A stretch of DNA of 64,000 nucleotides from Verrucomicrobium sp. BvORR106 (GTDB taxonomy: Bacteria > Verrucomicrobiota > Verrucomicrobiia > Verrucomicrobiales > Verrucomicrobiaceae): assembly GCF_000739655.1 (NCBI RefSeq), contig NZ_BATR01000094.1, positions 62,001 through 126,000 on the forward strand. The letters are read 5' to 3'. Each line of letters opens with the position of its first letter. The first letter of the stretch is position 1. A program made the position numbers and the translations under genes. This document shows, one piece after another, positions 1 to 64,000 of the stretch. Under the pieces are notes generated by a model. The model made no database searches. It was not told where the DNA came from and saw only the letters and a program-made list of their open reading frames with translations.

Positions 1-1
1 G

Positions 2-331
2 CAGCTCATGAACGACGTGCAGCACTTCGAGGCGGCGCGGCAGTTTGCCCAGCGCATGATCAAGGAAGGCGGTCGTGCCGGGTGGGAGCGCCTCGCCTGG
101 GGCTGGCGGGTAGCCACCTCACGCCTACCCACGGATGATGAAATGGCCGTGGTTCAGGATACGCTCAAGCTGCATCTGGACCGCTACCGCTCCAGCCCGG
201 ACGCCGCGAAGCTGGTGATCAGTGCTGGAGAGTCGAAGCCCGACCCGGCCCTGGACCCCGGAGAGCTGGCTGCCTATACCATGGTGGCGAACCTGCTGCT
301 GAACCTGGACGAAACCCTCACCCGGAACTGA
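2..331 (+). CDS. C-terminal end of a DUF1553 (PSD1-type) protein, cut by the window edge
   Basis: The frame is open from the first bases of the window to the stop at 331, so only about the last 109 residues are visible. The ending, with [16 protein letters not shown], is typical of the DUF1553 part of the DUF1549/DUF1553 proteins common in Planctomycetes and Verrucomicrobia, which often carry a cytochrome c domain at the N-terminus. A DUF1501 gene starts 8 bases after the stop, which is the usual partner arrangement and suggests one transcript. These pairs are linked by association with polysaccharide breakdown and sulfatases; no reaction is established. Upstream domains cannot be judged from this window. 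Confidence 0.8.
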
Positions 332-339
332 TTGCTTCC

Positions 340-1815
340 ATGAACCCGTTTGTTGACTATCACCAGCAGACCACGCGCCGCCGCTTCTTCCAGGGCACTG
401 GCTTGCGACTGGGTGCTCTCGGCCTGAGCTATTGCTTGGGGGATCGCCTGTTGCTGGGAGCTTCTGGCGTGGGACCCGTGGCCCAGGTGCATCCTCCGCA
501 GCCGGGATTTCCGCATTTTGCGCCGAAGGCGAAGCGTCTGATCTACCTGCACATGAACGGGGCTCCGTCGCAGCTGGATCTATTCGATTACAAGCCGGGG
601 TTGCGGGAGTACTTTGACAAGGATCTTCCGGACAGTGTGCGCAATGGCCAGCGCATCACCGGGATGACTAGTGGGCAGTCCCGGCTGCCGGTGGCACCTA
701 GCATGTTTGAGTTCAGCCAGTGTGGTCAGAGTGGCACCTGGATGAGCGAGCTGGTGCCGCACATGCAGACCGTGGCAGATGACCTGGCGATGATCCGCAC
801 CGTGCACACCTCCGCCATCAATCATGACCCGGCTTGTACCTTTGTCATGACGGGCAGTGAGGTGCCCGGCAAGCCCAGCCTGGGCTCGTGGCTGAGCTAT
901 GGCCTGGGCAGCGTGAGCAACAACCTGCCAGCGTTTGTCGTCTTCACACCCACCTTCCCGTCCACAGGCAATGCACAGGCGCTGTTCACGCGCATGTGGT
1001 CCAGCGGCTTCTTGCCCACCAGTCATAATGGCGTGGCGTTGCGCGGTCAGGGCGATCCGGTGTTGTACATCAAGAATCCGCCGGGCGTGGAAGGCGGAGA
1101 CCGGCGTACGATGCTGAACGCGCTGAACAAGCTCAATCAACAGAGCTTTGACCGCTTTGGTGATCCAGAGATTCAGACCCGCATTTCCCAGTATGAGATG
1201 GCGTTCCGCATGCAGACCAGTGTGCCTGAACTCACGGATTTGAGCACAGAGAGCAAGGCCACTCTGGACCTGTACGGGCCGGATGTGCAGCGCATGGGCT
1301 CCTTTGCCTCCAGCGCGTTGTTGGCCCGTCGTCTGGTGGAGCGTGGCACACGAGTGGTGCAGATCCTGCACCGCGGTTGGGATCAGCACAGTGGCCTGCC
1401 CAAGAACATCAAGGCGCAGTGCCTGGATGTCGATCAGGCTTGCGCCGGTCTGATCAAGGATCTCAAGCAGCGCGGTCTGCTCGATGACACCCTCGTGGTG
1501 TGGGGCGGCGAATTTGGGCGCACGGTGTACTCCCAGGGCACCCTGACCAAGGACAACTACGGTCGCGACCACCATCCACGGAATTTCTGCATGTGGATGG
1601 CCGGCGGCGGAGTGAAGGCCGGGACGACCTATGGCGAGACGGATGACTTCAGTTACAACATCGTGAAGGACCCCGTGCACATCAATGATCTCAACGCCAC
1701 CATTCTGCATCAGATGGGCGTGGATCACTCCAAGTTTAGCTTCAAGTTCCAGGGGCTCGACCAAAAGCTGACGGGCGTGGAGGAAGCCAGGGTGGTGAAA
1801 GCGGTGGTGGGGTGA
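340..1815 (+). CDS. DUF1501 family protein, probably Tat-exported
   Basis: The 491-residue product starts with a basic, arginine-rich leader ([11 protein letters not shown], residues 11-21) followed by a hydrophobic stretch, as in a Tat signal. The mature part carries DUF1501 hallmarks: [19 protein letters not shown] near residue 63, WGGEFGRT near 387 and GRDHHP near 408. DUF1501 proteins have an alkaline-phosphatase/sulfatase-like fold and are nearly always paired with DUF1549/DUF1553 proteins, as here. Substrate and catalytic role are unknown. The ATG at 340 follows the upstream stop by 8 bases and gives the full family length. Confidence 0.92.
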
Positions 1816-1830
1816 GCGTGGGCTTCTGGG

Positions 1831-1871
1831 GACAGGATTGACAAGGTTTTTAGAAGATTAACAAGATCGGG
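1831..1871 (+). repeat. Dispersed repeat, ACAGGATTAACAAGATT family, copy 1
   Basis: Just after the DUF1501 stop lies GACAGGATTGACAAGG followed by AGATTAACAAGATCGGG. Each half carries the core GATTRACAAGRT. The same two-part unit occurs at 11529-11570 and 46761-46803, with a weaker copy at 46832-46864. No open frame is conserved across it. Confidence 0.75.
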
Positions 1872-1935
1872 TGAATGGGAGTTGGTGTGGCTGCAAACGG
1901 AATGAAAGGGGTTCGCGGAGTTACGGTGTGGATCG

Positions 1936-2214
1936 TCAAGAGAACCTTGCCAGGGCAAGGAAGCCCAGCATGGCCAGCGCCACGACCGCGAGGCTCTTTG
2001 CCCGGCCTTTGACTGTTGAAGTAGCGAGCCATCCTCCGGTGCCAATGGCGATCAGGAGAAGGATCAATGGAAAGGCGCCCATGATTCCAAATAGCGTGTC
2101 GGCGAATGGCTCGCCGCCGTCGCTGTCGAAGATCAATCCCCAGACCACGATTGAGGCCATCAGCGTGATGGAGGAGGCAATGATGCCCAGAAAGATGTCG
2201 AAGATATCGCGCAT
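1936..2214 (-). CDS. Small membrane protein of unknown function
   Basis: The 92-residue product has three hydrophobic stretches: DIFLGIIASSITLMASIVVW near residue 4, a second centred on FPLILLLIAIGTGGW, and a C-terminal one (VVALAMLGFLALA). The open frame extends further upstream, but the ATG at 2214 is preferred because the residues before it are basic, lack membrane character and overlap the neighbouring gene in another frame. It lies 23 bases after the secreted protein gene at 2238-2645 and is probably cotranscribed with it. I recognise no family. Confidence 0.65.
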   Translation of the reverse strand: MRDIFDIFLGIIASSITLMASIVVWGLIFDSDGGEPFADTLFGIMGAFPLILLLIAIGTGGWLATSTVKGRAKSLAVVALAMLGFLALARFS

Positions 2215-2237
2215 AGGGGAAAAGTGACGGTGCAGAC

Positions 2238-2645
2238 TCAGCCTTTGAGCTTCCTCGACTGGCCGGTAGCAGGATCCACTTCGTAGATATTGCCTTCCTC
2301 GTTGGTGACTCGAAGGGTGACGTTCCCGCTCGAGGGGCTTCCCGTAGGCCAGTGGACCTCCATTTTCTTGATGAATACCCACTGAACGTCTTGCTCGAGG
2401 AATGGATTCATCAGGACGGTGTACATTTTCTTTTCCCACAGCTTCTTGCCGGTGCGGATGTCTGTTGCCGTGACGATGCCCATGGTGCCGGGCTGATTGT
2501 CGACAGTGAACTTAACGCCGTTGAGGGTGATTGGCGGAACCGGAGGAGGAGCGACGCGCTTGGCGTGGAGGGCAGTGGTGCCTGCTGTCACGATGAAGAG
2601 AATGAGAGATAATGCGGTCAGCAGCTGGCGGCGAGAGTAGTGCAT
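2238..2645 (-). CDS. Small secreted protein of unknown function
   Basis: The 135-residue product begins with a signal peptide (RRQLLTALSLILFIVTAG, then a probable cleavage after ALHA). The rest is a compact, beta-rich domain with TATDIRTGKKLWEKKMY and YEVDPATGQSRKL, phrases that recall single blades of PQQ-like propellers (GKKLWE), though only one or two would fit. It is the first gene of a probable two-gene unit with the membrane protein at 1936-2214. Function is not known. Confidence 0.7.
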   Translation of the reverse strand: MHYSRRQLLTALSLILFIVTAGTTALHAKRVAPPPVPPITLNGVKFTVDNQPGTMGIVTATDIRTGKKLWEKKMYTVLMNPFLEQDVQWVFIKKMEVHWPTGSPSSGNVTLRVTNEEGNIYEVDPATGQSRKLKG

Positions 2646-2699
2646 GTGAAGGGGAGTGGGATTGTTTCGACAGAACGTCGTGCTATTTGCTCAGGCTGC

Positions 2700-2960
2700 G
2701 ACTGAAGCAGGATGAAATCCTGCAATACCGACAGGTTGGAAACCTGTCCTACCAACGCGGACTGAACCGGCGGACGCCGGTACCACGCACCGGCAAGATG
2801 CCGGTGTTACTCGCAGGCAAGAAATGCGTTGAACGGCTGAAGCAGGATGAAATCCTGCTGGTACCGACAGGTTGGAAACCTGTCCTACCAATGCGGACTG
2901 AACCGGCGGGACGCCGATACCACGCACCGGCAAGATGCCGGTGTCACTCGAAAGCCAAAA
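2700..2960. repeat. Tandem pair of a 136-base unit made of four short palindromes
   Basis: Each unit holds four hairpin-forming blocks in the same order: GCAGGATgaaATCCTGC (2707, 2842), ACAGGTTggAAACCTGT (2731, 2867), CCGGCGgACGCCGG (2767; degenerate near 2903) and ACCGGCAagATGCCGGT (2789, 2926). Corresponding blocks are 135-137 bases apart, so the array is a near-exact tandem duplication. Single related blocks occur at 10533-10553, 18942-18958 and 44508-44524. The region 2646-3071 has no convincing gene. Confidence 0.85.
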
Positions 2961-2992
2961 AAAGGGCGTTGGACGATTCACGGTCCAACGCC
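2957..2992 (-). terminator. Rho-independent terminator of the DEAD-box helicase gene
   Basis: A perfect 10-base stem (GGCGTTGGAC at 2965-2974, GTCCAACGCC at 2983-2992) with an 8-base loop is followed, on the minus strand, by a run of seven T (A7 at 2957-2963 on the plus strand). It lies about 80 bases beyond the helicase stop at 3072. Confidence 0.85.
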
Positions 2993-3018
2993 TTGACGCA
3001 CTGACTACTGACGCACTG
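2984..3018 (-). repeat. Dispersed repeat, CAGTGCGTCAGTGG family, copy 1
   Basis: Read on the minus strand this is CAGTGCGTCAGT, a 3-base gap, then CAGTGCGTCAAGGCGTTGGA. The second part matches 27-base copies at 21587-21613 and 45865-45891. Its GGCGTTGGA end forms one arm of the helicase terminator, so the repeat and the terminator are merged here. Confidence 0.7.
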
Positions 3019-3071
3019 CCCAATGGCACGCAACATCAACGAAGCGTACCAGCTTTCAAACCACTCAGCGC

Positions 3072-4736
3072 CTACCGACGCCTTTTGGCCGTTTTCCGCC
3101 CGGTCATGATGGCCTTGGCTTTGTCTTCGTTGTCCAAGACGGTGGTGAACTTGTACTTGAAGCCGTCGAGCTTCCGGCGCTCGATCTTCTGATCGATGAG
3201 GCGCTCGATGGAGTGCACATAGGAGATCTCGTCCGCAGCAAAAAGGGTGAAGGCATCGCCCTCTTTTTGCGCACGGCCGGTACGGCCGATGCGGTGCACA
3301 TAGTCTTCCGGGTTCTCGGGCACCATGTAGTTGATCACGTGGGTCACGCCGCTGACATCGAGCCCGCGGGCGGCAAGGTCGGTAGCCACAATGATGTCGA
3401 AGGCGCCATCGCGGAAGCCCTGAAGGGCTTTCTCACGGTCACGCTGATTGATGTCCGAGTGCATCACTGCCACCTTGTATTTGTTGGTCTGCTGGATGGC
3501 AGCAAAGAGACGGTCGGCATGCACCTTCATGCGGGTGAAGATCATCACGCTGTGGAACTCCGTGCTCTGCAGCAGGGCCAGCAGCAATTCCTCACGCTGA
3601 TCGCTCGCGACAGGGTACATGTAGTGGCTGACCGTTTCCGCAGGGGAGAAACGCAGGCCCACTTCGATGCTCTCGGGCTCGCGCAGGGCCCATTCGGCCA
3701 GGCCCTTGATCTGCGGGGGCATGGTGGCGGAGAAGAACAGAGTCTGCCGGGACTTGGGGATCTCGCTCACGATGCGGCGCACGTCGGGCAGGAAGCCCAT
3801 GTCGAGCATGCGATCCACTTCATCCAGAATGAGCACTTCGACGTCGGCGAGGTTCACCGTGCCATCGCTCATGAAATCGAGGAGGCGGCCTGGAGTGGCC
3901 ACTACGATGTCCACCCCGCGCTGCAGACCTTCGCGTTGCTTGCCGTAACCGACGCCGCCGTGAACCAGGAGGGTGCGGAGACCCGTGTGGCGGTTGAACT
4001 TGTCGAACGCTTCCACCACCTGGGCGGCGAGTTCGCGGGTGGGCTCCAAGATCAGGCAGCGAAGTTTGCCAGGAGCGCCGAGGCGGGAGAGAGTGGGCAG
4101 ACCAAAGGCGGCAGTTTTGCCAGTACCGGTCTGGGAGGCGCCGATGACATCTTTACCGGCGAGAACAACGGGGGCGGTGCGGGCTTGAATTTCAGTGGGC
4201 GTTTGGTAGCCCATGTCGCGCACCCCGGCGAGAATGGCGGGGGAGAGCCCCAAAACTTCAAATGCTTCTGGATAAGGACCTTCGGGAACGGGAGGGGCGG
4301 GCGGTGGCGGCTCGGCGGCGACGGCGGGAGCATGGCGGCGGTCTCCGGCTTCGCGTTCTTCGCGGGGAGCCCGGTCACGATCGCGTTCACGACCTCCACG
4401 GGCTGGGCGGCGATCCTGGTCGCGGCCGGAACGGGGGCGTTCACGGTCACGGCCCTGCTCCCGGTCTCCGCTGCGGGGAGGTCTGGCGGCACCGCCTTCA
4501 CGCTGGCGGTCCCGTCCGCGGTTGCCGTCACGGTCTCGTTCGCGCTCCACCTTGGGCCGATGTTCGGCGGCGTCCTTGCGGGTGGCGGCCTTCGCGGCGT
4601 GTAATTTCTCCGGGTGTTTTTCGTGATGCTTCGCGCTGTCGTCAGCGGTTTTCTTCTTGCCCAGGCCCGTGAGGCGTTTGAGCCCTGACGTGATTCGTTG
4701 AAGCAGGGAGGGTTTGGTCTTGGTCGATTGGCTCAC
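3072..4736 (-). CDS. DEAD-box ATP-dependent RNA helicase, RhlE-like
   Basis: This 554-residue protein unwinds RNA duplexes using ATP. The helicase core starts near residue 157 with a Q-motif region and has motif I SQTGTGKT (201-208), Ia PTRELA (232-237), TPGR (281-284), motif II DEVD (305-308, not the usual DEAD), SAT (336-338), ATDLAARGLD (451-460) and HRIGRTGR (481-488). The first 155 residues are a low-complexity basic tail rich in RD, RG and RE dipeptides, which probably binds RNA without a fixed fold. The gene stands alone and ends in its own terminator. It fits ribosome assembly or RNA turnover, but the substrate cannot be read from sequence. Confidence 0.95.
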   Translation of the reverse strand: MSQSTKTKPSLLQRITSGLKRLTGLGKKKTADDSAKHHEKHPEKLHAAKAATRKDAAEHRPKVERERDRDGNRGRDRQREGGAARPPRSGDREQGRDRERPRSGRDQDRRPARGGRERDRDRAPREEREAGDRRHAPAVAAEPPPPAPPVPEGPYPEAFEVLGLSPAILAGVRDMGYQTPTEIQARTAPVVLAGKDVIGASQTGTGKTAAFGLPTLSRLGAPGKLRCLILEPTRELAAQVVEAFDKFNRHTGLRTLLVHGGVGYGKQREGLQRGVDIVVATPGRLLDFMSDGTVNLADVEVLILDEVDRMLDMGFLPDVRRIVSEIPKSRQTLFFSATMPPQIKGLAEWALREPESIEVGLRFSPAETVSHYMYPVASDQREELLLALLQSTEFHSVMIFTRMKVHADRLFAAIQQTNKYKVAVMHSDINQRDREKALQGFRDGAFDIIVATDLAARGLDVSGVTHVINYMVPENPEDYVHRIGRTGRAQKEGDAFTLFAADEISYVHSIERLIDQKIERRKLDGFKYKFTTVLDNEDKAKAIMTGRKTAKRRR

Positions 4737-4869
4737 GAGCGATAGATGGGGAAGAACAGGGGGGCACTAGATAGAAGAACCCCTAATCCGATGTCATCCC
4801 ACTTTTTTACACCTTTTGCAAACGGAGATGTGCCCCGGGGCGGGAATCGCCCCAGGGACGGGTGTTTTT

Positions 4870-5808
4870 CTAGTGCATTTCCACCGCGCAGGAGCCCAAG
4901 CCGCCGCGGAAGTAGTTGAACTGGACATTGGGATGGTCCGCCAGCAGGGACATGGGCACGGCGGAGTCGGCCAGGCCCTTCGAGATCATGAGGGCAGTGA
5001 GGCGCTGACCCAGCGGGTTGTCGTGGGTGCCGGCCTGCCAGATGCTGACCTTCTCTGCGAGCCAAGTCTCTTTCGGTCCCACGGTGATGGCTGTCTTCGG
5101 CACCATGGTGATGTTTCCGCCGCCGCTGGTGCGGGCATTCTGAGCCAGAGTGATGGGGTGAAGCTCCACGATGCGAGTGCCGAGTTTCCGATACTCCTCC
5201 GGAGTGGGGGGCTCGTTCTTGTACTTGCCCGTGCGTTTGAGGGGATCGTTGAAGGCCCAGTGTTTGATGTCGCCTTGGCCACCTTGCATGACTGCGCAGC
5301 GCACGCCGGCGTTCCAGCTCTGCACGTATTCCTTCACGTCACCCTTGGGGAAGTGGAGGTTGGCATCCGGCATGGCGAGCTTCTTTTGAATGCGGTTGAA
5401 GAGCAGCTCACGGTCGGCCTTCTCAAAGGAGAGGGGATGGGTGATTGGCACTTCTTTCTTGGTCTCCACATCGTACCACTCGTCCATGCCCCAGAAGTGG
5501 GAGGTCTTCAGGCTGAGACCCAACTCGTTGATGAGACGGGCGACGAGTGGGAGTTGCTCGGTGGGCCCGATGGGACCGCAAACGCCCACGGGATTGTCCG
5601 CCGTGGACTGACGCCAGGCGGCGATGTATTCCAGTGCCTCAGCCAAATAGAAGTCCTCCAGCGTGTCATACATCACGACCTTGAACCCCGGACGGGAGAG
5701 CTGACGAAGATCCTTCTCCGTGAGCTTGGCGGCGTCGTTGATGAGGCTGCTGTCCAGGGTGGTGTAGTCCCACCAGTCGGGGGCGATGTGGCTGAGTTTG
5801 CGAGGCAT
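4870..5808 (-). CDS. NagB-like sugar-phosphate isomerase/deaminase
   Basis: The 312-residue product resembles glucosamine-6-phosphate deaminase: [14 protein letters not shown] (76-89) matches the phosphate-binding loop, and GMDEW (107-111) matches the MDEY segment that carries the catalytic aspartate. The next active-site segment is [12 protein letters not shown] (177-188), where NagB enzymes have GVDGHIAFNEP. The aspartate-to-histidine spacing is longer, so the reaction may differ. The gene follows a PIG-L deacetylase gene by 136 bases on the same strand, which suggests deacetylation then deamination of an amino sugar. Classical NagB, 6-phosphogluconolactonase-like or a new specificity are all possible. 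Confidence 0.8.
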
Positions 5809-5944
5809 TTGGGGAGCAGTGAAAAGTTAAGAGTGAGAAGTTAAAAGTGGGGAGTCTGAGGCAGGGGACGATTGTGTGTCTTGGCGAGAGAAAAGAGTGA
5901 AGTTTGGAATTTGAATTTTGAAGCTTCGACAGCGGAGCGGTCGG

Positions 5945-6736
5945 CTATTCCTCGAGCCAGCGTTCGCAGGCCTCGTTGATGAGGCAGTCGTCGCCGAGGG
6001 CTTCTTTGAGAGGGTCGGTGTCGCTGGCACTGAAGCCGAGATGGAGGTGGCGACGCCAACCTTCGGCGTGGGTGAACTTGCCTGAGAGGGTGCCGACTTT
6101 TTGAGCGGCCTCGTCCATGGAGATGAGGTAGGAGTCCATGCCCTGACTCACATCCAGCCAATGTTTCTGGCTCTCGTGGGCGGCGAGGGCATTGCGCTTG
6201 ATTTCATGAACCGGGGCGGTGTTCACATAAGATCCGGCGTGAATGCGTTTGCGCAGCGGGTCCCGCAGGCCGTGGGGCATGGCGTGATACACGGTGACGT
6301 CATGGAAATAGGCGTCGCGTGGGGGATCGGTGATGAAGTTGGGAATGCCGTGGGTAAACGCGGCGGTGACGGCCAGGCGGCTGGCGGCCATGTGATCTTC
6401 CATGTAGTCGCTGGGAGCGTGGGTGAGCACGATGCGCGGCTGGGCCTCGCGCACGATGGCGGCGACTTTTTTGAGCGCCTCCGGGTTGTAGGTAAGAACC
6501 AGATCGTCGCTGATGGGCGGGTAGAATGCTGACCCAAGGATGCGGGCGGCCTCTTGGGCTTCATCAAGGCGCTTGCGAGCGGTGGTGGGGCCGTCCATCT
6601 GCACGGAGCCGCCATGGCCGTTGCAGAGGTTCACATAGTGCAGGTCCCAACCCCGGGCCTTGAGCTGGAGCATGGTGCCGGCGGCGACGAATTCGATGTC
6701 ATCAGGATGGGCAAAAATGGCGAGGACGGAAGGCAT
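5945..6736 (-). CDS. PIG-L/LmbE family zinc-dependent N-deacetylase
   Basis: The 263-residue product has the family signature AHPDD (residues 9-13), whose His and Asp bind the metal, and a second motif THAPSDYMEDH (105-115) giving further ligands. PIG-L enzymes remove acetyl groups from N-acetylglucosamine-type sugars or related conjugates. No signal peptide is seen, so it acts in the cytoplasm. It sits between a lipoprotein gene (42 bases upstream) and the NagB-like gene, in a minus-strand group starting with the Gfo/Idh gene at 8371. Its exact substrate is not known. Confidence 0.9.
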   Translation of the reverse strand: MPSVLAIFAHPDDIEFVAAGTMLQLKARGWDLHYVNLCNGHGGSVQMDGPTTARKRLDEAQEAARILGSAFYPPISDDLVLTYNPEALKKVAAIVREAQPRIVLTHAPSDYMEDHMAASRLAVTAAFTHGIPNFITDPPRDAYFHDVTVYHAMPHGLRDPLRKRIHAGSYVNTAPVHEIKRNALAAHESQKHWLDVSQGMDSYLISMDEAAQKVGTLSGKFTHAEGWRRHLHLGFSASDTDPLKEALGDDCLINEACERWLEE

Positions 6737-6778
6737 TGGGGAGAAGGAAAAGGGAAGAGGGGGAAGGGATAATGGGCT

Positions 6779-7309
6779 TCAGCGCGGGAGCGAAGGCGGC
6801 CGCTTGGAGATAGGCGCAGGGGGCAAGGGTTGCCGTTTGAACTGCACTGGCGAGATCGAGGCGATCACGTCGTCGGGGCTTTCCTTTGATGGGCCCGGTT
6901 TGCTGGGAGGGCCGAAGGCGTCTTCGATGAATCCGTCAATGGTATCTGGGCTTGGAACCTTGCTGGAACGCTTGGGTTTCGATGAAGTTCTGCCCAGCGG
7001 GTTTCTGACGTAGTAAGTCACCTCCAGAAAGTGCTCCGGATCCAGTCGATGTGTTTCTTTCTCGAATGGGTAGGTCCATATTGAATAAGCCGCGACCGCA
7101 ACGGGAGTGGCCACTGGCTTCTCCATGGGAGGCAGCACGGCGTAGAGCTGCCGGCGGTACATGCCGGGCTTGATGCACTCTGCCAGTTCGCCGTAGCCCT
7201 TCTGGCGATCCGTCTCTTGAGTGGACGCGCAGGACACCATGGTCACCGCAAAAACTGCCACAGCCAGCGCCTTGATGAGGGGCCGCGTGGTCTGTGGCAG
7301 TCGGATCAT
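6779..7309 (-). CDS. Lipoprotein of unknown function
   Basis: The 176-residue product has a lipoprotein signal: basic start, hydrophobic ALAVAVFAVTMVS, then Cys27 in VSCA. The mature part has a region near residues 40-105 with GMYRRQLYAVLPP and FLEVTYYVRNPLGR, reminiscent of the small-lipoprotein SmpA/OmlA type, followed by a proline-rich, basic tail of about 60 residues. It lies 27 bases after the Gfo/Idh gene. The anchoring call is firm; the function is unknown. Confidence 0.7.
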   Translation of the reverse strand: MIRLPQTTRPLIKALAVAVFAVTMVSCASTQETDRQKGYGELAECIKPGMYRRQLYAVLPPMEKPVATPVAVAAYSIWTYPFEKETHRLDPEHFLEVTYYVRNPLGRTSSKPKRSSKVPSPDTIDGFIEDAFGPPSKPGPSKESPDDVIASISPVQFKRQPLPPAPISKRPPSLPR

Positions 7310-7336
7310 TGCAGAGAGGTCGGGAGGGGAGCGGGG

Positions 7337-8371
7337 CTAGGCCAGCTCGCTGATTTTCACGGGACGGCCGCCTTCCTGGGCGGACTTGTCGGCGGCGAAG
7401 AGGACTTCGAAGCTCTTGAACGACTCACGCAGACTGGTGAGGGGCATGGCTTCGCCCTTCTCCAAAGAAGCGAAGAAGGTCTCAAACTGCGTCTGGTACG
7501 GGTGATCGCTCACATCGCCGCTGTCGAGCATCTTCATGTTGAGGTTGCTCCAGCCCGCCTTGTTGGTGTGGAGCTTCATGGAGTGAAAGCGGTTGTCCAG
7601 CAGGCTGCCCTCGCTGCCGCACAGGTGGGTGTGGAAGTAGTAGGGCTGCAGGCAGTCCACCACGGCGGAGCACTTGCCCACCTTGCCGTCCTTGAAGTGG
7701 ACGAGGGTGACGCTGGTGGTGTCGTACTCGTAGGGGGCGAAGATGTCGCTCTTGGACTTGGTGGAGAGGCTGGTGACGCTTTCCACCTCGCTGCCCATGA
7801 CCATGAGCAGGGCGTCCAAGGCGTGGCAACCGGCGGTGAGCAGGGCGCTGCCGCCGTTTTCCTTGCCAATGTTCCAGCGGAACTGGCCGTACCAGGGCCC
7901 GATGCCGTGGTAGTAGTCCACTTCGCCATAGTGAAGCTCTCCCAGCAGGCCCTGATCGAGAATGGCCTTGGTGGACTGGAACTGGCCGGAGAAGCGGCAC
8001 TCAAAACAGACGCAGCCGAGCACATTGTTGGCCTCGGCGGCGGCGATGATGTCCCGGCACTCCTGCAGGGACATGCCCAGGGGTTTCTCGATAATCAGGT
8101 GTTTCCCTGCGCTGGCGGCGGCCACAGCCTGGTCGCGATGCTGGGCCGGCATGGAGCAAATGTCCACCACCTGGATGTTGGCTGCGAGGAACTCGTCGAA
8201 GTCGGTGTAGGTCTTCACCGGGCAGCCGTGGCGGGCGCTGACCTCTGCGTTGTCGAGCTTGCGGGAGGAGAAGATGGCGGTGACCTGGGCGTGCGGGGTG
8301 GCGTTGATCGCCGCGATGTGGGCACCTGCGGCCCAGCCATATCCGATGATTCCGACGTTGTATTTCTTCAT
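7337..8371 (-). CDS. Gfo/Idh/MocA family NAD(P)-dependent oxidoreductase
   Basis: The 344-residue product starts with a Rossmann fold (VGIIGYGWAAGAH, residues 6-18) and has the family motif EKPLG (95-99), whose lysine is catalytic. The C-terminal part has the expected substrate-binding half with YHGIGPW and GCHALDALL. There is no Tat signal, so it is cytoplasmic. It is probably the first gene of the run toward the PIG-L and NagB-like genes, which would fit sugar or amino-sugar catabolism. It faces the esterase gene at 8435 across 63 bases, so the promoters must be packed there. Substrate unknown. Confidence 0.93.
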   Translation of the reverse strand: MKKYNVGIIGYGWAAGAHIAAINATPHAQVTAIFSSRKLDNAEVSARHGCPVKTYTDFDEFLAANIQVVDICSMPAQHRDQAVAAASAGKHLIIEKPLGMSLQECRDIIAAAEANNVLGCVCFECRFSGQFQSTKAILDQGLLGELHYGEVDYYHGIGPWYGQFRWNIGKENGGSALLTAGCHALDALLMVMGSEVESVTSLSTKSKSDIFAPYEYDTTSVTLVHFKDGKVGKCSAVVDCLQPYYFHTHLCGSEGSLLDNRFHSMKLHTNKAGWSNLNMKMLDSGDVSDHPYQTQFETFFASLEKGEAMPLTSLRESFKSFEVLFAADKSAQEGGRPVKISELA

Positions 8372-8434
8372 GTTGTTGCGTTAGAAAGGGCCTTGTGAGT
8401 GTGTTCTTTGTGACATCAAACTCATGTCCGCCTT

Positions 8435-10528
8435 ATGAAAAATGATACGCTTTTTAAGCCAACAATTTGTCAGGCGGGCAGGGGCCTGTTGACCCTGGGA
8501 ATAGTGCTCTCTGGTTGGTGTTTGCAAGGACCGGCGCAGGAGCCCGTGCCGCCCCGCGCGCTACGTGATTTAAATACCAGTTACTTTCCTTTCACACCAG
8601 TCAAGGATGCGGCTGCCTGGGAGAAACGTCGGACGGAAATCGAGCACCGGGTGCGGCTGGCGTCCGGGCTGTGGCCCATGCCGGAACGTCCGCCTCTCAA
8701 TGCCGTCATTCACGGCCGCATTGAACGGGATGATTACACCGTGGACAAGGTTTACTTTATGTCCGTTCCCGGTCATTTTGTGACAGGAAACTTGTACCTT
8801 CCCAAGAACCCTCCGGCGAAGCTGCCGGTGGTGCTCTGTCCGCACGGTCACTGGCCGAACGGACGCTTCATGCACGCCGATGATGCGACGGTGAAAAAGG
8901 AGCTCGCCACCGGGGCGGAGCGTTGGGAGAACGGGGCGCGTTCACCCCTGCAGGCCCGTTGTGTGCAACTCGCGCGCATGGGGTGCGCGGTGTTCTTCTA
9001 TGACATGCTCGGGTATGCGGACAGCCTCCAGTTTCCCGAGCACCGGCACGGGCCGCAGGAGGAGGGCTTTGTGAGTGTGGATGCGGAGCAGAATCTGTAC
9101 GGATATTTCCCGCTCCAGATCTGGAACGGCGTGCGGGCGCTGGACTTCCTGCTCTCCGTTCCGGGGGCTGATCCCACCCGTGTGGGCTGCACGGGGGCGA
9201 GTGGCGGTGGCACGCAGACGATGGTGCTGGCGGGCATTGACTCCCGGATCACGGCGGAGTTTCCATGCGTGATGGTGTCCACATCCATGCAGGGCGGCTG
9301 CACCTGTGAGAACTCGAACCATCTGCGCATCAATCAGGGGAACATTGACATCGCCGCTCTCGCTGCCCCGCGACCGCTGGGCCTGACGGCTGCCAACGAC
9401 TGGACGAAGGAGCTGGAGACCAAAGGATTCCCGGATCTGAAAGGGCTCTACCAGATGACGGGCAGCCCGGGGAATGTGAGTGCGCTGTTCGCCACGCACT
9501 TCCCGCACAACTACAACCACGTGGCGCGCACCGCCATGTACAACTTCTTCAACAAACACTTCAAGCTGGGGCTGACGGAGCCGGTGCTGGAGCGAGACTT
9601 TGCACTCTCCAGCAAGGACGAGTTGAGCGTCTGGGATGCGAAGCATCCGGCACCCAGTGGCGACCAGGTGGGGAAGCCGCACGAGGTGGCGGTGGGCAAA
9701 TGGTTCAAGGAGCAAACGGCGAAGAACCTGGCTCCGCTGCTGAAAGCGAAGACGGATGCGGAACTCGCCAAGACCGACGAGGTGGTGGGTGAGGCCTGGC
9801 GCATCCTGGTGGGGCGCGCCCTGCCGGGCGAGGGGGACACCTCGTTTGATGTCGGGACCAAGGAGGAGCGGGGGGATCACTTCCTCATTCGTGGTCAAGT
9901 GCACTACAAGGACACGGATCACATTGACGTCACTTTCCTCTATCCCAAAAACTGGAACAACAAGGCACTCCTGTGGCTGAGTGGGAAGGGGCCGGAGTCC
10001 CTGGTGAGTGCGCAGGGCGATCTAACGGAGGCGGGTCGCAAGCTGGTGGCGGAGGGCTACGCCGTGGCGTGCCCGGTGCCGTACCTGGCCGGAGCCTCCC
10101 GTAACCCCAATGTGTACGGGAAACGGAAGCTGCAGACCTATGAAGGCTATGCGGGCTATCACTACGGCTACAATCCCAGCGTCTTTGCCGAGCGGGTGCG
10201 GGATGCGTTGTCGGTGATCGCGATGATTCGCGACCATGACAAGTATCACACCGACCAGATCTTGGTGGCTGGGCTGGAGGGTGCTGGCCAGGTGGCGGCG
10301 GCCACCGTGGCCCAGGCGAAGTCGGTGGTGGATCAGGGGGTGGTTGCCACGGGAGGTTTCCGGTTTGGGAGTTTGAAGGACGTGTGGGATGTGAACTTCG
10401 TGCCGGGTGCCGTGAAGTATGGGGACGTCCCGGCCCTGCTTACGCTGTGTGCTCCGGTGAGCCTGAAGGTGCTGGATGAAGCGAAAGGCGGCGAGGTGGA
10501 GTTTGTGCTCGGGTCGCTGGGGCGTTGA
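8435..10528 (+). CDS. Secreted two-lobed alpha/beta hydrolase, acetylxylan-esterase-like
   Basis: The 697-residue product has an N-terminal export signal (hydrophobic GLLTLGIVLSGWCL, residues 17-30). The first lobe is an alpha/beta hydrolase with LCPHGHW (134-140) as the oxyanion region, nucleophile Ser256 in GASGGG, and a C-terminal His in FPHNYNHV. It resembles acetylxylan esterase / prolyl-oligopeptidase-type enzymes of Planctomycetes and Verrucomicrobia. The second half, from about residue 490, looks like another hydrolase lobe, but its elbow reads GLEGAG near 612 and lacks the serine. Likely role: removing ester groups from plant or algal polysaccharides outside the cytoplasm. Confidence 0.85.
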   Translation: MKNDTLFKPTICQAGRGLLTLGIVLSGWCLQGPAQEPVPPRALRDLNTSYFPFTPVKDAAAWEKRRTEIEHRVRLASGLWPMPERPPLNAVIHGRIERDDYTVDKVYFMSVPGHFVTGNLYLPKNPPAKLPVVLCPHGHWPNGRFMHADDATVKKELATGAERWENGARSPLQARCVQLARMGCAVFFYDMLGYADSLQFPEHRHGPQEEGFVSVDAEQNLYGYFPLQIWNGVRALDFLLSVPGADPTRVGCTGASGGGTQTMVLAGIDSRITAEFPCVMVSTSMQGGCTCENSNHLRINQGNIDIAALAAPRPLGLTAANDWTKELETKGFPDLKGLYQMTGSPGNVSALFATHFPHNYNHVARTAMYNFFNKHFKLGLTEPVLERDFALSSKDELSVWDAKHPAPSGDQVGKPHEVAVGKWFKEQTAKNLAPLLKAKTDAELAKTDEVVGEAWRILVGRALPGEGDTSFDVGTKEERGDHFLIRGQVHYKDTDHIDVTFLYPKNWNNKALLWLSGKGPESLVSAQGDLTEAGRKLVAEGYAVACPVPYLAGASRNPNVYGKRKLQTYEGYAGYHYGYNPSVFAERVRDALSVIAMIRDHDKYHTDQILVAGLEGAGQVAAATVAQAKSVVDQGVVATGGFRFGSLKDVWDVNFVPGAVKYGDVPALLTLCAPVSLKVLDEAKGGEVEFVLGSLGR

Positions 10529-10982
10529 GGGCCACCGGCATCCTGCCGGTGGTTCGAGGTATGCGCGGAGGTGCAGAGTGGTTGATCGTCAATCACCGCC
10601 GACTGAAGTCCAATGCCCCTTCAGAAGGGCCGAAGGTCCGGCTCCAAAGCAGCCTTGGGCAACACCCAAGGAATCGATGGCCAAACAACCCATGAGGGCT
10701 GAATGCCCGGTCTCATCAAGCCCGCCCACGACGAGCATCCCGTCTCGCATCTTGCAAGGTGCCGGGCAGGTTGCCCTGCAGGTTGCGGCGATGGAGGCCG
10801 CATGGAGGCCGCATGGAGTGAAGGTGTTGTGATTGTAATGTGTTGAAGGTGAGCGTGTTGGTGTTTCGTTTGGGCTGATGGCGCGGCTTATGCACTGAAG
10901 GATGCATCCCCGGAGTTTTTGCGTCGGGGGTATGAGGCAAAGACCCCAGGTTCTTCAATCTAACCAAGCTCAAATCACTCGC
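10529..10982. other. Palindrome-rich intergenic region without a clear gene
   Basis: It opens with the hairpin CCACCGGCA-tcc-TGCCGGTGG (10533-10553), which sits 5 bases after the esterase stop, lacks a T run and matches the ACCGGCA palindrome seen at 2789. Near 10652 is another hairpin, CCTTGGG-caac-CCAAGG-like, followed by CAACCCATGAGGGCTGAATG. The short open frames here are poor in codon quality and rich in such blocks, so I read the region as extragenic repeat DNA. It also carries the promoter of the lipoprotein gene at 10983. Confidence 0.6.
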
Positions 10983-11207
10983 ATGAAAACGCACCTTCTT
11001 GCCGCACTGGCAGTCGCACTGATCCTCCCAAGCTGTGCCACCAAGACTGTGGCCGACAGTGGCACGCCTGCTCAACCTCTGGCCATTGACCGGGCCGAAC
11101 GGAAGATCTACGCCACGCCCACACCGGTTTCGGAGGATCCCACCTCGCCCTTATATCATGTGGAGTCCAATGGCAGTGCTGCCAGTGTGGCCTTGGCCAG
11201 CTTTTAG
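10983..11207 (+). CDS. Small lipoprotein, first of a tandem pair
   Basis: The 74-residue product has a lipoprotein signal (MKTHLLAALAVALILPSCA, lipobox Cys at 18). The tail carries KIYATPTPVSEDPTSPLYH and VESNGS. The same pattern (YGTPTR.SSDPSSPLHDLESN) occurs in the next gene, so the two are sister genes from a local duplication. The ATG at 10983 is chosen over an upstream start because it begins the signal peptide directly. Function unknown; probably membrane-anchored. Confidence 0.7.
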   Translation: MKTHLLAALAVALILPSCATKTVADSGTPAQPLAIDRAERKIYATPTPVSEDPTSPLYHVESNGSAASVALASF

Positions 11208-11285
11208 CAGCTGATTTCCAAACAAGGGCCAGTTTAGGCTCGTGTTTGCGGAACCGTCTGGCTAGACTGACTCAACAACTGATTC

Positions 11286-11510
11286 ATGAAAACGACGCTG
11301 GTCTTCTCCGCGCTGGTCCTATTCGCCACGAGCCTGCTTTCAAGCTGCGCTTCCAGTGATCCCACCTCCTCCGGGCAGCCGGAAGCCGCCCAACGAGAGG
11401 AGGCGAGGAAGTATGGCACCCCAACGAGACTTTCGTCTGACCCGTCCTCACCGTTGCATGACCTGGAGTCCAACAAGGGGCAGGTCAGTACAAAGATTGC
11501 GGAGTTCTAG
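11286..11510 (+). CDS. Small lipoprotein, second of a tandem pair
   Basis: Also 74 residues, with signal MKTTLVFSALVLFATSLLSS and a following CASS lipobox. The conserved motif (K/R)YGTPTRLSSDPSSPL near residues 42-57 matches the sister protein 78 bases upstream. Length, signal and motif are all shared, while the linker has diverged. The motif may bind a partner, but nothing in the context says which. Confidence 0.7.
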   Translation: MKTTLVFSALVLFATSLLSSCASSDPTSSGQPEAAQREEARKYGTPTRLSSDPSSPLHDLESNKGQVSTKIAEF

Positions 11511-11528
11511 GAAATGCGGAAGCGTTTT

Positions 11529-11570
11529 AGACAGGATTTACAAGATTCTGAAAAGATTAACAAGATGGGA
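11529..11570 (+). repeat. Dispersed repeat, ACAGGATTAACAAGATT family, copy 2
   Basis: AGACAGGATTTACAAGATT followed by AGATTAACAAGATGGG, starting 18 bases after the stop of the second small lipoprotein gene. Same two-part layout as at 1831-1871 and 46761-46803. Confidence 0.75.
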
Positions 11571-11614
11571 TCTCGGGTTGGAGGGGCCAACCCGAGGGGG
11601 CAATGCTGGGTGGG

Positions 11615-12961
11615 CTACTTGGTTTCCTTCAACCGTGACTGCCATCCTACGGGCTGCGTCCAGGCCATTTCGCTCTGGTCTTCGTAGCTGGGGCGGGGAT
11701 GCGGGCGGTTTGAGGTGATAATGGCGCGGACGTAGAGTTCTTCGCCTTTCAGGTGGTATTCAGCCACGGGGCCTTCCACGGTGGCAAAGGTCTTGCCCAC
11801 GTCGGCCGAGTAAACAATCCGCTCGGGGCGGAAGTCGTCGGGGGGCGTCTTGACGGTGGTAGTAGTTTTATCGAACCCGACCGGGGTGCCGACGAATTTG
11901 ATGGTGTAGGTGACGCCTGTTTGGGGCTCGACCTGGACCTTGAGTACGCCATCCTTGAAGGTGACGTCCTGCAGGGTCACACCGCTTGAGGCGTAGAAGT
12001 CACCGGCCCGCATGGCGGCGATGATCTTGTCAGTCTCCAGGGATTCGCTGCGCACCATGACCCAGCCGCGACCAGGGGCGCTGTCTTCGCCATGGTAGTG
12101 GTGAGCATCGTCGGTGCCCACGCCATAAAGCGGTGGGGCGTTGAACTGGGTGAGGCGCAGGGTGTTGGCGACATCCCAGATCGTTTCGTGTCCGGGACGT
12201 GTGGCATCGCCCTGGTAGTGGATCATGGGGTGGCCATTGTAGATTTCGAAGAAATTCTCCTCCAGGACAGCGGCGAGGTCTTCGGGAGTGAGAGCCCAGC
12301 GAAAGTTGGGGTGGTTCACGTGAGCGAGCACTGGGCGTCCCGTGGCCTTGCCCTGGGCGTGAATGGCCTGCAGGCTCTTGCGCATCACGTCCTGAATGCT
12401 GGTGCCATCCGGAGGCAAGATGGCCTCCTGAATGTTGATCGCATTGATGTGGATGGGGACCCGTTTCTTGAGTTCCATCGCATAGTTGGCGCTGAGCTCC
12501 TCCGCCTGAATGAGGAGAAACTCACCTGGGCGCTCAAACTTGGGCCGGTACTCCTCCAGCTTCTTGAGCCGGATCTCCTTAATCCCGTCTTTTTCCCGGG
12601 TCTCCACCCATGGGGAACCGAAGCGGGCCAGATACTTGTCCAGAGCAGGTGTGCTGCCGGGGGCGGTCTGGCGTTTTTTTACGAGTTCTTCCCCCACCCA
12701 GACCTCCTTGGCCTGAAGGACGTTGTGATCAGAGATGGCGAGGAACTGATAGCCGTTCTTCTGGTACCAGTCGGTGATCATCTCTGGGAAGTCATTGCCA
12801 TCGCTCCAAAGGCTGTGGGTGTGGGTGTTGCCCTTGTACCACTTTTTGACTGGCGTGGAAGATTCGGCGGCGGTCAAAGAGAGGGAAAGGGCCAGGCTGG
12901 CGGCCCCAAGGGTGGCGCTGAGGGCGAATGTCCGACGGGTTAAGAGGCGGGTGGGAGTCAT
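11615..12961 (-). CDS. Secreted PHP-domain-like metal-dependent hydrolase
   Basis: The 448-residue product starts with a Tat-like or Sec signal (LLTRRTFALSATLGAASLAL). The mature part opens with GNTHTHSLWSDGND (about 44-57), continues with FLAISDHN (73-80) and includes HVNHPNFRW and GTDDAHHYHGE, the clusters of His and Asp expected of PHP (polymerase and histidinol phosphatase) hydrolases. Such exported forms probably cleave phosphoesters. The open frame runs on to 13264, but upstream residues overlap repeat-like DNA and lack conservation, so the ATG at 12961 before the signal peptide is used. Substrate unknown. Confidence 0.82.
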   Translation of the reverse strand: MTPTRLLTRRTFALSATLGAASLALSLSLTAAESSTPVKKWYKGNTHTHSLWSDGNDFPEMITDWYQKNGYQFLAISDHNVLQAKEVWVGEELVKKRQTAPGSTPALDKYLARFGSPWVETREKDGIKEIRLKKLEEYRPKFERPGEFLLIQAEELSANYAMELKKRVPIHINAINIQEAILPPDGTSIQDVMRKSLQAIHAQGKATGRPVLAHVNHPNFRWALTPEDLAAVLEENFFEIYNGHPMIHYQGDATRPGHETIWDVANTLRLTQFNAPPLYGVGTDDAHHYHGEDSAPGRGWVMVRSESLETDKIIAAMRAGDFYASSGVTLQDVTFKDGVLKVQVEPQTGVTYTIKFVGTPVGFDKTTTTVKTPPDDFRPERIVYSADVGKTFATVEGPVAEYHLKGEELYVRAIITSNRPHPRPSYEDQSEMAWTQPVGWQSRLKETK

Positions 12962-13360
12962 GAGGGAAGCGCGGTTGAGTATTTGGAATACTGGAGGGCG
13001 GGCGCGTTTCTTCTTGGGAAATGGCGGTGAAGGGGGTGAGGGGGCTCGGGGTGTTGGAAGGTGTGACGAGGATGTGTCGCGATTGGAGGCCAACACCTGG
13101 ATGCGAAGCATCTTTCGGAGTGCGGCGAGCATCGCCGCTTTCGGGAGTCCTGTGTGGGTCGAACTAACGAAGCGCCCTGGCGGAGCGCGTGGCCTCATTC
13201 GTCTTCGGCGTCCGGCATCAGGTTTAAGGTTGTCACAAGGCGTAGCCAAAGCGGTGATGCTCACCGCAGTCCCAAAATCCTGCTGCGCAGGATCAGGTGT
13301 TGGGTGTTTGGGATAGGATGGTGATTTTGGGCGGCTTACCAGATCGAAGACGCAAAAAGC
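12962..13360. other. Intergenic region with short palindromes, no clear gene
   Basis: Small hairpin blocks are frequent, such as GCGGTGA-tgc-TCACCGC (13251-13267), GGCGAGCATCGCC near 13124 and CCTGCTGCGCAGG near 13280. Open frames on both strands run through but look like accidental translations of repeat DNA. The promoter of the PHP-like gene must lie near its start at 12961. Confidence 0.5.
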
Positions 13361-13417
13361 AAAAAAAGGCCTGCGATGCGCCGGAGCGGCATCGCAGGCC
13401 TAGGGGGGTGTTTTTTT
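13361..13417. terminator. Strong terminator, symmetric; serves the hsp20 gene at 13458
   Basis: Perfect 12-base stem GGCCTGCGATGC (13368-13379) and GCATCGCAGGCC (13389-13400) with a 9-base loop. A7 precedes it at 13361-13367, giving T7 on the minus strand directly after the stem. T7 at 13411-13417 also follows on the plus strand after a short G run. It lies 58 bases beyond the hsp20 stop. Confidence 0.88.
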
Positions 13418-13457
13418 ATGGCCCTCTCACAGGCCGGGTGGTTCGCACGGGGGTTCT

Positions 13458-13853
13458 TTATTGCACCGCAATGACGCGCGGTTTGGCGGCTTCTCTGACG
13501 GGAAGGTTCAAGGTAAGGACACCGTCTTCCAGCTTGGCGGTGAGCGCGGCCTCATCCACCTTGGCGGTGACCTTGAGCTGGAGCTTGTAGCTGGAGCTGC
13601 CAAGTTCCCGATGAAGGGACTTCCAGGAATCTTGGGCGACAGGTTTGCGCTGAGCGCTGAGGGTGAGGACGCCCTGATCAAGCTTGACCTGGACGCTGTC
13701 CTTGGCTGCGCCGGGAAGGTCCACTCGGACTTGGTAGGCGTCTTTGGCGCTGTCGACGGAGTAGCGCGGTTTCACGAAGTTCTGCGACTGCGCGGTCGTG
13801 TTTGTATTCGTAGTGTCGGTGGCGCAGGCGCTGGCAGGAGTGCAAGTGGTCAT
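13458..13853 (-). CDS. Small heat shock protein, Hsp20/alpha-crystallin family
   Basis: The 131-residue product has a Thr/Asn-rich N-terminal arm (about 25 residues) and an alpha-crystallin domain: YQVRVDLPGAAKDSVQVKLD, then GVLTLSAQRK, ending in LEDGVLTLNLPV and the C-terminal PRVIAVQ tail. These ATP-independent chaperones hold unfolding proteins. It follows a second hsp20 gene by 137 bases on the same strand, and the pair looks like a duplicated heat-shock unit ending in the strong terminator at 13361. Confidence 0.93.
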   Translation of the reverse strand: MTTCTPASACATDTTNTNTTAQSQNFVKPRYSVDSAKDAYQVRVDLPGAAKDSVQVKLDQGVLTLSAQRKPVAQDSWKSLHRELGSSSYKLQLKVTAKVDEAALTAKLEDGVLTLNLPVREAAKPRVIAVQ

Positions 13854-13990
13854 GGTCGTAGGAGTTGGGGGAAAATGGGGTTTGTTTGGCCGTAGGTTCG
13901 TTTGTGCTTTGGTGACTCGCCGCGGCCGGGGGGGGGCTCAAGGGCAGCGCCCCGACGCGCGGATGGGGATTTTCAGCGGTTAGGTGGCGA

Positions 13991-14413
13991 TCACTGAACC
14001 TCAATACTGCGAGGTTTGTGCGCTTCGGCTTTCGGCAGAGTGACCGTCAGAAGGCCGTCTTCCACTTTGGCTGCGATGGCATCGTATTTGACGCTGTCCG
14101 GCACAGAGACCGAGCGTGTGGAAGTGAAGCTGGATTCGCTTTCGCCATTCTTCTCCTTTCGCACGACGGTGACGGTGAGAAGACGGTCGTTGAACTCGAC
14201 CTTCACATCTTCCTTCTTCACGCCGGGAATTTCGAAGGTGGCGTAGTAGTTGTCCTTGTCCTCGTGGATGTCCGTGGCGAGGCGTCCGGTGGCTGCTCCG
14301 CCGAAGGCAGTGTCCCAATCGAACACGCGAGCGAAGGCGGGCAGGTTGCCAAACGGGTGATTGAGCCAGGCTTCGAGGCTGGAGGCAGGATGATTGTAGC
14401 GGGTAAGTTTCAT
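13991..14413 (-). CDS. Small heat shock protein, Hsp20/alpha-crystallin family
   Basis: The 140-residue product has a DIHEDKDNYYATFEIPGVKK segment that opens the alpha-crystallin domain, the DRLLTVTVVRK strand, VEDGLLTVTLPKAEAHKPRS and a short C-terminal tail with IEVQ. The ATG at 14413 begins MKLTRYNHP; residues from the longer frame upstream are not family-like. It is the first of two hsp20 genes on this strand. A 360-base spacer upstream carries two dyads (14578-14641) that may be its operator. Confidence 0.94.
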   Translation of the reverse strand: MKLTRYNHPASSLEAWLNHPFGNLPAFARVFDWDTAFGGAATGRLATDIHEDKDNYYATFEIPGVKKEDVKVEFNDRLLTVTVVRKEKNGESESSFTSTRSVSVPDSVKYDAIAAKVEDGLLTVTLPKAEAHKPRSIEVQ

Positions 14414-14577
14414 GGTGTTTGTTTTGTTGGACCTAAGAGTTGTCTTAGTAGGGTGATGTCTACGTGGCCTATTCCCGCAAGCCTCGTGCCATCGGCATCG
14501 TGATGGGTGTAAGACGTTGAAAATGAGGTGAAACGAGACCTGAGGCACTCCTTGGGAGCCTCGACCTGCTGTATGGA

Positions 14578-14641
14578 AAGAGACAAAAAGACTCTTAAGT
14601 GAAATTTTGCATCGCCCTTGTTAAGAGACAATATGACTCTA
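14578..14641. promoter_or_regulatory. Two dyads AAGAG-N9-CTCT, 45 bases apart, possible hsp20 operator
   Basis: Dyad 1: AAGAG (14578-14582), 9 bases, CTCTT (14592-14596). Dyad 2: AAGAG (14623-14627), 9 bases, CTCTA (14637-14641). The spacers also match (ACAAAAAGA and ACAATATGA). A related palindrome TAAGA-gttg-TCTTA lies at 14434-14447, close to the hsp20 start. Two copies four helical turns apart between divergent genes suggest a binding site for a regulator; the N9 spacer recalls CIRCE in layout only. Confidence 0.5.
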
Positions 14642-14773
14642 GTTGTTTCAGGTTATGCTCTTTACCTGTGTTGAGTTTGCCAGACTACCAAAGTGGTTGT
14701 ACGCCTTTGTGGTTGCAATTACCATAATTACCATTATTGTGAATTGACCTGCGAACTCACCGTCCAAGGCATC

Positions 14774-14953
14774 ATGAAACTCCTCCTGAAAATCGCCATC
14801 GTCGTGGTTGTAGCCCGCTTTATGGTTCACACGCCAAAGGGGGCAAATCAGACCCTGGATGCGGTGAATAGCTTCACGCTCCGTGACATGGCGATGCGGG
14901 TGGACAGTGTCTTTGTCTTTGTGGAAGAGACCGTGATGAGCTGGTTCTCCTAG
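14774..14953 (+). CDS. Small membrane protein of unknown function
   Basis: The 59-residue product begins with LLLKIAIVVVVARFMV, one membrane helix, then a polar part (TPKGANQTLDAVNSF) and a second mildly hydrophobic stretch, VDSVFVFVEETVMSWF. The ATG at 14774 is chosen because the residues from an earlier start are His/Asn/Cys-rich and unlike protein. It is transcribed away from hsp20 and shares the spacer with the two dyads. Without a homolog in mind this could be a false gene, but length and hydrophobicity favour a real one. Confidence 0.5.
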   Translation: MKLLLKIAIVVVVARFMVHTPKGANQTLDAVNSFTLRDMAMRVDSVFVFVEETVMSWFS

Positions 14954-14954
14954 C

Positions 14955-15090
14955 TTCTGGAATTAGGAATGATGAATTAGGAATTAGAAATGAAGCCTCC
15001 CCTTCAAAGCTGGTCTGGGGGATTCTGAAGGAGCTTTGCCGATGGGATGGCAGTATTTTAAATTCAGCATTCCTAATTCCTAATTTTTGC
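14955..15090. repeat. AATTAGGAATT-rich imperfect repeats in inverted orientation
   Basis: GAATTAGGAATGATGAATTAG with GGAATTAGAAATGAAG follows the small gene's stop, and the reverse form CATTCCTAATTCCTAATT appears near 15068. The two stretches could pair into a long, weak stem over about 70 bases. This kind of low-complexity filler sits between two converging genes. Confidence 0.5.
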
Positions 15091-15130
15091 CTCTCTCTGT
15101 GTCTCTGTGGTTATTTCCAGCATCCTTCTC

Positions 15131-16354
15131 TCAAGCTTTCTCCAGGAATAGCCGCCCTGCCTTGCGGCGCAGGCGGAGCTGGCTGGGGAGATTGACGCGG
15201 GCCACGTGAGGGGAGGTGAGGAGCTCCAGTGCGCTTTCGATTTCGGCGTTGCCGATGTTGGGCACGGCGTGGACTTCACGCAGCCACCACCGGAAGATGC
15301 GGCTCTGCAGGGCGGGATGGGCGGTCTTGAGAGCGGTAGTGACGGTGAGACTGCGATCAGGCTGGAGGAGCTGATGCTCCTTGAGAAAGGCGCTGGTGGC
15401 AGACTGCAGGTAGTCTTCGTCGCGGCCAGCCAGTCGAGCAAAGCGCTGGAGGGTGCCAGCGACTTCTCGCTGGAACATCTCCTTCAAAAAGGGGAGCACG
15501 CGGTGACGGATCCGATTGCGAGTGGGGGCTCCCAAAGTTGAACCTGCGTTGGTGGAGTCCTCCCGGAATGTGAGTCCGTGAGCGGTGATGTAGGTATCAA
15601 TGTCCTCGCGAGTGATTTCCAAGAACGGTCGTGTGATCAGAAGACCTCCGGGGGAGCTGGAGATGGGATCCATGCCCCGGATGCCGCGCAGACCACTGCC
15701 GCGGAAGAGGTGATGCAGGATGGTTTCCACATCGTCGTCGGCATGGTGGGCCAGAAAGACATTGCGACTCCCGTGGCGGGCGGCGACCTCGTCAAAAAAT
15801 GCCCGACGGGCGTCTCGTCCGGCCGTCTCCATCGACGCCTTGGTACGCGTGGCTTGAGCGATGATGTCCACGGTCGCTTCCTCGTAAGGCAAACCGTGAG
15901 CTTCGGCCAGATCCCTCGCAAAGCGGGCGTCGCCATCGGACTCTGCACCGCGCAACTGGTGATTCAGGTGGCAGACTATGAGTTTCCTGTATCCCTGCAA
16001 GAAGAGGAAGTGCAGCAGCGTCACGGAGTCCCGGCCGCCGGAGACACCTACCAGCTGCGGCGCATCCAGGGAAAGCTCCGGCTGTTTTGCCTGAAGATTC
16101 CGCAGGGTGGTGCGGGCTTTGCGTTCCAGCCGGGTGAGGGCCGTCGACGCGTGGGGACGCGTCGACGGGGAAACTGAGGGGGCCGATTCGGGATCAGCCG
16201 ATTTTTTCCGAGCCGAAGTAGCGCTGGAGCGGGGCTGGGATGGCGATGCTGCCGTCCGCTTGCTGGTACGTTTCGACGAGGGCGACGAAGAGGCGCGCGA
16301 GCGCGGTGCCGGACCCGTTGAGCGTGTGGCAGAATCGGTTTTTGCCATGCTCAT
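15131..16354 (-). CDS. tilS: tRNA(Ile)-lysidine synthase TilS, overlapping serS at its start
   Basis: This enzyme modifies C34 of tRNA-Ile(CAU) to lysidine with ATP so that it reads AUA. The PP-loop SGGRDS (105-110 of the longest frame), HLNHQLRG and AHHADDDVETILHHLFRG match the N-type ATP pyrophosphatase fold, and the C-terminal part (RKAGRLFLEKA) fits the TilS tail. Normal TilS proteins start about 20 residues before the PP-loop, but here no ATG, GTG or TTG exists between the serS stop and that loop. The only in-frame starts are ATGs at 16354 and 16348, inside serS, giving a Ser/Arg-rich extension of about 80 residues. A CTG start near the stop of serS is the alternative. Confidence 0.85.
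   Translation of the reverse strand: MSMAKTDSATRSTGPAPRSRASSSPSSKRTSKRTAASPSQPRSSATSARKKSADPESAPSVSPSTRPHASTALTRLERKARTTLRNLQAKQPELSLDAPQLVGVSGGRDSVTLLHFLFLQGYRKLIVCHLNHQLRGAESDGDARFARDLAEAHGLPYEEATVDIIAQATRTKASMETAGRDARRAFFDEVAARHGSRNVFLAHHADDDVETILHHLFRGSGLRGIRGMDPISSSPGGLLITRPFLEITREDIDTYITAHGLTFREDSTNAGSTLGAPTRNRIRHRVLPFLKEMFQREVAGTLQRFARLAGRDEDYLQSATSAFLKEHQLLQPDRSLTVTTALKTAHPALQSRIFRWWLREVHAVPNIGNAEIESALELLTSPHVARVNLPSQLRLRRKAGRLFLEKA
16142..16167. repeat. Perfect 11-base palindrome with GGGG loop after serS
   Basis: CGTCGACGCGT (16142-16152), GGGG, ACGCGTCGACG (16157-16167). It sits 27 bases after the serS stop and inside the tilS frame. It has no T run, so it is not a standard terminator. 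It may control how much transcription or translation passes from serS into tilS. Confidence 0.7.
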
Positions 16355-17465
16355 CCTTGTAGCGCAGATTCATGCGGCGCGCTTGGAATTCGCCAAAATT
16401 GCTGCAGCTGGATACTTCCAGAAAGGAGCCCTGACCGGGGGCCCAGACCTCGATGTCGTAGGTCTTGGTCGAACCAAAGCCCACGTCTCCCGTGCAGAGC
16501 TCGATGATGCGATAGTGCAGGCCCAGGGTCTGAAGGACGACTTCGGCATTGGCGGTCAGCTTCTCCAGTTCCTCCATGGAGGTCTCCGGGGTCGTGATCT
16601 TCACGAGTTCCACCTTGTCGAACTGGTGCATGCGGATGAGGCCGCGGGTACCCAGGCCGGCGCTGCCAGCCTCCCGGCGGAAGCAGGGCGTGTAGGCCGC
16701 ATACTGGATGGGGAGAGCTTCGGTTTTCACGATCTCCTCACGATGCAGGTTCGTCACCGGCACCTCGGCGGTCGGCACAAGGTAGAGATCATCTTCCTGG
16801 CAGTGGTACACCTGATCGGCGAATTTCGGGAGCTGGGTGGTACCCACGAGGGCGTCCGCCTTCACCACGAATGGCGTGTTCACTTCAGTGTAGCCGTGTT
16901 GGGTCGTGTGGAGATCGAGCAGGAAGTTGATGAGGGCGCGCTCCAGGCGGGCACCTTGGCCGCGATACACGACGAAGGCGCTGCCGGTGATTTTGGCACC
17001 TGCTTCGAAGTCGAGGAGCCCGTGCTGGGCACCGAGGGTGACGTGGTCCTTGGGCTGGAAATCGTAGGAGGGCTTCTCGCCCCAGACTTTCACCTCGGGA
17101 TTTTGCTCGGCGCTGTCGCCGATGGGGCAGGCGTCATGCGGGAGGTTTGGGATTCCCAGCATGATCTCACGCTGTTTGATATCCAGAGCGTCGGCGTCGC
17201 GACCGATCTGCTCGATCCGGTCGCCGATGCCTCGGACCTGGGCCTCAATGGCGCTGGTATCTTCGCCCTTCTTCTTGGCGATGCCGATCTCCTTGCTGAT
17301 GCGGTTGCGGTCGCCCTGGAGCTTCTGGCGCTCCGTCTCAGCTTCGCGACGCTGCTCGTCCAGGGAGGTCACCTCGTCCACCATCGAGGAAAGGCCGGCA
17401 CCACGGGTGCTGAGGCGTTCTTTGACGTAGTCGGGTTTCTCACGGAAGAGGCGGATGTCTAACAT
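16194..17465 (-). CDS. serS: Serine-tRNA ligase
   Basis: SerRS charges tRNA-Ser with serine in the cytoplasm. The 423-residue product starts MLDIRLFREKPDYVKERL, the usual beginning, then has the long N-terminal coiled-coil arm (about 30-110; SLDEQRREAETERQKLQGDR) that binds the tRNA long arm. The class II core carries motif 1 near TEVNTPFVV, motif 2 FRREAGSAGLGTRGLIRMHQ and motif 3 LNGSGTALARLFVALVE. Length and order match the family. tilS overlaps its 3' end; the divergent rRNA methyltransferase gene starts 145 bases upstream. Confidence 0.97.
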   Translation of the reverse strand: MLDIRLFREKPDYVKERLSTRGAGLSSMVDEVTSLDEQRREAETERQKLQGDRNRISKEIGIAKKKGEDTSAIEAQVRGIGDRIEQIGRDADALDIKQREIMLGIPNLPHDACPIGDSAEQNPEVKVWGEKPSYDFQPKDHVTLGAQHGLLDFEAGAKITGSAFVVYRGQGARLERALINFLLDLHTTQHGYTEVNTPFVVKADALVGTTQLPKFADQVYHCQEDDLYLVPTAEVPVTNLHREEIVKTEALPIQYAAYTPCFRREAGSAGLGTRGLIRMHQFDKVELVKITTPETSMEELEKLTANAEVVLQTLGLHYRIIELCTGDVGFGSTKTYDIEVWAPGQGSFLEVSSCSNFGEFQARRMNLRYKDEHGKNRFCHTLNGSGTALARLFVALVETYQQADGSIAIPAPLQRYFGSEKIG

Positions 17466-17610
17466 AGGGCGGGCAGACTAGCGTGGAATGGGAAAATGTC
17501 GAGCCGCAGGGAGGGAGGAGGATGCCGGGACAAGAAGAAACTGGCGCAAAGGGAGATTTTGCGCTTTGGTGGGCGGTTCGCGGCCTAGTCAGGTCTGCGG
17601 TTCCTGCCCT

Positions 17611-18852
17611 GTGAAACTCCATCGTCACCTCATCGAACAGATCATTGCCACCATTGCGGAGATTTTCGCACGCGGGGTGCATGCCGACAAAGCCATCGAG
17701 CGGATGATGAAGGCGCACCCGAAGTGGGGCGCTCGGGATCGGCGATTCTTCGCGGAGACCTCCTACGAGCTCGTGCGCTGGTGGCGCTGGTACTGGTACC
17801 TCGCCGGGTTGCCGGATTCGGAGTACAACAAGGTGGAACTGCTCAACGATGGCAAGGTGTGGCGCGTGTGGGCGGCCTACTGGATGGTGCAGCATGGCGA
17901 GGCACCGCCCTTTGCGGAGTGTCGGGGCTCTTGGAATGCCACCGTCAAGTCCAGGTATGACGCGGACGTTCTGCCCGCCATCCGGCTTTCCATTCCCGAC
18001 TGGCTACAGGAGCGTGGGACCAAGGAGTTTGGCAGGGAGTGGCCAGAGCTGATGAAGGCGCTCAATGAGCCGGCGGATGTTTTCCTGCGGGCCAACACCC
18101 TGCGCATCACCCCTGTCGAGCTCCAGGCCCGGCTGGAGGGCGAGGGCGTGGAATCGCATCGCGTCAAGGGGTTGCCGGATGCGCTGCGATTGAGCGTGCG
18201 CAAGAACGTTTTTACCACCAAGGCGTTCCAGGACGGCCTGTTTGAAGTGCAGGATGCGGCTTCGCAGAAGATCGCTCCGTTTCTGGAAGTGGCTCCCGGG
18301 CAACGGGTAGTGGATGCCTGCGCCGGTGCTGGCGGCAAGACGCTGCACCTCGCGGCGCTCATGCAAAACAAAGGCTCCCTCGTGGCGATGGATGTGCACA
18401 AGTGGAAGCTGGATGAGATGCGCCGCCGGGCTCGTCGCAATGGTGTGAGCAATGTGGAGCCGCGCCTCATTGAGGATACCAAGGCTATCAAGCGTCTCGC
18501 AGACAAGGCTGACCGTGTGCTGCTGGACGTGCCATGCAGTGGTCTGGGGGTGATTCGTCGCAACCCTGATGCGAAGTGGAAGCTGAGTGAAGAAGAGCTG
18601 GACCGCCTCCAAAAACTTCAGCAGGAGATCTTGGAAAGCCACTGCCGCATGGTGAAGCCCGGCGGCAAGCTGGTATACGCAACGTGCAGCCTCTTTCCCA
18701 GCGAGAATGACCGGCAGGTGCAAACCTTCCTGGCCAGTCATGGGGAGGAATGGAAGCTGGAGGAGGAGCTGAGCCTCCGGCCGGATCGCGAGGGATATGA
18801 TGGATTCTATGCCGCGCGGTTGGTGAGGACGGCTACGGCTTCGCCGGGTTGA
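17611..18852 (+). CDS. RsmB/NOP2-type RNA (cytosine-5) methyltransferase
   Basis: The product (about 413 residues from the GTG at 17611) methylates cytosine C5 in RNA, most likely 16S rRNA. The SAM site is VDACAGAGGKTLHLAALM (about 233-250). The two catalytic cysteines lie in LLDVPCSGLG (Cys about 309) and YATCSLFPSEND (Cys about 357). The GTG start gives VKLHRHLIEQ, an all-helical start close to NusB-type or RsmB N-terminal modules; the longer frame runs through a region without conserved features. The stop codon lies in the first unit of the GTTGAG repeat array, giving the C-terminal SPG. Which rRNA base it modifies is not clear. Confidence 0.88.
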   Translation: MKLHRHLIEQIIATIAEIFARGVHADKAIERMMKAHPKWGARDRRFFAETSYELVRWWRWYWYLAGLPDSEYNKVELLNDGKVWRVWAAYWMVQHGEAPPFAECRGSWNATVKSRYDADVLPAIRLSIPDWLQERGTKEFGREWPELMKALNEPADVFLRANTLRITPVELQARLEGEGVESHRVKGLPDALRLSVRKNVFTTKAFQDGLFEVQDAASQKIAPFLEVAPGQRVVDACAGAGGKTLHLAALMQNKGSLVAMDVHKWKLDEMRRRARRNGVSNVEPRLIEDTKAIKRLADKADRVLLDVPCSGLGVIRRNPDAKWKLSEEELDRLQKLQQEILESHCRMVKPGGKLVYATCSLFPSENDRQVQTFLASHGEEWKLEEELSLRPDREGYDGFYAARLVRTATASPG

Positions 18853-18960
18853 GGCGGCCGCAAGCGGCCTGTTGAGACGCTGCGCTGGTTGAGACGGCTG
18901 CGCCTGGTTGAGGTGGCACAGCCGTCCCGGCTGTGAGTGGGACCGGCATCTTGCCGGTGG
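18848..18960 (+). repeat. GTTGAG hairpin-unit array plus one ACCGGCA palindrome
   Basis: Four units start with GTTGAG at 18848, 18871, 18888 and 18907 (periods 23, 17 and 19). Each is followed by a short GC-rich stem, such as GCGGCCGCAAGCGGCC or ACGCTGCGCTG. A matching array is at 54440-54506. The array is followed by ACAGCCGTCCCGGCTGT and ACCGGCATCTTGCCGGT. The first unit supplies the TGA stop of the methyltransferase gene. Confidence 0.8.
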
Positions 18961-19094
18961 GGCGCTCGTGGAGGTCGCTGATCTTATCCTCACACAAAGG
19001 CACGAAGATCTCAGAAGTAGCGCGGACTGGCAGTCTGCTGTGCCGCCGATTGGCAAGCGGCACCTTTCTCGCGTCGGTGGAAGTTCCAGATCGA

Positions 19095-19538
19095 CTATGA
19101 GCCTGGTGCAGTGACCGTCACCGTTTGTGTGACAGAGTTGTTTCCACGATTTGTGTCGTTGAGCCGTCTTGCTTCATCGACAACCAATCTAAACTCGTAG
19201 CTACCGGGAGCGGGTGCAGTCCAGCCGGAGCTTCGTGTCAGGGTTTCGGTTTTGCCCGGCTCTGGCAGATGCAGGGGTTCATCCAGCCAGCGTTCACCGT
19301 TGATGTAGAGGCGGATGGAAGTCTCGAGATGTCTGGCGGTGTTTGTGCCTGCATTTCGCAACTCCAGCTCTGGCACCACCACCTGGCCTGTGCTTACCGA
19401 GGTGCTGGAGAGGCGAAGTCCCACCGCAAAGTCTACTGGCGTGGTATCAGGCCGCCTCAGAAACGCGAAGATACTGATCGCGCAAACGAGGAGGGTGAGC
19501 GGGATGCGCCAGCGAAGCATGGGAACTGATAGTGACAT
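19095..19538 (-). CDS. Small exported or membrane-anchored CARDB-like protein
   Basis: The 147-residue product has an N-terminal helix (RIPLTLLVCAISIFAFLRR) and then one domain of about 105 residues with the beta-strand pattern of CARDB / Ig-like folds: VVPELELRNAGTN, ETSIRLYINGERW, GSYEFRLVVD and RGNNSVTQTVTV. CARDB domains are adhesive or structural. Starts at 19538 or 19520 are both possible; 19538 is used. It reads toward the repeat array at 18848 and is divergent from the beta-lactamase-fold gene at 19687. Confidence 0.72.
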   Translation of the reverse strand: MSLSVPMLRWRIPLTLLVCAISIFAFLRRPDTTPVDFAVGLRLSSTSVSTGQVVVPELELRNAGTNTARHLETSIRLYINGERWLDEPLHLPEPGKTETLTRSSGWTAPAPGSYEFRLVVDEARRLNDTNRGNNSVTQTVTVTAPGS

Positions 19539-19686
19539 CGAAATCGACCGGTGGACACTGTTTTTCGGTGGCGACAGTGTCAGACAATGAGCCGGACTGG
19601 TTGCCCGGAGAGGTTCGGGAGGGCGCAAATCGTTCCCAGTTGATCCGGGCGTGACAATGCCAAACACTTTCGCTTAGGATGCCGCC

Positions 19687-21576
19687 ATGAAGTTCGTCCA
19701 TGCAACCGCCTTCTTCTGCATTGCCACGACTGCTCTTCCCCTTGCGGCAAAGGAGATTCACGAAGCCGCACGGATCGGGGATCTCACTCAGTTGGAGCGC
19801 TTGCTCGCAGGAGGGCAAAAGGTCGATGAGCTGGAGGATGGCTTGGGCGTGACCGCCTGGCAGATCGCGTCCTACCATGGCAGGAAGGAGGCTCTGGACT
19901 TGCTGGCGAAGGCAGGGGCGGATGTGCAGCGCCCTTTCCCCGATCCCCAGGAAATTGTGGATCGGGTTCTCTCGCTTGCGGTGAAGAAGAAAGGTCCCGG
20001 ATTTGCTCTGTTGGCGGCCCGAGATGGGAAGGTGCTTTATGCCAAGGGCTACGGGCTGGCGGATCTAGAAAAAGGTGTGCCCATCACCCCAGACACCGTG
20101 TTTCGCATCGGGTCGGTGACCAAGCAGTTCACGGCCACGGCGGTGCTGCTTTGCCAGCAAGACGGACTGCTCAAGCTCTCGGATCCGTTGACCAAGTATT
20201 TTCCAGGCTACCTGGACGGAGACAAGATCACGGTGGCCCACCTGTTGTCGCATCGCTCAGGCATCCGCAACTTCACCTCGTTTCCCACATTTTCTGAACA
20301 GGTCACCGGCCCTCGGACTCAGGATCAAGTCATCGCGACCTTCCGTGACATGAGTCTGGAGTCGGAGCCGGGCACACGCTATGCCTACTGCAATTCGGGT
20401 TATGTCTTGCTGTCTGAAATCGTAAAGCGAGCATCGGGGGAAAAGTACGATGACCTGCTGGAGCGGCGGGTGTTTCGCTCTGCGCACATGTTCTCCACCG
20501 GTGTGCATCGGCCCGAACTGGCCCTGCAAGGGGAGGCCCTCGGGTATGCCAGACGGGAGGACGGAAAGGGAGGCTGGCGGCGGGCTTTGAATTGGCACAT
20601 GTCTCAAGCCGGGGCGGCAGGGGAGTTCTACTCCACTGTGGGCGATCTCTACCGATGGAACGAGGCGGTCTTCAACGGGAAGGTGCTGTCTCCCGAGTCT
20701 CTAAGCATGGCGCATCGTCCCGCGGCACCCCAAGATGAGGCCAGCGCGGAGATGACCGGCCTGGCGGCAAAGTACGGCTATGGCTGGGTGGCGGATGAGG
20801 AGCGGGGGCTGCCCAAAATCTTGCACACGGGCGGGCTGCCCGGCTTTTCTTCGATCTTGATCAGGTATCCGGCACAGAATTTCACGGTGGTGGTGTTCTC
20901 CAACACCCTGGAATCCATCGGTGGCCAAACTGCATCCGCCCTTGCCGGGGTGGTGGCCCGGCAGCATCTCTGGCGGGAGATGGGCTCGCAACCCTGTTTC
21001 CGCGAACTACCGGTGCCGGAGGGGGTGCATCTCACCGACTACGCGGCACCGTTTGATTTCGGTGGACTGGGAGTGATGCGGTTCCGCGTGCGAGATGGCC
21101 GCCTTGAAAGCAGGCTCGCCGCCCAATCGTGGGGAGCCGTGCGCTACCACGGAGTGGATGAGTTTCGCAATGACAGCGTCGATGCCACATTCACCTTCCG
21201 GCGCGATGAAAAGGGCATGGTGAATCATGTGAAACTGCTTCAGCACGGCTCCCTCCTGGAAGGCGATCGGTTTGACGAGCCCGAGACGAGCAAGCTCTCG
21301 CGTGAGGCGTTGGACGCGGTGGCTGGCAGCTACGAGTTGCCGTTTGGCCAGATTCACTTCCGGGTGGACAACAAGAGCGGCGACTTGAGGGGACGGGTGA
21401 AAGGGCAGCAGGAGTTTTCCTATTACCCGGTTAAGGGCGACGACGGGCGGTTCATGTGCAAAGCCGTGCGAGCCCAAGTCATGTTCCTCCGGCCTGATGG
21501 CGCGAAGGAAGGACCGGCTACGGGGCTGATCATCCAACAAGGCGGAGGGATGGTGCCCGGACGGAAGGTCCAGTAA
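19687..21576 (+). CDS. Secreted ankyrin-repeat / beta-lactamase-fold serine hydrolase
   Basis: The 629-residue product has a signal peptide (HATAFFCIATTALPLAA), then about 80 residues with ankyrin-like units (EAARIGDLTQLERLLAGG and TAWQIASYHGRKEALDLLAK). The catalytic domain is of the class C beta-lactamase / penicillin-binding-protein fold: Ser143-Val-Thr-Lys146 (SxxK), Tyr234-Cys-Asn236 (YxN) and HTGG (380-383). A C-terminal region of about 200 residues adds beta-rich sequence. Likely substrates are D-Ala peptides, beta-lactams or esters. Ankyrin repeats before this fold are uncommon. It is a single gene with a dispersed repeat directly after its stop. Confidence 0.87.
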   Translation: MKFVHATAFFCIATTALPLAAKEIHEAARIGDLTQLERLLAGGQKVDELEDGLGVTAWQIASYHGRKEALDLLAKAGADVQRPFPDPQEIVDRVLSLAVKKKGPGFALLAARDGKVLYAKGYGLADLEKGVPITPDTVFRIGSVTKQFTATAVLLCQQDGLLKLSDPLTKYFPGYLDGDKITVAHLLSHRSGIRNFTSFPTFSEQVTGPRTQDQVIATFRDMSLESEPGTRYAYCNSGYVLLSEIVKRASGEKYDDLLERRVFRSAHMFSTGVHRPELALQGEALGYARREDGKGGWRRALNWHMSQAGAAGEFYSTVGDLYRWNEAVFNGKVLSPESLSMAHRPAAPQDEASAEMTGLAAKYGYGWVADEERGLPKILHTGGLPGFSSILIRYPAQNFTVVVFSNTLESIGGQTASALAGVVARQHLWREMGSQPCFRELPVPEGVHLTDYAAPFDFGGLGVMRFRVRDGRLESRLAAQSWGAVRYHGVDEFRNDSVDATFTFRRDEKGMVNHVKLLQHGSLLEGDRFDEPETSKLSREALDAVAGSYELPFGQIHFRVDNKSGDLRGRVKGQQEFSYYPVKGDDGRFMCKAVRAQVMFLRPDGAKEGPATGLIIQQGGGMVPGRKVQ

Positions 21577-21586
21577 TTCAGTAAAC

Positions 21587-21613
21587 CAGTGCGTCAGTGG
21601 GCAAGGTGTTGGA
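21587..21613 (+). repeat. Dispersed repeat, CAGTGCGTCAGTGG family, copy 2
   Basis: A 27-base copy starting CAGTGCGTCAGTGGGCAAGG and ending TGTTGGA, 11 bases after the stop of the serine hydrolase. It differs from the copy at 45865-45891 at one base. Confidence 0.8.
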
Positions 21614-21714
21614 CGGGATGTTCTCTTGAGTACAGGCCTCAGCTTGCGGTTGTGGATGCCCACTTCGCCCCTGATCTCAAGTCTGATATCTGGGGTCTGG
21701 CAGTCAGGTGTCTT

Positions 21715-23238
21715 TCACTCGTATTCCCACTTCTGTGCCCAGGGGTCGCCCATGGTTTCCTGAAACTTCTTCAGGCGGGCTTTGTATTCCTCCAGGGTCT
21801 TGGCGAAGGCGGGGTCGAGGGCGAGGTTCTTGGTTTCGTCCGCATCGTACTGCATGTCGTACAGCTCAAAGGCGGGGCGATGGATGTATTGTCCCACCGT
21901 CTTCTGGCCATAGGGGGCGTTTTCGCCTTTCTTGAGCTGGGCCTGCCAGGTGGAGGCGGCCCAGAGATCGGTGGAAAAGGGGAAGGGTAGGGGGTGGGCG
22001 ATGTTCCAGATGAGCTTGAACTTCTGGTCCCGCACGACACGCATCGGGTAGTACATCTGCACCTCGTGAAAGGTGTGGGAGGCAAAGATCTCTGTGCGGG
22101 TGGCGTCATTCTCCTGGCCTAGGATATTGAGCCAGGATTTGCCGTGGTAGGCGGGGTAGCGCTTGCCGCGGTTCTCGTACTTGGAGATGCCGCGTTCTTT
22201 CCAGAAGGCGTCGGCATCCACGGGTTTGATGGGCGCATTTTTCTCCCGGTCCAGGCCGCCGGCGAAGTCGAGCATGGTGGGGGTGAGATCGGTGTGGCTA
22301 ACCAGCGCGGCATTACTTACCCCGCGCTGTTGCACGTAGGGATTGCGGACAATGAGGGGGACCTTGAGTCCAGGTTCATAGACAGTGGTCTTGCCGCCGG
22401 GAAAAGCCATGCCGTGGTCTGACGTGACGATGATCATCGTCTTGTCATAGAGGCCTGCCTCTTTGAGCAGCTTGACCAGATGACCAATGCCGAAGTCCAC
22501 CCGTGAAACGCTTTGGTAGTACTGGGCGAGTTCTGCCCGGGACTCGACAGTGTCAGGAAGAAAGTGCGGAACAACGACGTCCTTGGGATCATAGAACACC
22601 TCGGTGATCCCTGGAATGCTGCCGCGATTGGGCTTGTTGCCAAAGGCATTGGGGCTACCGTCAATGTCCAGCTGCGGTCCCCCGCGATGAGGATCAGCAC
22701 TGGCGATGTAGGCGATGAAGGGTTTGTCGTCTTTGGCCGTGATGAACTCACGGGCGTTCTCCATCAGTTCGCGGGTATTACGGCCCTTCTCCGCGACCAT
22801 CACATCGTACGTGAAGATCTCCGTGGGGGCGACGTGGTGCTTGCCGAAGATGCCCGTGCGGTAGCCCGCTGCTTTCATGACCTGGGGGAGAGCCAGGGAG
22901 ACGACGTTGGGGTAGCAGGAGAAGTGCCCGGTGTCGTGCTGGTGGCCATACTGGCCGTTGGCATGGTTGTGTAGACCGGTCATGACCACGGAGCGGCTGG
23001 CGCTGCAACTGGCTGTGGTGGCATACGCGTTGGTGAAGATGGTGCCGTCTGCTGCCAGGGCATCGATGTTGGGGGTCTTGATGGCCTTGTTGCCATAGCA
23101 GCCCAGCTCCGGGCTCATGTCATCCGCGATGAAGAAGACGATGTTCTTCTCGGCAGCGAATGAAGGCGATGCCAGAAGCAGCAGGGCAAAGGCTGAAGCC
23201 AGTTTCAGGCAGGACAAAATGAGGGGGCGCGCAGGCAT
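21715..23238 (-). CDS. Secreted sulfatase, N-sulfoglucosamine-sulfohydrolase-like
   Basis: The 507-residue product has a signal peptide (LASAFALLLLASPSFAA) and then NIVFFIADDMSPELGCYG with the metal-binding Asp pair. The sulfatase signature is C78-S-A-S-R82, where Cys78 becomes formylglycine. GLHNHANGQYGHQHD, SADPHRGGP and TSDHGMAFPGGK supply further active-site residues. The overall layout recalls heparan N-sulfatase (SGSH-like) enzymes of Planctomycetes/Verrucomicrobia. It would remove sulfate from polysaccharides. No maturase gene (anSME) lies in this window. Confidence 0.92.
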   Translation of the reverse strand: MPARPLILSCLKLASAFALLLLASPSFAAEKNIVFFIADDMSPELGCYGNKAIKTPNIDALAADGTIFTNAYATTASCSASRSVVMTGLHNHANGQYGHQHDTGHFSCYPNVVSLALPQVMKAAGYRTGIFGKHHVAPTEIFTYDVMVAEKGRNTRELMENAREFITAKDDKPFIAYIASADPHRGGPQLDIDGSPNAFGNKPNRGSIPGITEVFYDPKDVVVPHFLPDTVESRAELAQYYQSVSRVDFGIGHLVKLLKEAGLYDKTMIIVTSDHGMAFPGGKTTVYEPGLKVPLIVRNPYVQQRGVSNAALVSHTDLTPTMLDFAGGLDREKNAPIKPVDADAFWKERGISKYENRGKRYPAYHGKSWLNILGQENDATRTEIFASHTFHEVQMYYPMRVVRDQKFKLIWNIAHPLPFPFSTDLWAASTWQAQLKKGENAPYGQKTVGQYIHRPAFELYDMQYDADETKNLALDPAFAKTLEEYKARLKKFQETMGDPWAQKWEYE

Positions 23239-23353
23239 GGCGGGTTAACGACGGTGGTTCGAGAGTATTTCAGTCTGAGGAGAGGAAATGCCTCCCTCCC
23301 TATGACTCTCCCGAATTGCTTGGGACAAGAATCTGTCCTTCAAGCGATTTTGT

Positions 23354-23680
23354 TCACCGCCGTTGGTACCGCAGATTCGGATCGATGGTGCGAATCTTCG
23401 GCATGGCTCGCGGACTCCGTGGAGTTGCCTGCGTCGTGGGCATCTTGCTGAACGAGGGGTCTCCTGGGGAGGCAATGATGCCCGAGAGGCACACCCCACC
23501 TGTCGTGACGGCATGGTAGGTCCCGGCGGGCAAGGGCGGGGTGATGACCTGGAATTCGCTGCCCCGCCCCTCTCCAGTCGTTGTTGGGGGAGGCGGTACG
23601 GGGCGCGGAGGTTCAGCCGCCGAAAGGGTAGTCACTATCGCCGCCAGTACGGGAATCAGAAAGTTCAGTGCCGTTTTCAT
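23354..23680 (-). CDS. Small secreted proline-rich protein
   Basis: The 108-residue product starts with a signal peptide (MKTALNFLIPVLAAIVTTLS, cleavage near AAE). The remainder is short and rich in Pro, Thr and Gly (RPVPPPPTTTGEGRG) and ends in a basic tail. No domain is seen. The ATG at 23680 is preferred over an earlier one because it begins the signal peptide. It may be cotranscribed with the sulfatase 115 bases downstream on the same strand. Confidence 0.55.
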   Translation of the reverse strand: MKTALNFLIPVLAAIVTTLSAAEPPRPVPPPPTTTGEGRGSEFQVITPPLPAGTYHAVTTGGVCLSGIIASPGDPSFSKMPTTQATPRSPRAMPKIRTIDPNLRYQRR

Positions 23681-23856
23681 GACACAAAAAAGTGTGATCA
23701 GGCATTTTACCATGCCAGATCACCCTGTGTCACGGGTCAACGCTGGGGATGACCCTCGGTTCAGGCCCTGAAAATTCGGGGCTGAATTCCACTATTCAAT
23801 TCGCCCAGCCGTTGGCCTTGGGCCGTTTGCCCACGCGCTGGGGGGCTGTCACGGTA

Positions 23857-26800
23857 CTATTGGGCGGCTGCGGCTGCCGCGGGCATCCAATTCGCTGCGG
23901 TGGGGTAGCCATAGTCAGTGAATTGTTTGAGGGCGGTTTCGGGTTGCAACTCGGCGAGTGCTTGCGCGGGACTGTCAAACACATCCAGCGGTCTGGGCAT
24001 GGCCAGATGGACCAGCGCAACGCTCTGGTTGGGCTGTAGGTTGAGATCATAGCGAATGAACAGACCGCGATTGCCTTCCAGGACGAGTTTTCCTTGAGCG
24101 GTGCCCAAAGAGGAACCCGTAGCGAGCAGCAAAGCTGGATGGTTGGCTCCCTTGAAGACTATGGCCACTTTCCCACCAGTCTTTGAGGCATCCACCGGAG
24201 TCGTGATGGTGATCGGTTGTCCGTCTGCTCGCAGGAGCGAGGCGATTTGATCGCTGGCAATCACCGCCAGATCCAGCCGGGTTTGGAGGGGCTGGTTCGT
24301 TTGATTGGTGAGCGTGTCGTGGACAACGTAGAGACCTTGCTCCTTGGACCACTGATGGCGACGGCGGATGGCAGTAGTGCCTGCGCGATCCGCAGCGTCG
24401 GAGTTGTAGCGCAGAGGAGACTGGCCGGGAGTTTCAATGTTGGTCTTTCCCATGATACCAACCGGGGCACCGTTCAGCCAGGGCACCAGGAATTGCTCGG
24501 CCCCCAACTCCGACTTCATGCCGTCGAACGGGTGCCCCAGGGTGCGCCATTTGAAGCCCAGAGCGTCGGGCATCATTCCATCGGGCGCGTAGGCCCCATT
24601 TGGCGGGAGCAAGCGTTGGAAGGCTTGTTGAGCGTCCTTTTCGACCGTCACATTCGCGAGAAAGGGAGTATGCAACCGGAATGCATTCAGGGCCGCGATG
24701 GAAGGTCTCCAAGAGGAGAGCGATTGATCCGCGGGCACGGTTGAGGCCTTTTTGCTGATATTGACGACGTGGCCGAAGGTCAGACGCTCGAAGGGGGCCA
24801 GTCGGAGATGCCATGTCGAGATCACTGCCCGAAGGTCGGTGTCCCAGCTGACGACGGGACGATGGGTGGCGGAGGGAGTGGCGAAGTTAGCCATGACCAC
24901 CCGTTGGGTTTCACCCTGCCGGATGGCGCAGGCTACAGCGTCAGCACCGAAGAAATCACCCGAAAACGGGGAGACTTGCATGCCGTTGTCGGTGGTTCTG
25001 GAAATAATGAGGTTCGCCGGAGAGCCGCCAAGCCTCGTAATGAAGCTAGCGGTGATCTCCACAGGATTGGCGTTGTTGTTCTCCAGCATGTCCCGCCAGT
25101 CGAAATTTCCATCGTTCCTGCTGGTGATGAATCGTCGCATGCGAAGTCCTGGAACGGGGCAGTCGAGATCCGAACCGGACAGAATCATGCTGCCGGAAGC
25201 GAAGTTCACTTTGGAGCTTTGGGTCTTGTGAACCAGAAGAGGAGATCGATTGATGATCCACTGACCTAGATGAAGTTTGGCATCGTCGCAGCGGTGGGTG
25301 CCGTCTGGTTCGATCACAAAGGTCTCTCCAGTTTTCAGAGTCAGCGGAGGTGGCGGCTGTCCCTCTGCCGTTCGCTGAGGAGAGCCCTTTTCAAAATTCA
25401 CGGAGCGAATTGGTTCAGGGGCGGTCGCAAGCTGAAATTCCGTCGGAGCCCCTTGTGCGGCCATGGCTGCGACGCTCCACAATGAGACGGAGCCGTCCGT
25501 AAAACCCACGGCCAGCCCCTTGCTGTCCGGGCTGAAGGTGGATGCATTCGGGTCGTTCTGGAGCGGTGGCGAAACGTACACAGGGTTGCCACTCTCCAAA
25601 TCGATCAGGCAGAGCTTGGTGCCGTCCTTGGGGGAGATGGATGACAGCAACCAGCGCCCATCTGGCGAAAACGATTTTGGCGACTGCCAACCGCTGGTCT
25701 TCGGCGGGAAGATCTCTTTCACCACGGCGAAGGTGTCGCCATCCACGATGGAGATGTGTTTCGTGTCGTGGACGGCAAGCTGGTTCTTTTGACCGGAGTA
25801 GCCAAAGATCTTGCCATCGACCTTGTTGGCCGACTGGCGGAAAGTGTCCTTGTCCAGATCATAGCCGTAAAACGTTCCGTCGTGCATGTAGAGCAATTCG
25901 TTGCGCAGGGAAGAGAAGAACGAAGCGTAAACGGGGTACGGTATGTCTCTGGGCAACTTAAGTCTCCTGACGACTTCGGGGCGGTCGGGGTGCCGGATGT
26001 CTGTGAATCTGGCATGAAAGCCCGTGGAGAAGAGGCACTGGCCGGTTTTTGGGTCCATGCGGACGCGGCGGAATCCCCTACGGAGATCCGGGTCCTCTGA
26101 TTCGAGTGCCCTCTTGAACAACAAAGTGCCGACGATGGGAGGAGAGGGGGGCGATGGGCTGCTGGCTGGGATCTGCCATTTCAGATGTTGGTTGACGTCT
26201 CCTCCGATCAGCGTCCTGCCATCCGGCATCCAGGCCATTTCTGTAGGAGAACTGGGCTCTGGGCTGACCAGGGTGTATTCCTGGGTGCCGTCGCTGGTGC
26301 GCCAGACGGCGACGCCAGTGGTGTCGGCTGTAACAAGCCGTTTTCCGTCTGGGCTAAAAGCCATGTGTTGAATGCGGTTGCGATGGCCGGGAGAACGGTC
26401 CGGCTCATGCTGCCAGGTTTCAGTATTCACCGCGACCAGGGGGTAGCAGGTGTTCCAGAAGCGCGGGCCTGACGGGGCGAAAGTCCCGCAGAGACATTCG
26501 GTCGTGGATTCATGCAGCACTTTGCGATCCGCCAGCCGGATCACCTTGTGCATGCCAATTCCTGATATCACCAACGTGCTCTCATCTGGGGAGAGGGTGA
26601 TGCGGTTGAAGCCGCGTCTTCCGCCACTGGCGGTGAGAGACCAGATGGACACCCTCTGATTGGGGTCGTGATTTACGGCACCTTCGAATTCCTTTGCGTA
26701 TTGCGTCCCTTGCCACTGAAAGACGATGTACCGCCCGTCGTCCCACAGCACCAGCCACCGGCCGCTGGCACTGAGGGTCAGCTTCCCTTCGGTCCAGTCC

Positions 26801-27567
26801 TCCTGTGGCTCACTGACAGGGGTGGGGGACCATTTTTCAGAACTGAAGCTGGTGATCCGGTGCTGGGGATCGAACGCCGGAGAAAGCAATACCTGCCGGG
26901 GGCCGAATGCCACCGCCTCATTAATGAGCACTCGTGGGGAGGTGGCCACCTGGGTTTGGGCGAGAACGGAGCCGGTCGTGGCATCAATCTTGGAGACGAG
27001 GACGGCGCCAGCAGAGTGTTCGGTGACGAGGGCCAGCGTTGCCGACTGGTCGGTAAAACCTTTCCAGCTGACGGTTGGGACACGTAGTGCCCAGAGTCCG
27101 CTGAGATCTGCCGTGTTGTTCATTCGTACCTCTGAGGTTCTCGCTTCTGTGGAGTATCCCAGAGTGAGAATTCGGCCGCCGTCAGGCGAAAGCGCCCAAC
27201 TGCCGGGGCCTGAGATCCTTCCAGTCCGCTGCAGTTCGCGGTTGTCCACGGAGGGTTGCCAGATATCGATATCTGATCCGGCAACGCTGCTGGCGAACAG
27301 TTTTGTGCCGTCCGGCATCCAAGCGGTCTGTTCGATCTCGTCCGATCTCTTCGTGGGATCACCCAGCCAGCGGATCAGTCCTGAAACAGTGGTTTGTGGG
27401 GGATCTACGACGAGAGCCGGGGGAGTGTCCGCCTTGGGGAAGGGGACTTCCAGTTCCTGCGAAGAGGCAGGACTGAGGGATGCCAAAGCGATGCAGAGAA
27501 TGCTGGAAGGGCCCGAAAACGCGAGGGCAATACGACGGAGAGAAAGTCGGGGGTAAGGTGGGGACAT
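23857..27567 (-). CDS. Large secreted WD40/beta-propeller protein, second sister copy
   Basis: The 1,236-residue product is the last gene of a three-gene operon after HtrA and its sister. Its start has a signal peptide (RIALAFSGPSSILCIALASLS, split around SQE). From about residue 60 to 680 it has repeated WD40-type blades: AWMPDGTKLFAS, ALSPDGGRILTLG, AFSPDGKRLVTAD and AWMPDGRTLIGG. The C-terminal third has no family I recognise, with FERLTFGHVVNI, PDALGFKWRTLGHPFDGMKS and ANHPALLLATGSS. The ATG at 27567 is favoured by an upstream AAAGGA; the frame itself extends to 27774. It is about 60% identical by eye to the gene at 27647-31348. Confidence 0.85.
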   Translation of the reverse strand: MSPPYPRLSLRRIALAFSGPSSILCIALASLSPASSQELEVPFPKADTPPALVVDPPQTTVSGLIRWLGDPTKRSDEIEQTAWMPDGTKLFASSVAGSDIDIWQPSVDNRELQRTGRISGPGSWALSPDGGRILTLGYSTEARTSEVRMNNTADLSGLWALRVPTVSWKGFTDQSATLALVTEHSAGAVLVSKIDATTGSVLAQTQVATSPRVLINEAVAFGPRQVLLSPAFDPQHRITSFSSEKWSPTPVSEPQEDWTEGKLTLSASGRWLVLWDDGRYIVFQWQGTQYAKEFEGAVNHDPNQRVSIWSLTASGGRRGFNRITLSPDESTLVISGIGMHKVIRLADRKVLHESTTECLCGTFAPSGPRFWNTCYPLVAVNTETWQHEPDRSPGHRNRIQHMAFSPDGKRLVTADTTGVAVWRTSDGTQEYTLVSPEPSSPTEMAWMPDGRTLIGGDVNQHLKWQIPASSPSPPSPPIVGTLLFKRALESEDPDLRRGFRRVRMDPKTGQCLFSTGFHARFTDIRHPDRPEVVRRLKLPRDIPYPVYASFFSSLRNELLYMHDGTFYGYDLDKDTFRQSANKVDGKIFGYSGQKNQLAVHDTKHISIVDGDTFAVVKEIFPPKTSGWQSPKSFSPDGRWLLSSISPKDGTKLCLIDLESGNPVYVSPPLQNDPNASTFSPDSKGLAVGFTDGSVSLWSVAAMAAQGAPTEFQLATAPEPIRSVNFEKGSPQRTAEGQPPPPLTLKTGETFVIEPDGTHRCDDAKLHLGQWIINRSPLLVHKTQSSKVNFASGSMILSGSDLDCPVPGLRMRRFITSRNDGNFDWRDMLENNNANPVEITASFITRLGGSPANLIISRTTDNGMQVSPFSGDFFGADAVACAIRQGETQRVVMANFATPSATHRPVVSWDTDLRAVISTWHLRLAPFERLTFGHVVNISKKASTVPADQSLSSWRPSIAALNAFRLHTPFLANVTVEKDAQQAFQRLLPPNGAYAPDGMMPDALGFKWRTLGHPFDGMKSELGAEQFLVPWLNGAPVGIMGKTNIETPGQSPLRYNSDAADRAGTTAIRRRHQWSKEQGLYVVHDTLTNQTNQPLQTRLDLAVIASDQIASLLRADGQPITITTPVDASKTGGKVAIVFKGANHPALLLATGSSLGTAQGKLVLEGNRGLFIRYDLNLQPNQSVALVHLAMPRPLDVFDSPAQALAELQPETALKQFTDYGYPTAANWMPAAAAAAQ

Positions 27568-27646
27568 GGGGGATTCCTTTTTCATTCGTGACTGTGCCCG
27601 ATGGGTTCCTGCTTTCTGGGGACTCGATGGGGTGCCAGTCATGAAT

Positions 27647-30600
27647 TTACTGGGCGGATGTATTGGTGCCTGGCGACCAGTTCGCCGCCGCAGGATAGCC
27701 GTATTCAGTAAACTGCTTGAGGGCGGGTTCGGGTTGCAACTCGGCGATGGCTTGAAGGGGGCTGTCGAAGGCATCTAGTGGCCTGGGCATCGCCATGTGA
27801 ACCAGAGCGACACTTTGGCTGGGTGCCAAGTCCAGATCGTAGCGAATGAACAAGCCGCGATTGCCTTCCAACACGAGCTTTCCCTGAGAAGTACCCGAGG
27901 GTGAACCTGCGGCCAGCAGCAAGGCCGGTTGGTTGGCTCCTTTGAAGATGACGGCCATTTTCCCGCCGATCTTGGAGACTTCGACTGGAGTCGAGATGTC
28001 AATCGGACGACCATCTGAAGCCAGGATGGATTGGATTTGATCACTGGCGATCACCGCCAGATCGATCCGGCTTTTAAAGGGTTTGTCTGTCAGATTCGTC
28101 ACGGTATCGTGGACAATGTATTGTCCCAGCTCTCTGGACCACGCGTAACGGCGGCGGATGCCTGTGGTGGCCGTGCGGTCCGTCGCTTCAACATTGAAGC
28201 GCGGGGGAATTATTCCTCGCGTTTCGAAGTTGGTTGTCGTCAACATGCCCACAGGCGCGCCGTTGAGCCATGGGACAAGGATCTGCTCTGCCCCCAGCTC
28301 GGAACTCATCCCATCGAAGGCATGCCCCAAGGCGCGCCATTTGAAACCAAGCGTGTCAGGCATTGTGCCATCCGGCGCATAAGGACCGTTCGGAGGAAGC
28401 ACCTTATCGAAGGTATCTTGGGAGCTCTCTTCCAGCGTTACGTTGGCAAAAAAGGGTAGATTGAACTGGAACGCACTCACTACGGCATCGGTGAGGTGCC
28501 AATTTCCAAGTGACTGGCTCGCTGGCTGTGTCGCGGCGGTTTTTGTCACGTTGACAATGTGTCCAAAAGTCCGACGCTCGAATGGAGCCAGCTGCAGGTG
28601 CCACGTTGAAACAACCGCCTGGAGACCGGCATCCCACTTCACGGCCGGGCGGAGTGGAGCCGAAGGGGTGGAGAGGCCGGCCAAAATGATCCGCTGAGAA
28701 TCCCCCTGCCGGACGGCGAAGGCGATGGCACTGGCATCAGTGAGAGTGCCGGAAGAGGGCAGCTTCTGCGTGTTCGAGGGGGACGTGGGGAGAATCAAGT
28801 CCTTCTCGGCGGCCCCCGGCTGAATCACGAATGACGCCGTGACCGTGACGGGTTTGGAGCTAATGTTTTCCAGGCTATCGCGCCAGTGGAACTGTCCTTG
28901 AGACCTGGCGACGAGCGTGCGGCGCATTCTCACGCCAGGAATGGAGCTATCCAAGTCCGAGTTTAAAGTAAGCTGGTTTCCAGCGGGAAAGTTGACCTTT
29001 TGGGTTCGGAACTTGTGCACCGTGGGAGTGGTGCCGTTGATCATCCACCGACCGAATTGAAGTTTGGCGGCATCGCAATCGATGGTGCCATTCGGATCAA
29101 TGATCATTTCCTCCCCGGTCTTCAAGGTCAGTGGAGGCGGCTGATCACCCTCAGACGATTTTTCCGTAGTTCCTTTTTCAACCCAGGAGACCCGGCCAGA
29201 TGCCGACGCTTGGGCGAGCTGGAAGTCCTGCGGCGCTCCTGCGGCGACCATGTCCCTGACACTCCAGAGCGAGGCGGTACCGTTGTTGAATCCGATTGCA
29301 ACCCCCTGACTGTCGGGACTAAAGCTCACGCTGGTTGGATATTCCTGCGGTGGTGAAACGTACACTGGCTTGCCGCTTTCGAGATCAACCAGGCAAAACG
29401 TGAAGCCGCGGGAGTTGTAGCTGGGCGTAAGTGTGGCAACCATCCAGCGACCATCCGGAGAGATGTCAGCCCCTTCACTCCAATGTCGGTTCACAGGAGG
29501 GAAGATCTCCTTGAGCACGGCGAAGGAGTCCCCATCAACGAGGGAGATGCGCTTGGCATCACGTACTGCCAGTTGGTTCTTTTGACGGGAGTATCCACAG
29601 ATGAATCCGTCCACCGTATGGGCAGATTTGCGCAGGGACTCTTTTTCCAGGTCGTAACCGTATATGACGCCGTCGGTGGCGTACAGCAGCTCGTTTCGGT
29701 TGGAGGAAAAGAATGAAGTATAAAAGGGGTAAGGGGCACCTTGGGGCAGTTTGAGCTCTCGAACCACGTTGGGGCGGTCTGGATGCCGGAAATCGGTGTA
29801 GTTGGCGTTCCGGCTGGCGGAGAAGAGGCAGAGGCCGGTCTTGGGGTCCATGCGAACCCGACGGATCCAGGAATAACGGAAGTCCTCCTGTGCTACCACC
29901 GAGTGCTTGAACAGGGGGGTGCCCTCGATATTGCGTGCGGGGCTAGTCGGCGGGCTTGGCGGGATCTGCCACTTCAGTTGCTGGATCTTGTCACCGCCAA
30001 CGAGAGTCTTGCCATCGGGCATCCACGCGAATTCGGTCATGGGGCCGTCCCCGGAACTGGTCAGCGTGTATTCCAATGTTCCGGAATGGGTGCGCCAGAC
30101 GGCTAGGCTCTCAGCGTCTCCGGTGACGATGCGACTACCATCCGGGCTGAACTCCAGGTGACGAAGACGCTCGCGATGCCCTGGTGTGCGGTCGGGGACG
30201 CGTTCCCAGTTTTGAGTGTTCACGGGGGTGAACGGGCGGCAGGAAGTCCAAAAGCGGTTGCCTGAGGGAGAGAACACGCCGCAAAGGCACTGAGTGGGAG
30301 ATTCATGCAGCACTTTGCGATCCGCCAGCCGGATCACCTTGTGCATGCCGACGCCGGAGACAATCAGGGTGCTTTCATCCGGCGATAGCGTGACGCGGTT
30401 GATTCCCCGTCTCGAACCATCGGAATTGAGTGATGAGATCGTGACGGGACTGTCGGGATCGTGATTGATTCCGCCGTCAAAAGCTTGATCGAAGCGGGCT
30501 CCATTCCATCGCATTACTACGTAGCGAGCGTCGTCCCAGACCACGAGCCAGTTGCCGCTTTTGGCGAGGACGAGCCTCCCTCTCGACCATCCGTCAAAAG

Positions 30601-31348
30601 GTTCAGTTATCGGAGTGGGGTTCCAGTTTTCCCCGGTGAAACGAGTGATCCGGAATTGAGCATCAAAGACTGGTGCCAGCAGCATTTGGTCCGGGCCAAA
30701 CGCAACCGCTTCATCGAATGCCCCTTCTTTGGGACTGGCAATGCGTGATTGGGACTTCAACATTCCCGTGGTGGCATCGAGCCTCGACAGATGAAGAACT
30801 TCGGGCGAGTAGCGCGTGATGAGGACCAGCGTTTGCGCATGATCCGTGAATCCCTTCCACCGGATGTTAGAGGCGCGCACCGCCCAAAGGTCAGAGAGGT
30901 CAGCAGTCTTGTTCATGCGCGCGGCAGCTCCGTCAGGGGAGACGGTAAACAAGCGGCTGCCATCCGGGGAAAGGCTCCAGGTGGTGACGCCGGTGAGCCT
31001 GCCGGTTCGCTCCAGTTCAGTGTCGTCGGCGCAATGCCGCCAGATGTCGAGACCGGGCCCGCCAGATCTGCTGGTGAAGAGCTTGGATCCATCCGGCATC
31101 CATTCCAGTTGGGTGATGTCACCGGATCGTTTGGTTGGGGAGCCCAACCACCGGACCAATCCTGGTGCGGAGACCTGGGGCGGGTCGACGACGACAGGAG
31201 GCGGGGAATCCACCTTCGGGAACGGCATCTCCACCTCCTGGGCGGGAGCGATGAGGAAGCCTGTCAGGGTGGCGCACAACACACCGCAGGAGCCTGACAG
31301 CATCCGGCGGAACCGGCGAAACGAAGCAGTGAGGAGGATGGGGGGCAT
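27647..31348 (-). CDS. Large secreted WD40/beta-propeller protein, first sister copy
   Basis: The 1,233-residue product starts 5 bases after the HtrA stop. Signal peptide: RRMLSGSCGVLCATLTGFLI then APAQ. Blade motifs recur: EWMPDGSKLFTS, SLSPDGSRLFTV, TLSPDESTLIVSG, EFSPDGSRIVTGD, AWMPDGKTLVGG and SFSPDSQGVAIGF. The C-terminal third is conserved with its sister (FGHIVNVTKTAA, PDTLGFKWRALGHAFDGMSS) but is otherwise unknown to me. The layout suggests an extracytoplasmic sensor or scaffold that binds a partner through the propeller. A 50-base stretch is identical between the two genes (26507-26556 and 30300-30349). Confidence 0.85.
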   Translation of the reverse strand: MPPILLTASFRRFRRMLSGSCGVLCATLTGFLIAPAQEVEMPFPKVDSPPPVVVDPPQVSAPGLVRWLGSPTKRSGDITQLEWMPDGSKLFTSRSGGPGLDIWRHCADDTELERTGRLTGVTTWSLSPDGSRLFTVSPDGAAARMNKTADLSDLWAVRASNIRWKGFTDHAQTLVLITRYSPEVLHLSRLDATTGMLKSQSRIASPKEGAFDEAVAFGPDQMLLAPVFDAQFRITRFTGENWNPTPITEPFDGWSRGRLVLAKSGNWLVVWDDARYVVMRWNGARFDQAFDGGINHDPDSPVTISSLNSDGSRRGINRVTLSPDESTLIVSGVGMHKVIRLADRKVLHESPTQCLCGVFSPSGNRFWTSCRPFTPVNTQNWERVPDRTPGHRERLRHLEFSPDGSRIVTGDAESLAVWRTHSGTLEYTLTSSGDGPMTEFAWMPDGKTLVGGDKIQQLKWQIPPSPPTSPARNIEGTPLFKHSVVAQEDFRYSWIRRVRMDPKTGLCLFSASRNANYTDFRHPDRPNVVRELKLPQGAPYPFYTSFFSSNRNELLYATDGVIYGYDLEKESLRKSAHTVDGFICGYSRQKNQLAVRDAKRISLVDGDSFAVLKEIFPPVNRHWSEGADISPDGRWMVATLTPSYNSRGFTFCLVDLESGKPVYVSPPQEYPTSVSFSPDSQGVAIGFNNGTASLWSVRDMVAAGAPQDFQLAQASASGRVSWVEKGTTEKSSEGDQPPPLTLKTGEEMIIDPNGTIDCDAAKLQFGRWMINGTTPTVHKFRTQKVNFPAGNQLTLNSDLDSSIPGVRMRRTLVARSQGQFHWRDSLENISSKPVTVTASFVIQPGAAEKDLILPTSPSNTQKLPSSGTLTDASAIAFAVRQGDSQRIILAGLSTPSAPLRPAVKWDAGLQAVVSTWHLQLAPFERRTFGHIVNVTKTAATQPASQSLGNWHLTDAVVSAFQFNLPFFANVTLEESSQDTFDKVLPPNGPYAPDGTMPDTLGFKWRALGHAFDGMSSELGAEQILVPWLNGAPVGMLTTTNFETRGIIPPRFNVEATDRTATTGIRRRYAWSRELGQYIVHDTVTNLTDKPFKSRIDLAVIASDQIQSILASDGRPIDISTPVEVSKIGGKMAVIFKGANQPALLLAAGSPSGTSQGKLVLEGNRGLFIRYDLDLAPSQSVALVHMAMPRPLDAFDSPLQAIAELQPEPALKQFTEYGYPAAANWSPGTNTSAQ

Positions 31349-31353
31349 GAGAG

Positions 31354-32814
31354 TTATTTCCTTTTGATCATGGCGAACCCTGCTCCTGACTTTTTCCAGA
31401 GCTTGAGCATGAGCGGAGTTTCGGGGGGCAGCTTTTTCAATGCCTCATCGAGTGTCCGGCAGTCGCTGATGTTGGTTCCGTTCAGAGTAGTGATCACGTC
31501 ACCCGGAGTGACCTTGGCAAAGGGGCGGCCGTCCTCGTCGGCTTTGGTGATCAGGACACCTTTGATGTCCACGGGGATCTGTTGCGTGGCGCGGGTGATG
31601 TGGTCGATGTCGACCCCTTCGAGCCCGGCACGGAGGGTAAGGCGCGTCTCAGAGGCAGGCGCAGACGGTGCTGACTTCGCCGGAGTCGGAGATTCCACCA
31701 GTGTGCATTCGAGAGAGAGTTTCTTTCCCTCACGCAATACGTCGAACGTGGCTTTGCTCCCGGGGGGCAGGGCCGCCACTGCGAAGCGCAGCCTCGCCGT
31801 GGTCGGAAGGTTTGCTCCGTTGAACCCGGTGATGATGTCTCCATACGCAAAGCCTGCCGTGTCGGCGGGGGACGATGCCACGATCTCTATCACCTTTGCC
31901 AAGCGGTGCTCGTTGCGAAGCGAGAAGGCTGCGGTCTCTTGCGGTTCCGTGTCCACCCAACGAAGCCCCACAAAACCTCGAACCACATGACCACGCGTCT
32001 GCAGATCATTGGCAACCCTCAATGCGAGGTTGGCTGGGACTGCGAATCCGATGCTGTTGGCAGGTCGCCAGCCGCCACCCGGATATGCGGCCGTGTTGAT
32101 CCCCACCAGTCGCCCCAGGCCGTCTACCAGAGCTCCGCCGCTGTTTCCAGGATTGATGGGGGCGTCGGTCTGAATGAAGTCTTCATAGCCGCCTTTGATG
32201 AAGTTCATCGTGCGGCTGGTGGCGCTGACGATGCCGAGCGTGACGGTCTGTTCCAATCCGAAAGGACTCCCCAGTGCCAGGACGACATCGCCACGCTGGA
32301 GGGTGGAACTGTCCGACACCGACATGGGGTGCAAGTCGAACGCGGCGATTTTCAGCAGCGCGATGTCAGTTAGGGGATCCCGGCCAATGAGAGTGGCTTC
32401 CAAGTCCTGCTGACTTTCCGCCAGACGGACATGCAGCGTGTCTGCATCCTCCACGACATGATTGTTCGTGATGATGTGGCCTTCCTTTGTGAGGATGACC
32501 CCTGATCCGCTGCCCCGTTTTGCCTCCAGCATTCGGGGCTCCTTTTTGCCGGTACCAAGGTCCAGGCTTCCGGAGGAGGGCTCGATTTGCCCCCCTGGAT
32601 CTTCATATTTCACTGCTAGTACGGTGACGACGCTGGGCAGGCACTTCCGTACTGTGGCGGCGTAGCTCAGGGTCACCGCCCCGGAGTTTTCAAGAGGGGC
32701 CGGATCTTTTCCGATCAGGGAATCCAGGCTGACGGTCGGCGTAGCATCTGCCCATGCAGATACCGTAGCGACCGTGCCCAGAAAAAACAGGGGGAGTTTT
32801 TTCGGCAATGGCAT
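31354..32814 (-). CDS. HtrA/DegP-type serine protease with two PDZ domains
   Basis: The 486-residue product is exported (signal KLPLFFLGTVATVSAWA). The chymotrypsin-fold domain has a full triad: His119 in TNNHV, Asp150 in LTDIALL and Ser225 in NPGNSGGALV. PDZ1 lies about 275-365 and PDZ2 about 395-480 (GLEGVDIDHITRATQQI, TPGDVITTLNG). Such proteases degrade or refold damaged periplasmic proteins. Here the gene leads an operon with two giant propeller proteins, so it may process or be controlled by them. A long hairpin lies 47-80 bases upstream of its start. Confidence 0.95.
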   Translation of the reverse strand: MPLPKKLPLFFLGTVATVSAWADATPTVSLDSLIGKDPAPLENSGAVTLSYAATVRKCLPSVVTVLAVKYEDPGGQIEPSSGSLDLGTGKKEPRMLEAKRGSGSGVILTKEGHIITNNHVVEDADTLHVRLAESQQDLEATLIGRDPLTDIALLKIAAFDLHPMSVSDSSTLQRGDVVLALGSPFGLEQTVTLGIVSATSRTMNFIKGGYEDFIQTDAPINPGNSGGALVDGLGRLVGINTAAYPGGGWRPANSIGFAVPANLALRVANDLQTRGHVVRGFVGLRWVDTEPQETAAFSLRNEHRLAKVIEIVASSPADTAGFAYGDIITGFNGANLPTTARLRFAVAALPPGSKATFDVLREGKKLSLECTLVESPTPAKSAPSAPASETRLTLRAGLEGVDIDHITRATQQIPVDIKGVLITKADEDGRPFAKVTPGDVITTLNGTNISDCRTLDEALKKLPPETPLMLKLWKKSGAGFAMIKRK

Positions 32815-32860
32815 GCGGTGGCAAAAATAGGGGGAACCCTGGCCAGCTGCACGCCTTTTT

Positions 32861-32894
32861 CCCTATGGAGGTGAAGATTTTCGCCTCCATAGGG
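32861..32894. promoter_or_regulatory. Long inverted repeat just upstream of the HtrA/propeller operon
   Basis: CCCTATGGAGGTGAA (32861-32875), loop GATT, TTCGCCTCCATAGGG (32880-32894). The stem is 15 pairs with one G-T wobble. It lies 14 bases after the esterase stop and 47 bases before the HtrA start, both on the minus strand. No T run follows on either strand, so it is not a classical terminator; operator or transcript-leader hairpin are both possible. Confidence 0.65.
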
Positions 32895-32907
32895 AATCAA
32901 AAACATC

Positions 32908-33801
32908 TCAATTCGCCCAGCTGTTGGCCTTGAGCCACTCGCCCACGCGCTGAGGCCATTCGTTCACGGGATTGGGGCCTTTTTTCATCCCATAGCCGTG
33001 GCCGCCTTTGCTGAAGATGTGGAGTTCAGCGCTGAGGTTGGCCTTCTTGTACTCAAGGTAGAGCAGAGCGCTGCCTGCTGGCGTGATCTTGTCGTCATGG
33101 GCATGAATGAGGCAGATGGGGGGAGCCGTGGGGCCGACCTTGAACTCGGGCTTGAGCTGGAAGTCGTTTCCTTTCTCCGTGAGGTAGGCCGGATAAACGG
33201 GGATGGAAAAGGCCGGGGTGGCATCGGCCACGTCCAGAGCGGGATCCTGCGGGTAGGTGCGGTCGTTCGGGTGCAGGGTGGCGTTCACACACAGATGCCC
33301 GCCGGCAGAGAAGCCGAGGATGCCGATCTTGTCGGGCTTGATGCCCCACTCCGCAGCGTGTTTCTGCGCCAGACCAAAGGCGCGTTGGGCGTCCTGAAGG
33401 GGTTCTTTGCCTGGATCGGACTCGTCGCGCTTGGGCACACGATACTTGAGAAGAATGCCGGTGACACCGAGGGTGTTGAGGTACTCACACACCTGGGAGC
33501 CCTCGTGTTCGATGGCCAGGATGCTGTAGCCGCCGCCAGGGCAGACGATCACCGCCGTGCCGTTGGGCTTCTCCGGGCGGTACACGGTGATGGTGGGGTC
33601 GGTGACGTTGGTCACGCGTTTCACATCGGACTCGTTCTTCGGCGGGATTTCCTTCTCGGCATCCATTTTGAAGCCGGGTTTCTCAGGGGCTCCTTGGGGC
33701 CAGAGCTTGAGGACAACGGGCTGATCTGCGGCTACGGCAGAGCTGAAGCCGACGGCAAGCGCGGCCGCCACAGGGAGGATGCGGTGGGAGATGTAGGTCA
33801 T
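32908..33801 (-). CDS. Secreted alpha/beta hydrolase, BD-FAE/xylanase-associated esterase-like
   Basis: The 297-residue product has a signal peptide (RILPVAAALAVGFSSAVAA). It carries the oxyanion loop VIVCPGGGYSILA, the nucleophile elbow GFSAGG (about 162-167), IHAHDDKITP with the acid, and the terminal His in GGHGYG. This matches the BD-FAE-type esterases that remove acetyl or feruloyl groups from hemicellulose. The longer open frame upstream is dismissed since the ATG at 33801 begins the signal. The neighbour at 33942 runs divergently with a shared 140-base spacer. Confidence 0.88.
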   Translation of the reverse strand: MTYISHRILPVAAALAVGFSSAVAADQPVVLKLWPQGAPEKPGFKMDAEKEIPPKNESDVKRVTNVTDPTITVYRPEKPNGTAVIVCPGGGYSILAIEHEGSQVCEYLNTLGVTGILLKYRVPKRDESDPGKEPLQDAQRAFGLAQKHAAEWGIKPDKIGILGFSAGGHLCVNATLHPNDRTYPQDPALDVADATPAFSIPVYPAYLTEKGNDFQLKPEFKVGPTAPPICLIHAHDDKITPAGSALLYLEYKKANLSAELHIFSKGGHGYGMKKGPNPVNEWPQRVGEWLKANSWAN

Positions 33802-33941
33802 GCGGGTGAGGGTACGGTGGGAGGGGGCGGTTTTCAGTTTCAAGTTTTCAGTTTTCATTGATGGAGGCGAACTGGAAGGGGGAGGGCTTTGTTTTGCGAA
33901 TGGGTTGCGAGTTGCGTGCATCTCGTGTCGTAGGGGTTGGG

Positions 33942-35264
33942 ATGTTGATTTTTCGTCTTTCCTCAATGGTGATCCCTCTTCTCGGAGTGGGGGCGTTTCT
34001 GGGTGCCGCTGTTCATGCGGCCGACGCGACTGACCCGGTGGCTGTGAACGTGGAAAAAGCACACGGCGAGATCTGGCGTCGTTTCATGGATCCGTACCAC
34101 CTGCTGCTGGACTCCACGGAACTAGACGGCAAGTACGACCGGCCGACGCCTGAAGAGTGTCGGGAGGGCAAGCCCAATGCCCTGGCTTGGTGGACGCCGA
34201 TCGAGAACGGCGCGATGTTCAATGGCTCCTACATGGAGGCGGCATGCCTCCGCTGGCAGCAGACCAAAGCGGAGGAGGACCGGGGGAAGGCTCGCAAGGT
34301 CTCTCAGGGGCTGATGCTGCTGGCCTCCGTCAGCAAGGTCCCGGGTTTCATCGGCAGAGGGGTGGCGACGGATGGCAAGACGCCCTATCCCATGGGGTCC
34401 AATGATCAGACTTCGCCCTGGTTCTACGGCTTGTGGCGGTACGTAGATAGCGGCATCCCGGAGACGGCAGAGCGCCAGCAGATCGTGGCGAAGATGGAGG
34501 AAGTGGCAACGGCGCTAGAAGCGACGGGTTGGCTGATGCCGTGCAATCCGCCGGCGCCATCTCCGTTCCGCGGTGGCTACGCGCCCTTTACTTGGGAAGG
34601 GGCACCTCGTCTGCTCTTCCTCTGCAAGGTCATGCATCACCTCACTGGCAAACCCAAGTGGGATGCGCTGTACCAGAAGCTGCTGCGGGAGAGCGGCGGA
34701 ACCCCCGCGCGGACCCGCCTGCAGCTCTGCGAAGCGGGCATGCATTTTGACAATGAGAAGCACCGCCAAAGCTGGACCGGTGCCAGTGGGGTGACGGTGT
34801 TACGCGGGCTGTGGGAACTGGAGCAGGATCCAGAAGTAAAGGCGGCTTATGGTCGTGGACTGGCCGCCAGTGCCGCCTTGGCTGCCGGGGGGCTGGAGAT
34901 GCATGCGAAGTTCAAGGTAGACGCGCCACAGAAATTTCATCACGACTGGCGGGTGCTGAACCAGTGGTGGAGGCCGCAGCGCTCTGAACAGGAGGCAGTG
35001 GACGTGGCGATTTTTCAGGTCAAGGAGCTGGGCAAGCTCTCGCCCCAGCGGTATCAGGAGCATTCGTTTGTCCGCGAACCGTGCTATGCCGCCTGGGTGG
35101 TGACTCTGTGCCCAGACCCGGCGGTGGTCGCGGCCCATCGCGATGCCATCCGTGCCGTGCTGGGACACTACAAGTATGACCGGCTGTACTACTCCCAGTT
35201 CTTCCCGGTGGAAGCGGCGTGGTATCGCCTGCGGCAATTGCCTGCGGCTGAGGCAAAATCTTAG
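33942..35264 (+). CDS. Secreted protein of unknown function, probably alpha-helical
   Basis: The 440-residue product has a signal peptide (MVIPLLGVGAFLGAAVHAA) and a long helical domain rich in Trp and Tyr, with ENGAMFNGSYMEAACLRWQQ, SNDQTSPWFYGLWRYV, RGGYAPFTWEGAPRLLFL and HFDNEKHRQSWTGASG. Repeated aromatic helices of this sort suggest an alpha/alpha-toroid as in several glycoside hydrolase and lyase families, but I cannot assign one. Start at 33942 is supported by an AGGGG upstream; an earlier frame start at 33858 is less likely. Its divergent partner is an esterase, which supports a polysaccharide role. Confidence 0.72.
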   Translation: MLIFRLSSMVIPLLGVGAFLGAAVHAADATDPVAVNVEKAHGEIWRRFMDPYHLLLDSTELDGKYDRPTPEECREGKPNALAWWTPIENGAMFNGSYMEAACLRWQQTKAEEDRGKARKVSQGLMLLASVSKVPGFIGRGVATDGKTPYPMGSNDQTSPWFYGLWRYVDSGIPETAERQQIVAKMEEVATALEATGWLMPCNPPAPSPFRGGYAPFTWEGAPRLLFLCKVMHHLTGKPKWDALYQKLLRESGGTPARTRLQLCEAGMHFDNEKHRQSWTGASGVTVLRGLWELEQDPEVKAAYGRGLAASAALAAGGLEMHAKFKVDAPQKFHHDWRVLNQWWRPQRSEQEAVDVAIFQVKELGKLSPQRYQEHSFVREPCYAAWVVTLCPDPAVVAAHRDAIRAVLGHYKYDRLYYSQFFPVEAAWYRLRQLPAAEAKS

Positions 35265-35302
35265 TCGCGTTGCGCTTTTGGTTTGTTGCGCAAGAATGGC
35301 GC

Positions 35303-36601
35303 ATGGCGAGCCCCCGCACTAAGACGAGCAATTGGATCTGGCCGACGGTCATCATGGCCGTCTGTCTGGCCGTTTACATTGCCCGTGCGGTGGCTTTTCA
35401 TCCGGACATTTTGACCATGGATGAGGAGCGTTATCTGGACTGTGCCAAGCGGATCTGTGCGGGCTATCTGGTGACGGATGACAACCCGGACTTTGTGAAT
35501 GGGCCGGGTTATCCCCTGGTGCTGGCTCCATTTGTGAAGGCCGGGGTTTCACTGTACTGGGCACGGGCCATGAATGCGGTGTGGATTGGGCTGTGCGGTG
35601 TCTTTCTATTTGCGACGATCCGACGCTACTCCAACACCGCCTGGGCGGTGACTGGGGCTCTGTGGACGGTCTTGCAGCCCAGCTTGATGCGGTTGGGGCC
35701 GTTTCTCATGTCGGAGGCGTTCATGATGTTCTGTGTCGCAGTCTTTGTCTGGGCGTTCTGCCGGGCCCAGCGGGCTGAGGGGCGGGTGTTCTGGCACTGT
35801 CTGTTGGCAGCATTCTGCCTTATGGCGATGGTGATGACGCGGGTGATGTTTGGCCACGTGACGACGGTCATGCTCATACTGAGCTTGGCGGCGTTGCTCC
35901 TGCCTCTGCCTTTCTTGAAGAAGCTGCGCCGCCCCTTCGGCCGCACCGCCGTGATCATGGGGCTGGGCTTGGCGATGTGCCTGCCCTATCTGGCGTACAC
36001 GAAGGAAAAGACTGGTAAGACCTGGTGCTGGTCCACCAATAGCGGGGAACTCCTCTACTGGGCAACGAGCTCGAATCCCGGTGAAAACGGTTTCTGGTAC
36101 TGTGAGTATGATGCCTTGAACCACCCGGATCTGGCCCCCAATCACCGGGCCTTCTATGAGCGGGTCATGAAGCTCCCGGTGCTGGAGAGGGAGGCGGCTT
36201 TCACGCAGAGAGCCATGGAAAACCTCCGGACCGTGCCGCCGCAGCGCCTGGCGTACAACTGGCTCTGTAACGTCTGCCGCATGGCCTTGGGTTTTCCCCG
36301 GGCCTTCATGACGGAGGAAATCTCGCGGGGTGTGATGGTGGCGTTTAATGCGCCTCTGCTTCTCCTGCTGATGGCTGCAACCGTGGTGTGGTTGGTGCGT
36401 CCCAAGTCGGTCCCCCCGGAGATCTCCCTGCTGGGGCTGGTGGCACTGGTGTACCTGGGCGGGAGCACGCTGCCGCCGGCGCTGATCCGTTATGCCATGG
36501 TGGTGACACCGCTGGAGTGGGTGGTGGTGAGTGCCGTGCTGTGGCGGAATGTGGAGCTCAGGCTGAGACCGGCCGGTTTCGCCGGAGACAAAAGACTGTA
36601 A
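35303..36601 (+). CDS. GT39-like polytopic membrane protein
   Basis: The product (432 residues from the ATG at 35303) has about ten membrane helices, beginning with WIWPTVIMAVCLAVYIARAV. Directly after the first helix comes a periplasmic loop with MDEERYLDCAKR, matching the Asp/Glu pair that GT39/ArnT-type C-fold glycosyltransferases place there. It probably moves a sugar from a lipid-linked donor onto a protein or glycan. The last residues (AGFAGDKRL) and the stop are encoded by a dispersed repeat (36583-36623), so the original C-terminus may have been changed. The acceptor is unknown. Confidence 0.75.
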   Translation: MASPRTKTSNWIWPTVIMAVCLAVYIARAVAFHPDILTMDEERYLDCAKRICAGYLVTDDNPDFVNGPGYPLVLAPFVKAGVSLYWARAMNAVWIGLCGVFLFATIRRYSNTAWAVTGALWTVLQPSLMRLGPFLMSEAFMMFCVAVFVWAFCRAQRAEGRVFWHCLLAAFCLMAMVMTRVMFGHVTTVMLILSLAALLLPLPFLKKLRRPFGRTAVIMGLGLAMCLPYLAYTKEKTGKTWCWSTNSGELLYWATSSNPGENGFWYCEYDALNHPDLAPNHRAFYERVMKLPVLEREAAFTQRAMENLRTVPPQRLAYNWLCNVCRMALGFPRAFMTEEISRGVMVAFNAPLLLLLMAATVVWLVRPKSVPPEISLLGLVALVYLGGSTLPPALIRYAMVVTPLEWVVVSAVLWRNVELRLRPAGFAGDKRL

Positions 36602-36623
36602 GGCGAAAGACAGGAGACCTGAG
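36583..36623 (+). repeat. Dispersed 41-base repeat, CGGAGACAAAAGACTG family, copy 1
   Basis: Starts CGGAGACAAAAGACTGTAAG and ends AGGAGACCTGAG. It matches 38741-38781 at 36 of 41 positions by eye. It overlaps the stop codon of the GT39-like gene. Confidence 0.8.
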
Positions 36624-36778
36624 CGTGTCTTTGGCTCCCTTCGACGCCTTTCATGCGTCCAGGTCGCTCGGAGGCCATGTGGCAACCTGTTTGGCCGCTG
36701 CTCCAAGAGCAACGGCCTCAAAGGAGGTGTCGGCCACGCTGTCCGCTTGAGGATATTGTGAAACTGCCGGTACCATGA

Positions 36779-37909
36779 TCAACTCATCACATGGGGCACA
36801 AACCGGCTGCCGTTGTCGGTGACGCGGCGCTCGCTTTCACGGATGCCGAGGCCGGCGGATTCGCCGTTCACGAGCCAGCTTCCAAGCATGGGGTAGCCAC
36901 CTCCGAAATTGGGCAGATCGTAGAGCTGCTGATACACAGTCCCCTGAGCAGAGTAGCTGCCGCCGGTTTCATCCAGCACGTTGCCATCGCGGACGAGGAG
37001 GACATTTGCGCCTTCCCGGGAAAAGAAGGGCTTGCGCGCGTAGGATTTCAGATCGCACGGATTGCCGATGTAACAGGGGAGGAGGTTGGGATGGTTGGGG
37101 AACATTTCCCAGAGCAGGGCGAGCAGAGCCTTGCTGCTGGCCAGCATTTTCCATGCAGGCTCGATCCAGTTCACGTTGGTCTGCGCGGTCCTCGGGCCGA
37201 AGTCATCATGGATCATCCAGTCCCAGGGGTAGAGCTTGAAGATGGAGTTGATGACCTCGTCTTTCGCGTCCACGAACTTCCTGCGGAGGGCGCACCAGCC
37301 GATCTCTTCCACGGGGATCTCCGAGGTCTTGATGCCTGCCTGCAAAGCCAGGTCACGAACGTAAGTGAGCGTCATGTAGTCCTCGGCGGATTCGAAGCAG
37401 CCGGTGAAGTGCAGCCCGCCGGGGAGGGAGGGGCGCACTTTCTCCCATTGAGCGATGAAACGCTCGTGGATGGAGTTCCACTGGTCGCTGCCGATGCGGG
37501 TGTCCTTGTGCCACTCCCACTGCACCACGCTGGCCTCAAGAAGGGAAGTAGGCGTATCTGCGTTGAACTCGATGAGCTTTGCGGGCCCCTTGCCATCATA
37601 GGCAAGGTCAAAGCGGCCATACACACTGGGTGCCTTGCGGTGCCAGGAGTCTTCCACCATGGGCACGAGCCAATCGGGAACACCGAGGTCAGGAAGCACA
37701 CGCTTCTCGATGGCGAGGGCGATGGCCTGCGCATACATGCCTGCGAGTTCATTCGTTGCGTGCTCAAGAGCGTCCACCTCCTGCGGAGTGAACGTGTAAA
37801 AGGCGCTTTCGTCCCAGTAGCAGGCGTCATTTATGGTGTGAAACACCAGACCGAGCTTTTCTACTTTTGGGCGCCAGTCGCGGCGGGGCGGGATGGAAGT
37901 TCGCTTCAT
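36779..37909 (-). CDS. Glutathionylspermidine-synthase-like ATP-dependent ligase
   Basis: The 376-residue product resembles the C-terminal synthetase of glutathionylspermidine synthase and the stand-alone YgiC/YjfC proteins. It has LIEFNADTPTSLLEA near residue 125, VSVVQWEWHKD-like sequence after it, RDLALQAG and the late WLVNGESAGLGIRE. Such enzymes have an ATP-grasp-like fold and join peptides to amines, but YgiC-type proteins have no settled substrate. The small Gly/Ser-rich lipoprotein gene 111 bases upstream on the same strand matches the ygiB-ygiC pairing. ATG at 37909 chosen (MKRTS). Confidence 0.88.
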   Translation of the reverse strand: MKRTSIPPRRDWRPKVEKLGLVFHTINDACYWDESAFYTFTPQEVDALEHATNELAGMYAQAIALAIEKRVLPDLGVPDWLVPMVEDSWHRKAPSVYGRFDLAYDGKGPAKLIEFNADTPTSLLEASVVQWEWHKDTRIGSDQWNSIHERFIAQWEKVRPSLPGGLHFTGCFESAEDYMTLTYVRDLALQAGIKTSEIPVEEIGWCALRRKFVDAKDEVINSIFKLYPWDWMIHDDFGPRTAQTNVNWIEPAWKMLASSKALLALLWEMFPNHPNLLPCYIGNPCDLKSYARKPFFSREGANVLLVRDGNVLDETGGSYSAQGTVYQQLYDLPNFGGGYPMLGSWLVNGESAGLGIRESERRVTDNGSRFVPHVMS

Positions 37910-38020
37910 GAATGATGGGGGGTTTAGGAAAATAGAAGGTGTCGCGGCACAGCCTCCCTTCACCGATCAGCGCGGGCTGCGCCGACCGGTCGAGTTGCGG
38001 GAGCTTGTTGACGGTTTGCG

Positions 38021-38311
38021 TTATGAAGCGGCGCTGCCGGAGTGGCCGAAGCCGCCTCGCGACACCGAGCTCTGGCTGGAGGAGCTGCTCTTGGTGCCGC
38101 TGCCGCCGCTGCTCGATGAACCGTAGTGGTAGCTGCCACCGCCACTGCCTCTGCCACCTCCTGCCCGGGTATCGTCGTCGTCCTCGTCTTCCTTTTGAGC
38201 CGTGTTCTTGGAAGGGGGGCCGGGATTGCGGTTGTATGATCTCTCCTGGCCACAGCTCGCGAGCAAGAGAGCGGCGGCTACGGTGGTGGTGATGGTCAGT
38301 GTCTTGGTCAT
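38021..38311 (-). CDS. Small Gly/Ser-rich lipoprotein, YgiB-like
   Basis: The 96-residue product has a lipoprotein signal (TLTITTTVAAALLLASC, Cys20), an acidic stretch (KEDEDDDDTR) and then a Gly/Ser-rich tail ending SVSRGGFGHSGSAAS. The RGGFG ending is like that of YgiB (DUF1190) proteins, which sit beside glutathionylspermidine-synthase-like genes in many bacteria. This one is much shorter than YgiB (about 220 residues). It likely anchors at a membrane; what it does with the ligase is unknown. Confidence 0.72.
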   Translation of the reverse strand: MTKTLTITTTVAAALLLASCGQERSYNRNPGPPSKNTAQKEDEDDDDTRAGGGRGSGGGSYHYGSSSSGGSGTKSSSSSQSSVSRGGFGHSGSAAS

Positions 38312-38814
38312 GGATGGAATGAACTAGGGGGTTATTGGCTGAAGACGTGGGATGGTGGGCCATCCCCTGTCACCGCGAAATGCCGATGTCGGCGAGGTTG
38401 CGAGTGCCCGCAGTTCGAGAGCAGCGTGCAGGCATGGGTATGCACTGGCGCACGCGTCTCCGTCGTTGCTTCGGTGTACTCGCAGCCACGAGGGCTGGGT
38501 GACAGTATTTGCGGGCTTATTTCCCGCAGATGAGGTGCACTTGAATTCGCGACGAATAAGAGGATCAGGAAGCGAAGTTGCTCCTGCGTCGCGCTGTGTT
38601 TCCTACGGCACTTGTGTCATAGGTTTGTATCTTAGCCGTAGTGTATTCTTGGTCAAGAATAATGCGATTTCACCCTGACCGATTGTGCGCAAGTGCCTGT
38701 AGATGGGGCGGTTGGCGGTGGTGGGGCGGCTGCGCCGGAGCGGAGACAAAAGACTGGAAGACGAAGAACAGAAGACCTGAGATGCTAGGGGAGGTGCTTT
38801 CATGAACAACTCGC
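38312..38814. other. Gene-poor spacer with a 41-base dispersed repeat
   Basis: No open frame in this stretch looks coding. It contains the second copy of the 41-base repeat (38741-38781, CGGAGACAAAAGACTGGAAG at its start), with a GC-rich hairpin-like GGCGGCTGCGCC just before. The promoter for the minus-strand lipoprotein gene must lie near 38320-38400, and that of the HEAT-like gene near 38780. Confidence 0.55.
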
Positions 38815-39300
38815 ATGTTTGAAGACCTGGACAAGATTCCCTGGGCGAGCCTGCGTCATGCCTATGGAGCAGCGACGGACGCACCAACGTGGATTCGTGC
38901 TCTTGATTCAAAGAAGGAGGAGGACCGGACGGAGGCGATCTGTCATTTCCTCTGGAGCAGCGTGTTTCATCAGCACACGCTGTATTCTGCCACGCCATAC
39001 GTCATTCCGTTTGTCATTGAGGCCCTCGGCTGTCTCGAGCTGGCGGATCGCGATAATGGTCTTGGCAAGCCGATGAAGCACGAGATGATGAAGTACCTGC
39101 GGTGTTGCGCCAAGGCTGGGGAGCCGGAAGGGATCAGTGCTGGGGCTCCCACTGTGGAAAACGCCATCAGGGATGGGAGGGAGACCTTCTTGGCGTACCG
39201 GGATGATCCAGATCAGATATTGCGAGACACGACGCAATGGCTGCTCAAGTTCTGCGAAATCGGAAGGGGACCTTGGATCTGGGACTGCCGTGAAGGATAG
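38815..39300 (+). CDS. HEAT-like protein of the HAYG.A.D.P..I..L type
   Basis: The 161-residue product opens with WASLRHAYGAATDAPTWIRA and continues with FLWSSVFHQHTLYSATPYVIP, the pattern of a bacterial family of short HEAT-repeat-like proteins often found beside toxins as presumed immunity or scaffold proteins. The frame is all helical and lacks a signal. No toxin gene neighbours it here. It stands alone between repeat-rich spacers, so its partner may have been lost. Confidence 0.72.
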   Translation: MFEDLDKIPWASLRHAYGAATDAPTWIRALDSKKEEDRTEAICHFLWSSVFHQHTLYSATPYVIPFVIEALGCLELADRDNGLGKPMKHEMMKYLRCCAKAGEPEGISAGAPTVENAIRDGRETFLAYRDDPDQILRDTTQWLLKFCEIGRGPWIWDCREG

Positions 39301-39767
39301 GAGGCTGGCTAATGCTGCAACGCGTACGGCGCAGAGATCCTCTGTACGAGAGGGGGGTGACCTTACTGACTGTGTCGCGAACTAGGGGATGATTCACGGA
39401 CCGGCTCAGGATGCAGGACAATGCAGAGGTTGGGGTGGCGGAGAAAAGTGCGCTCCAAAAGGCGCCTAAAGTATGAAAATTATCAGAATAGAGGCGGTTG
39501 GGACGGCGTGAACCACCGGCAGCAGTGGCTTTTCAGCTAATGGACCCAAGGATTTGATGATCTAGCGCGGGTTCATTAGCAGTAATTATGGTTATTCCAC
39601 GTTGCTTTTTGCGTTCATATCTTGCTCAGGATGAGAAAGAAAGTGATAGCCAAGTGCCTTTCCAGAGGCGGTTATTTATTTAATCGCTGCAAATATTCTT
39701 TATAAACTAAGCGCATTTTTACGAAAGTTATTGATTTTGCGTTTCATGACTGCCATATATTGCTCCT
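39301..39767. other. AT-rich leader region upstream of the wecB operon
   Basis: From about 39440 to 39767 base composition shifts to clear AT richness (for example TTATTTATTTAATCGC and TTTATAAACTAAGCGC), unlike anything else in the window. It contains TTGATT (39731-39736) and TATATT (39756-39761), possible -35 and -10 elements with a 19-base gap. No gene is visible. It probably holds the operon's promoter and a regulator site. Confidence 0.55.
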
Positions 39768-40916
39768 GTGAGAACGCTCGCAAAAGTGGCTATCGTATTT
39801 GGAACAAGGCCGGAGCTTATTAAGCTGGGTCCAGTGGTCCGTGAGGTGGAGCGTGTTGGCATGGAGGCTTGTGTGGTGAATACCGGACAGCACTCTGATC
39901 TCCTCACTCCGTTGCTGGGACACTTTCAGGTGAAGCCCAAGTATGACTTGGCCACGATGGAGCCAGGGCAGTCGCTCAATCGTCTCGGTGCACGCATTTT
40001 GGCTGGGGTGGATGAGGTGCTTACGAAGGAGCGTCCGGATGTGGTGCTGGTGCAAGGAGATACCTCGACCGCGCTCATGGGCGCGATGGCGGCATTCAAT
40101 CATCGCATCCCGATCGGTCACGTGGAAGCGGGGCTGCGGTCCGGCAATCCCATGAACCCCTTCCCGGAGGAGATGAATCGCCAGATGATCTCCCGGATGG
40201 CGACCTTCCACTTTGCCGCCACCGACAACAATGCGCGGACCCTGTTGCGTGAAGGGGTGCCCGCAGAGCAGATTTACATCACGGGGAATCCTGTGGTGGA
40301 CTCCCTGCGGCAGACGCTGGTGATGTGCCGGCCCAAGGGAGAGTTGGTTGATATCCTGAACCGCGTGGGGCAGCGCAAGATGGTGCTGGTCACGACCCAT
40401 CGGCGGGAGAACTTCGGCACCACCATGAGGGGGCACCTGCGGGCGATCCGCCGGTTTGCCTCGGCGCATCCGGAAGTGTGTGTGGTTTTCCCTGTGCATC
40501 CCAATCCCAATGTGCGCGAGGCAGCGATGGCGGAGCTGGCCGGGCATGACGGCATCGTACTCACCCAGCCGGTGGGCTATGCGGACTTTGTGCACCTGCT
40601 TTCCCACGTCTGGCTCATTGTCTCCGACTCTGGTGGGATTCAGGAGGAGGTGACGGCGCTGGGCAAGCCTATGCTGGTGCTGCGCAACAACACGGAGCGG
40701 CCGGAGGCGGTCGAAGCCGGGGCGGCCCGCCTGGCGGGCGAATGCCCGGCAAACCTTCATCAGATGCTGGAAGCTGCCATGACGGATGTGGAGTGGTTTG
40801 TTCGCGCCAGCCACTGCCACAGTGTCTTTGGCGACGGGCACAGCTCCCGCCACATCGTGGACATCTTGAACCAGCGCCTGGTGCGTGCCGTGCAGGAGCT
40901 GCGTCTCGCGGCCTGA
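39768..40916 (+). CDS. wecB: UDP-N-acetylglucosamine 2-epimerase (non-hydrolysing)
   Basis: The 382-residue product interconverts UDP-GlcNAc and UDP-ManNAc for surface polysaccharide synthesis. Diagnostic segments are FGTRPELIKLGPVV (about 10-23), QGDTSTALMGAMAAF, HVEAGLRSGNPMNPFPEEMN, TTHRRENFG and SDSGGIQEE. The start is GTG (39768). It leads an operon of four plus-strand genes for glycan synthesis or modification and is followed by a polysaccharide deacetylase 39 bases later. Confidence 0.93.
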   Translation: MRTLAKVAIVFGTRPELIKLGPVVREVERVGMEACVVNTGQHSDLLTPLLGHFQVKPKYDLATMEPGQSLNRLGARILAGVDEVLTKERPDVVLVQGDTSTALMGAMAAFNHRIPIGHVEAGLRSGNPMNPFPEEMNRQMISRMATFHFAATDNNARTLLREGVPAEQIYITGNPVVDSLRQTLVMCRPKGELVDILNRVGQRKMVLVTTHRRENFGTTMRGHLRAIRRFASAHPEVCVVFPVHPNPNVREAAMAELAGHDGIVLTQPVGYADFVHLLSHVWLIVSDSGGIQEEVTALGKPMLVLRNNTERPEAVEAGAARLAGECPANLHQMLEAAMTDVEWFVRASHCHSVFGDGHSSRHIVDILNQRLVRAVQELRLAA

Positions 40917-40955
40917 TCTGTCTTCCTGCGTCTCTCACCTTAACCTCCCTGCGCC

Positions 40956-41921
40956 ATGTCTCTGCAGCCTGCGAGCGTCTCGATCGATCTGGACAACCTC
41001 TGGTGCTACCTGAAGACGCAGGGGGAGCCGGGGTGGGAGACCTTTCCCTCGTATCTCGATCAGGTCACGCCGCGCATCCTGCAGCGGCTGGAGAGGGCGG
41101 GGATCAAGGCGACCTTTTTCATCGTGGGCCGGGATGCCTCCCGCGTGGAGAATTGGTCGGCGCTGCGCGCCATCGCAGATGCCGGTCACGAGATCGCCAA
41201 TCATTCCTTTGATCATGATGTGTCGCTGCCCGGATTTTCCCGGCATGAGCTGCACCGGGATTTCTCGCGGAGTGAGGAGGCCATTCAGGACGCCACGGGG
41301 CAGATGCCAGTTGGCTTTCGCGGGCCGGGCTTCTGCATGTCCGGGCTGATGAAAGAGGTGCTCTTCCATCGGGGGTACAAGTATGATGCCTCCTCCCTGC
41401 CCACGTTTCTGGGGCCGGTGGCGCGGCTCTATTTCTACTACTTTTCAAACCTGTCTGCGGAGGAGAAGAAAAAGCGCTCCAGCCTCTATGGCGGAGTGGC
41501 GGGGGCGTTTCGCACGCTGTGTCCACATGCCATCGAAGGGGATTTCATGGAAGTGCCGGTGACGACCATGCCTCTGGCGCGGGTGCCCATGCATTTGAGT
41601 TACCTGCTTTTCCTGGCTCAGCGATCAGAGGCGCTGGCCCGTCTGTACTGGCACACTGCGGTGGGGCTCTGCCGTGCCTCCGGGGTGGGGCCTTCCTTGC
41701 TTTTGCACCCCACGGACTTCCTGGATGCGAATGATGTTCCGGAGATGGAGTTCTTCCCCGCGATGCGGATGCCTGCCGACCGCAAGATGACGCTGGTGGA
41801 CCTCACTCTGCAATCCCTGACTCGCCACTGGCAGACGGGGACGGTGGCGGAGCATGCGCAGGCGCACCTGCCTGTGGAGGCGCTGCGTCCGGTCTTTGCC
41901 GAAGATGCGCTGGGTGCCTGA
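40956..41921 (+). CDS. Polysaccharide deacetylase (NodB fold), operon member 2
   Basis: The 321-residue product opens with VSIDLDN (8-14), matching the catalytic/metal Asp motif, and has HEIANHSFDHDVSL (about 76-89) with the zinc-binding His pair, then RGPGF. NodB-type enzymes remove N-acetyl groups from chitin-like, peptidoglycan or lipid-linked glycans. There is no signal peptide, so it may act on a lipid-linked or nucleotide-bound precursor, which fits its place between wecB and a GT2 gene. Confidence 0.9.
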   Translation: MSLQPASVSIDLDNLWCYLKTQGEPGWETFPSYLDQVTPRILQRLERAGIKATFFIVGRDASRVENWSALRAIADAGHEIANHSFDHDVSLPGFSRHELHRDFSRSEEAIQDATGQMPVGFRGPGFCMSGLMKEVLFHRGYKYDASSLPTFLGPVARLYFYYFSNLSAEEKKKRSSLYGGVAGAFRTLCPHAIEGDFMEVPVTTMPLARVPMHLSYLLFLAQRSEALARLYWHTAVGLCRASGVGPSLLLHPTDFLDANDVPEMEFFPAMRMPADRKMTLVDLTLQSLTRHWQTGTVAEHAQAHLPVEALRPVFAEDALGA

Positions 41922-42012
41922 TCCTGTTTCGTGCAGAAGGTCGTCTCGATTCGCGCGGCGGCGGTCTTCGTATTGTTCTTTCCCATAACCCCCCCCTCTC
42001 CCTAAAACCTCC

Positions 42013-42837
42013 TTGAACCTCAGCTCCCTCACTGTGAACGCCGCCCATCCGTCTTCCTCTCCCATTCGGGTGGTCCTGCCTGCTTATAATGAGGAGAAGG
42101 ACCTCCCTCGTCTGCTCGACCGGCTGCAGGTCTCGCTGGAGGCCATCGGGCGGCAGTATGAGATCATCATCGTGGATGACGGATCCAAGGATCGCACGGC
42201 AGAGATTGCCGAAGAGGCGGCCGGACGCATGCCGGTGCGGCTGGTGCGGCATGCCGTGAACCAGGGCCTGGGGCGGGCCATGCAGACGGGTCTGACCGTT
42301 GCGGCGGAACTTGGTGGCGTGGTGGTGACGATGGATGCGGATAATTCCCACGACCCCTGCTACATCGCAGAGATGGTGGCGGTGCTGGAACGGGAATCCA
42401 TGGGGCTGGTGATCGCCTCCCGCTTCCGGCCGGGCAGTCAGGTGCAGGGGGTGCCGTGGCATCGCCAGATCTTGAGCTGGGGTTGCTTCCTGGCCATGAA
42501 GCTGGTGCTGCCCTATAAGGGGGTGCGGGATTATTCGACAGGATTCCGCGCATACAGCCCGGCGGCCATTCGTGCTCTCGTGGAAAAATACGGCGACCGC
42601 CTTGTCGAGGTGAGCGGATTTGCCTGCATGCTAGAGATCCTCGCCAAGCTTCGTGCGGTGGGTGCTCCGGCCAAAGAAATTCCCTATACCCTTCGCTACG
42701 ATGAGAAACAGGGGGTGAGCAAATTGCGCATCATGCGTACGCTCAGACAGTATGGATCCGTGGTGAGCCGTTTTTGGATGCAGGTGACTGCGGGCGCGTG
42801 GCAACGTTCTTTGCTGTTGCTGGTGGCGGATGTCTGA
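42013..42837 (+). CDS. Glycosyltransferase family 2, dolichol-phosphate-mannose-synthase-like
   Basis: The 274-residue product is of the GT-A fold: VVLPAYNEEKDLPRLL (about 20-35), IIIVDDGSKDRTAE (about 51-64) with the first Asp motif, and VVVTMDADNSHDP (about 103-115) with the metal-binding DxD. LVIASRFRPGS and the region around DYSTGFRAYSP match polyprenyl-phosphate sugar transferases. Only a weak C-terminal hydrophobic stretch is seen. The start is uncertain: TTG at 42013 or GTG at 42034, neither with a clear ribosome site. Confidence 0.87.
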   Translation: MNLSSLTVNAAHPSSSPIRVVLPAYNEEKDLPRLLDRLQVSLEAIGRQYEIIIVDDGSKDRTAEIAEEAAGRMPVRLVRHAVNQGLGRAMQTGLTVAAELGGVVVTMDADNSHDPCYIAEMVAVLERESMGLVIASRFRPGSQVQGVPWHRQILSWGCFLAMKLVLPYKGVRDYSTGFRAYSPAAIRALVEKYGDRLVEVSGFACMLEILAKLRAVGAPAKEIPYTLRYDEKQGVSKLRIMRTLRQYGSVVSRFWMQVTAGAWQRSLLLLVADV

Positions 42838-42876
42838 GTTTGTGCTTCAGTGCCTCCACTTCGACTGAGGCATCCC

Positions 42877-44265
42877 GTGACACAATTTTCTTTCCCTGAA
42901 CCCGTGGCGAGTTCATCTGCGACGCCGGCGCTGGCCGGTTCAAGCCCACAACCTGACAACAAAGGTGTACAACCCCGGACGGTGGCCATCATCGGTGGCG
43001 GCATTGCCGGGCTTGTCTGTGCGCTGCGGCTGGCAGAGGCTGGCCGGCAAGTGACTCTGATTGAGGCTACTGACCAGCTTGGTGGCCTGGGTGGCACCAG
43101 TGATCATGATGGTCGCACCTTTGAAAAATTCTATCACTGCATGCTGCCGACAGATGGGCCGCTGCTGGACTTGCTCTCAGATCTGGGCCTGCGTGATGAG
43201 GTGTACTGGAAACCGACTACCTTTGGTTATGCCAGTGGTGCGACAATTTTCCCCCTCAACAAGGCACTGGATCTGCTTAAATTCGCGCCTTTGGGTTTTG
43301 CCGATCGCATCCGTGTCGGGCTGACCGGCCTGCAAGGGCGTCGGATTTCCAGCGAAGGGCTGGATGACATCACGGCGGTGGAGTGGCTCACCAAGCTCTC
43401 CGGCCGCAAGGCCTTCGAAGTGTTCTGGAAGCCGATGCTGCAGGCCAAGTTTGGCGACCGCTATGAGGCGGTGCCAGCATTGTGGTTCTGGTCGCGGTTC
43501 AATCGCGAGAAGGGGGACAAGAAAGGGGAGGTGAAGGGGTACATTCGTGGCGGCTACCGTCGGATCGCGGAAATAATTGGGAATCGTATCACTTCCCTGG
43601 GGGGTTCAGTCCGTCTGCGTGAGCGGATGGTGATGCTGGATCTGGACCGTGCGGGTCGACCGCTGGTGGTGACCTCCCGTGGCGAGGCATCATATGATCA
43701 GGTGGTGATCACCACCCCGTGGCAGGGCATTGACCGCACGCTGGGGGCGAACCTCCGCCGCGCGTTGCCACCGCTGGACATGAACATTGATTATCAGGGC
43801 GTGACGAACTGCCTGCTCTTCCTGCGCCGCCCGTTGAGCCCCCATTATTGGGTGGCCACACCGGAGTCCACCTATCCGTTTGATGGGGTGATTGAGACCT
43901 CAAATCTCACGGAGGAGACAGACCGTGGGGCCCGCCATGTGGTGTACCTCACGAAGTACATGCACCGGGATGATCCTCGTTTCCGGGAGGATGAGGACCT
44001 GCTCTCCATTGAGTGGTGGGTGGCGCTGAAAAAGCTGTTCCCGGACTTGCGTGACCAGGATCTGGAGCGTCGGCAGGTGTTCCGTGCCCCCTTCGTGGAG
44101 CCCTTGTACACCACTGGGTACAACGGTCGTCGTCCGCCTGAGGAATTGGTGGCAGGACGGGTGTTCCTCTCGAACACCGCCCAGGTGTATCCCACCGTGA
44201 CCTCCTGGAATGGGAGTGTGACTCAGGCCATCAAGACGCTTGAGCATGTCCTGGTGAATTGCTAG
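42877..44265 (+). CDS. FAD-dependent amine-oxidase/protoporphyrinogen-oxidase-like protein
   Basis: The product (about 462 residues) has the FAD-binding VAIIGGGIAGLVCALRLAEA and its GG doublet partner (LGGLGGTSDHDGRTFEKF). Its body resembles the NAD(P)-binding amine-oxidase / UDP-galactopyranose-mutase-like flavoproteins, including YIRGGYRRIAEII and NTAQVYPTVTSWNG near the end. In glycan loci such proteins may rework a sugar ring or lipid carrier. GTG at 42877 has GAGG six bases upstream; GTG at 42850 is the alternative. It is the last gene of the wecB operon, 39 bases after the GT2 stop. Confidence 0.85.
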   Translation: MTQFSFPEPVASSSATPALAGSSPQPDNKGVQPRTVAIIGGGIAGLVCALRLAEAGRQVTLIEATDQLGGLGGTSDHDGRTFEKFYHCMLPTDGPLLDLLSDLGLRDEVYWKPTTFGYASGATIFPLNKALDLLKFAPLGFADRIRVGLTGLQGRRISSEGLDDITAVEWLTKLSGRKAFEVFWKPMLQAKFGDRYEAVPALWFWSRFNREKGDKKGEVKGYIRGGYRRIAEIIGNRITSLGGSVRLRERMVMLDLDRAGRPLVVTSRGEASYDQVVITTPWQGIDRTLGANLRRALPPLDMNIDYQGVTNCLLFLRRPLSPHYWVATPESTYPFDGVIETSNLTEETDRGARHVVYLTKYMHRDDPRFREDEDLLSIEWWVALKKLFPDLRDQDLERRQVFRAPFVEPLYTTGYNGRRPPEELVAGRVFLSNTAQVYPTVTSWNGSVTQAIKTLEHVLVNC

Positions 44266-44597
44266 CAGGTGGCAATTATTGAGGGGGTAAAGGAGTCTGG
44301 GAAAGGTCGTTGATCCGGGCGCGGCGGTTGTGCGTCAAGCACGCCGCCGGGAAGTTGCGCTGTGACCACTTGCTTGCCACGAGGGCTGTTGGCTCTGCTG
44401 ATGGAGTGGGGGGATCTCCTGTCGGCAGGAGAAGGCGGTGTCGAGCCACCGGCACTGCAGGACGCTTCACGACGATGAGCGTGCTGGGTTGCGTAGAACT
44501 GTACTGAACCGGCTGGAAGCCGGTGTCACCTGGTTCAGCGGTGGCAGTTTACCATTTACCCGCTCACCACTTACCTCTTACCATTCACCGGCTTGGC
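44266..44597. other. Converging-gene spacer with two repeat types
   Basis: It carries an ACCGGCTGGAAGCCGGT palindrome (44508-44524), a hairpin CTCCTGTCGGCAGGAG near 44414, and a TACC-rich stretch at 44548-44590 whose reverse is the GGTAAG repeat seen at 62213-62257. No gene is visible. The flavoprotein gene ends before it on the plus strand and pheA ends after it on the minus strand. Confidence 0.6.
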
Positions 44598-45685
44598 TCA
44601 CTCCGCCCAGTTGGAGGCGGGGTAGCTGCCGAGGATCTTGATGGCGTCGCCATCGCTGACCACCTCGTCGAGGGCAGTCTTGAGGTTGTCGTCATTGCAG
44701 TGGCCGGTCACTTCGAGGAAGAAGCGCACGTGGCTCTGGGCAGCGGACTCATCGGAAGGGACGGGCCGGTTTTCGATCTGGCGGACGTTGATGCCTTGTT
44801 TGACGAACGCTTCCAGAATCTCCAGCAGGGTGCCCACGCGATCGCGGGCGGTGACCATGAGGAGGGTGTGATCGTTGCCGGTGGGGGGGCGGGGCGGCGG
44901 CCCAGAATGATGAAGCGGGCCTGAGAGGCGCTGTCATCGATGGACGTGGCGATGATCTTCAAGCCCTGGAGCTCAGCTCCCAGGGCGGTGCCCAGTGCCG
45001 CTGAGTGGGGGTGTTCACAAGCGAAGGCGGCGGCCTGGCTGGTGGAGGGGGCTTCCCGCAGTTCTGCGTCGGGGAAATTCACCGCGAGCCACTTGCGGCA
45101 TTGGGAAATCACCTGCGGATGCCCGTAGATGTAGTCCACCGTATCGCGTGGACCGTTCGACATGAGAACAGTCTCCGTACGCCAGAGGAACTGAGCGTAG
45201 ATCTGCAAGGGGGATTCCACCAGATGGTCCAGCGTGTGATACACGGCACCTTCCGTGGAGTGTTCGATGGGGAGCACCCCGTAGTCAGCCTCCTGGGTGG
45301 CGACGCGCTCAAAGACGTCTTCCGTGCTGGCTTCAGGGAGATAGAGCACGCTGTTCCCAAAGCGGCTGATGGCGGCTTGGTGGGTCCAGGAGCCGGCGGG
45401 CCCAAGAAAGGCAATGCGCAGATCCTGCTCCAGCGCCAGGGCGGCGGAGATGATTTCCCGGTAGATGGCGCGGATGGACTTCTCTGGAAGGCGGCCTTTG
45501 TGCTCCTTGTTGGACTCGACCAGTTTGCGCAGCAGGCGCTCTTCACGGTCGGGGGCGTAGATTTCCAGGCCTTCCTTGCGTTTGATCTCGCCCACATGGT
45601 GCACGAGATCGGCCCGTTCGTTCAACAGCCTCAGTAGCTGTTGATCAACGTGGTCAATGTGTGTGCGTACCTCTTCCAGTGTCAT
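44598..45685 (-). CDS. pheA: Chorismate mutase / prephenate dehydratase (P-protein), interrupted by a frameshift
   Basis: The bifunctional P-protein makes phenylpyruvate for phenylalanine. Reading from 45685: chorismate mutase domain (TLEEVRTHIDHVDQQLLRLL, then RADLVHHVGEIKRKEG), prephenate dehydratase domain (AFLGPAGSWTHQAAISRFG, LPIEHSTEGAVYHTLD) and, after the break, an ACT domain in another frame (VTARDRVGTLLEILEAFVKQ, ENRPVPSDES, stop at 44598). The frame shifts at a run of seven G on the plus strand (44883-44889); one more base would restore the reading TGNDHTLLMVTARD. Left as is, the first frame ends at 44708 without a proper ACT domain. A homopolymer sequence error or a true loss of feedback control are both possible. 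Confidence 0.85.
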
Positions 45686-45864
45686 CGTGTGCGAAAAATC
45701 CGCCACGATTAAGAGCAAGGCTTTGCAGGGAGGAAAGCAGAAAATGCATCAAGCTGAAACAAGTGTGGATCAGCGGGCCTGTTTAGGGTGATGGCGGGGT
45801 GGGATGGGTTGCTCCCGTGGGGTTCTTCTCAGCCGTGAGAGGGCTTTGTCAGTGCGTCAGTGGG

Positions 45865-45891
45865 CAGTGCGTCAGTGGTCAAGGTGTTGGA
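45865..45891 (+). repeat. Dispersed repeat, CAGTGCGTCAGTGG family, copy 3
   Basis: A 27-base copy starting CAGTGCGTCAGTGGTCAAGG, with a partial second copy at 45850-45864 directly before it. It sits between the start of pheA and the end of scpB, both on the minus strand. Confidence 0.8.
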
Positions 45892-45978
45892 ACTGACGCC
45901 GTGGGGAGGGCATGGCTGGGCCTCTGAGGCATTTATGCCTGACGACGGACCCAACTAAACTTCGGCGGATCGGGAGCT

Positions 45979-46671
45979 CTAGAGGCCAAGTTCCATGGCG
46001 TTCTCGGCCTTCTTCTCTTTCTCTTTGGCCTCGGCCTGTTCCGGGGAGGGGCTCTCGACGGTTTCCTCGGGTGTGGGGAGCTTGACGCGACGGAGTTCGG
46101 CTGCGTTGGGGAGATCGTCCAGATGGCGGATGCCAAAATGGTCGAGGAACAGATCGGTGGTAGAGAAAAGGAGGGGGCGACCAGGGAGATCGGCGCGACC
46201 GTCCACCTTGAGCAGGTTGCGATCGAGCAACTGCTGCACCATGGCGTCCACTGAGACGCCGCGGACGGCCTCGATGGCTGACTTGGTGATCGGCTGGCGG
46301 TAGGCGATGATGGCCAGAGTTTCCAGTGCAGGAGCGCTGAGGCGGGCTGGCTTCTTGCCGGGATAGAGGGCGCGGCACCACTCGCCGAACTCGCCACGTG
46401 CGCAAAGGCGCCAGCCAGCGGTGCGTTCGATGATGGTGAAGGACCGGCCGTCCTGCTCGTAGTGGGCTACCAGCTGTGCCAGAGCCTCGCGCACCTGGTC
46501 ATCGGTGATGGCCTCCATCGCGACCTTCTGCTCATCCGGCTCGACGTTGCTGTCCTGAGCGACTTCCTTGGCCTCGCGCGCAGTTTCCCGGATGGCACGA
46601 CCCATCTCCACAACAGAGAGGGGCTCTTGTGTGGCGAAAAGCAGGGCTTCAACAATCCGGGTAAGGTCCAT
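45979..46671 (-). CDS. scpB: Segregation and condensation protein B (ScpB)
   Basis: The 230-residue product binds ScpA and the SMC ATPase to form the bacterial condensin. It has the tandem winged-helix layout: VEALLFATQEPLSVVEMGRA at the start, then LSAPALETLAIIAYRQPITK with VRGVSVDAMVQQLLDRNLLK and RPLLFSTTDLFLDHFGIRHL. It ends in a charged Glu/Lys-rich tail of about 35 residues. The ATG at 46671 is chosen (MDLTRIV). scpA is encoded 5.3 kb away on the same strand, not in one operon with it. Confidence 0.95.
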   Translation of the reverse strand: MDLTRIVEALLFATQEPLSVVEMGRAIRETAREAKEVAQDSNVEPDEQKVAMEAITDDQVREALAQLVAHYEQDGRSFTIIERTAGWRLCARGEFGEWCRALYPGKKPARLSAPALETLAIIAYRQPITKSAIEAVRGVSVDAMVQQLLDRNLLKVDGRADLPGRPLLFSTTDLFLDHFGIRHLDDLPNAAELRRVKLPTPEETVESPSPEQAEAKEKEKKAENAMELGL

Positions 46672-46760
46672 GCGATGCGCGAGGTGAGGGGAACGGGGAA
46701 TGTGGGGAGCGAAGGACAAAGTTCAAGCTTTGATTTCGCGGGAGGAGAGGGCGTTTTTTG

Positions 46761-46864
46761 GAGACAGGATTAACAAGATTTTGGAAGGATTAACAGGATG
46801 GGGAATTGGGGGATGGGGGATGGAGATTTTTAGACAGAATTAACAGAATTTACGGAATTAGGGG
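46761..46864 (+). repeat. Dispersed repeat, ACAGGATTAACAAGATT family, copies 3 and 4
   Basis: A full two-part unit at 46761-46803 (GAGACAGGATTAACAAGATT, then AGGATTAACAGGATGGGG) is followed by a weaker one at 46832-46864 (AGACAGAATTAACAGAATTT). The spacer from scpB (46671) to the L,D-transpeptidase (47018) has no gene. Confidence 0.75.
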
Positions 46865-46952
46865 GAGGGGTGGCTGGGTATTGGGTGAAGGTTCGCGAGG
46901 TCGTGTTGTTTCAGGTCGGGTGTCTGGTGTCTCCCGACATCAGGAGGGGAAC

Positions 46953-46981
46953 AAAAAAGCCCCTTCCGGGTGGAAGGGGCT
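46953..46981 (-). terminator. Rho-independent terminator of the L,D-transpeptidase gene
   Basis: Stem AGCCCCTTCC (46958-46967) and GGAAGGGGCT (46972-46981) with loop GGGT. The A run at 46953-46958 gives a T run after the stem on the minus strand. It lies 37 bases beyond the stop at 47018. Confidence 0.85.
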
Positions 46982-47017
46982 CGTGGGGAAAGTCAGGCTA
47001 GGATTGGTAGCGCTGGC

Positions 47018-48274
47018 TCAGTTCGCTGTCGCCACCAGAGGGGTGGTGGAGCCGGCGACCGGAGGCGTCCAGGAATCGACGATTTGGACCGTGGTGCCGA
47101 CAGGGGCGCGGTCGAAGATGAAGTGGGCGCTTTCCAGAGGCATGCGGATGCAGCCGTGGGAGGCGGGGTAGCCTGGGAGTTCACCTTCGTGCATGCCGAT
47201 GGGCATTTCGCCCACTCGCATCCAGCCTGGAAGGGGGCACTTGTAGATGGTGGACATCTTGCCTTTGCGGACCTTCTCGGTGATCTTGAAGGTGCCACGC
47301 GGGGTCATGCGGGGGCCACGGCCGGTGGAGATGGGGGTCTCGAAGGCGATCTGGCCGTCCTTCACCAGGAAAGCGCGCTGGGCGCCGATGTTGACGATGA
47401 CGCGCAGATCAGAGTGATCGCGGTCCAGCACGTCCCGGTAGTAGCGGGGCCCGTCCTGCACGAGCTTCTGGGTCTTCACCTCAAGTTTTTCCCCTGAGCG
47501 GGTCTCGCGCTGGAAGAAGGAGGTGAACTTGCCGCCGGTGGGACGGCCGACGCTGACGCCGTCATCTGCCTTGGCAGAGGCACCGCCGAAGACGAGGGCG
47601 AGCATGGCAGCGCTGAGCAGCGCTTCCTTGAGGCCGCGGCCTTCCACTTCAGCCGCATCAAGCAGGATGTAGTGGTTCTGACCGGCGGCGGCACCGTCGT
47701 GCCAGGACTGTCCTGGCAGGGAGGAGCGCATTTCCGCCATGGTGCGGCTGTCAGCCAGCCAGATGCCCAGGAAGGAAACGCCCACGCCCTGGGTCTCAGG
47801 ATGCTGGCGAAGGGTAAGGAGCGGTACGGCCTCACCTGCAAAGCCGAGGGCGGCGATGCCAGCCATTTCGCGAACGGCTTCCGTGAAGACGCGGGCCAGT
47901 TCTTCTGGCGTGCCGAGGAAGTGTTCGTCCAAGAGGGCGTCAGACACCTCCTGCATGACTCCCGCCCAGTCGAAGTGGCTCATCGCGGGGCGCACGTTGA
48001 TATGGGGCTCGCCGGAATCTTCGTCGCTGGAGACTTGGATCAACTGCAGGCTGCTTTCTTCATGCAGCTCGCCGTTAAATTGGACGTCGCCGTTGTCGAG
48101 CAGGAACTCGCCGGCGCGGGGGGCGGCGAAGTGCTGGAAGACCTTGAACAACTGACCCGCTGCAGGAGCGGTCGTATCGAAGGCGTTGAAGGACAGATCC
48201 TCTCCTTCACCCGGCAGCAGCGCGGCCGGAACGAGGATCGAGAGAGAGGTGGCGGTGGTGGCGACTGCGGACAT
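47018..48274 (-). CDS. L,D-transpeptidase (YkuD) with an added N-terminal domain
   Basis: The 418-residue product carries a YkuD domain in its last 120 residues, with the signature MHEGELPGYPASHGCIRM and catalytic Cys375. Such enzymes make 3-3 crosslinks in peptidoglycan or attach proteins to it. Before it lies a region of about 210 residues without a recognised fold, then a hydrophobic LKEALLSAAMLALVFGGASA at about 215-234 that looks like a signal or anchor in the middle of the protein. So the first part may stay in the cytoplasm with the catalytic part outside, or two genes have fused. The ATG at 48274 gives the longest product free of the neighbouring gene. Confidence 0.85.
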   Translation of the reverse strand: MSAVATTATSLSILVPAALLPGEGEDLSFNAFDTTAPAAGQLFKVFQHFAAPRAGEFLLDNGDVQFNGELHEESSLQLIQVSSDEDSGEPHINVRPAMSHFDWAGVMQEVSDALLDEHFLGTPEELARVFTEAVREMAGIAALGFAGEAVPLLTLRQHPETQGVGVSFLGIWLADSRTMAEMRSSLPGQSWHDGAAAGQNHYILLDAAEVEGRGLKEALLSAAMLALVFGGASAKADDGVSVGRPTGGKFTSFFQRETRSGEKLEVKTQKLVQDGPRYYRDVLDRDHSDLRVIVNIGAQRAFLVKDGQIAFETPISTGRGPRMTPRGTFKITEKVRKGKMSTIYKCPLPGWMRVGEMPIGMHEGELPGYPASHGCIRMPLESAHFIFDRAPVGTTVQIVDSWTPPVAGSTTPLVATAN

Positions 48275-48351
48275 GACGGTAGGGGTGAGAATGGCAGAAG
48301 TACGAGGGTGAGAGCAGGAACTTTGCCCTACGCACTGTTGTAGAGTGCATG

Positions 48352-49176
48352 TCAACCAGAAATTGTCTGTGACAGGGCAGTTGGAAGTTGAAGTCGTTTG
48401 CGCGGTGGGAGCCCGCTGGCGATCTGGTGAAGCAGCCCCTTGGCCTGAAGCGGAGAGAGGTGGGGGAAAATGGAAAGCATGCGGGCCAGCAATGCGGCAG
48501 CCCGCGGCGCGGCGAAACTGCTGCCCGTGGCATCACGCCGGATCCCGCCCTTCCACGGCACGTTCACATTCACGCCCAGCGCGGCAAACTCCACGAGGGT
48601 GCCGGGTTGATTCCGGAAGAGGCACTCGCGTTCGGGTGTGGCGAGCATGTTGACGGTGATCACCGAGGTGAAGTCGCCGGGCCACTCTGCACGGCGGAAG
48701 TCTTCATTGTTGCAGGCTGCCACCACATGGTGGCCGCTGAGGTAGGCGCGATCCACCCACGACTTGAACATCAGGACCTGGGCCTTGAGCCGGGCTCCGA
48801 AGCTGCAGTTGAGCACATGGTAGCCGCGTTCTATGGCAAGCTGGGCGCCAAAGCAGATCATCTCACTCTGGGACTGATTGCGGAGGTCCAGCACGCGGAA
48901 ACTACCGATCTCGGCCTCCGGGGCGATCTCATGCAGGATGCCAGCAACGGCGGTGCCGTGGCCGAACACGTCCTCTCCCCCTGGAGAGGCGGGCACGGCC
49001 TCCAGACGGCCATCTTCCTCTACGATGACAAGGTCATCAGCGCGGCGGACGTTGGCTAGATCTGGGTGGCTCCATTCCACGCCCGAGTCCAGCACGGCGA
49101 TACGAATGCCATGGCCGCGACCACGGCTCATGGCGGCGGCGGCTTGTTCCGGTGTGATCCACGAACCCACGATCAA
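48352..49176 (-). CDS. Cytoplasmic subtilisin-like serine protease (S8)
   Basis: The 274-residue product is a bare S8 domain: Asp30 in AVLDSGVEWSHPDL, His73 in FGHGTAVAGIL, Asn156 in AACNNED as oxyanion residue and Ser220 in ATGSSFAAPRA. It has no signal peptide and no propeptide, since the catalytic Asp is already at residue 30. It therefore acts inside the cell or on a partner. A GAF-domain gene lies 26 bases upstream on the same strand, so the two are probably made together. Confidence 0.9.
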   Translation of the reverse strand: MIVGSWITPEQAAAAMSRGRGHGIRIAVLDSGVEWSHPDLANVRRADDLVIVEEDGRLEAVPASPGGEDVFGHGTAVAGILHEIAPEAEIGSFRVLDLRNQSQSEMICFGAQLAIERGYHVLNCSFGARLKAQVLMFKSWVDRAYLSGHHVVAACNNEDFRRAEWPGDFTSVITVNMLATPERECLFRNQPGTLVEFAALGVNVNVPWKGGIRRDATGSSFAAPRAAALLARMLSIFPHLSPLQAKGLLHQIASGLPPRKRLQLPTALSQTISG

Positions 49177-49202
49177 TCAATCAGGCAGGCAGTGTCGTGG
49201 GC

Positions 49203-49826
49203 TCAACTCTCATCCACGCCGATCGCGGCGCAGAGAAGCTTGTGATCGAGCAGGCGGCCGAGGAGTCGGGTGAGGAGGGTGACTTCCTCCATGGCCTCGG
49301 GTTCGAATGCGGGAGGTTCCGGGGCTTCCGGGCTGGCCTTGGTGCGGTAGCAGGCGATGAGCCCGCGCATCTGGCCGGAGATGAAGAACGGGGCGAGGAT
49401 GCGGCTGCAGACGATCACGCCCAAGACTTCGTCCAGCTTGCTGGCACCGGATGGGTTGGAACTGAGGTTGTTTTCGCAGAAGGCCTGCTGAGTGGCGAGC
49501 ACCATGCCCGCGACACCGCTGTCGATCGGCATGCGGAAGCTGAGGAGCCGACTGGAGACGGGCCCTTCCTGGTGGGCGCAGAGGAGATTGCGGCCGGAGG
49601 TGTCCATGAGCCAGATCACGCCCTCGTGAGCACCGGCATCGCTGAAGCAATCGTGAATCAGCCGGGTCATCAAGGGATCCAGGAACTCCTGGAGGTTCGC
49701 CGCACGGATCAAACCGGCGAACTGGGTGACGCGCTCCTCAATGGCCGGAACAAGCGGCACCACCCGGGGCTCCGGCAGCCAGCGCATGGTGGTGGTGGTG
49801 GAGAAATCGCCGTAGGCGGAGGACAT
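49203..49826 (-). CDS. GAF-domain protein
   Basis: The 207-residue product has a GAF fold of about 150 residues: FLDPLMTRLIHDCFSDAG, GVIWLMDTSGRNLLCAHQEG, SRLLSFRMPIDSGVAGMVLA, TQQAFCENNL and ISGQMRGLIACYR. GAF domains bind small ligands such as cyclic nucleotides, haem or flavin-like molecules and switch activity of a partner. It is coupled to the subtilase gene downstream (26 bases). No output domain is present, so the protease is a likely partner. The ligand cannot be inferred. Confidence 0.82.
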   Translation of the reverse strand: MSSAYGDFSTTTTMRWLPEPRVVPLVPAIEERVTQFAGLIRAANLQEFLDPLMTRLIHDCFSDAGAHEGVIWLMDTSGRNLLCAHQEGPVSSRLLSFRMPIDSGVAGMVLATQQAFCENNLSSNPSGASKLDEVLGVIVCSRILAPFFISGQMRGLIACYRTKASPEAPEPPAFEPEAMEEVTLLTRLLGRLLDHKLLCAAIGVDES

Positions 49827-49965
49827 GAGGGGAGTTTATCGTGGCGCCTTCCTGCCGTAAAGCGGGCAATTGCATGGCTCAAACATTGGTGGGAGTGACG
49901 ATAGGGTGAAGATCGTGTTTGCGCCGATTTTCTCCTTGGTAGTATAGGTGCAGACTGTCGATCCC

Positions 49966-50541
49966 ATGGCCTCCCGAAAAAAGTCCCACATCATCTGGAT
50001 GGTGCCGACGGCAATTGCCATCGTCCTTGTCGGAGTGGCTTTGAGGCTACAATCGCAAAGTAGTCAAGAATACTACAAGCGTATCCGTGACGAGCTGGCG
50101 CAGCGCGCCGCGATGAACGAAGAGCATGAGAGATCCCTCTGTCTCCACCTTCGAGTTGGCGAAATGAATGATGCAGGTCGTTTGCTGTTCTGGCGCTTGA
50201 ACGACGATTCTCGTGGAGAGCCGTTTTTCCTCGATGAGGAGGATGACTACGGAGCCATCCTGATCAATCAAGGTTCCGATAGCAGGCCACTCGCCCGGTA
50301 TATTTTTGCATCTCAGTCCACGGGCAAGGTGCTGGATACGAGAAACTATTCCGAGTTCCGGCAGGCCCTGGCAGCAGTCTCCAAATCTTCCACCATCGGG
50401 ATCTACGAGACCTGCAGCGTCAGTCGGGCTTACGGGCTGCCGAAGGAAATCATCGACAATTTCGACAAAGCCTTGAAACGTTCAGGTGCGAAAGTGGATA
50501 AGGAGAATCAGCGGGCAGTCTGCTATTGCTGGAAGCCGTAG
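49966..50541 (+). CDS. Membrane-anchored protein of unknown function
   Basis: The 191-residue product has one N-terminal membrane helix (SHIIWMVPTAIAIVLVGVAL) and a coiled, charged region after it (EYYKRIRDELAQRAAMNEEH), then a compact domain with HLRVGEMNDAGRLLFWRLND and ASQSTGKVLDTRNYSEFRQ. No family is recognised. An earlier GTG start at 49948 is possible. It stands alone on the plus strand between two minus-strand groups. Confidence 0.6.
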   Translation: MASRKKSHIIWMVPTAIAIVLVGVALRLQSQSSQEYYKRIRDELAQRAAMNEEHERSLCLHLRVGEMNDAGRLLFWRLNDDSRGEPFFLDEEDDYGAILINQGSDSRPLARYIFASQSTGKVLDTRNYSEFRQALAAVSKSSTIGIYETCSVSRAYGLPKEIIDNFDKALKRSGAKVDKENQRAVCYCWKP

Positions 50542-50626
50542 TTCAAATGCCCGCCATCGAGCACTGCCAGATCTAGACCAGCGAATGTTGTCCGGGATCT
50601 GACAGTTCGAAGCGTCTGCTTGCTCT

Positions 50627-50689
50627 GACAACGCCGACTGGCTCGTGTAGTCTGTGCCGTCAAAGATGTCCATGGGCACCTGAGTGATG
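50627..50689 (-). pseudogene. Relic of the scpA 3' end
   Basis: On the minus strand this reads VPMDIFDGTDYTSQSALSE, against VPMDTFDGTDYTSQPALSE at the true scpA end (52045-51988). Nearly all base differences are silent, and the stop codon is lost. It lies about 1.36 kb beyond the real scpA end, on the far side of two small genes. It is a duplicated fragment; no other part of scpA is visible around it. Confidence 0.85.
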
Positions 50690-50754
50690 AATGTGGCTCC
50701 GGGTGCTTGTCGATGGGGCCTGGAATCACCTGGCGTGTCATGCTGGGAGTGGAG

Positions 50755-51351
50755 CTAGCTGCGATCTGAAGAGGCTCGATTTTTTGAGAAGATGGATGAA
50801 ATTATTTTCTTGAACCAGGAGTCAGGCGCGACGCTTTTTCCACCTATGGGAAACTGGGCGAACAGTTTTGGCCACCGAGTCCGGAACGTTTCCTCGTCAT
50901 CCTCCTGCCAGATGGTCCCGACGGGATCATCTGGGTCCGGGCAGAAACAGGATTCAGGCAGGTCACCTGCAAGTTTCTCGTGAACCTGTGAGGCCACGTA
51001 CGCGAACTCCTCGAAAGTGGCGTCCCGATCTCCCAGGCCGGGGTAATCCGCCAGAGAGTCCGGGCTGATCAGGGCCTGGTGATACCATTCTCTGCCCCGG
51101 CTGATCAGCCAGGACCTGAAGTCTGCGAACCCGTCATCCGAACAACCGCCATTGATGAGATAGGCAGCACCCCAGAGGTCCCAAGAGTAGGCTTGGCGAT
51201 GATAGGTCGCAAAATGCCGGGCAAATGCGGCGATCTCATCAGCGTGGAGTTTGTGAAGTTCGTTGGCGAGCGTCCCGGCTTGCTCATCCGTATTTCCGGA
51301 GCAGGCGTCAAAGCTCTTTTGAATGATCTGCCAGAAGTGTGCTTCCGTCAT
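50755..51351 (-). CDS. DUF4240-domain protein
   Basis: The 198-residue product has the DUF4240 pattern: FWQIIQKSFDACSGNTDEQ, HADEIAAFARHF, YSWDLWGAAYLINGGCSDDG, FADFRSWLISRGREWYHQAL and SPDSLADYPG. Family members are cytoplasmic, of unknown function, and often near polymorphic toxins or immunity genes. It is preceded by the lipoprotein gene at 51364 by 12 bases, so the two probably form one unit. No toxin is visible here. Confidence 0.85.
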   Translation of the reverse strand: MTEAHFWQIIQKSFDACSGNTDEQAGTLANELHKLHADEIAAFARHFATYHRQAYSWDLWGAAYLINGGCSDDGFADFRSWLISRGREWYHQALISPDSLADYPGLGDRDATFEEFAYVASQVHEKLAGDLPESCFCPDPDDPVGTIWQEDDEETFRTRWPKLFAQFPIGGKSVAPDSWFKKIISSIFSKNRASSDRS

Positions 51352-51363
51352 GTGAGATGGGGG

Positions 51364-51768
51364 CTATTCGTTCGGGGTAGGGTGTGTCACTTTGTACTTC
51401 TGCAGTTTGCCGTCGGTGCTTCTGATAGTGAGCAGGTCATCCGTGAGTGATACGAGATGCAGTTCGCCGCCAAGCTTGTCGTGGATCGGGTCATGGAAAA
51501 ATAGACGGCCCCGGATGAGGCGCCATCCCATAAGTGGGCTCGTCACCTTGCCACCAGAGCCTGCGGTAACGGCAACATAGCCTCCCTTGCTGAAGGACAT
51601 GTAGGTGTAATGGTGGGGATCCAATGAGACCACGGAGAGACCTTCGACTTGGTCCTTCCGCCATGGGATCGTATCGTGGAATGCCGTTGCCTCATCGGAT
51701 GGGGGCGGGAGCATGCGGCACGAAGTTGCGATCAGAATCAGGGTGAGAATTGCCAGCTGGGGAATCAT
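51364..51768 (-). CDS. Small lipoprotein of unknown function
   Basis: The 134-residue product has a lipoprotein signal (MIPQLAILTLILIATSC, Cys17) and a mature beta-rich domain: VEGLSVVSLDPHHYTYMSFS, LMGWRLIRGRLFFHD, ELHLVSLTDDLLTIRSTDGK. The ATG at 51768 begins the signal; an earlier in-frame start at 51789 is less fitting. Only 12 bases separate it from the DUF4240 gene. Function unknown. Confidence 0.68.
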   Translation of the reverse strand: MIPQLAILTLILIATSCRMLPPPSDEATAFHDTIPWRKDQVEGLSVVSLDPHHYTYMSFSKGGYVAVTAGSGGKVTSPLMGWRLIRGRLFFHDPIHDKLGGELHLVSLTDDLLTIRSTDGKLQKYKVTHPTPNE

Positions 51769-51892
51769 AACGGGGACTTCGGTCGCCAATCTGGTGTCTC
51801 AAGCCCGGAAGGTACAGTGCAATCGGTTTTTGTGGCGGATGGAAAAAAGTGCGCGTGGATGAAGTGGTGGCAGCGTGCCTCACCTGACGCGA

Positions 51893-51924
51893 AAAAGGCG
51901 GCACGCTGGTGCGTGCCGCCTTTT
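51893..51924. terminator. Symmetric terminator between scpA and the islet genes
   Basis: AAAAGGCGGCACGC (51893-51906), loop TGGT, GCGTGCCGCCTTTT (51911-51924): a 14-pair perfect stem with T4 on both strands. It lies 60 bases past the scpA stop (51985) on the minus strand and also fits transcripts coming the other way. Confidence 0.85.
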
Positions 51925-51984
51925 GGCAGTGGAAATGGTTGGTCGCCCCGGCTCTGGGGCGGTCGGGGATTGAGAGCCTTCGCG

Positions 51985-52791
51985 CTATTCCGACAACGCC
52001 GGTTGGCTGGTGTAGTCAGTACCGTCGAAGGTGTCCATGGGCACCTGGGTGAAGACTTTGTCGGAGGGGCGGATGACGAAGATCTCACCCAGCACGCGCT
52101 CTTGCTCGATCTTCAGGAAGTTGAGCTTCATGAGCTCCAGCATGGCGAGGAAGGTAATGATCACCTCACTGCGGCTGGTGGCCTCGGTGAAGAGGCTCAT
52201 GAAGGGGACCTTGCCACCCACGGGGAGGACGGAGAGCAGGTAGTCGATCTTGTCGCTGACGGTCCAGCGGTCATCCACGATCTCACGCAGGGTGTGTACG
52301 TCCTCGAACTTCTTGAGCACCTTCTGGAAGGCGCGAATGAGGTCGAAGATGCCGATCTGCGGGAGCCCTTCCACGGGGGCGGTGAGGTCAGGAATCTCGG
52401 GGTTGGCGGCAAAGAACTCCGCACCGGAACTGTCGCGCACGTGCAGGAACTGCGCGGCGTCCTTGAACTTCTTGTACTCCACGAGCTGGCGGATGAGCTC
52501 CCAGCGGGGATCTTCCTCATCGGCCTCTTCATCGGGGGGCTGCACGTCCTTGGGCAGGAGGGTGCGGCTCTTGAGGTACATGAGATTGGCCGCCATCACG
52601 ATGAACTCACCGGAGAGCTCAATGTTGAGGGCCTTGAAGGTCTCGATGTAGCCGAGGTACTGGCTGGTGATGCGCTCGATGCTGACATCATAGATGTCGA
52701 TCTCATCCTTTTTGATGAGATAGAGAAGGAGGTCGAGGGGGCCTTCGAAGATTTCGAGCTTAACCTTGTAGTCGCTGTCCGTGTTTTCCAC
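51985..52791 (-). CDS. scpA: Segregation and condensation protein A (ScpA)
   Basis: The 268-residue product is the kleisin of the SMC-ScpAB condensin. It has YKVKLEIFEGPLDLLLYLI (8-26) and then KKDEIDIYDVSIERITSQY, with IVMAANLMYLKSRTLLP following, all hallmarks of the N-terminal SMC-binding part. The C-terminal winged helix covers SEVIITFLAMLELMKLNFL. The start is GTG at 52791, which sits in a hairpin (52788-52811). It follows glpD by 45 bases but is unlikely to be functionally linked to it. Confidence 0.96.
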   Translation of the reverse strand: MENTDSDYKVKLEIFEGPLDLLLYLIKKDEIDIYDVSIERITSQYLGYIETFKALNIELSGEFIVMAANLMYLKSRTLLPKDVQPPDEEADEEDPRWELIRQLVEYKKFKDAAQFLHVRDSSGAEFFAANPEIPDLTAPVEGLPQIGIFDLIRAFQKVLKKFEDVHTLREIVDDRWTVSDKIDYLLSVLPVGGKVPFMSLFTEATSRSEVIITFLAMLELMKLNFLKIEQERVLGEIFVIRPSDKVFTQVPMDTFDGTDYTSQPALSE

Positions 52792-52811
52792 CGCTCCACA
52801 TAGAGCGGTGG
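52788..52811 (-). promoter_or_regulatory. Hairpin over the scpA start codon
   Basis: CCACCGCTC (52788-52796), CACATA, GAGCGGTGG (52803-52811): a perfect 9-base stem. Read on the minus strand, its 3' arm (GAGCGGTGG) contains the GTG start of scpA, so the start may be hidden in folded mRNA. No T run, so it is not a typical glpD terminator, though it lies 25 bases past the glpD stop. Confidence 0.55.
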
Positions 52812-52836
52812 ATGCGGGTGTGCAAGTGCCTCTGTG

Positions 52837-54420
52837 CTAGGCGGAGGCAGCGGGCTCCGGCGCGACGAGGTAGCCACGGGCAACGGATTCAAATTCAGCG
52901 ACTTGCGATTGCTGCCAGGCGGCGTCTTTGCCCAGTTCGCTTGCAAGCACGGCGGCCACGCGGGGGGCCATGCGGAAGGCGGCCCGGGCGTTCAGCAGCA
53001 AGGCGCGGGTGCGACGGGAGAGGATATCCTCCACGGTGCGGGCCATTTCACGGCGCACCGCCCAGAGGACCTCCGCCAAGGTGTAGGGCAGGGCGGGATC
53101 GATCGGCTCGCCCAGCGAGGGGTCTTCTGCGATGAGGGCCTGGATCTCGTGGGCATCGGTACCGTACACGCCCAGATTCCCCAGATCGGCGGTGTGGGTG
53201 TGATAGCCGTGGATGTTGAGTGTCTTGGTGACGCAGGGCTTGTCGGGCAGATTTCCCAGGGTGGCGGCCTGGTCCACGCAATCCTGCGCCATGTTGCGGT
53301 AGGTCGTCCACTTGCCACCGGCGATGCTGAGGAGACCGCTCTGGTCGATATGGATGGTGTGATCCCGGGAAAGGGAGGCCGTGTTCTTGCCATCGCCCAC
53401 CTTGGCCAGAGGGCGGATGCCAGCGAAGGCGCTGAGGATGTCTGCCCGGGTGGGTTTCTTGTCCAGATAGAGGGCGGCGGTGGACAGCATGAACTCGATC
53501 TCCTGGTCCATGGGGACTGGCTCCAGCGGGGCGTGATCGATGGCGGTATCGGTGGTGCCCACCAGGGTGTGGCCATGCCAGGGGATGGCGAACATGACGC
53601 GGCCGTCGCTGGTGTGCGGGACCATGATGGCGGTGTCTCCCGGAAGGAAGGAGCGGTCCAGCACGATGTGGGCGCCCTGGCTGGGGGCGATCATGGGCGT
53701 GATGTTCGCGTCCGCCAGTTTCCGCACTGCATCGGTGAAGGGGCCGGTGGCATTGATGACCACATGGGCATCCGCGTTGAAAGTTTGTCCTGACTCCTGA
53801 TCTCTCCAGGTGACGCCATGAACCAGATTGTCGGGTCCTTTCCTCAAACCGGTGACGGGAGCGTAGTTCAGCAACACCGCTCCTTGAGTGGCGGCAGTGG
53901 CCGCCATGTTGATGAGCAGACGTGAGTCATCGAACTGTCCGTCGTAGTACACCACCCCGCCCACGAGTCCCTCGGTCTTCACATTGGGCAGACGGCGCAG
54001 CGTTTCCTCCTTGGAAATAAACTGGGAGGGGCCGAAGCCGTACTTGCCGGAAAGCATCTGGTAAAGCTTGAGGCCGATGCCGTAGAAGGGGCCTTCCCAC
54101 CAGGAGTAACTGGGCACGACAAAGGGCAGCTCCGTGACCAGGTGGGGGGCGTTCTGCCGGAGCATGCCGCGCTCTTTGAGGGCTTCCATCACGAGTGCAA
54201 CGTTGCCCTGCTCCAGATACCGCACGCCGCCGTGCACCAGCTTGGTGCTGCGGCTGGATGTCCCCTTGCCAAAGTCATGCTGCTCCAGCAGGAGCACACT
54301 GTAGCCCCGGGTGGCGGCATCCACCGCCACGCCCACGCCGGTGGCTCCGCCGCCGATGATGACGATGTCCCAGGTGCCTTGATGACCCTGGGCCGACTTG
54401 AGCATTTCCGTGCGGTTCAT
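52837..54420 (-). CDS. glpD: Aerobic-type glycerol-3-phosphate dehydrogenase
   Basis: The 527-residue flavoenzyme oxidises glycerol-3-phosphate to dihydroxyacetone phosphate and hands electrons to quinone. DIVIIGGGATGVGVAVDAAT (18-37) is the FAD site, followed by SVLLLEQHDFGKGTSSRST and KLVHGGVRYLEQG. The later GGKWTTYRNMAQDCVDQAA segment and the C-terminal cap (HTADLGNLG onward) match GlpD/FAD-GPDH. It is a single gene flanked by the GTTGAG repeat array upstream. Confidence 0.95.
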   Translation of the reverse strand: MNRTEMLKSAQGHQGTWDIVIIGGGATGVGVAVDAATRGYSVLLLEQHDFGKGTSSRSTKLVHGGVRYLEQGNVALVMEALKERGMLRQNAPHLVTELPFVVPSYSWWEGPFYGIGLKLYQMLSGKYGFGPSQFISKEETLRRLPNVKTEGLVGGVVYYDGQFDDSRLLINMAATAATQGAVLLNYAPVTGLRKGPDNLVHGVTWRDQESGQTFNADAHVVINATGPFTDAVRKLADANITPMIAPSQGAHIVLDRSFLPGDTAIMVPHTSDGRVMFAIPWHGHTLVGTTDTAIDHAPLEPVPMDQEIEFMLSTAALYLDKKPTRADILSAFAGIRPLAKVGDGKNTASLSRDHTIHIDQSGLLSIAGGKWTTYRNMAQDCVDQAATLGNLPDKPCVTKTLNIHGYHTHTADLGNLGVYGTDAHEIQALIAEDPSLGEPIDPALPYTLAEVLWAVRREMARTVEDILSRRTRALLLNARAAFRMAPRVAAVLASELGKDAAWQQSQVAEFESVARGYLVAPEPAASA

Positions 54421-54439
54421 AGGAGGAAGGGGAGGGGAA

Positions 54440-54506
54440 GTTGAGATGCCGCTGCGCGGCTGTTGAGACGCTACGCTGGTTGAGACGGCGCAAGCGCCTG
54501 GTTGAT
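54440..54506 (+). repeat. GTTGAG hairpin-unit array, second copy
   Basis: Units begin at 54440, 54462, 54479 and 54501 (periods 22, 17 and 22). The second unit, GTTGAGACGCTACGCTG, differs at one base from the unit at 18871. Same order of unit lengths as in the array at 18848. It lies between glpD and the NrfD-like gene. Confidence 0.8.
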
Positions 54507-54594
54507 AAGTTCGCAGGGCAGGCAGCTCGCTGATTTTTTAAGAGTACGTACCTCGCGTCTGGTGAACAAGACAGAATTGAGCGGGAAGGGTTTC

Positions 54595-55911
54595 CTATGA
54601 GGTGGCGGAAATGGACGGAGTTTCTGCCGGAGCTGGAGCAGGCTGGATGTCCGGCAAAGCCTGGAGCTTGGTCCGGTTCAGGAAAATGCCCGCGGCGATC
54701 TTGATGAACAAGGTGTAAAGGATAAGACCAAGGGCCCATATCCCGGCGGTGACTTTCCACTCGATGGCGCTGGGGCGGTACTCGACGATCTCGTGCAGGG
54801 TGGAGGGCACGAACCCGGGGATGATGAGGCCCATGCCTTTCTCAATCCAGATGCCGATGAAGGCGAGCACGCAAGCGGTGTTCAGCACCCAGGGATTTGT
54901 GAAGACGCTGGGAGAGAGAAGGAGGCCGGCGGCGACGATGACGAGCCCAACGGAGCACCAGATCCAGGGGACCAGCTCGGTGTGGCCGTGCAGGCCGAAG
55001 TAGAGATAGCGTCCGGAGGAGGTGTGGGCCCCGCCGGTGTAGAACTCCGTAAACACCTCTGAGACGACCATGAGGAGGTTCACCAAAATGGTGATGCGCA
55101 TGATGTTCACCAAGGTGCGGATGGGGCCGTCTCCGAAGTGGCGGCCCACGGCCTGCCGGATGACCTGGATGGCGAGCACGATGAATGCAGGCCCTGAAAC
55201 AAAGGCAGAAGCGAGGAAACGAGGGGCGAGCAGGGCGGTGTTCCAGAAGGGGCGTCCACCAAGGCCACAGTACAGGAACGCCGTGACGGTGTGGATGGAG
55301 ATGGCCCAGATGATGGAGAGAAAGACAAAGGGCACGTACCAGCGGGGATTGGGCGTGAGGCCCAAGTACCGGGTATAGAGCAGATAGGCGCAGATGTAGG
55401 CGTTGATGAAGAGGTAACCGTTGAGCACAATGACATCCCAACTGAGCATGGAGACCGGGAAATTCAGCCTGCCAAAAGGGGGCAGCAGGTGCCAGAAGCG
55501 GTCGGGGCGGCCGAGGTCGCACACCACAAACATGAGGCTCATGATGATGGCGGCGATGGCAAGCAGTTCGCCGATGATCACGATGTCGTGCATCTCCTCA
55601 TCGTGGTACAGATAGGCGGGGATCACCATCATGACGCCGCCTGCGGCCAGTCCGACGAGAAAGGTGAAATTGGCAATGTAGAGCCCCCAGGAGACGTGGT
55701 CGCTCATATTGGTGAGCGCCATGCCGTCCCGCACCTGCACGGCCCAGGCATTGGCTCCGACGAGGAAGACGGCGCTGAGGCAGATCATCCAGACGTAGAA
55801 GACCTTCCCACCATCCAGAGACTCCAGGGCGGCATTGCCCAAGAATCGGCCAAAGCTCCGCCAGGAGAAGGGGCGGGGGACAACAGGACTGGTTGGCGGA
55901 AGATCGCTCAT
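54595..55911 (-). CDS. NrfD/PsrC-type polytopic membrane quinol dehydrogenase subunit
   Basis: The 438-residue product has about ten membrane helices in the NrfD/PsrC order: FYVWMICLSAVFLVGANAWA, LYIANFTFLVGLAAGGVMMV, VCDLGRPDRFWHLLPPFGRL and NFPVSMLSWDVIVLNGYLF are all typical of NrfD. It probably oxidises quinol and passes electrons to the four-cluster ferredoxin encoded 21 bases upstream. This position opposite napDA suggests it feeds the nitrate reductase. Full length (438) is longer than short NrfD (about 320), as in the ACIII/Qrc-related forms. Confidence 0.92.
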   Translation of the reverse strand: MSDLPPTSPVVPRPFSWRSFGRFLGNAALESLDGGKVFYVWMICLSAVFLVGANAWAVQVRDGMALTNMSDHVSWGLYIANFTFLVGLAAGGVMMVIPAYLYHDEEMHDIVIIGELLAIAAIIMSLMFVVCDLGRPDRFWHLLPPFGRLNFPVSMLSWDVIVLNGYLFINAYICAYLLYTRYLGLTPNPRWYVPFVFLSIIWAISIHTVTAFLYCGLGGRPFWNTALLAPRFLASAFVSGPAFIVLAIQVIRQAVGRHFGDGPIRTLVNIMRITILVNLLMVVSEVFTEFYTGGAHTSSGRYLYFGLHGHTELVPWIWCSVGLVIVAAGLLLSPSVFTNPWVLNTACVLAFIGIWIEKGMGLIIPGFVPSTLHEIVEYRPSAIEWKVTAGIWALGLILYTLFIKIAAGIFLNRTKLQALPDIQPAPAPAETPSISATS

Positions 55912-55932
55912 GAGCGGGGTAGGAATGGCCGG

Positions 55933-56913
55933 TCAGCTGTCGAAGAAGTAGAAGAACTGCGGTTTGAGCCCAAGGTCCTCCTTCAAAATGAAGACACGTT
56001 TATGCTCCAGCACCCAGCGGATCTCGGATTTGGGATCGAGGAGATTACCAAAGACCCTGGCCCCGGTGGGGCAGGCTTCCAGGCAGGCGGGCAGGCGGCC
56101 GTTCCGCGTGCGGTGCAGGCAGAAGGTGCACTTCTCCATGGTGCCTTGAGGGCGAATGCGGTTGCTCAGGTAGCCCTGGTCGGGGTTGATCTCCTCCTTG
56201 GGGATCTCGGGCTTGGTCCAGTTGAACCGACGGGCGTGGTAGGGGCAGGCGGCCTCACAGTAACGGCAGCCGATGCACCAGTTGTAATCCACGACCACGA
56301 TGCCGTCCGGTTCCTTCCAAGTGGCCTCCACCGGGCACACATCCACACAGGGCGGGTGCTCACATTGCTGGCACTGCACAGGCATGTAGAACTTGTCCGG
56401 CTGGGGCACGGGTTTGTCGTAGTTCACATTGCCCTGCTCCATGTCCATGGTGCCCTTCTGCATCTCGAAGACGCGGATGTAGGACTGGTGGGAGGGGCGG
56501 TCGTGATTGTTCTCGATGTGGCACGCCTCCGCGCATTTCCGGCAGCCGTTGCAGACGCTGAGATTGAGCGCGTAGCCGAACTTCACGCCCTCTTGAGGCT
56601 TCGGATCGGAGATGGTGACCTCCGCGCCGTAGTCGTCCTTGGTTTCCTTTTCCAGGCGGCGCAGCACAATGTTGAGATCCACGAGGGAGAGCTCCTTGTA
56701 GTGACGCTGGAGGAACTCATCTGCGGAGATGTTGGCCGCCCACTCAGTGAGTGGGGCGATGGCGCGGGCAAAGGCGGCGGTCCCGAGGGTGGCCCCCACG
56801 CCTTTCATGACGGTGCGGCGGGAGACGCACCCGCAGTCAGATTTGCCACAGCCGCCGCCTCCGCCGTCCGTGCCGCCATTGCCTTCCTTGCCCGTGGGAC
56901 CGTTGCTGCTCAT
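55933..56913 (-). CDS. Tat-exported four-cluster [4Fe-4S] ferredoxin, NrfC/QrcC-like
   Basis: The 326-residue product has a Gly-rich N-terminus, then CVSRRTVMKGVGATLG (29-44) as a Tat signal. Four cysteine sets follow: CNGCRKCAEAC (121-131), CQQCEHPPCVDVC (181-193), CIGCRYCEAAC (213-223) and CTFCLHRTRNGRLPACLEAC (262-281). It is the electron-transfer subunit of an NrfCD-type complex outside the cytoplasmic membrane. Its start overlaps the end of the cytochrome gene upstream by 4 bases, and the NrfD gene follows 21 bases after its stop, so all three are cotranscribed. Confidence 0.94.
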   Translation of the reverse strand: MSSNGPTGKEGNGGTDGGGGGCGKSDCGCVSRRTVMKGVGATLGTAAFARAIAPLTEWAANISADEFLQRHYKELSLVDLNIVLRRLEKETKDDYGAEVTISDPKPQEGVKFGYALNLSVCNGCRKCAEACHIENNHDRPSHQSYIRVFEMQKGTMDMEQGNVNYDKPVPQPDKFYMPVQCQQCEHPPCVDVCPVEATWKEPDGIVVVDYNWCIGCRYCEAACPYHARRFNWTKPEIPKEEINPDQGYLSNRIRPQGTMEKCTFCLHRTRNGRLPACLEACPTGARVFGNLLDPKSEIRWVLEHKRVFILKEDLGLKPQFFYFFDS

Positions 56914-57632
56914 GGTGTGCCGTGGTGGGGTGGGGATGTAGATGTGGCTGGTTTCAGAGAGGTGGTTTCCTGAAGCTGGTGTCCGGGGAGCGGCACCGAG
57001 ATGCGGTCACGCGGTGGGAAGATCGGCTGAACAAGGGGGAACTTGGGCGCGTGCGGGTCGTGGCAGTTGGTGCAGATGTTTCTGGTACGTGCTCCCCGGG
57101 TGAGGTCCCAGTGGCCGTTCATGCCTCCATGGGCACCATGTTGATAGCTCTCCCACTGGTGGCCGTGGCACTGAGCGCAGAGCTGCATGACATCCGTGAA
57201 CTCCACCCGCTGGTGGTTGGCCAGATGAAGGCTGTTGTAGTCTTGATCGTTGTGGCAGCTGAGGCAGGTGAGATTGCCGTGGACGTAGTTCAGCCCCTGG
57301 TGAAACTGCACCAACTGGGCACCGCTATGAGTCTGGAAGTTGGGCTTGGTGGTGGTGTGGCAGGTGCTGCATGCCACCGCGACGGGTTGGCCGCCGGGGT
57401 CGGTCGTACCAGTGCTTACACGAGGGGCTCCAGAAGGCAGCCGGTAGTGAACGGGGTGCAGCGTGGCGGGCTCAGGAGCCGGGGCGGCTGGCCCGGCCGC
57501 AGCGCCCGCCGCCACAGGCTCCTGCCTGTTGCTGGCGAAGACATGATGGAACACCTGGCCGCCACCAAAGACGAGTACGATGCCACCTGAAAAGATGACC
57601 AAGGCGCGGGCCTGTTTTTTGGAAACCGCCAT
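56910..57632 (-). CDS. Membrane-anchored tetraheme cytochrome c
   Basis: The 240-residue product has one N-terminal helix (ALVIFSGGIVLVFGGGQVF, 10-28), an Ala/Pro-rich linker, and four CxxCH sites: Cys88-His92, Cys123-His127, Cys152-His156 and Cys187-His191. Extra histidines around them can act as second ligands. It probably carries electrons between the NrfCD module and NapAB. The third of three overlapping ATGs (57632) has the best-spaced AAGGA site. It starts an operon divergent from napD (spacer about 190 bases). Confidence 0.9.
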   Translation of the reverse strand: MAVSKKQARALVIFSGGIVLVFGGGQVFHHVFASNRQEPVAAGAAAGPAAPAPEPATLHPVHYRLPSGAPRVSTGTTDPGGQPVAVACSTCHTTTKPNFQTHSGAQLVQFHQGLNYVHGNLTCLSCHNDQDYNSLHLANHQRVEFTDVMQLCAQCHGHQWESYQHGAHGGMNGHWDLTRGARTRNICTNCHDPHAPKFPLVQPIFPPRDRISVPLPGHQLQETTSLKPATSTSPPHHGTP

Positions 57633-57822
57633 CATCATTATCCTTGCGCAGTGGTTAATTACCGGGAATAATAGCGCGACTCGTGACATCGTGTAAACAA
57701 AACAATGTGAGAGCTGCCGTGCGTTAAAAGACAGAACCGGGCCAGCTCTGCGTGCGGGACATCCGCAGAGGGGTTGGAGGAGTCAAAATAGCCATCTTCA
57801 CAGTGGGGACTGTTGCATCATC

Positions 57823-58104
57823 ATGCCCGTGAGCGGACTTCTCTTAACCTTGTCCACAGAGGAACACGTGGCTGCGGAAGTGGTGCGGCGTTTGCAATCC
57901 CGTCGTGAGATCCTCTTGGGGGAGCTGCAGCAGCAGTGGCTGCCTGTCGCGGTGGACGGGTGCGATGAAAGGCACAGCCGCGAGGTGCATGACTGGATTG
58001 TCAAGCTGCCGGGGGTGGTGTTTGTCGATGTGGTGTCAGTTCATTTTGAAGATGGCGAGCAGACTTCGTCGCCACACGCTCTGACAGACTGCAAAGCTGC
58101 CTGA
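57823..58104 (+). CDS. napD: NapD, Tat-signal-binding chaperone for NapA
   Basis: The 93-residue product matches the short ferredoxin-like NapD fold: VSGLLLTLSTEEHVAAEVVR at the start and VHDWIVKLPGVVFVDVVSVH near the end. NapD binds the twin-arginine signal of NapA and holds it until cofactors are inserted. It lies 15 bases before napA, in the same operon. The first gene of the plus-strand nap unit, it shares its promoter region with the divergent cytochrome gene. Confidence 0.88.
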   Translation: MPVSGLLLTLSTEEHVAAEVVRRLQSRREILLGELQQQWLPVAVDGCDERHSREVHDWIVKLPGVVFVDVVSVHFEDGEQTSSPHALTDCKAA

Positions 58105-58119
58105 TCTGCCAACACTCCC

Positions 58120-60564
58120 ATGAAGATGAATGCGACGCTGGATCGACGCGAACTTCTGAAACTCTCCGCCCTGGCCGGAGCGGCGGCGGTGGCTGCATCG
58201 CGGGCGGGCGTGGCGGCACCGGTCGCGCCGTCAGGAGTGACGGCGGCTAATCCCGATGCCGGTATCAAGTGGGACAAGGCCCCCTGCAGGTTCTGCGGGA
58301 CGGGCTGCCATGTCCGGGTGGGGGTGAAGGAGGATCGGGTGGTGGCCATTGAAGGCGAGCCGCTCGCGGAGGTGAACAAAGGCCTGCTCTGCGTGAAGGG
58401 GTACCATGTGGGGCTGGCCCTGTACGGGCGAGACCGGCTCACGCACCCGATGCTGCGCAAGAACGGGAAGATGGAGCGGGTGAGCTGGGAGGAGGCTGTG
58501 GATGTGGTGGCCAAGCGCGTCCTCGCGGCACCGGACAAATTTGCGATCTACGGCTCCGGTCAGTGGACCATCCCGGAAGGGTATGTGGCCAACAAGTTGA
58601 TGAAGGCTGGCCTTTCCAACAACCACATCGAGCCGAATGCGCGGCTGTGCATGGCCAGTGCGGTGACGGGTTTTCTCAGCGTGTACGGTGTGGACGAGCC
58701 GGCCGGCGCCTATGATGACCTTGATCATTGCGATGTGTTGATCCTCTGGGGCAACAACATGGCAGAGATGCATCCGGTGCTTTTCAGCCGGGTGATTGAC
58801 CGGCGTGCCCGTGGGGGCAAGGTGAAGATCATCGACCTCGGCACGAGGCGCACCCGAAGCTCGGAGTTTGCCGATCACTACCTGGAGTTCAAGCCCAACG
58901 GGGATCTCGCGATTGCCAATGGCATCGCCCATCTGCTCATTAAGAACGGGACTTATGACAAGGCGTTTGTGGAGCAGCACTGCAACTTCCGCCAGGACAA
59001 GACTGCGGCCTCCTTGAACGGGGAGTCGATGACCTTTGAGGAGTACAAGATGGCTCTGGCACCCTTCACGCCAGAGCATGTGGCAGAGCTCTCCGGCGTC
59101 CCAGCAGAGCAGATTCACATGCTGGCGGACCTCTTTGGCCGCCGGGATCTGCATATCACCAGCACGTGGTGCATGGGGTTCAACCAGCACAACCGGGCGA
59201 CGGACATCAATCGGCTCTGTCACTCCATCCATTTGTTGAGCGGACACTTTGGCAAACCAGGCGACGCTCCCACCTCCCTGACCGGTCAGCCCAGTGCGTG
59301 TGGCACCGCGAGGGAGGTGGGAACGATGTGCCACTTTCTCCCCGGTGGGCGATTGGTGGAGAACGCGGAGCATCGTGCAGAGGCCGAGCAACTGTGGAAT
59401 GTGCCAGCGGGGCGTCTCAAGCCTAAGATGGGCTACCACACGGTGCTGATGTGGGAGAAGTTCTGCACGCCCACGAACCAGGGTGGGGACATCAGTACCA
59501 TCTGGGTGCAGGTCACCAATCCCGGCCAGTCGCTGCCCAATCTGCACAAACTCTTTCAGGCAAAGAAAGGTCTGGAGGACAAATTCCTGATCGTGTCAGA
59601 CGTGTACCCGACGGCGACGACGGAACTGGCGGACTTGGTGTTGCCCTCCGCCATGTGGGTGGAGAAGAACGGCCTGTACGGCAACTCCGAGCGGCGTACG
59701 CAGCAGTGGTTCAAGATGGTGAACCCGCCGGGTGAGGCGCGCGATGATGCCTGGCAGAATCTGGCCGTGGCGCGGCGGCTGCATGACCTGGGGCATCCGG
59801 GGCTGAAAGACAAGGACGGGAAGTTCCTCTTCACCTTCCAGGATGATGCCGGAAAGGAGGTGCCGGTGTGGGAGTGGCCACGGTACTATGAAATGAACGT
59901 GGACAAGGTTCTGTTCGAGGACTACCGGCGCTTCTCCCGGGTGAAGCACAAGGACCTGGCTCCGTATGACGAGTATGTGAAGGCTCGGGGATTGCGCTGG
60001 CCGGTGGTGCAGCAGGCAGATGGGACCTGGCGGGAGACGCGGTTCCGGTTCGCGGAATTTGATGATCCCTATGTGAAGAAGGGGGCGGGGGTGCAGTTCT
60101 ATCATTCCTCGACCAAGGATGACCGGGCGCAGGTGTGGTTCGCCCCCTACACGCCTCCGGCAGAGGTGCCGGATGCGGACTACCCTTTCTGGCTGTGCAC
60201 CGGGCGGGTGCTGGAGCACTGGCACACGGGCACGATGACAATGCGCATCCCGCAACTGCATGGAGCGGTGCCCTATGCTTATGTGGAGATGCACGCCGCC
60301 GATGCGGAGGATCGAGACATTGGCAACGGAGACAGCGTGCTGGTGAAGACCCGTCGCGGGGAATTGCGGCTGCCGGTGTGGGTGAACGGGCGCAGTCGGC
60401 CACCCCGGGGCAGCCTCTTTATTCCCTTCTTTGATGAACGATTGCTGTGCAACCTGCTGACGTTGGAGGTGACCTGCCCCATCTCGAAGGAGCCTGACTA
60501 CAAGAAATGTGCGGCCACGGTGGTGAAGGCAGGGCCGCAGGCTGGAAAGGTGGGGAGCATTTGA
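58120..60564 (+). CDS. napA: Periplasmic nitrate reductase catalytic subunit NapA
   Basis: The 814-residue molybdoenzyme reduces nitrate to nitrite in the periplasm. It has a Tat signal (LDRRELLKLSALAGAAA, 7-23), a [4Fe-4S] site with Cys56, Cys59, Cys63 and Cys91, and the Mo-binding Cys177 in NARLCMAS. The C-terminal LFIPFFDERLLCNLLTLEV and ISKEPDYKKCA match NapA endings. Length is close to the normal 830. napD lies upstream, and the double NapB gene starts just after its stop (1-base gap). Confidence 0.97.
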   Translation: MKMNATLDRRELLKLSALAGAAAVAASRAGVAAPVAPSGVTAANPDAGIKWDKAPCRFCGTGCHVRVGVKEDRVVAIEGEPLAEVNKGLLCVKGYHVGLALYGRDRLTHPMLRKNGKMERVSWEEAVDVVAKRVLAAPDKFAIYGSGQWTIPEGYVANKLMKAGLSNNHIEPNARLCMASAVTGFLSVYGVDEPAGAYDDLDHCDVLILWGNNMAEMHPVLFSRVIDRRARGGKVKIIDLGTRRTRSSEFADHYLEFKPNGDLAIANGIAHLLIKNGTYDKAFVEQHCNFRQDKTAASLNGESMTFEEYKMALAPFTPEHVAELSGVPAEQIHMLADLFGRRDLHITSTWCMGFNQHNRATDINRLCHSIHLLSGHFGKPGDAPTSLTGQPSACGTAREVGTMCHFLPGGRLVENAEHRAEAEQLWNVPAGRLKPKMGYHTVLMWEKFCTPTNQGGDISTIWVQVTNPGQSLPNLHKLFQAKKGLEDKFLIVSDVYPTATTELADLVLPSAMWVEKNGLYGNSERRTQQWFKMVNPPGEARDDAWQNLAVARRLHDLGHPGLKDKDGKFLFTFQDDAGKEVPVWEWPRYYEMNVDKVLFEDYRRFSRVKHKDLAPYDEYVKARGLRWPVVQQADGTWRETRFRFAEFDDPYVKKGAGVQFYHSSTKDDRAQVWFAPYTPPAEVPDADYPFWLCTGRVLEHWHTGTMTMRIPQLHGAVPYAYVEMHAADAEDRDIGNGDSVLVKTRRGELRLPVWVNGRSRPPRGSLFIPFFDERLLCNLLTLEVTCPISKEPDYKKCAATVVKAGPQAGKVGSI

Positions 60565-60565
60565 C

Positions 60566-61489
60566 ATGGCGACTGCGCCTTCATCGGATGTTGCCCGCCG
60601 CGCGAAGTGGCTGAGGATCGCAGGGGTCTTGGTGGTGACCACATCGGTGAGCGGCTTCTTCATGGGGATGCTGCAGACGCGCTCTCAACTGAACCTGACC
60701 GAGCCGCAGCAACTGGTCTCGGATGCACGCGATCTCACCGAAGTGCCTCCAGGCGGGGTGCCGGTGGCGGTGGCCTATGCGAAACAAGACTGGTTAAGGG
60801 AGGGCAGCAACGCGCAGTGGCGCAACGACTTGAGCAAGCTGGTGCAGCCGACTGCGTCGGCCGTCCCATTGCCCGTGCGGACTGCGGACGAGCGGGCGGC
60901 GGCGGTGAGCCAGCGCATGGAGCGTCGCGCCTACGACGGAGCTCCGCCAGTGGTGCCGCATCCCGTGACGCAGGAGTCGTCGGCTTCCTGCCTGGCCTGT
61001 CATGGCCCGGGGCTGGCGGTGAAAGATCGACTGGCTTCGCGGATCAGTCACGAGCACTTCTCAAGCTGCACTCAATGTCATGTGCCCGCCGGTGGCACGG
61101 GGCTGCCGACGGCAGAACAGGGGCTGCTGGCGGCCTTTGGCACGGGAAATAACTTTCGTGGGGTGTCGGCTAAAGGAAAGAGCACGAGAGCCTGGCCAGG
61201 GGCACCGCCCACCGTGCCGCATCCGTTGCTGATGCGCTCGGACTGCCTGAGTTGCCACGGTCCCGTGGGGTTGCCGGGATTGCGGACGAGTCATCCGGAG
61301 CGCCAGCAGTGCGTGCAGTGCCATGTCCAGAGCCCACCCGCAACTCTGGTACCGTTGAGAAATCAAGGGGTGGTGGGAAACGAGGTTGGGAAAGGGGCGG
61401 CGGAGTCTGTAGTGAGGATCGATCTGGTGGAGTTTTTGACTCCGCGTGGAACTGATAGAAGGGAGGGGCGGTCGAATGAAGCTCAATGA
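60566..61489 (+). CDS. Four-heme NapB-like cytochrome made of two NapB modules
   Basis: The 307-residue product has an N-terminal membrane helix (about 16-35), a spacer, then two consecutive NapB-type modules. Module 1: RRAYDGAPPVVPHP (120-133) with hemes Cys142-His146 and Cys168-His172. Module 2: WPGAPPTVPHP (210-220) with hemes Cys227-His231 and Cys249-His253. Ordinary NapB has one module, two hemes and a cleaved signal. A membrane-held double NapB may take electrons straight from the NrfCD-side cytochrome. It overlaps the next gene by 14 bases. Confidence 0.85.
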   Translation: MATAPSSDVARRAKWLRIAGVLVVTTSVSGFFMGMLQTRSQLNLTEPQQLVSDARDLTEVPPGGVPVAVAYAKQDWLREGSNAQWRNDLSKLVQPTASAVPLPVRTADERAAAVSQRMERRAYDGAPPVVPHPVTQESSASCLACHGPGLAVKDRLASRISHEHFSSCTQCHVPAGGTGLPTAEQGLLAAFGTGNNFRGVSAKGKSTRAWPGAPPTVPHPLLMRSDCLSCHGPVGLPGLRTSHPERQQCVQCHVQSPPATLVPLRNQGVVGNEVGKGAAESVVRIDLVEFLTPRGTDRREGRSNEAQ

Positions 61490-61877
61490 GTCCTGCTCGC
61501 GTCGTGAATGGTTGGCTGAGGTCTTTCAACCGTGGAAGCGCCAGAGAGCGGAGGGCGTTCAAGGGCGGCAGGCGATGCCGGTGACCGTGCCGCCGGCATC
61601 AGCTGTAGCCGCTGCGCCTGATCCACCAGTGGCACGGGTGGCAGTGATTCAGGGGCGCTTCTGCGTTGCTCTGACTTCGTTCTGCGCGGTGTGCGTGGAG
61701 CGTTGTCCCGTGCCCGGAGCGCTGCAAATTACCCGTGGCATGCCATCCGTGGTGGCAGATAAGTGCACGGGCTGTGGCGTGTGTTTTGACGTGTGCCCCG
61801 CTCCGCGTAAAGCGGTGCTGATGTTGCCCCTGGCCGGTAGGTTAGGGGCGGGACCTGTGACGAACATGAATCGTTGA
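61476..61877 (+). CDS. NapF-like [4Fe-4S] ferredoxin
   Basis: The 133-residue product has SRREWLAEVF near its start and two cysteine sets: CAVCVERCPVPGAL and CTGCGVCFDVCPAPRKAV. NapF-type ferredoxins help insert or keep the iron-sulfur cluster of NapA in the cytoplasm. The ATG at 61476 lies inside the end of the previous gene with a good GGGAGG site 10 bases before it. It is shorter than NapF (about 165) and shows about two clusters rather than the usual four. Confidence 0.8.
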   Translation: MKLNESCSRREWLAEVFQPWKRQRAEGVQGRQAMPVTVPPASAVAAAPDPPVARVAVIQGRFCVALTSFCAVCVERCPVPGALQITRGMPSVVADKCTGCGVCFDVCPAPRKAVLMLPLAGRLGAGPVTNMNR

Positions 61878-61878
61878 T

Positions 61879-62217
61879 ATGAGTATGAGTGCCGTGAACC
61901 CTGAGTCAGAAACCCAGTCTGCCCCGGTGCCTCTGCCGGAGCTTCACGGCGGCATGATGAACCGTGAGGAGTTGCAGACAATGTTTGCTGACTATCGCGG
62001 GTGCGTGGAAATCACTGAGATCATTCCGAAGTTTGCCGCCCAGGAGCATGTGCCGGAGGTCTCATGCTGGACGCTGGATCATGCGGAAGAGTGGCTGCTG
62101 GGACGCAAAGTCCGGGCCGTGCAGGTACGCTATCGCTACGACGGTGGTGAGTGGTGGGACACGGTCATGATGCTGCCGGAGGGGTATCGGTTGGTGAGGA
62201 TCCGGCATGATTGGTAA
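61879..62217 (+). CDS. Small protein of unknown function, last gene of the nap operon
   Basis: The 112-residue product is soluble and has REELQTMFADYRGCVEITEI, WTLDHAEEWLLGRKVRAVQV and RYRYDGGEWWDTVMM. No cofactor motif is seen; the two cysteines are far apart. It follows the ferredoxin gene with a 1-base gap. The stop codon (TAA of TGG-TAA) lies at the start of the GGTAAG-type repeat. It could be an assembly factor, but nothing in its sequence shows this. Confidence 0.65.
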   Translation: MSMSAVNPESETQSAPVPLPELHGGMMNREELQTMFADYRGCVEITEIIPKFAAQEHVPEVSCWTLDHAEEWLLGRKVRAVQVRYRYDGGEWWDTVMMLPEGYRLVRIRHDW

Positions 62218-62257
62218 GCGGTAAGAGGTAAATGGTGGGTCGGTGAGTGGTAAGAGG
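62213..62257 (+). repeat. GGTAAG-type degenerate repeat
   Basis: GGTAAGCGGTAAGAGGTAAA, then TGGTGGGTCGGTGAGTGG and TAAGAGG. A minus-strand match is at 44548-44590. It covers the stop of the last nap gene. Confidence 0.6.
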
Positions 62258-62698
62258 AAGATGTGGAGGGGTGTTGGGGAGCGCGCGCATCTTGCGTGCT
62301 GTTCCTGGCATCTTGCCGGGAACGTCAGGGGCGATGCGGTTGTGGCATGTCGTGAGGAGAACCGGCCAACCGCGCGCGTTTTGGGGTGGTCACAAAGGAA
62401 CCGACCCTTCCACGTGCTCAGTCGAAGCTCTTCCTCGAAGAGGATGGGGCTACAAGCCCAACGTTGACGAGCTTCCAGCGAGTCTACGTTGGGTACGGGT
62501 GTTGAAGGCATGTACTCCGAAGGAGTTGTGGCGGTCTGCGTGCCTTTCGCATCCAAGGTTCCTTGGCAGAATAAACCAAGAATGGGGCCACTTTTTCCAT
62601 CGACGGTGGGGCGTCTGTCGCGAGAGCGGCCTTCCGCAGGATTCGTGCGGTCCCCTATGCTTCGTGGAATGGGGATGTCGGGGGGCGGAGTGTCGTAG
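62258..62698. other. Palindrome-rich spacer without a clear gene
   Basis: Blocks such as CATCTTGCGTGCTGTTCC, CATCTTGCCGGGAACG, CTCTTCCTCGAAGAGGA, CCCAACGTTGACG and ACTCCGAAGGAGTTGTGG follow each other. Open frames crossing them (for example on the plus strand to 62702) look like translated repeat DNA, not a real protein. It lies between the nap operon and the minus-strand gene at 62699. Confidence 0.5.
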
Positions 62699-63307
62699 CT
62701 AACTTGGGGTGGCTCCCGTGTCGATAATGTGTTGTTTCAAGGCTGCGAGGCGCTCAAACATCTGATCAAAGGGATCGGCTGCGGGAACGGCTATGAACTC
62801 GTCAGGATGGGTCTCGGCAAATCTGATCAAAAGGTCCGCAAGTTCAAGGACGCTGTCAGCCTGCTGTTCGATGGGTTTACGCTGCTCGCGTGTTTGCGCC
62901 CAGAAGGTCTCTTGTTCGTCGAGAGTGCCAAACGAGAGTAGCTGGATGTGGTGCTCCCGTAGCGCCTCGGCAGCCTCAAGAGTTTTGAATGCCCCAATGG
63001 CGCGAAATGCCTCTGGCTGATTGTAGATCATCGAGACGCGGCGAAACAGATCTCCGTCGTTGGAAAGTGCTTCATAAAAGTAGCGAAGCATTCTCCAGTC
63101 TTGCTGACGGGGGCTGAGGATTTGTTGAATCTGCTCCTCGGATGCAAAATGCCATTGCAATCCCAACGCAGATTGGAGCTTTGCATTGATCCCGGTATCG
63201 TAGTCTCGCATCAGATCGTTCTTCACCTTGAGAGCCTGATACGCGGCGACCATGGTGGCCTGGTGCTCAGGGGACAGAAGTGGCATGGAGTTCTGAGATT
63301 CGCTCAT
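62699..63307 (-). CDS. Helical protein of unknown function
   Basis: The 202-residue product is mostly helical and charged: HQATMVAAYQALKVKNDLMR, SPRQQDWRMLRYFYEALSND, HIQLLSFGTLDEQETFW and LELADLLIRFAETHPDEF. No signal or membrane helix. The phrase PFDQMFERLAALKQHIID ends it. The ATG at 63307 is favoured over an earlier one by the usual start of a polar segment. I recognise no family; a DUF of the immunity or phage-like sort is possible. Confidence 0.6.
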   Translation of the reverse strand: MSESQNSMPLLSPEHQATMVAAYQALKVKNDLMRDYDTGINAKLQSALGLQWHFASEEQIQQILSPRQQDWRMLRYFYEALSNDGDLFRRVSMIYNQPEAFRAIGAFKTLEAAEALREHHIQLLSFGTLDEQETFWAQTREQRKPIEQQADSVLELADLLIRFAETHPDEFIAVPAADPFDQMFERLAALKQHIIDTGATPS

Positions 63308-63517
63308 GGGGCTATGTGGCACCACAACTGTAAAATGTCATGCGCGTGAACCAGATGACTGGGAGGTTGGAAGATCAGTCGCGGGGGCGATCCAATGCAT
63401 CGTGCAAAGGGGATCCTGGGTGGGGATGGAGACGAACAAGAACCGAGACGGTTCTTCTACATTCGAAATGCGTGCCGGAAGGGGCGGACAGAGAGTCCGG
63501 GGATGATGGCTGATTCC

Positions 63518-63874
63518 TCACTCAAATCCCCAGACCGCGCGGGTGCGCCAGCGGTTCTGGCATTGGGGGCAAACGAAGACGCCGTCCGATTGATTTTTCT
63601 TCGCGTCCCAACCTTGGGACATGGGAGTTGAACAATTCGGGCAGGGTGCCGAGTTGGCGCGTGCAAGAGTGCGGAACATCCACAGGAACGAGGCGAAGGC
63701 GATGATGCCGCCGATGATCTGGACGATGATCGAGTTCCATTTTAGGCCGAGAGCGAAGACGCCGATACCCGCGGCCATGCCGAGCCAGCAACGCAGGAAG
63801 TACCCAAAGGTGCGCCGGTAGTGCCCGGGGAGGACGGGGATGTCGGGAGGCGGTGGCGATGGTGAGGGAGTCAT
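63518..63874 (-). CDS. Small membrane protein with a C-terminal zinc ribbon
   Basis: The 118-residue product has two hydrophobic stretches (FLRCWLGMAAGIGVFALGL and IIVQIIGGIIAFASFLWMF), then a ribbon with CPNC at the front and CPQC at the rear (about 23 residues apart), which probably binds zinc. A proline-rich start (SPSPPPPDIPVLPG) precedes them. The start at 63874 is used; the longer frame upstream is less protein-like. Function unknown. Confidence 0.68.
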   Translation of the reverse strand: MTPSPSPPPPDIPVLPGHYRRTFGYFLRCWLGMAAGIGVFALGLKWNSIIVQIIGGIIAFASFLWMFRTLARANSAPCPNCSTPMSQGWDAKKNQSDGVFVCPQCQNRWRTRAVWGFE

Positions 63875-64000
63875 GAGAAGAGTGTGGAGTTCATGGATGG
63901 CACATGGGGCGTGCAATGTGCTGGCGCTAATCCGGCGAGCCGCCGGGAAAAGCAGGCCGGCGGCCTGCGCTCCCCGAGCTGCTATTTGAGTGACAGGGGC

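Follow-up and report, generated by a model that had tools for sequence, protein, structure and literature searches.

Paired dyads upstream of a Verrucomicrobium hsp20 pair as probable activator sites of a sigma-54 chaperone regulon

The window analysed here, a stretch of 64,000 nucleotides (bases 62001-126000 of contig 116) from the 8.69 Mb genome of Verrucomicrobium sp. BvORR106 (G000), carries on its minus strand a tandem pair of hsp20 genes, an arrangement that is also seen in relatives. The first gene of the pair, hsp20-A, is matched in 45 of 57 genomes at E<=0.001, with 93% identity in a second genome of the same genus (G001). Read toward hsp20-A on the minus strand, the upstream region presents in succession two dyads, an IHF-like site, a sigma-54 promoter element, a small leader hairpin and the ATG at 14413. 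The IHF consensus WATCARNNNNTTR was used for scoring, and the features of the locus are as follows:

13458..13853, minus strand: hsp20-B, second gene of the tandem pair (PF00011, E 2e-16)
13991..14413, minus strand: hsp20-A, first gene of the unit (PF00011, E 1.8e-17)
14433..14448, minus strand: small leader hairpin CTAAGA-CAAC-TCTTAG (CTAAGACAACTCTTAG), downstream of the promoter element
14477..14491, minus strand: sigma-54 -24/-12 promoter TGGCACGAGGCTTGC (TGGCAC-N5-TTGC), 78 bp before the hsp20 ATG
14510..14522, minus strand: IHF-like site TTTCAACGTCTTA, between dyads and promoter, with 8 of the 9 letters of WATCARNNNNTTR
14579..14595, unstranded: proximal dyad (UAS 2), putative activator site, 104 bp upstream of the sigma-54 site, 15.4 bits with the family matrix, conserved in the genus
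14624..14640, unstranded: distal dyad (UAS 1), putative activator site, 149 bp upstream of the sigma-54 site, 20.0 bits with the family matrix, conserved in the genus

The paired AAGAG-N9-CTCT dyads described in the initial annotation are indeed present (AAGAGACAAAAAGACTCTT at 14578-14596 and AAGAGACAATATGACTCT at 14623-14640), with 9-base spacers and starts 45 bases apart. The shorter palindrome that it placed near the hsp20 start exists as well; it is not related to the dyads, as had been supposed, and corresponds to the small hairpin of the leader. One T-A pair of this hairpin is replaced by C-G in G001 and G003, and a role as RNA thermometer was discarded on finding that its fold is no better than those of shuffled sequences (z -0.73). 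The promoter element at 14477-14491 follows the pattern TGGCAY-N5-NTGC at -24/-12.

The enrichment of AAGAG-N9-CTCTT before other heat-shock genes, put forward in the same annotation as the means of checking its reading, does not emerge with the exact string, which yields 325 matches with up to one mismatch in the G000 genome against 309 in a reversed control. The stricter AGAGWC-N5-GWCTCT is perfect only at the window promoter and, with up to one mismatch, gives 34 matches against 42 in the control. What does recur before hsp20, dnaK and clpB is a degenerate family motif, WGWGYCAWWWTGRCWCW. Within the window, the exact dyad pattern stands weakly above chance (3 matches on 2 sites; shuffle mean 0.41, with 2 of 100 shuffles reaching 3). 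The family-wide matrix, whose training set includes the two dyads of the window, exceeds 13 bits at these two places and nowhere else in the 64 kb, and a matrix seeded with the same two dyads and refined on 11 order-level promoters only recovers 6 sites above 12 bits in the three promoters of the genus (shuffle mean 0.04).

The exact AAGAG-N9-CTCTT matches listed for the G000 genome belong mostly to an unrelated dispersed hairpin. A GC-rich hairpin, AAGAGCCGGGACGGCTCTT, occurs in dozens of copies in this genome (L037-L051 and others) and looks like a REP-type repeat; a second hairpin, AGAACCGTCTCGGTTCTT, lies near its copies in some places. The dispersal of such hairpins, together with the location of the dyads in an intergenic region shared with an opposite gene (a small protein starting at 14774 on the plus strand), lends some ground to the idea that the dyads serve that gene or represent a chance or mobile repeat. 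The core of the dispersed repeat, however, is GC-rich, and the window does not contain its core string; the dyads, for their part, accompany hsp20 and its sigma-54 element in other families as well and appear again ahead of dnaK and clpB. We therefore regard this explanation as extremely improbable.

The comparison was extended to 44 hsp20 promoters, comprising 30 same-family loci and 14 further hsp20 loci, 11 of the latter from other families of the order Verrucomicrobiales; the set leaves aside five hsp20 genes with neither element (L092, two in L097, L098 and L103 10111), the second genes of tandem pairs and the duplicates L102, L104 and L105. The strict form TGGCAY-N5-NTGC is found in 37 of the 44. 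Scored with a matrix trained on these same 44 promoters, 31 present two dyads above 8 bits spaced 41-45 bp apart, 11 (seven of them from genus g8) have other site(s) only, and two (L019 and L022) lack any site above 8 bits. The proximal dyad falls between -92 and -96 in 22 of the 31 pairs; in the genus of the window both dyads sit about 11 bp further up, and in L100 about 22 bp nearer, the spacing being kept in both cases. Judged by eye, such whole-turn shifts are as expected if the face of the helix is important, L090 and L091, whose spacings fall outside whole-turn steps, being the exceptions.

Held-out scoring, with matrices seeded in each case with the two dyads of the window, gives a consistent picture. 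A matrix derived from 33 family promoters locates 19 sites above 8 bits in 10 of the 11 order-level promoters (shuffle mean 0.47), and the reverse exercise, with the order-level matrix, locates 52 sites in 27 of the 33 family promoters (shuffle mean 1.48). An IHF-like site with at least 8 of 9 letters lies between dyads and promoter in 32 of the 44 (shuffle mean 5.95, largest 13). In sigma-54 promoters, activator sites are usually found 80-200 bp upstream, and an intervening IHF site is common, if not obligatory. The pairing of the dyads in 31 promoters and the held-out signal give them the character of upstream activator sites, and the sequence matches in the 32 promoters likewise that of an intervening IHF site.

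These observations bear directly on the earlier suggestion that the dyads are the operator of a heat-shock repressor, which would here act on an ordinary promoter. Part of that suggestion survives, in that the dyads have a regulatory look, are conserved and are tied to chaperone genes, and a search of the open-licence literature gave no description of the regulator in this group. The kind of regulation proposed is another matter, as the position and context of the dyads are those of sigma-54 activator sites. Repressor operators can take the form of dyads of this size, and the single dyad found in the leaders of the kinase and regulator genes discussed below may well repress. Against a repressor operator stand the prevalence of the sigma-54 element in the promoters analysed and the lack of CIRCE in the G000 genome, which the initial annotation had correctly noted for this region: the strict 9+9 form, TTAGCACTC-N9-GAGTGCTAA, has no match there at up to 3 mismatches. 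Moreover, the dyads lie some 70-150 bp upstream of the sigma-54 element, too far for simple blocking to be likely. We thus deem the repressor explanation very unlikely, and infer from the arrangement of the sites that the dyads would mediate activation rather than repression.

A profile built from the sequence alone of 26 hsp20 promoters was used to search 57 genomes under stricter filters, at the cost of losing weak matches, and returned a match at E<=0.1 in 53 of them. By hand count, the 62 matches listed at E<=1e-5 comprise 35 before hsp20 (the 26 training promoters and nine new ones), 25 before dnaK and two before clpB; no other kind of gene figures among these 62. Fifty-nine non-hsp20 sites were read, namely all those listed at E<=1e-5 and a selection of weaker ones, leaving out the other weaker matches, those of G036 and G047, and L352. 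They divide into 42 dnaK sites, from 42 different genomes of the 57, six clpB sites (G007, G008, G014, G016, G028 and G050) and 11 others. No dyad above 9 bits is seen in 8 of the 11 others, nor in 6 of the 42 sites at dnaK and one of the six at clpB. In genus g8, the dyads or the -12 element are poor in several genomes, and TAG takes the place of the expected TGC at several dnaK promoters. The identity of the dnaK genes rests on an N-terminal motif present in 42 of 42 and on the NCBIfam cut-off, passed by all three scanned; among the six clpB genes, four pass the NCBIfam ClpB cut-off, one is cut by the end of its locus and falls just under it, and the sixth, a contig-end fragment, has no NCBIfam match.

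In the G000 genome, the dnaK promoter is within the profile matches and combines dyads of 14.7 and 10.0 bits with TGGCACAACTCGTGC, and a second hsp20 gene (contig 194) is preceded by a weak sigma-54 element and by two dyads, scoring 14.5 and 13.4 bits, at a spacing of 43 bp. The small-genome genus g12 has no match to the window hsp20, yet the promoter is found before dnaK in four of its genomes (G043, G049, G052 and G055). Control elements are thus shared by several chaperone genes, and the recurrence of the same promoter and dyad architecture at hsp20, dnaK and clpB, including the dnaK and second hsp20 of G000, points to a chaperone regulon.

Several further loci were noted along the way. A third hsp20 gene of G000 (L006, contig 42) is followed by an apparent lon, and no dyad above 9 bits is found in the upstream stretch that was read. 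Strong dyads without a good sigma-54 element lie before a ketosynthase-like gene (L351, G012:C49) and before a ROK-like gene (L255, G044:C75), and a strong, conserved sigma-54 element without dyads precedes an apparent ECF-type sigma factor gene (G000:C93:64775-64843 and G003:C1:3751806-3751865), the identities of these three genes being judged by eye. The strict sigma-54 pattern has 135 matches (58 + 77) in the G000 genome against 25 in the control, and among the first 30 of its strict-pattern loci scanned there is one dyad above 13 bits (L188).

A sigma-54 promoter with paired upstream sites calls attention to the activators encoded in these genomes. In G000 alone, the sigma-54 activator domain has nine strong matches (E<1e-37), and activators were typed in 16 genomes. 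One type, T070, was identified in all 16 (in G006 as a contig-edge fragment), and it is the only activator type found in every one of them; in G005 and G037, both of which keep the promoter, no other activator with a GAFTGA-type loop was found. The T070 gene of G000 (contig 166, ATG at 663) encodes a receiver, a GAFTGA-type AAA+ domain and a Fis-type HTH (PF00072, PF00158 and PF02954), the T070 proteins typed carry either a GSFTGA or a GAFTGA loop, and comparison with NCBIfam reached no named cut-off among the matches shown. Its distribution and domain content make this NtrC-type response regulator the best candidate for the activator acting on the dyads. No activator was found beside hsp20 in 20 regions, where the search returned three short alignments of low identity that were read as receiver-only similarity.

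The activator initially favoured was a different one, T068, a receiver-AAA+ regulator encoded between uppS and mfd (G000 contig 26) that would control the same sigma-54 chaperone regulon. Of 57 relatives, 47 have T068, and 51 are concordant for T068 and hsp20 (43 with both, eight with neither). It was rejected on the grounds that dnaK promoters are present in genomes lacking it. T068 was not found in seven of the 16 typed genomes, and five genomes without it both at E<=1e-100 and among the activators typed at E<=1e-30 (G005, G016, G037, G043 and G049, of which G005 and G016 are incomplete, at 90% and 86%) keep the promoter at hsp20 and/or dnaK. Furthermore, no dyad above 14.5 bits lies near T068 in the six regions read, the one match (L131 11830) being located elsewhere. 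Hence, T068 seems to us an unlikely activator of these promoters.

The T068 protein (L129 5246-6910) has an apparent Glu at the expected phospho-acceptor Asp of its receiver (DLVLSEARLP), and no kinase directly adjoins its gene; it is possibly phosphorylation-independent. The remaining activators were also set aside: the T075 family, in which the members read have no GAFTGA loop, and the RtcR-like, T067, T069, T071, T072, T073, T107 and T114 types, each absent from some typed genomes. A conserved NtrC-like family was observed at L075, L122, L123, L127, L128, L279, L280, L283 and L289, and its lack of a GAFTGA loop means that it is probably not a sigma-54 activator.

The case for T070 is completed by the genes that surround it. 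A PAS histidine kinase is encoded in all 57 genomes, and five of the seven regions retrieved around T070 have its gene ahead of T070; in the genus of the window, the two genes lie apart. Two of these kinases were scanned and showed PAS, HisKA and HATPase domains, and inspection by eye revealed no obvious membrane stretch in either, in keeping with a soluble, cytosolic enzyme. The seven T070 regions contain four matrix matches above 15 bits, every one of them in the kinase leader (one in G043, two in G037 and one in G056). Thirty kinase loci were collected, of which 26 were scored as family kinase leaders and four, in which no start was found, were looked at separately. Ten of the 26 leaders have a dyad above 10.5 bits, in each case with one near -55 to -83, and the other 16 have nothing above that score; seven exceed 13 bits, against a mean of 0.05 in shuffles that keep single-base content only. 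No good sigma-54 element was seen in the family kinase leaders. The kinase leader of G002, among those examined apart, has a site of 17.3 bits at -150, and no site above 9 bits occurs in those of G000, G001, G006 and G011. T070 stands apart from the kinase in G000 and G003, and there a dyad of 14.6 bits is located 34 bp ahead of T070 itself. The dyad thus tends to accompany the transcription unit of the regulator, residing in the kinase leader or, when the kinase is located elsewhere, in that of T070. A single leader dyad with no visible sigma-54 element suggests self-control of the kinase/T070 unit, and this putative self-site, though missing or weak in many genomes, constitutes the strongest reason for singling out T070.

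The promoter element, the dyads with their spacing and conservation, the same architecture at dnaK and clpB and, in some genomes, a dyad at the unit of the regulator can all be read directly from the DNA. With good confidence, we propose that the tandem hsp20 genes are transcribed from a sigma-54 promoter, that the two dyads form its upstream activator site, and that the whole belongs to a chaperone regulon governed by a T070-type activator. According to this proposal, T070 would bind both dyads as dimers, the intervening DNA would be bent, probably by IHF, and the T070 ATPase would open the closed complex of sigma-54 polymerase at TGGCAC-N5-TTGC. The same activator would also drive dnaK, in some genomes clpB and perhaps the second hsp20 of G000, hence the designation of the set as a chaperone regulon of the heat-shock type. 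Upstream of T070, the soluble PAS kinase would phosphorylate it upon protein unfolding, heat or misfolding being the presumed signal and the pairing of kinase and regulator a presumption too wherever their genes lie apart, as in the genus of the window. Self-control would then come from the single dyad in the leader of the kinase or of T070.

A broader reading can be entertained more tentatively, and we hold it with somewhat less than even confidence. The main cytosolic heat-shock response of the Verrucomicrobiales might consist of a dedicated two-component system working with sigma-54 and replacing HrcA/CIRCE, and perhaps sigma-32, with a kinase that would sense misfolding (e.g. through chaperone titration) and a T070 that would switch on hsp20, dnaK and clpB from paired sites, together with its own unit. 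Heat shock in bacteria is usually explained by sigma-32, HrcA/CIRCE, CtsR or HspR. Since no transcription starts from a sigma-54 promoter unless its activator is present, the rescue functions of dnaK and hsp20 would become an ATP-driven switch gated by a kinase. Most of the Verrucomicrobiales genomes searched show this architecture, which singles out one kinase and one regulator.

Taken by itself, the mechanism proposed is standard for the NtrC type. Activation in this class (NtrBC, ZraSR, PspF) involves a -24/-12 promoter, paired upstream sites and IHF. The Verrucomicrobiales promoters share with it the -24/-12 element, paired dyads some 70-150 bp upstream and an IHF-like site between the two, as well as an NtrC-family candidate activator, a putatively soluble PAS kinase and, in some genomes, a self-site at the regulator unit; they differ in having cytosolic chaperones (hsp20, dnaK and clpB) as targets and in the dyad itself. 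A dyad with a 9-base spacer near chaperone genes is also reminiscent of HrcA/CIRCE, from which the present system departs in sequence, in the distant upstream position of the sites, in its sigma-54 promoter and in the lack of CIRCE in the G000 genome. What is unusual, and appears to be new, is the placement of dnaK, hsp20 and clpB behind NtrC-type control in many members of an order, with a dyad and a two-component system of their own; a search of the open-licence literature found no report of a sigma-54 heat-shock regulon in Verrucomicrobiota. Chlamydia offers a parallel within the PVC group, with tandem sigma-66/sigma-54 promoters described at hrcA-grpE and a two-component system, CtcB/CtcC (AtoS/AtoC), for which atoS and atoC are reported to rise and rpoN to fall on heat shock (PMC7482065, PMC8762339). 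The likeness, a two-component system coupled to sigma-54, is one of description only, and as far as these accounts go CtcC has no DNA-binding domain and HrcA/CIRCE is in use, whereas T070 has a Fis HTH, dyads are present and no CIRCE was found here (PMC7482065, PMC8762339). For Planctomycetota and Bacteroidota, predicted sigma-54 promoters have also been reported to be enriched before chaperone COGs, IbpA, DnaK and GroEL among them (PMC12316311); with respect to chaperones, the portions of that work drawn on here mention those two phyla and not Verrucomicrobiota, and they give no activator or activator site. The regulon outlined in this analysis fits these earlier observations, in which sigma-54 has been linked to chaperone genes of Bacteroidota and of other members of the PVC group.

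Follow-up and report, generated by a model that had tools for sequence, protein, structure and literature searches.

An htrA gene kept beside genes for giant propeller proteins in the Verrucomicrobiaceae

In the 64,000-nucleotide stretch of DNA analysed here (the window), a gene for an HtrA-type serine protease is followed by two genes for giant proteins with a propeller region. The htrA gene and a giant gene are adjacent and co-oriented in nine of nine genomes from three genera, the window genome included. Judged from these sequences, the pairing is not a matter of chance and the two genes have been kept together over long evolutionary time. The favoured reading, to which we give a probability of about 45%, sees in the block the genes for a dedicated exported protease/chaperone and for a large binding partner that would be its client. 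The first-pass annotation could name no described system of this make-up, and none was found in the open-access literature. Taken singly, the parts belong to known kinds; as far as we found, that literature describes neither their combination nor the dedicated HtrA clade nor the family of tandem modules.

Gene content and conservation of the locus

The three open reading frames lie on the minus strand in the order htrA, giant 1, giant 2, with the lengths and spacings first assigned to them. The htrA gene (31354-32814) encodes 486 aa, giant 1 (27647-31348) 1,233 aa and giant 2 (23857-27567) 1,236 aa. A gap of 5 bp separates htrA from giant 1, and one of 79 bp separates giant 1 from giant 2, given a giant 2 start at 27567. 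The mechanically called frame of giant 2 extends upstream to 27774, into giant 1, which makes it an unlikely reading; translation probably starts at the ATG at 27567, as this lines up with the giant 1 start. The two giants have the same architecture and are 57.6% identical across 1,230 aligned codons (57% in the propeller part, 52% in the first C-terminal module and 71% in the second). Third-position changes are the commonest between them, so both genes look maintained. Giant 1 carries a probable signal peptide, the signal peptides of the locus proteins having been assessed by eye only.

Of 67 other family genomes searched, eight (G002, G008, G016, G021, G025, G033, G040 and G058) encode a full-length giant. 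In all eight, htrA lies directly upstream on the same strand, at most tens of bases away. The neighbourhood that the first-pass annotation had proposed to look for in relatives therefore held for every other full-length giant of the family, and the opposite outcome, that the genes would be neighbours in no relative, is contradicted. What is conserved is htrA with a giant; the twin is not, since giants are doubled only in the window and every other pair locus holds one, nor was the neighbourhood seen more widely in the phylum, full-length giants having been found in the family only. When all open reading frames around the loci were compared, htrA and the giant were the only content common to every locus. 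Over the pairs, identity to the window proteins is 31-47% for HtrA and 18-29% for the giant. The topology of the giant tree is compatible with that of the HtrA tree, and pairwise HtrA and giant distances are correlated (r = 0.93, Mantel 0 of 2,000), a correlation that includes shared species history.

By sequence comparison, the twin arose by local duplication, giant 2 being a tandem duplicate of giant 1. A third giant of the window genome lies on another contig (C85, L039:7246-10923) with no htrA beside it; in BLAST comparisons it is 27-29% identical to the window's two giants.

No full-length giant was found outside the family in class and phylum samples of 384 and 388 genomes, with few candidates scored per genome, and the giants are likely confined to the family on this sampling. 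Because the class scan with a full-length profile gave many WD40 cross-matches and few candidates were scored per genome, the C-terminal profile was used. A contig scan with a single giant protein as query gave no match, a wide alignment was too diverged for use, and a narrow alignment recovered one true relative, on a Prosthecobacter MAG contig, and one match limited to the propeller region. A split giant was also seen (G058; Prosthecobacter MAG contig, L097:8001-11737), with frames of 163 and 1,069 aa that reflect either an assembly or draft error or a real frameshift. By eye, the giant of two Prosthecobacter-type genomes (L043, L044) is followed by a small cupin-like gene, with Suf and Fur-like genes close by.

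The protease and the giants

The operon HtrA had been described as an HtrA protease with a full triad and two PDZ domains. Pfam agrees, with Trypsin_2 at E 3e-30 and PDZ_2 in two stretches. The triad H119/D150/S225 is invariant across nine of nine operon HtrAs, and the best PDB matches are DegP/DegQ-like proteins. The protein scores below the curated cut-off of TIGR02037, the narrower Do subfamily model of NCBIfam (334.3 against 416.2 bits); by its domain content it is nevertheless an HtrA-type protease of Do/DegP type, though not filed under that model. It shares the trypsin-like domain, intact triad and two PDZ domains with the HtrA/DegP/DegQ (Do) proteases, and differs from them in forming a separate clade within the bacterial family that is tied to a giant partner gene.

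HtrA proteases are usually regarded as general quality-control enzymes, and HtrA genes are present in every genome of the family. In a tree of 37 family HtrAs, the nine pair HtrAs fall on one side of a single branch with support of 100/99, and the 28 others lie elsewhere. Long branches occur among the pair HtrAs, and the program warns of long-branch joins; the group was recovered in 100% of 200 bootstrap trees. No giant was seen beside non-pair HtrAs at the sampled loci, and no pair-clade HtrA without a giant in the sampled relatives. From the tree, the pair HtrAs are a dedicated lineage apart from the housekeeping HtrAs. Many of the non-pair HtrA loci adjoin a gene pair that resembles, by eye, a two-component system.

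In the giants, Pfam recognises only WD40/PD40 repeats, all in the first ~720 residues; WD40 (PF00400) scores 51.7 and 37.9 bits against a cut-off of 27. The propeller region of giant 1 covers about residues 60-720, a length that would fit about 14 blades. A whole-protein model of giant 1 from three sequences reached a pLDDT of 42.6 and was not used.

The C-terminal third had been taken for a part of no known family that is well conserved between the sisters. Its conservation stands, and no match was found in Pfam, NCBIfam or a PDB sequence search; the idea of one unknown domain does not hold. The third consists of a ~210-aa module duplicated in tandem, the two halves aligning over 202 columns with 98.6% probability (E 6e-16). 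In giant 1, module 1 comprises residues 738-950 (28499-29137, minus strand; iE 4.9e-60 to the module profile) and module 2 residues 993-1201 (27746-28372, minus strand). Module 2 was modelled over positions 27704-28381 from a shallow alignment of six repeat copies, with moderate confidence (pLDDT 69.5, pTM 0.69). Foldseek placed this model with the supersandwich (galactose-mutarotase-like) fold at E 4e-6, and VIA-align 2 gave Z scores of 12-14 to supersandwich folds, the maximum being 13.8 over 189 of 226 residues with an rmsd of 3.2. The structural matches were N-terminal domains of phosphorylases, aldose epimerases and the periplasmic domain of YidC. Profile and structure comparison of the C-terminal thirds, as the first-pass annotation had suggested, thus led to a known fold, and to a fold only, with no role attached.

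The module is therefore predicted, with moderate confidence, to adopt a supersandwich-type fold, a likeness that reveals no function. It resembles the supersandwich domains of GH94/GH65 phosphorylases, aldose epimerases and YidC in predicted fold over ~190 residues; unlike these, the giant modules stand in tandem behind a propeller region and have no detectable sequence kinship to PDB chains. The module defines a family that has no Pfam model and recurs in further proteins of these bacteria that also look exported. It was seen singly in proteins of ~640-1,900 residues in the class (L086-L096), often encoded by two such genes in tandem. Some of these lie near MoxR/DUF58-like genes by eye, and one protein has F5/8-type C domains.

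Possible roles of the pair

In the favoured reading, the giant would be secreted and probably non-enzymatic, with a propeller region and two supersandwich modules that would suit the binding of extracytoplasmic glycans or proteins. The most likely task of HtrA would be to act on the giant, or together with it, and to oversee how the giant is folded, trimmed or turned over once exported; in the window genome one HtrA would serve two giants. We infer physical contact, action of HtrA on the giant, an extracytoplasmic location and a binding role of the giant. The reading is supported by the adjacency in all nine genomes, the dedicated HtrA clade, the matching trees, the kept triad and the absence of the block as a unit from two genus mates. 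The giant is preferred as a client because it evolves fast, is duplicated beside a single HtrA and exists as an orphan, none of which is decisive. A fixed 1:1 complex also accounts less well than a protease with its partner or client for the single HtrA with two giants and for the orphan on C85.

Nevertheless, several points weaken the reading. Co-inheritance shows no contact, the distance correlation is partly species history, and the orphan giant lives apart from htrA, where it may be served in trans. PDZ domains usually bind hydrophobic tails, and no common hydrophobic C-terminal tail of the PDZ-ligand type was found in the giants; the whole-protein model, with a pLDDT of 43, offers no help. 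That a distinct HtrA lineage has been passed on together with one giant exported partner suggests a dedication of some HtrAs to a single client or adaptor. Being small and discrete, and missing by nature from close relatives, the pair lends itself to direct tests by gene removal.

Sensing, scaffolding and substrate delivery are possible roles of the system. Two known cases can be set beside it: tricorn is one chain with an S41-type peptidase, and BamB is a much smaller lipoprotein that is not an htrA neighbour. As in tricorn, propellers, PDZ and protease occur together; here they are divided between two genes, the protease is of the S1 (trypsin) type, and Pfam gave no tricorn or S41 match. As with BamB beside DegP, an exported beta-propeller and a DegP-type protease would share a compartment. 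With about three times the length of BamB, the giants combine a WD40-type region with two supersandwich modules; no BamB model was among their Pfam/NCBIfam matches, and by eye the lipobox is absent at the expected place.

Both cases bear on a possible, though doubtful, alternative in which the giant would be a regulator of HtrA and not a client, binding a ligand or misfolded envelope proteins and delivering them to the protease or gating it. Tricorn, covered in a survey of PDZ proteins, combines a propeller and a PDZ protease in one chain (PMC6411480), and degP and bamB interact genetically in E. coli, the double mutant showing no growth at 37 C (PMC3306311). The dedicated HtrA clade and the co-inheritance point the same way. 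On the other hand, sequence change is much faster in the giant than in HtrA (18-29% against 31-47% identity), unlike what a conserved regulatory interface would show, one giant is found without an HtrA, and the tricorn and BamB models are unmatched. A more elaborate proposal, which we consider unlikely, is a two-gene exported proteolytic machine in which the giant would dock on the HtrA oligomer and select or gate substrates. Such a machine would be tricorn-like but independently evolved, and the two giants would provide two specificities.

Borders and flanks of the block

The htrA-giant-giant block is bordered by a 45-bp direct repeat whose copies (23796-23840 on the left and 32908-32952 on the right) are 89% identical; the right copy is the 3' end of the adjoining esterase gene. 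The intergenic gap that separates the esterase gene from htrA contains a perfect 11-bp inverted repeat with a 12-bp loop, CCCTATGGAGG-N12-CCTCCATAGGG (32861-32894), which is the sole copy in the genome with up to 3 mismatches allowed. It may be a terminator, an operator or neither. GC content is 0.589 in the block against 0.604 in the rest of the window, and third-position GC is 0.68 against 0.72-0.78 in the two flanking genes. A foreign origin of the block was considered on composition and set aside, the slight difference in GC not being decisive.

Two genus mates (G001 and G012) cleanly lack the block: their syntenic flanks, at 84-86% identity, meet within ~90 bp or less, against 9.1 kb in the window. 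In G002, from another genus, esterases lie upstream of the pair with two open reading frames between, and a sulfatase 74.6% identical to that of the window lies directly downstream. This shared gene order speaks for an old arrangement that later disappeared from the genus mates, perhaps when the 45-bp repeats recombined; an insertion is the less favoured possibility.

The same flanks suggest that the giants might be glycan-binding accessory proteins of a polysaccharide-degradation cluster, with HtrA merely a nearby helper. The pair sits between a carbohydrate-type esterase and a sulfatase in both the window and G002, and the supersandwich fold is common among carbohydrate enzymes. This explanation is nevertheless improbable, as the sulfatase is absent from the other seven loci, the genus mates retain sulfatase and esterase without the pair, and neither a glycosidase nor a SusC/D-like gene was identified beside the pair. 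Adjacency among related genomes can be passively inherited, and the genes might be operon neighbours with no functional link; we regard this as quite improbable, since the pairing persists in three genera and down to 18% giant identity with every other neighbour exchanged, and both genes are jointly absent from the genus mates. That the pair is a defence or conflict system combining a protease with WD40 is highly improbable: PADLOC matched the protease domain weakly to defence proteins that bear a protease, over the trypsin fold alone, the giants have no PADLOC match, the proteins appear exported, and protease-bearing systems such as AVAST were rejected on domain content, Pfam finding no NTPase domain, and hence no NTPase/STAND core, in the giants.

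Short stretches belonging to dispersed intergenic repeat families were also observed in the window, at ~18847-18912, 19017-19062 and 38742-38781, with dozens of near copies in the genomes of both genus mates.
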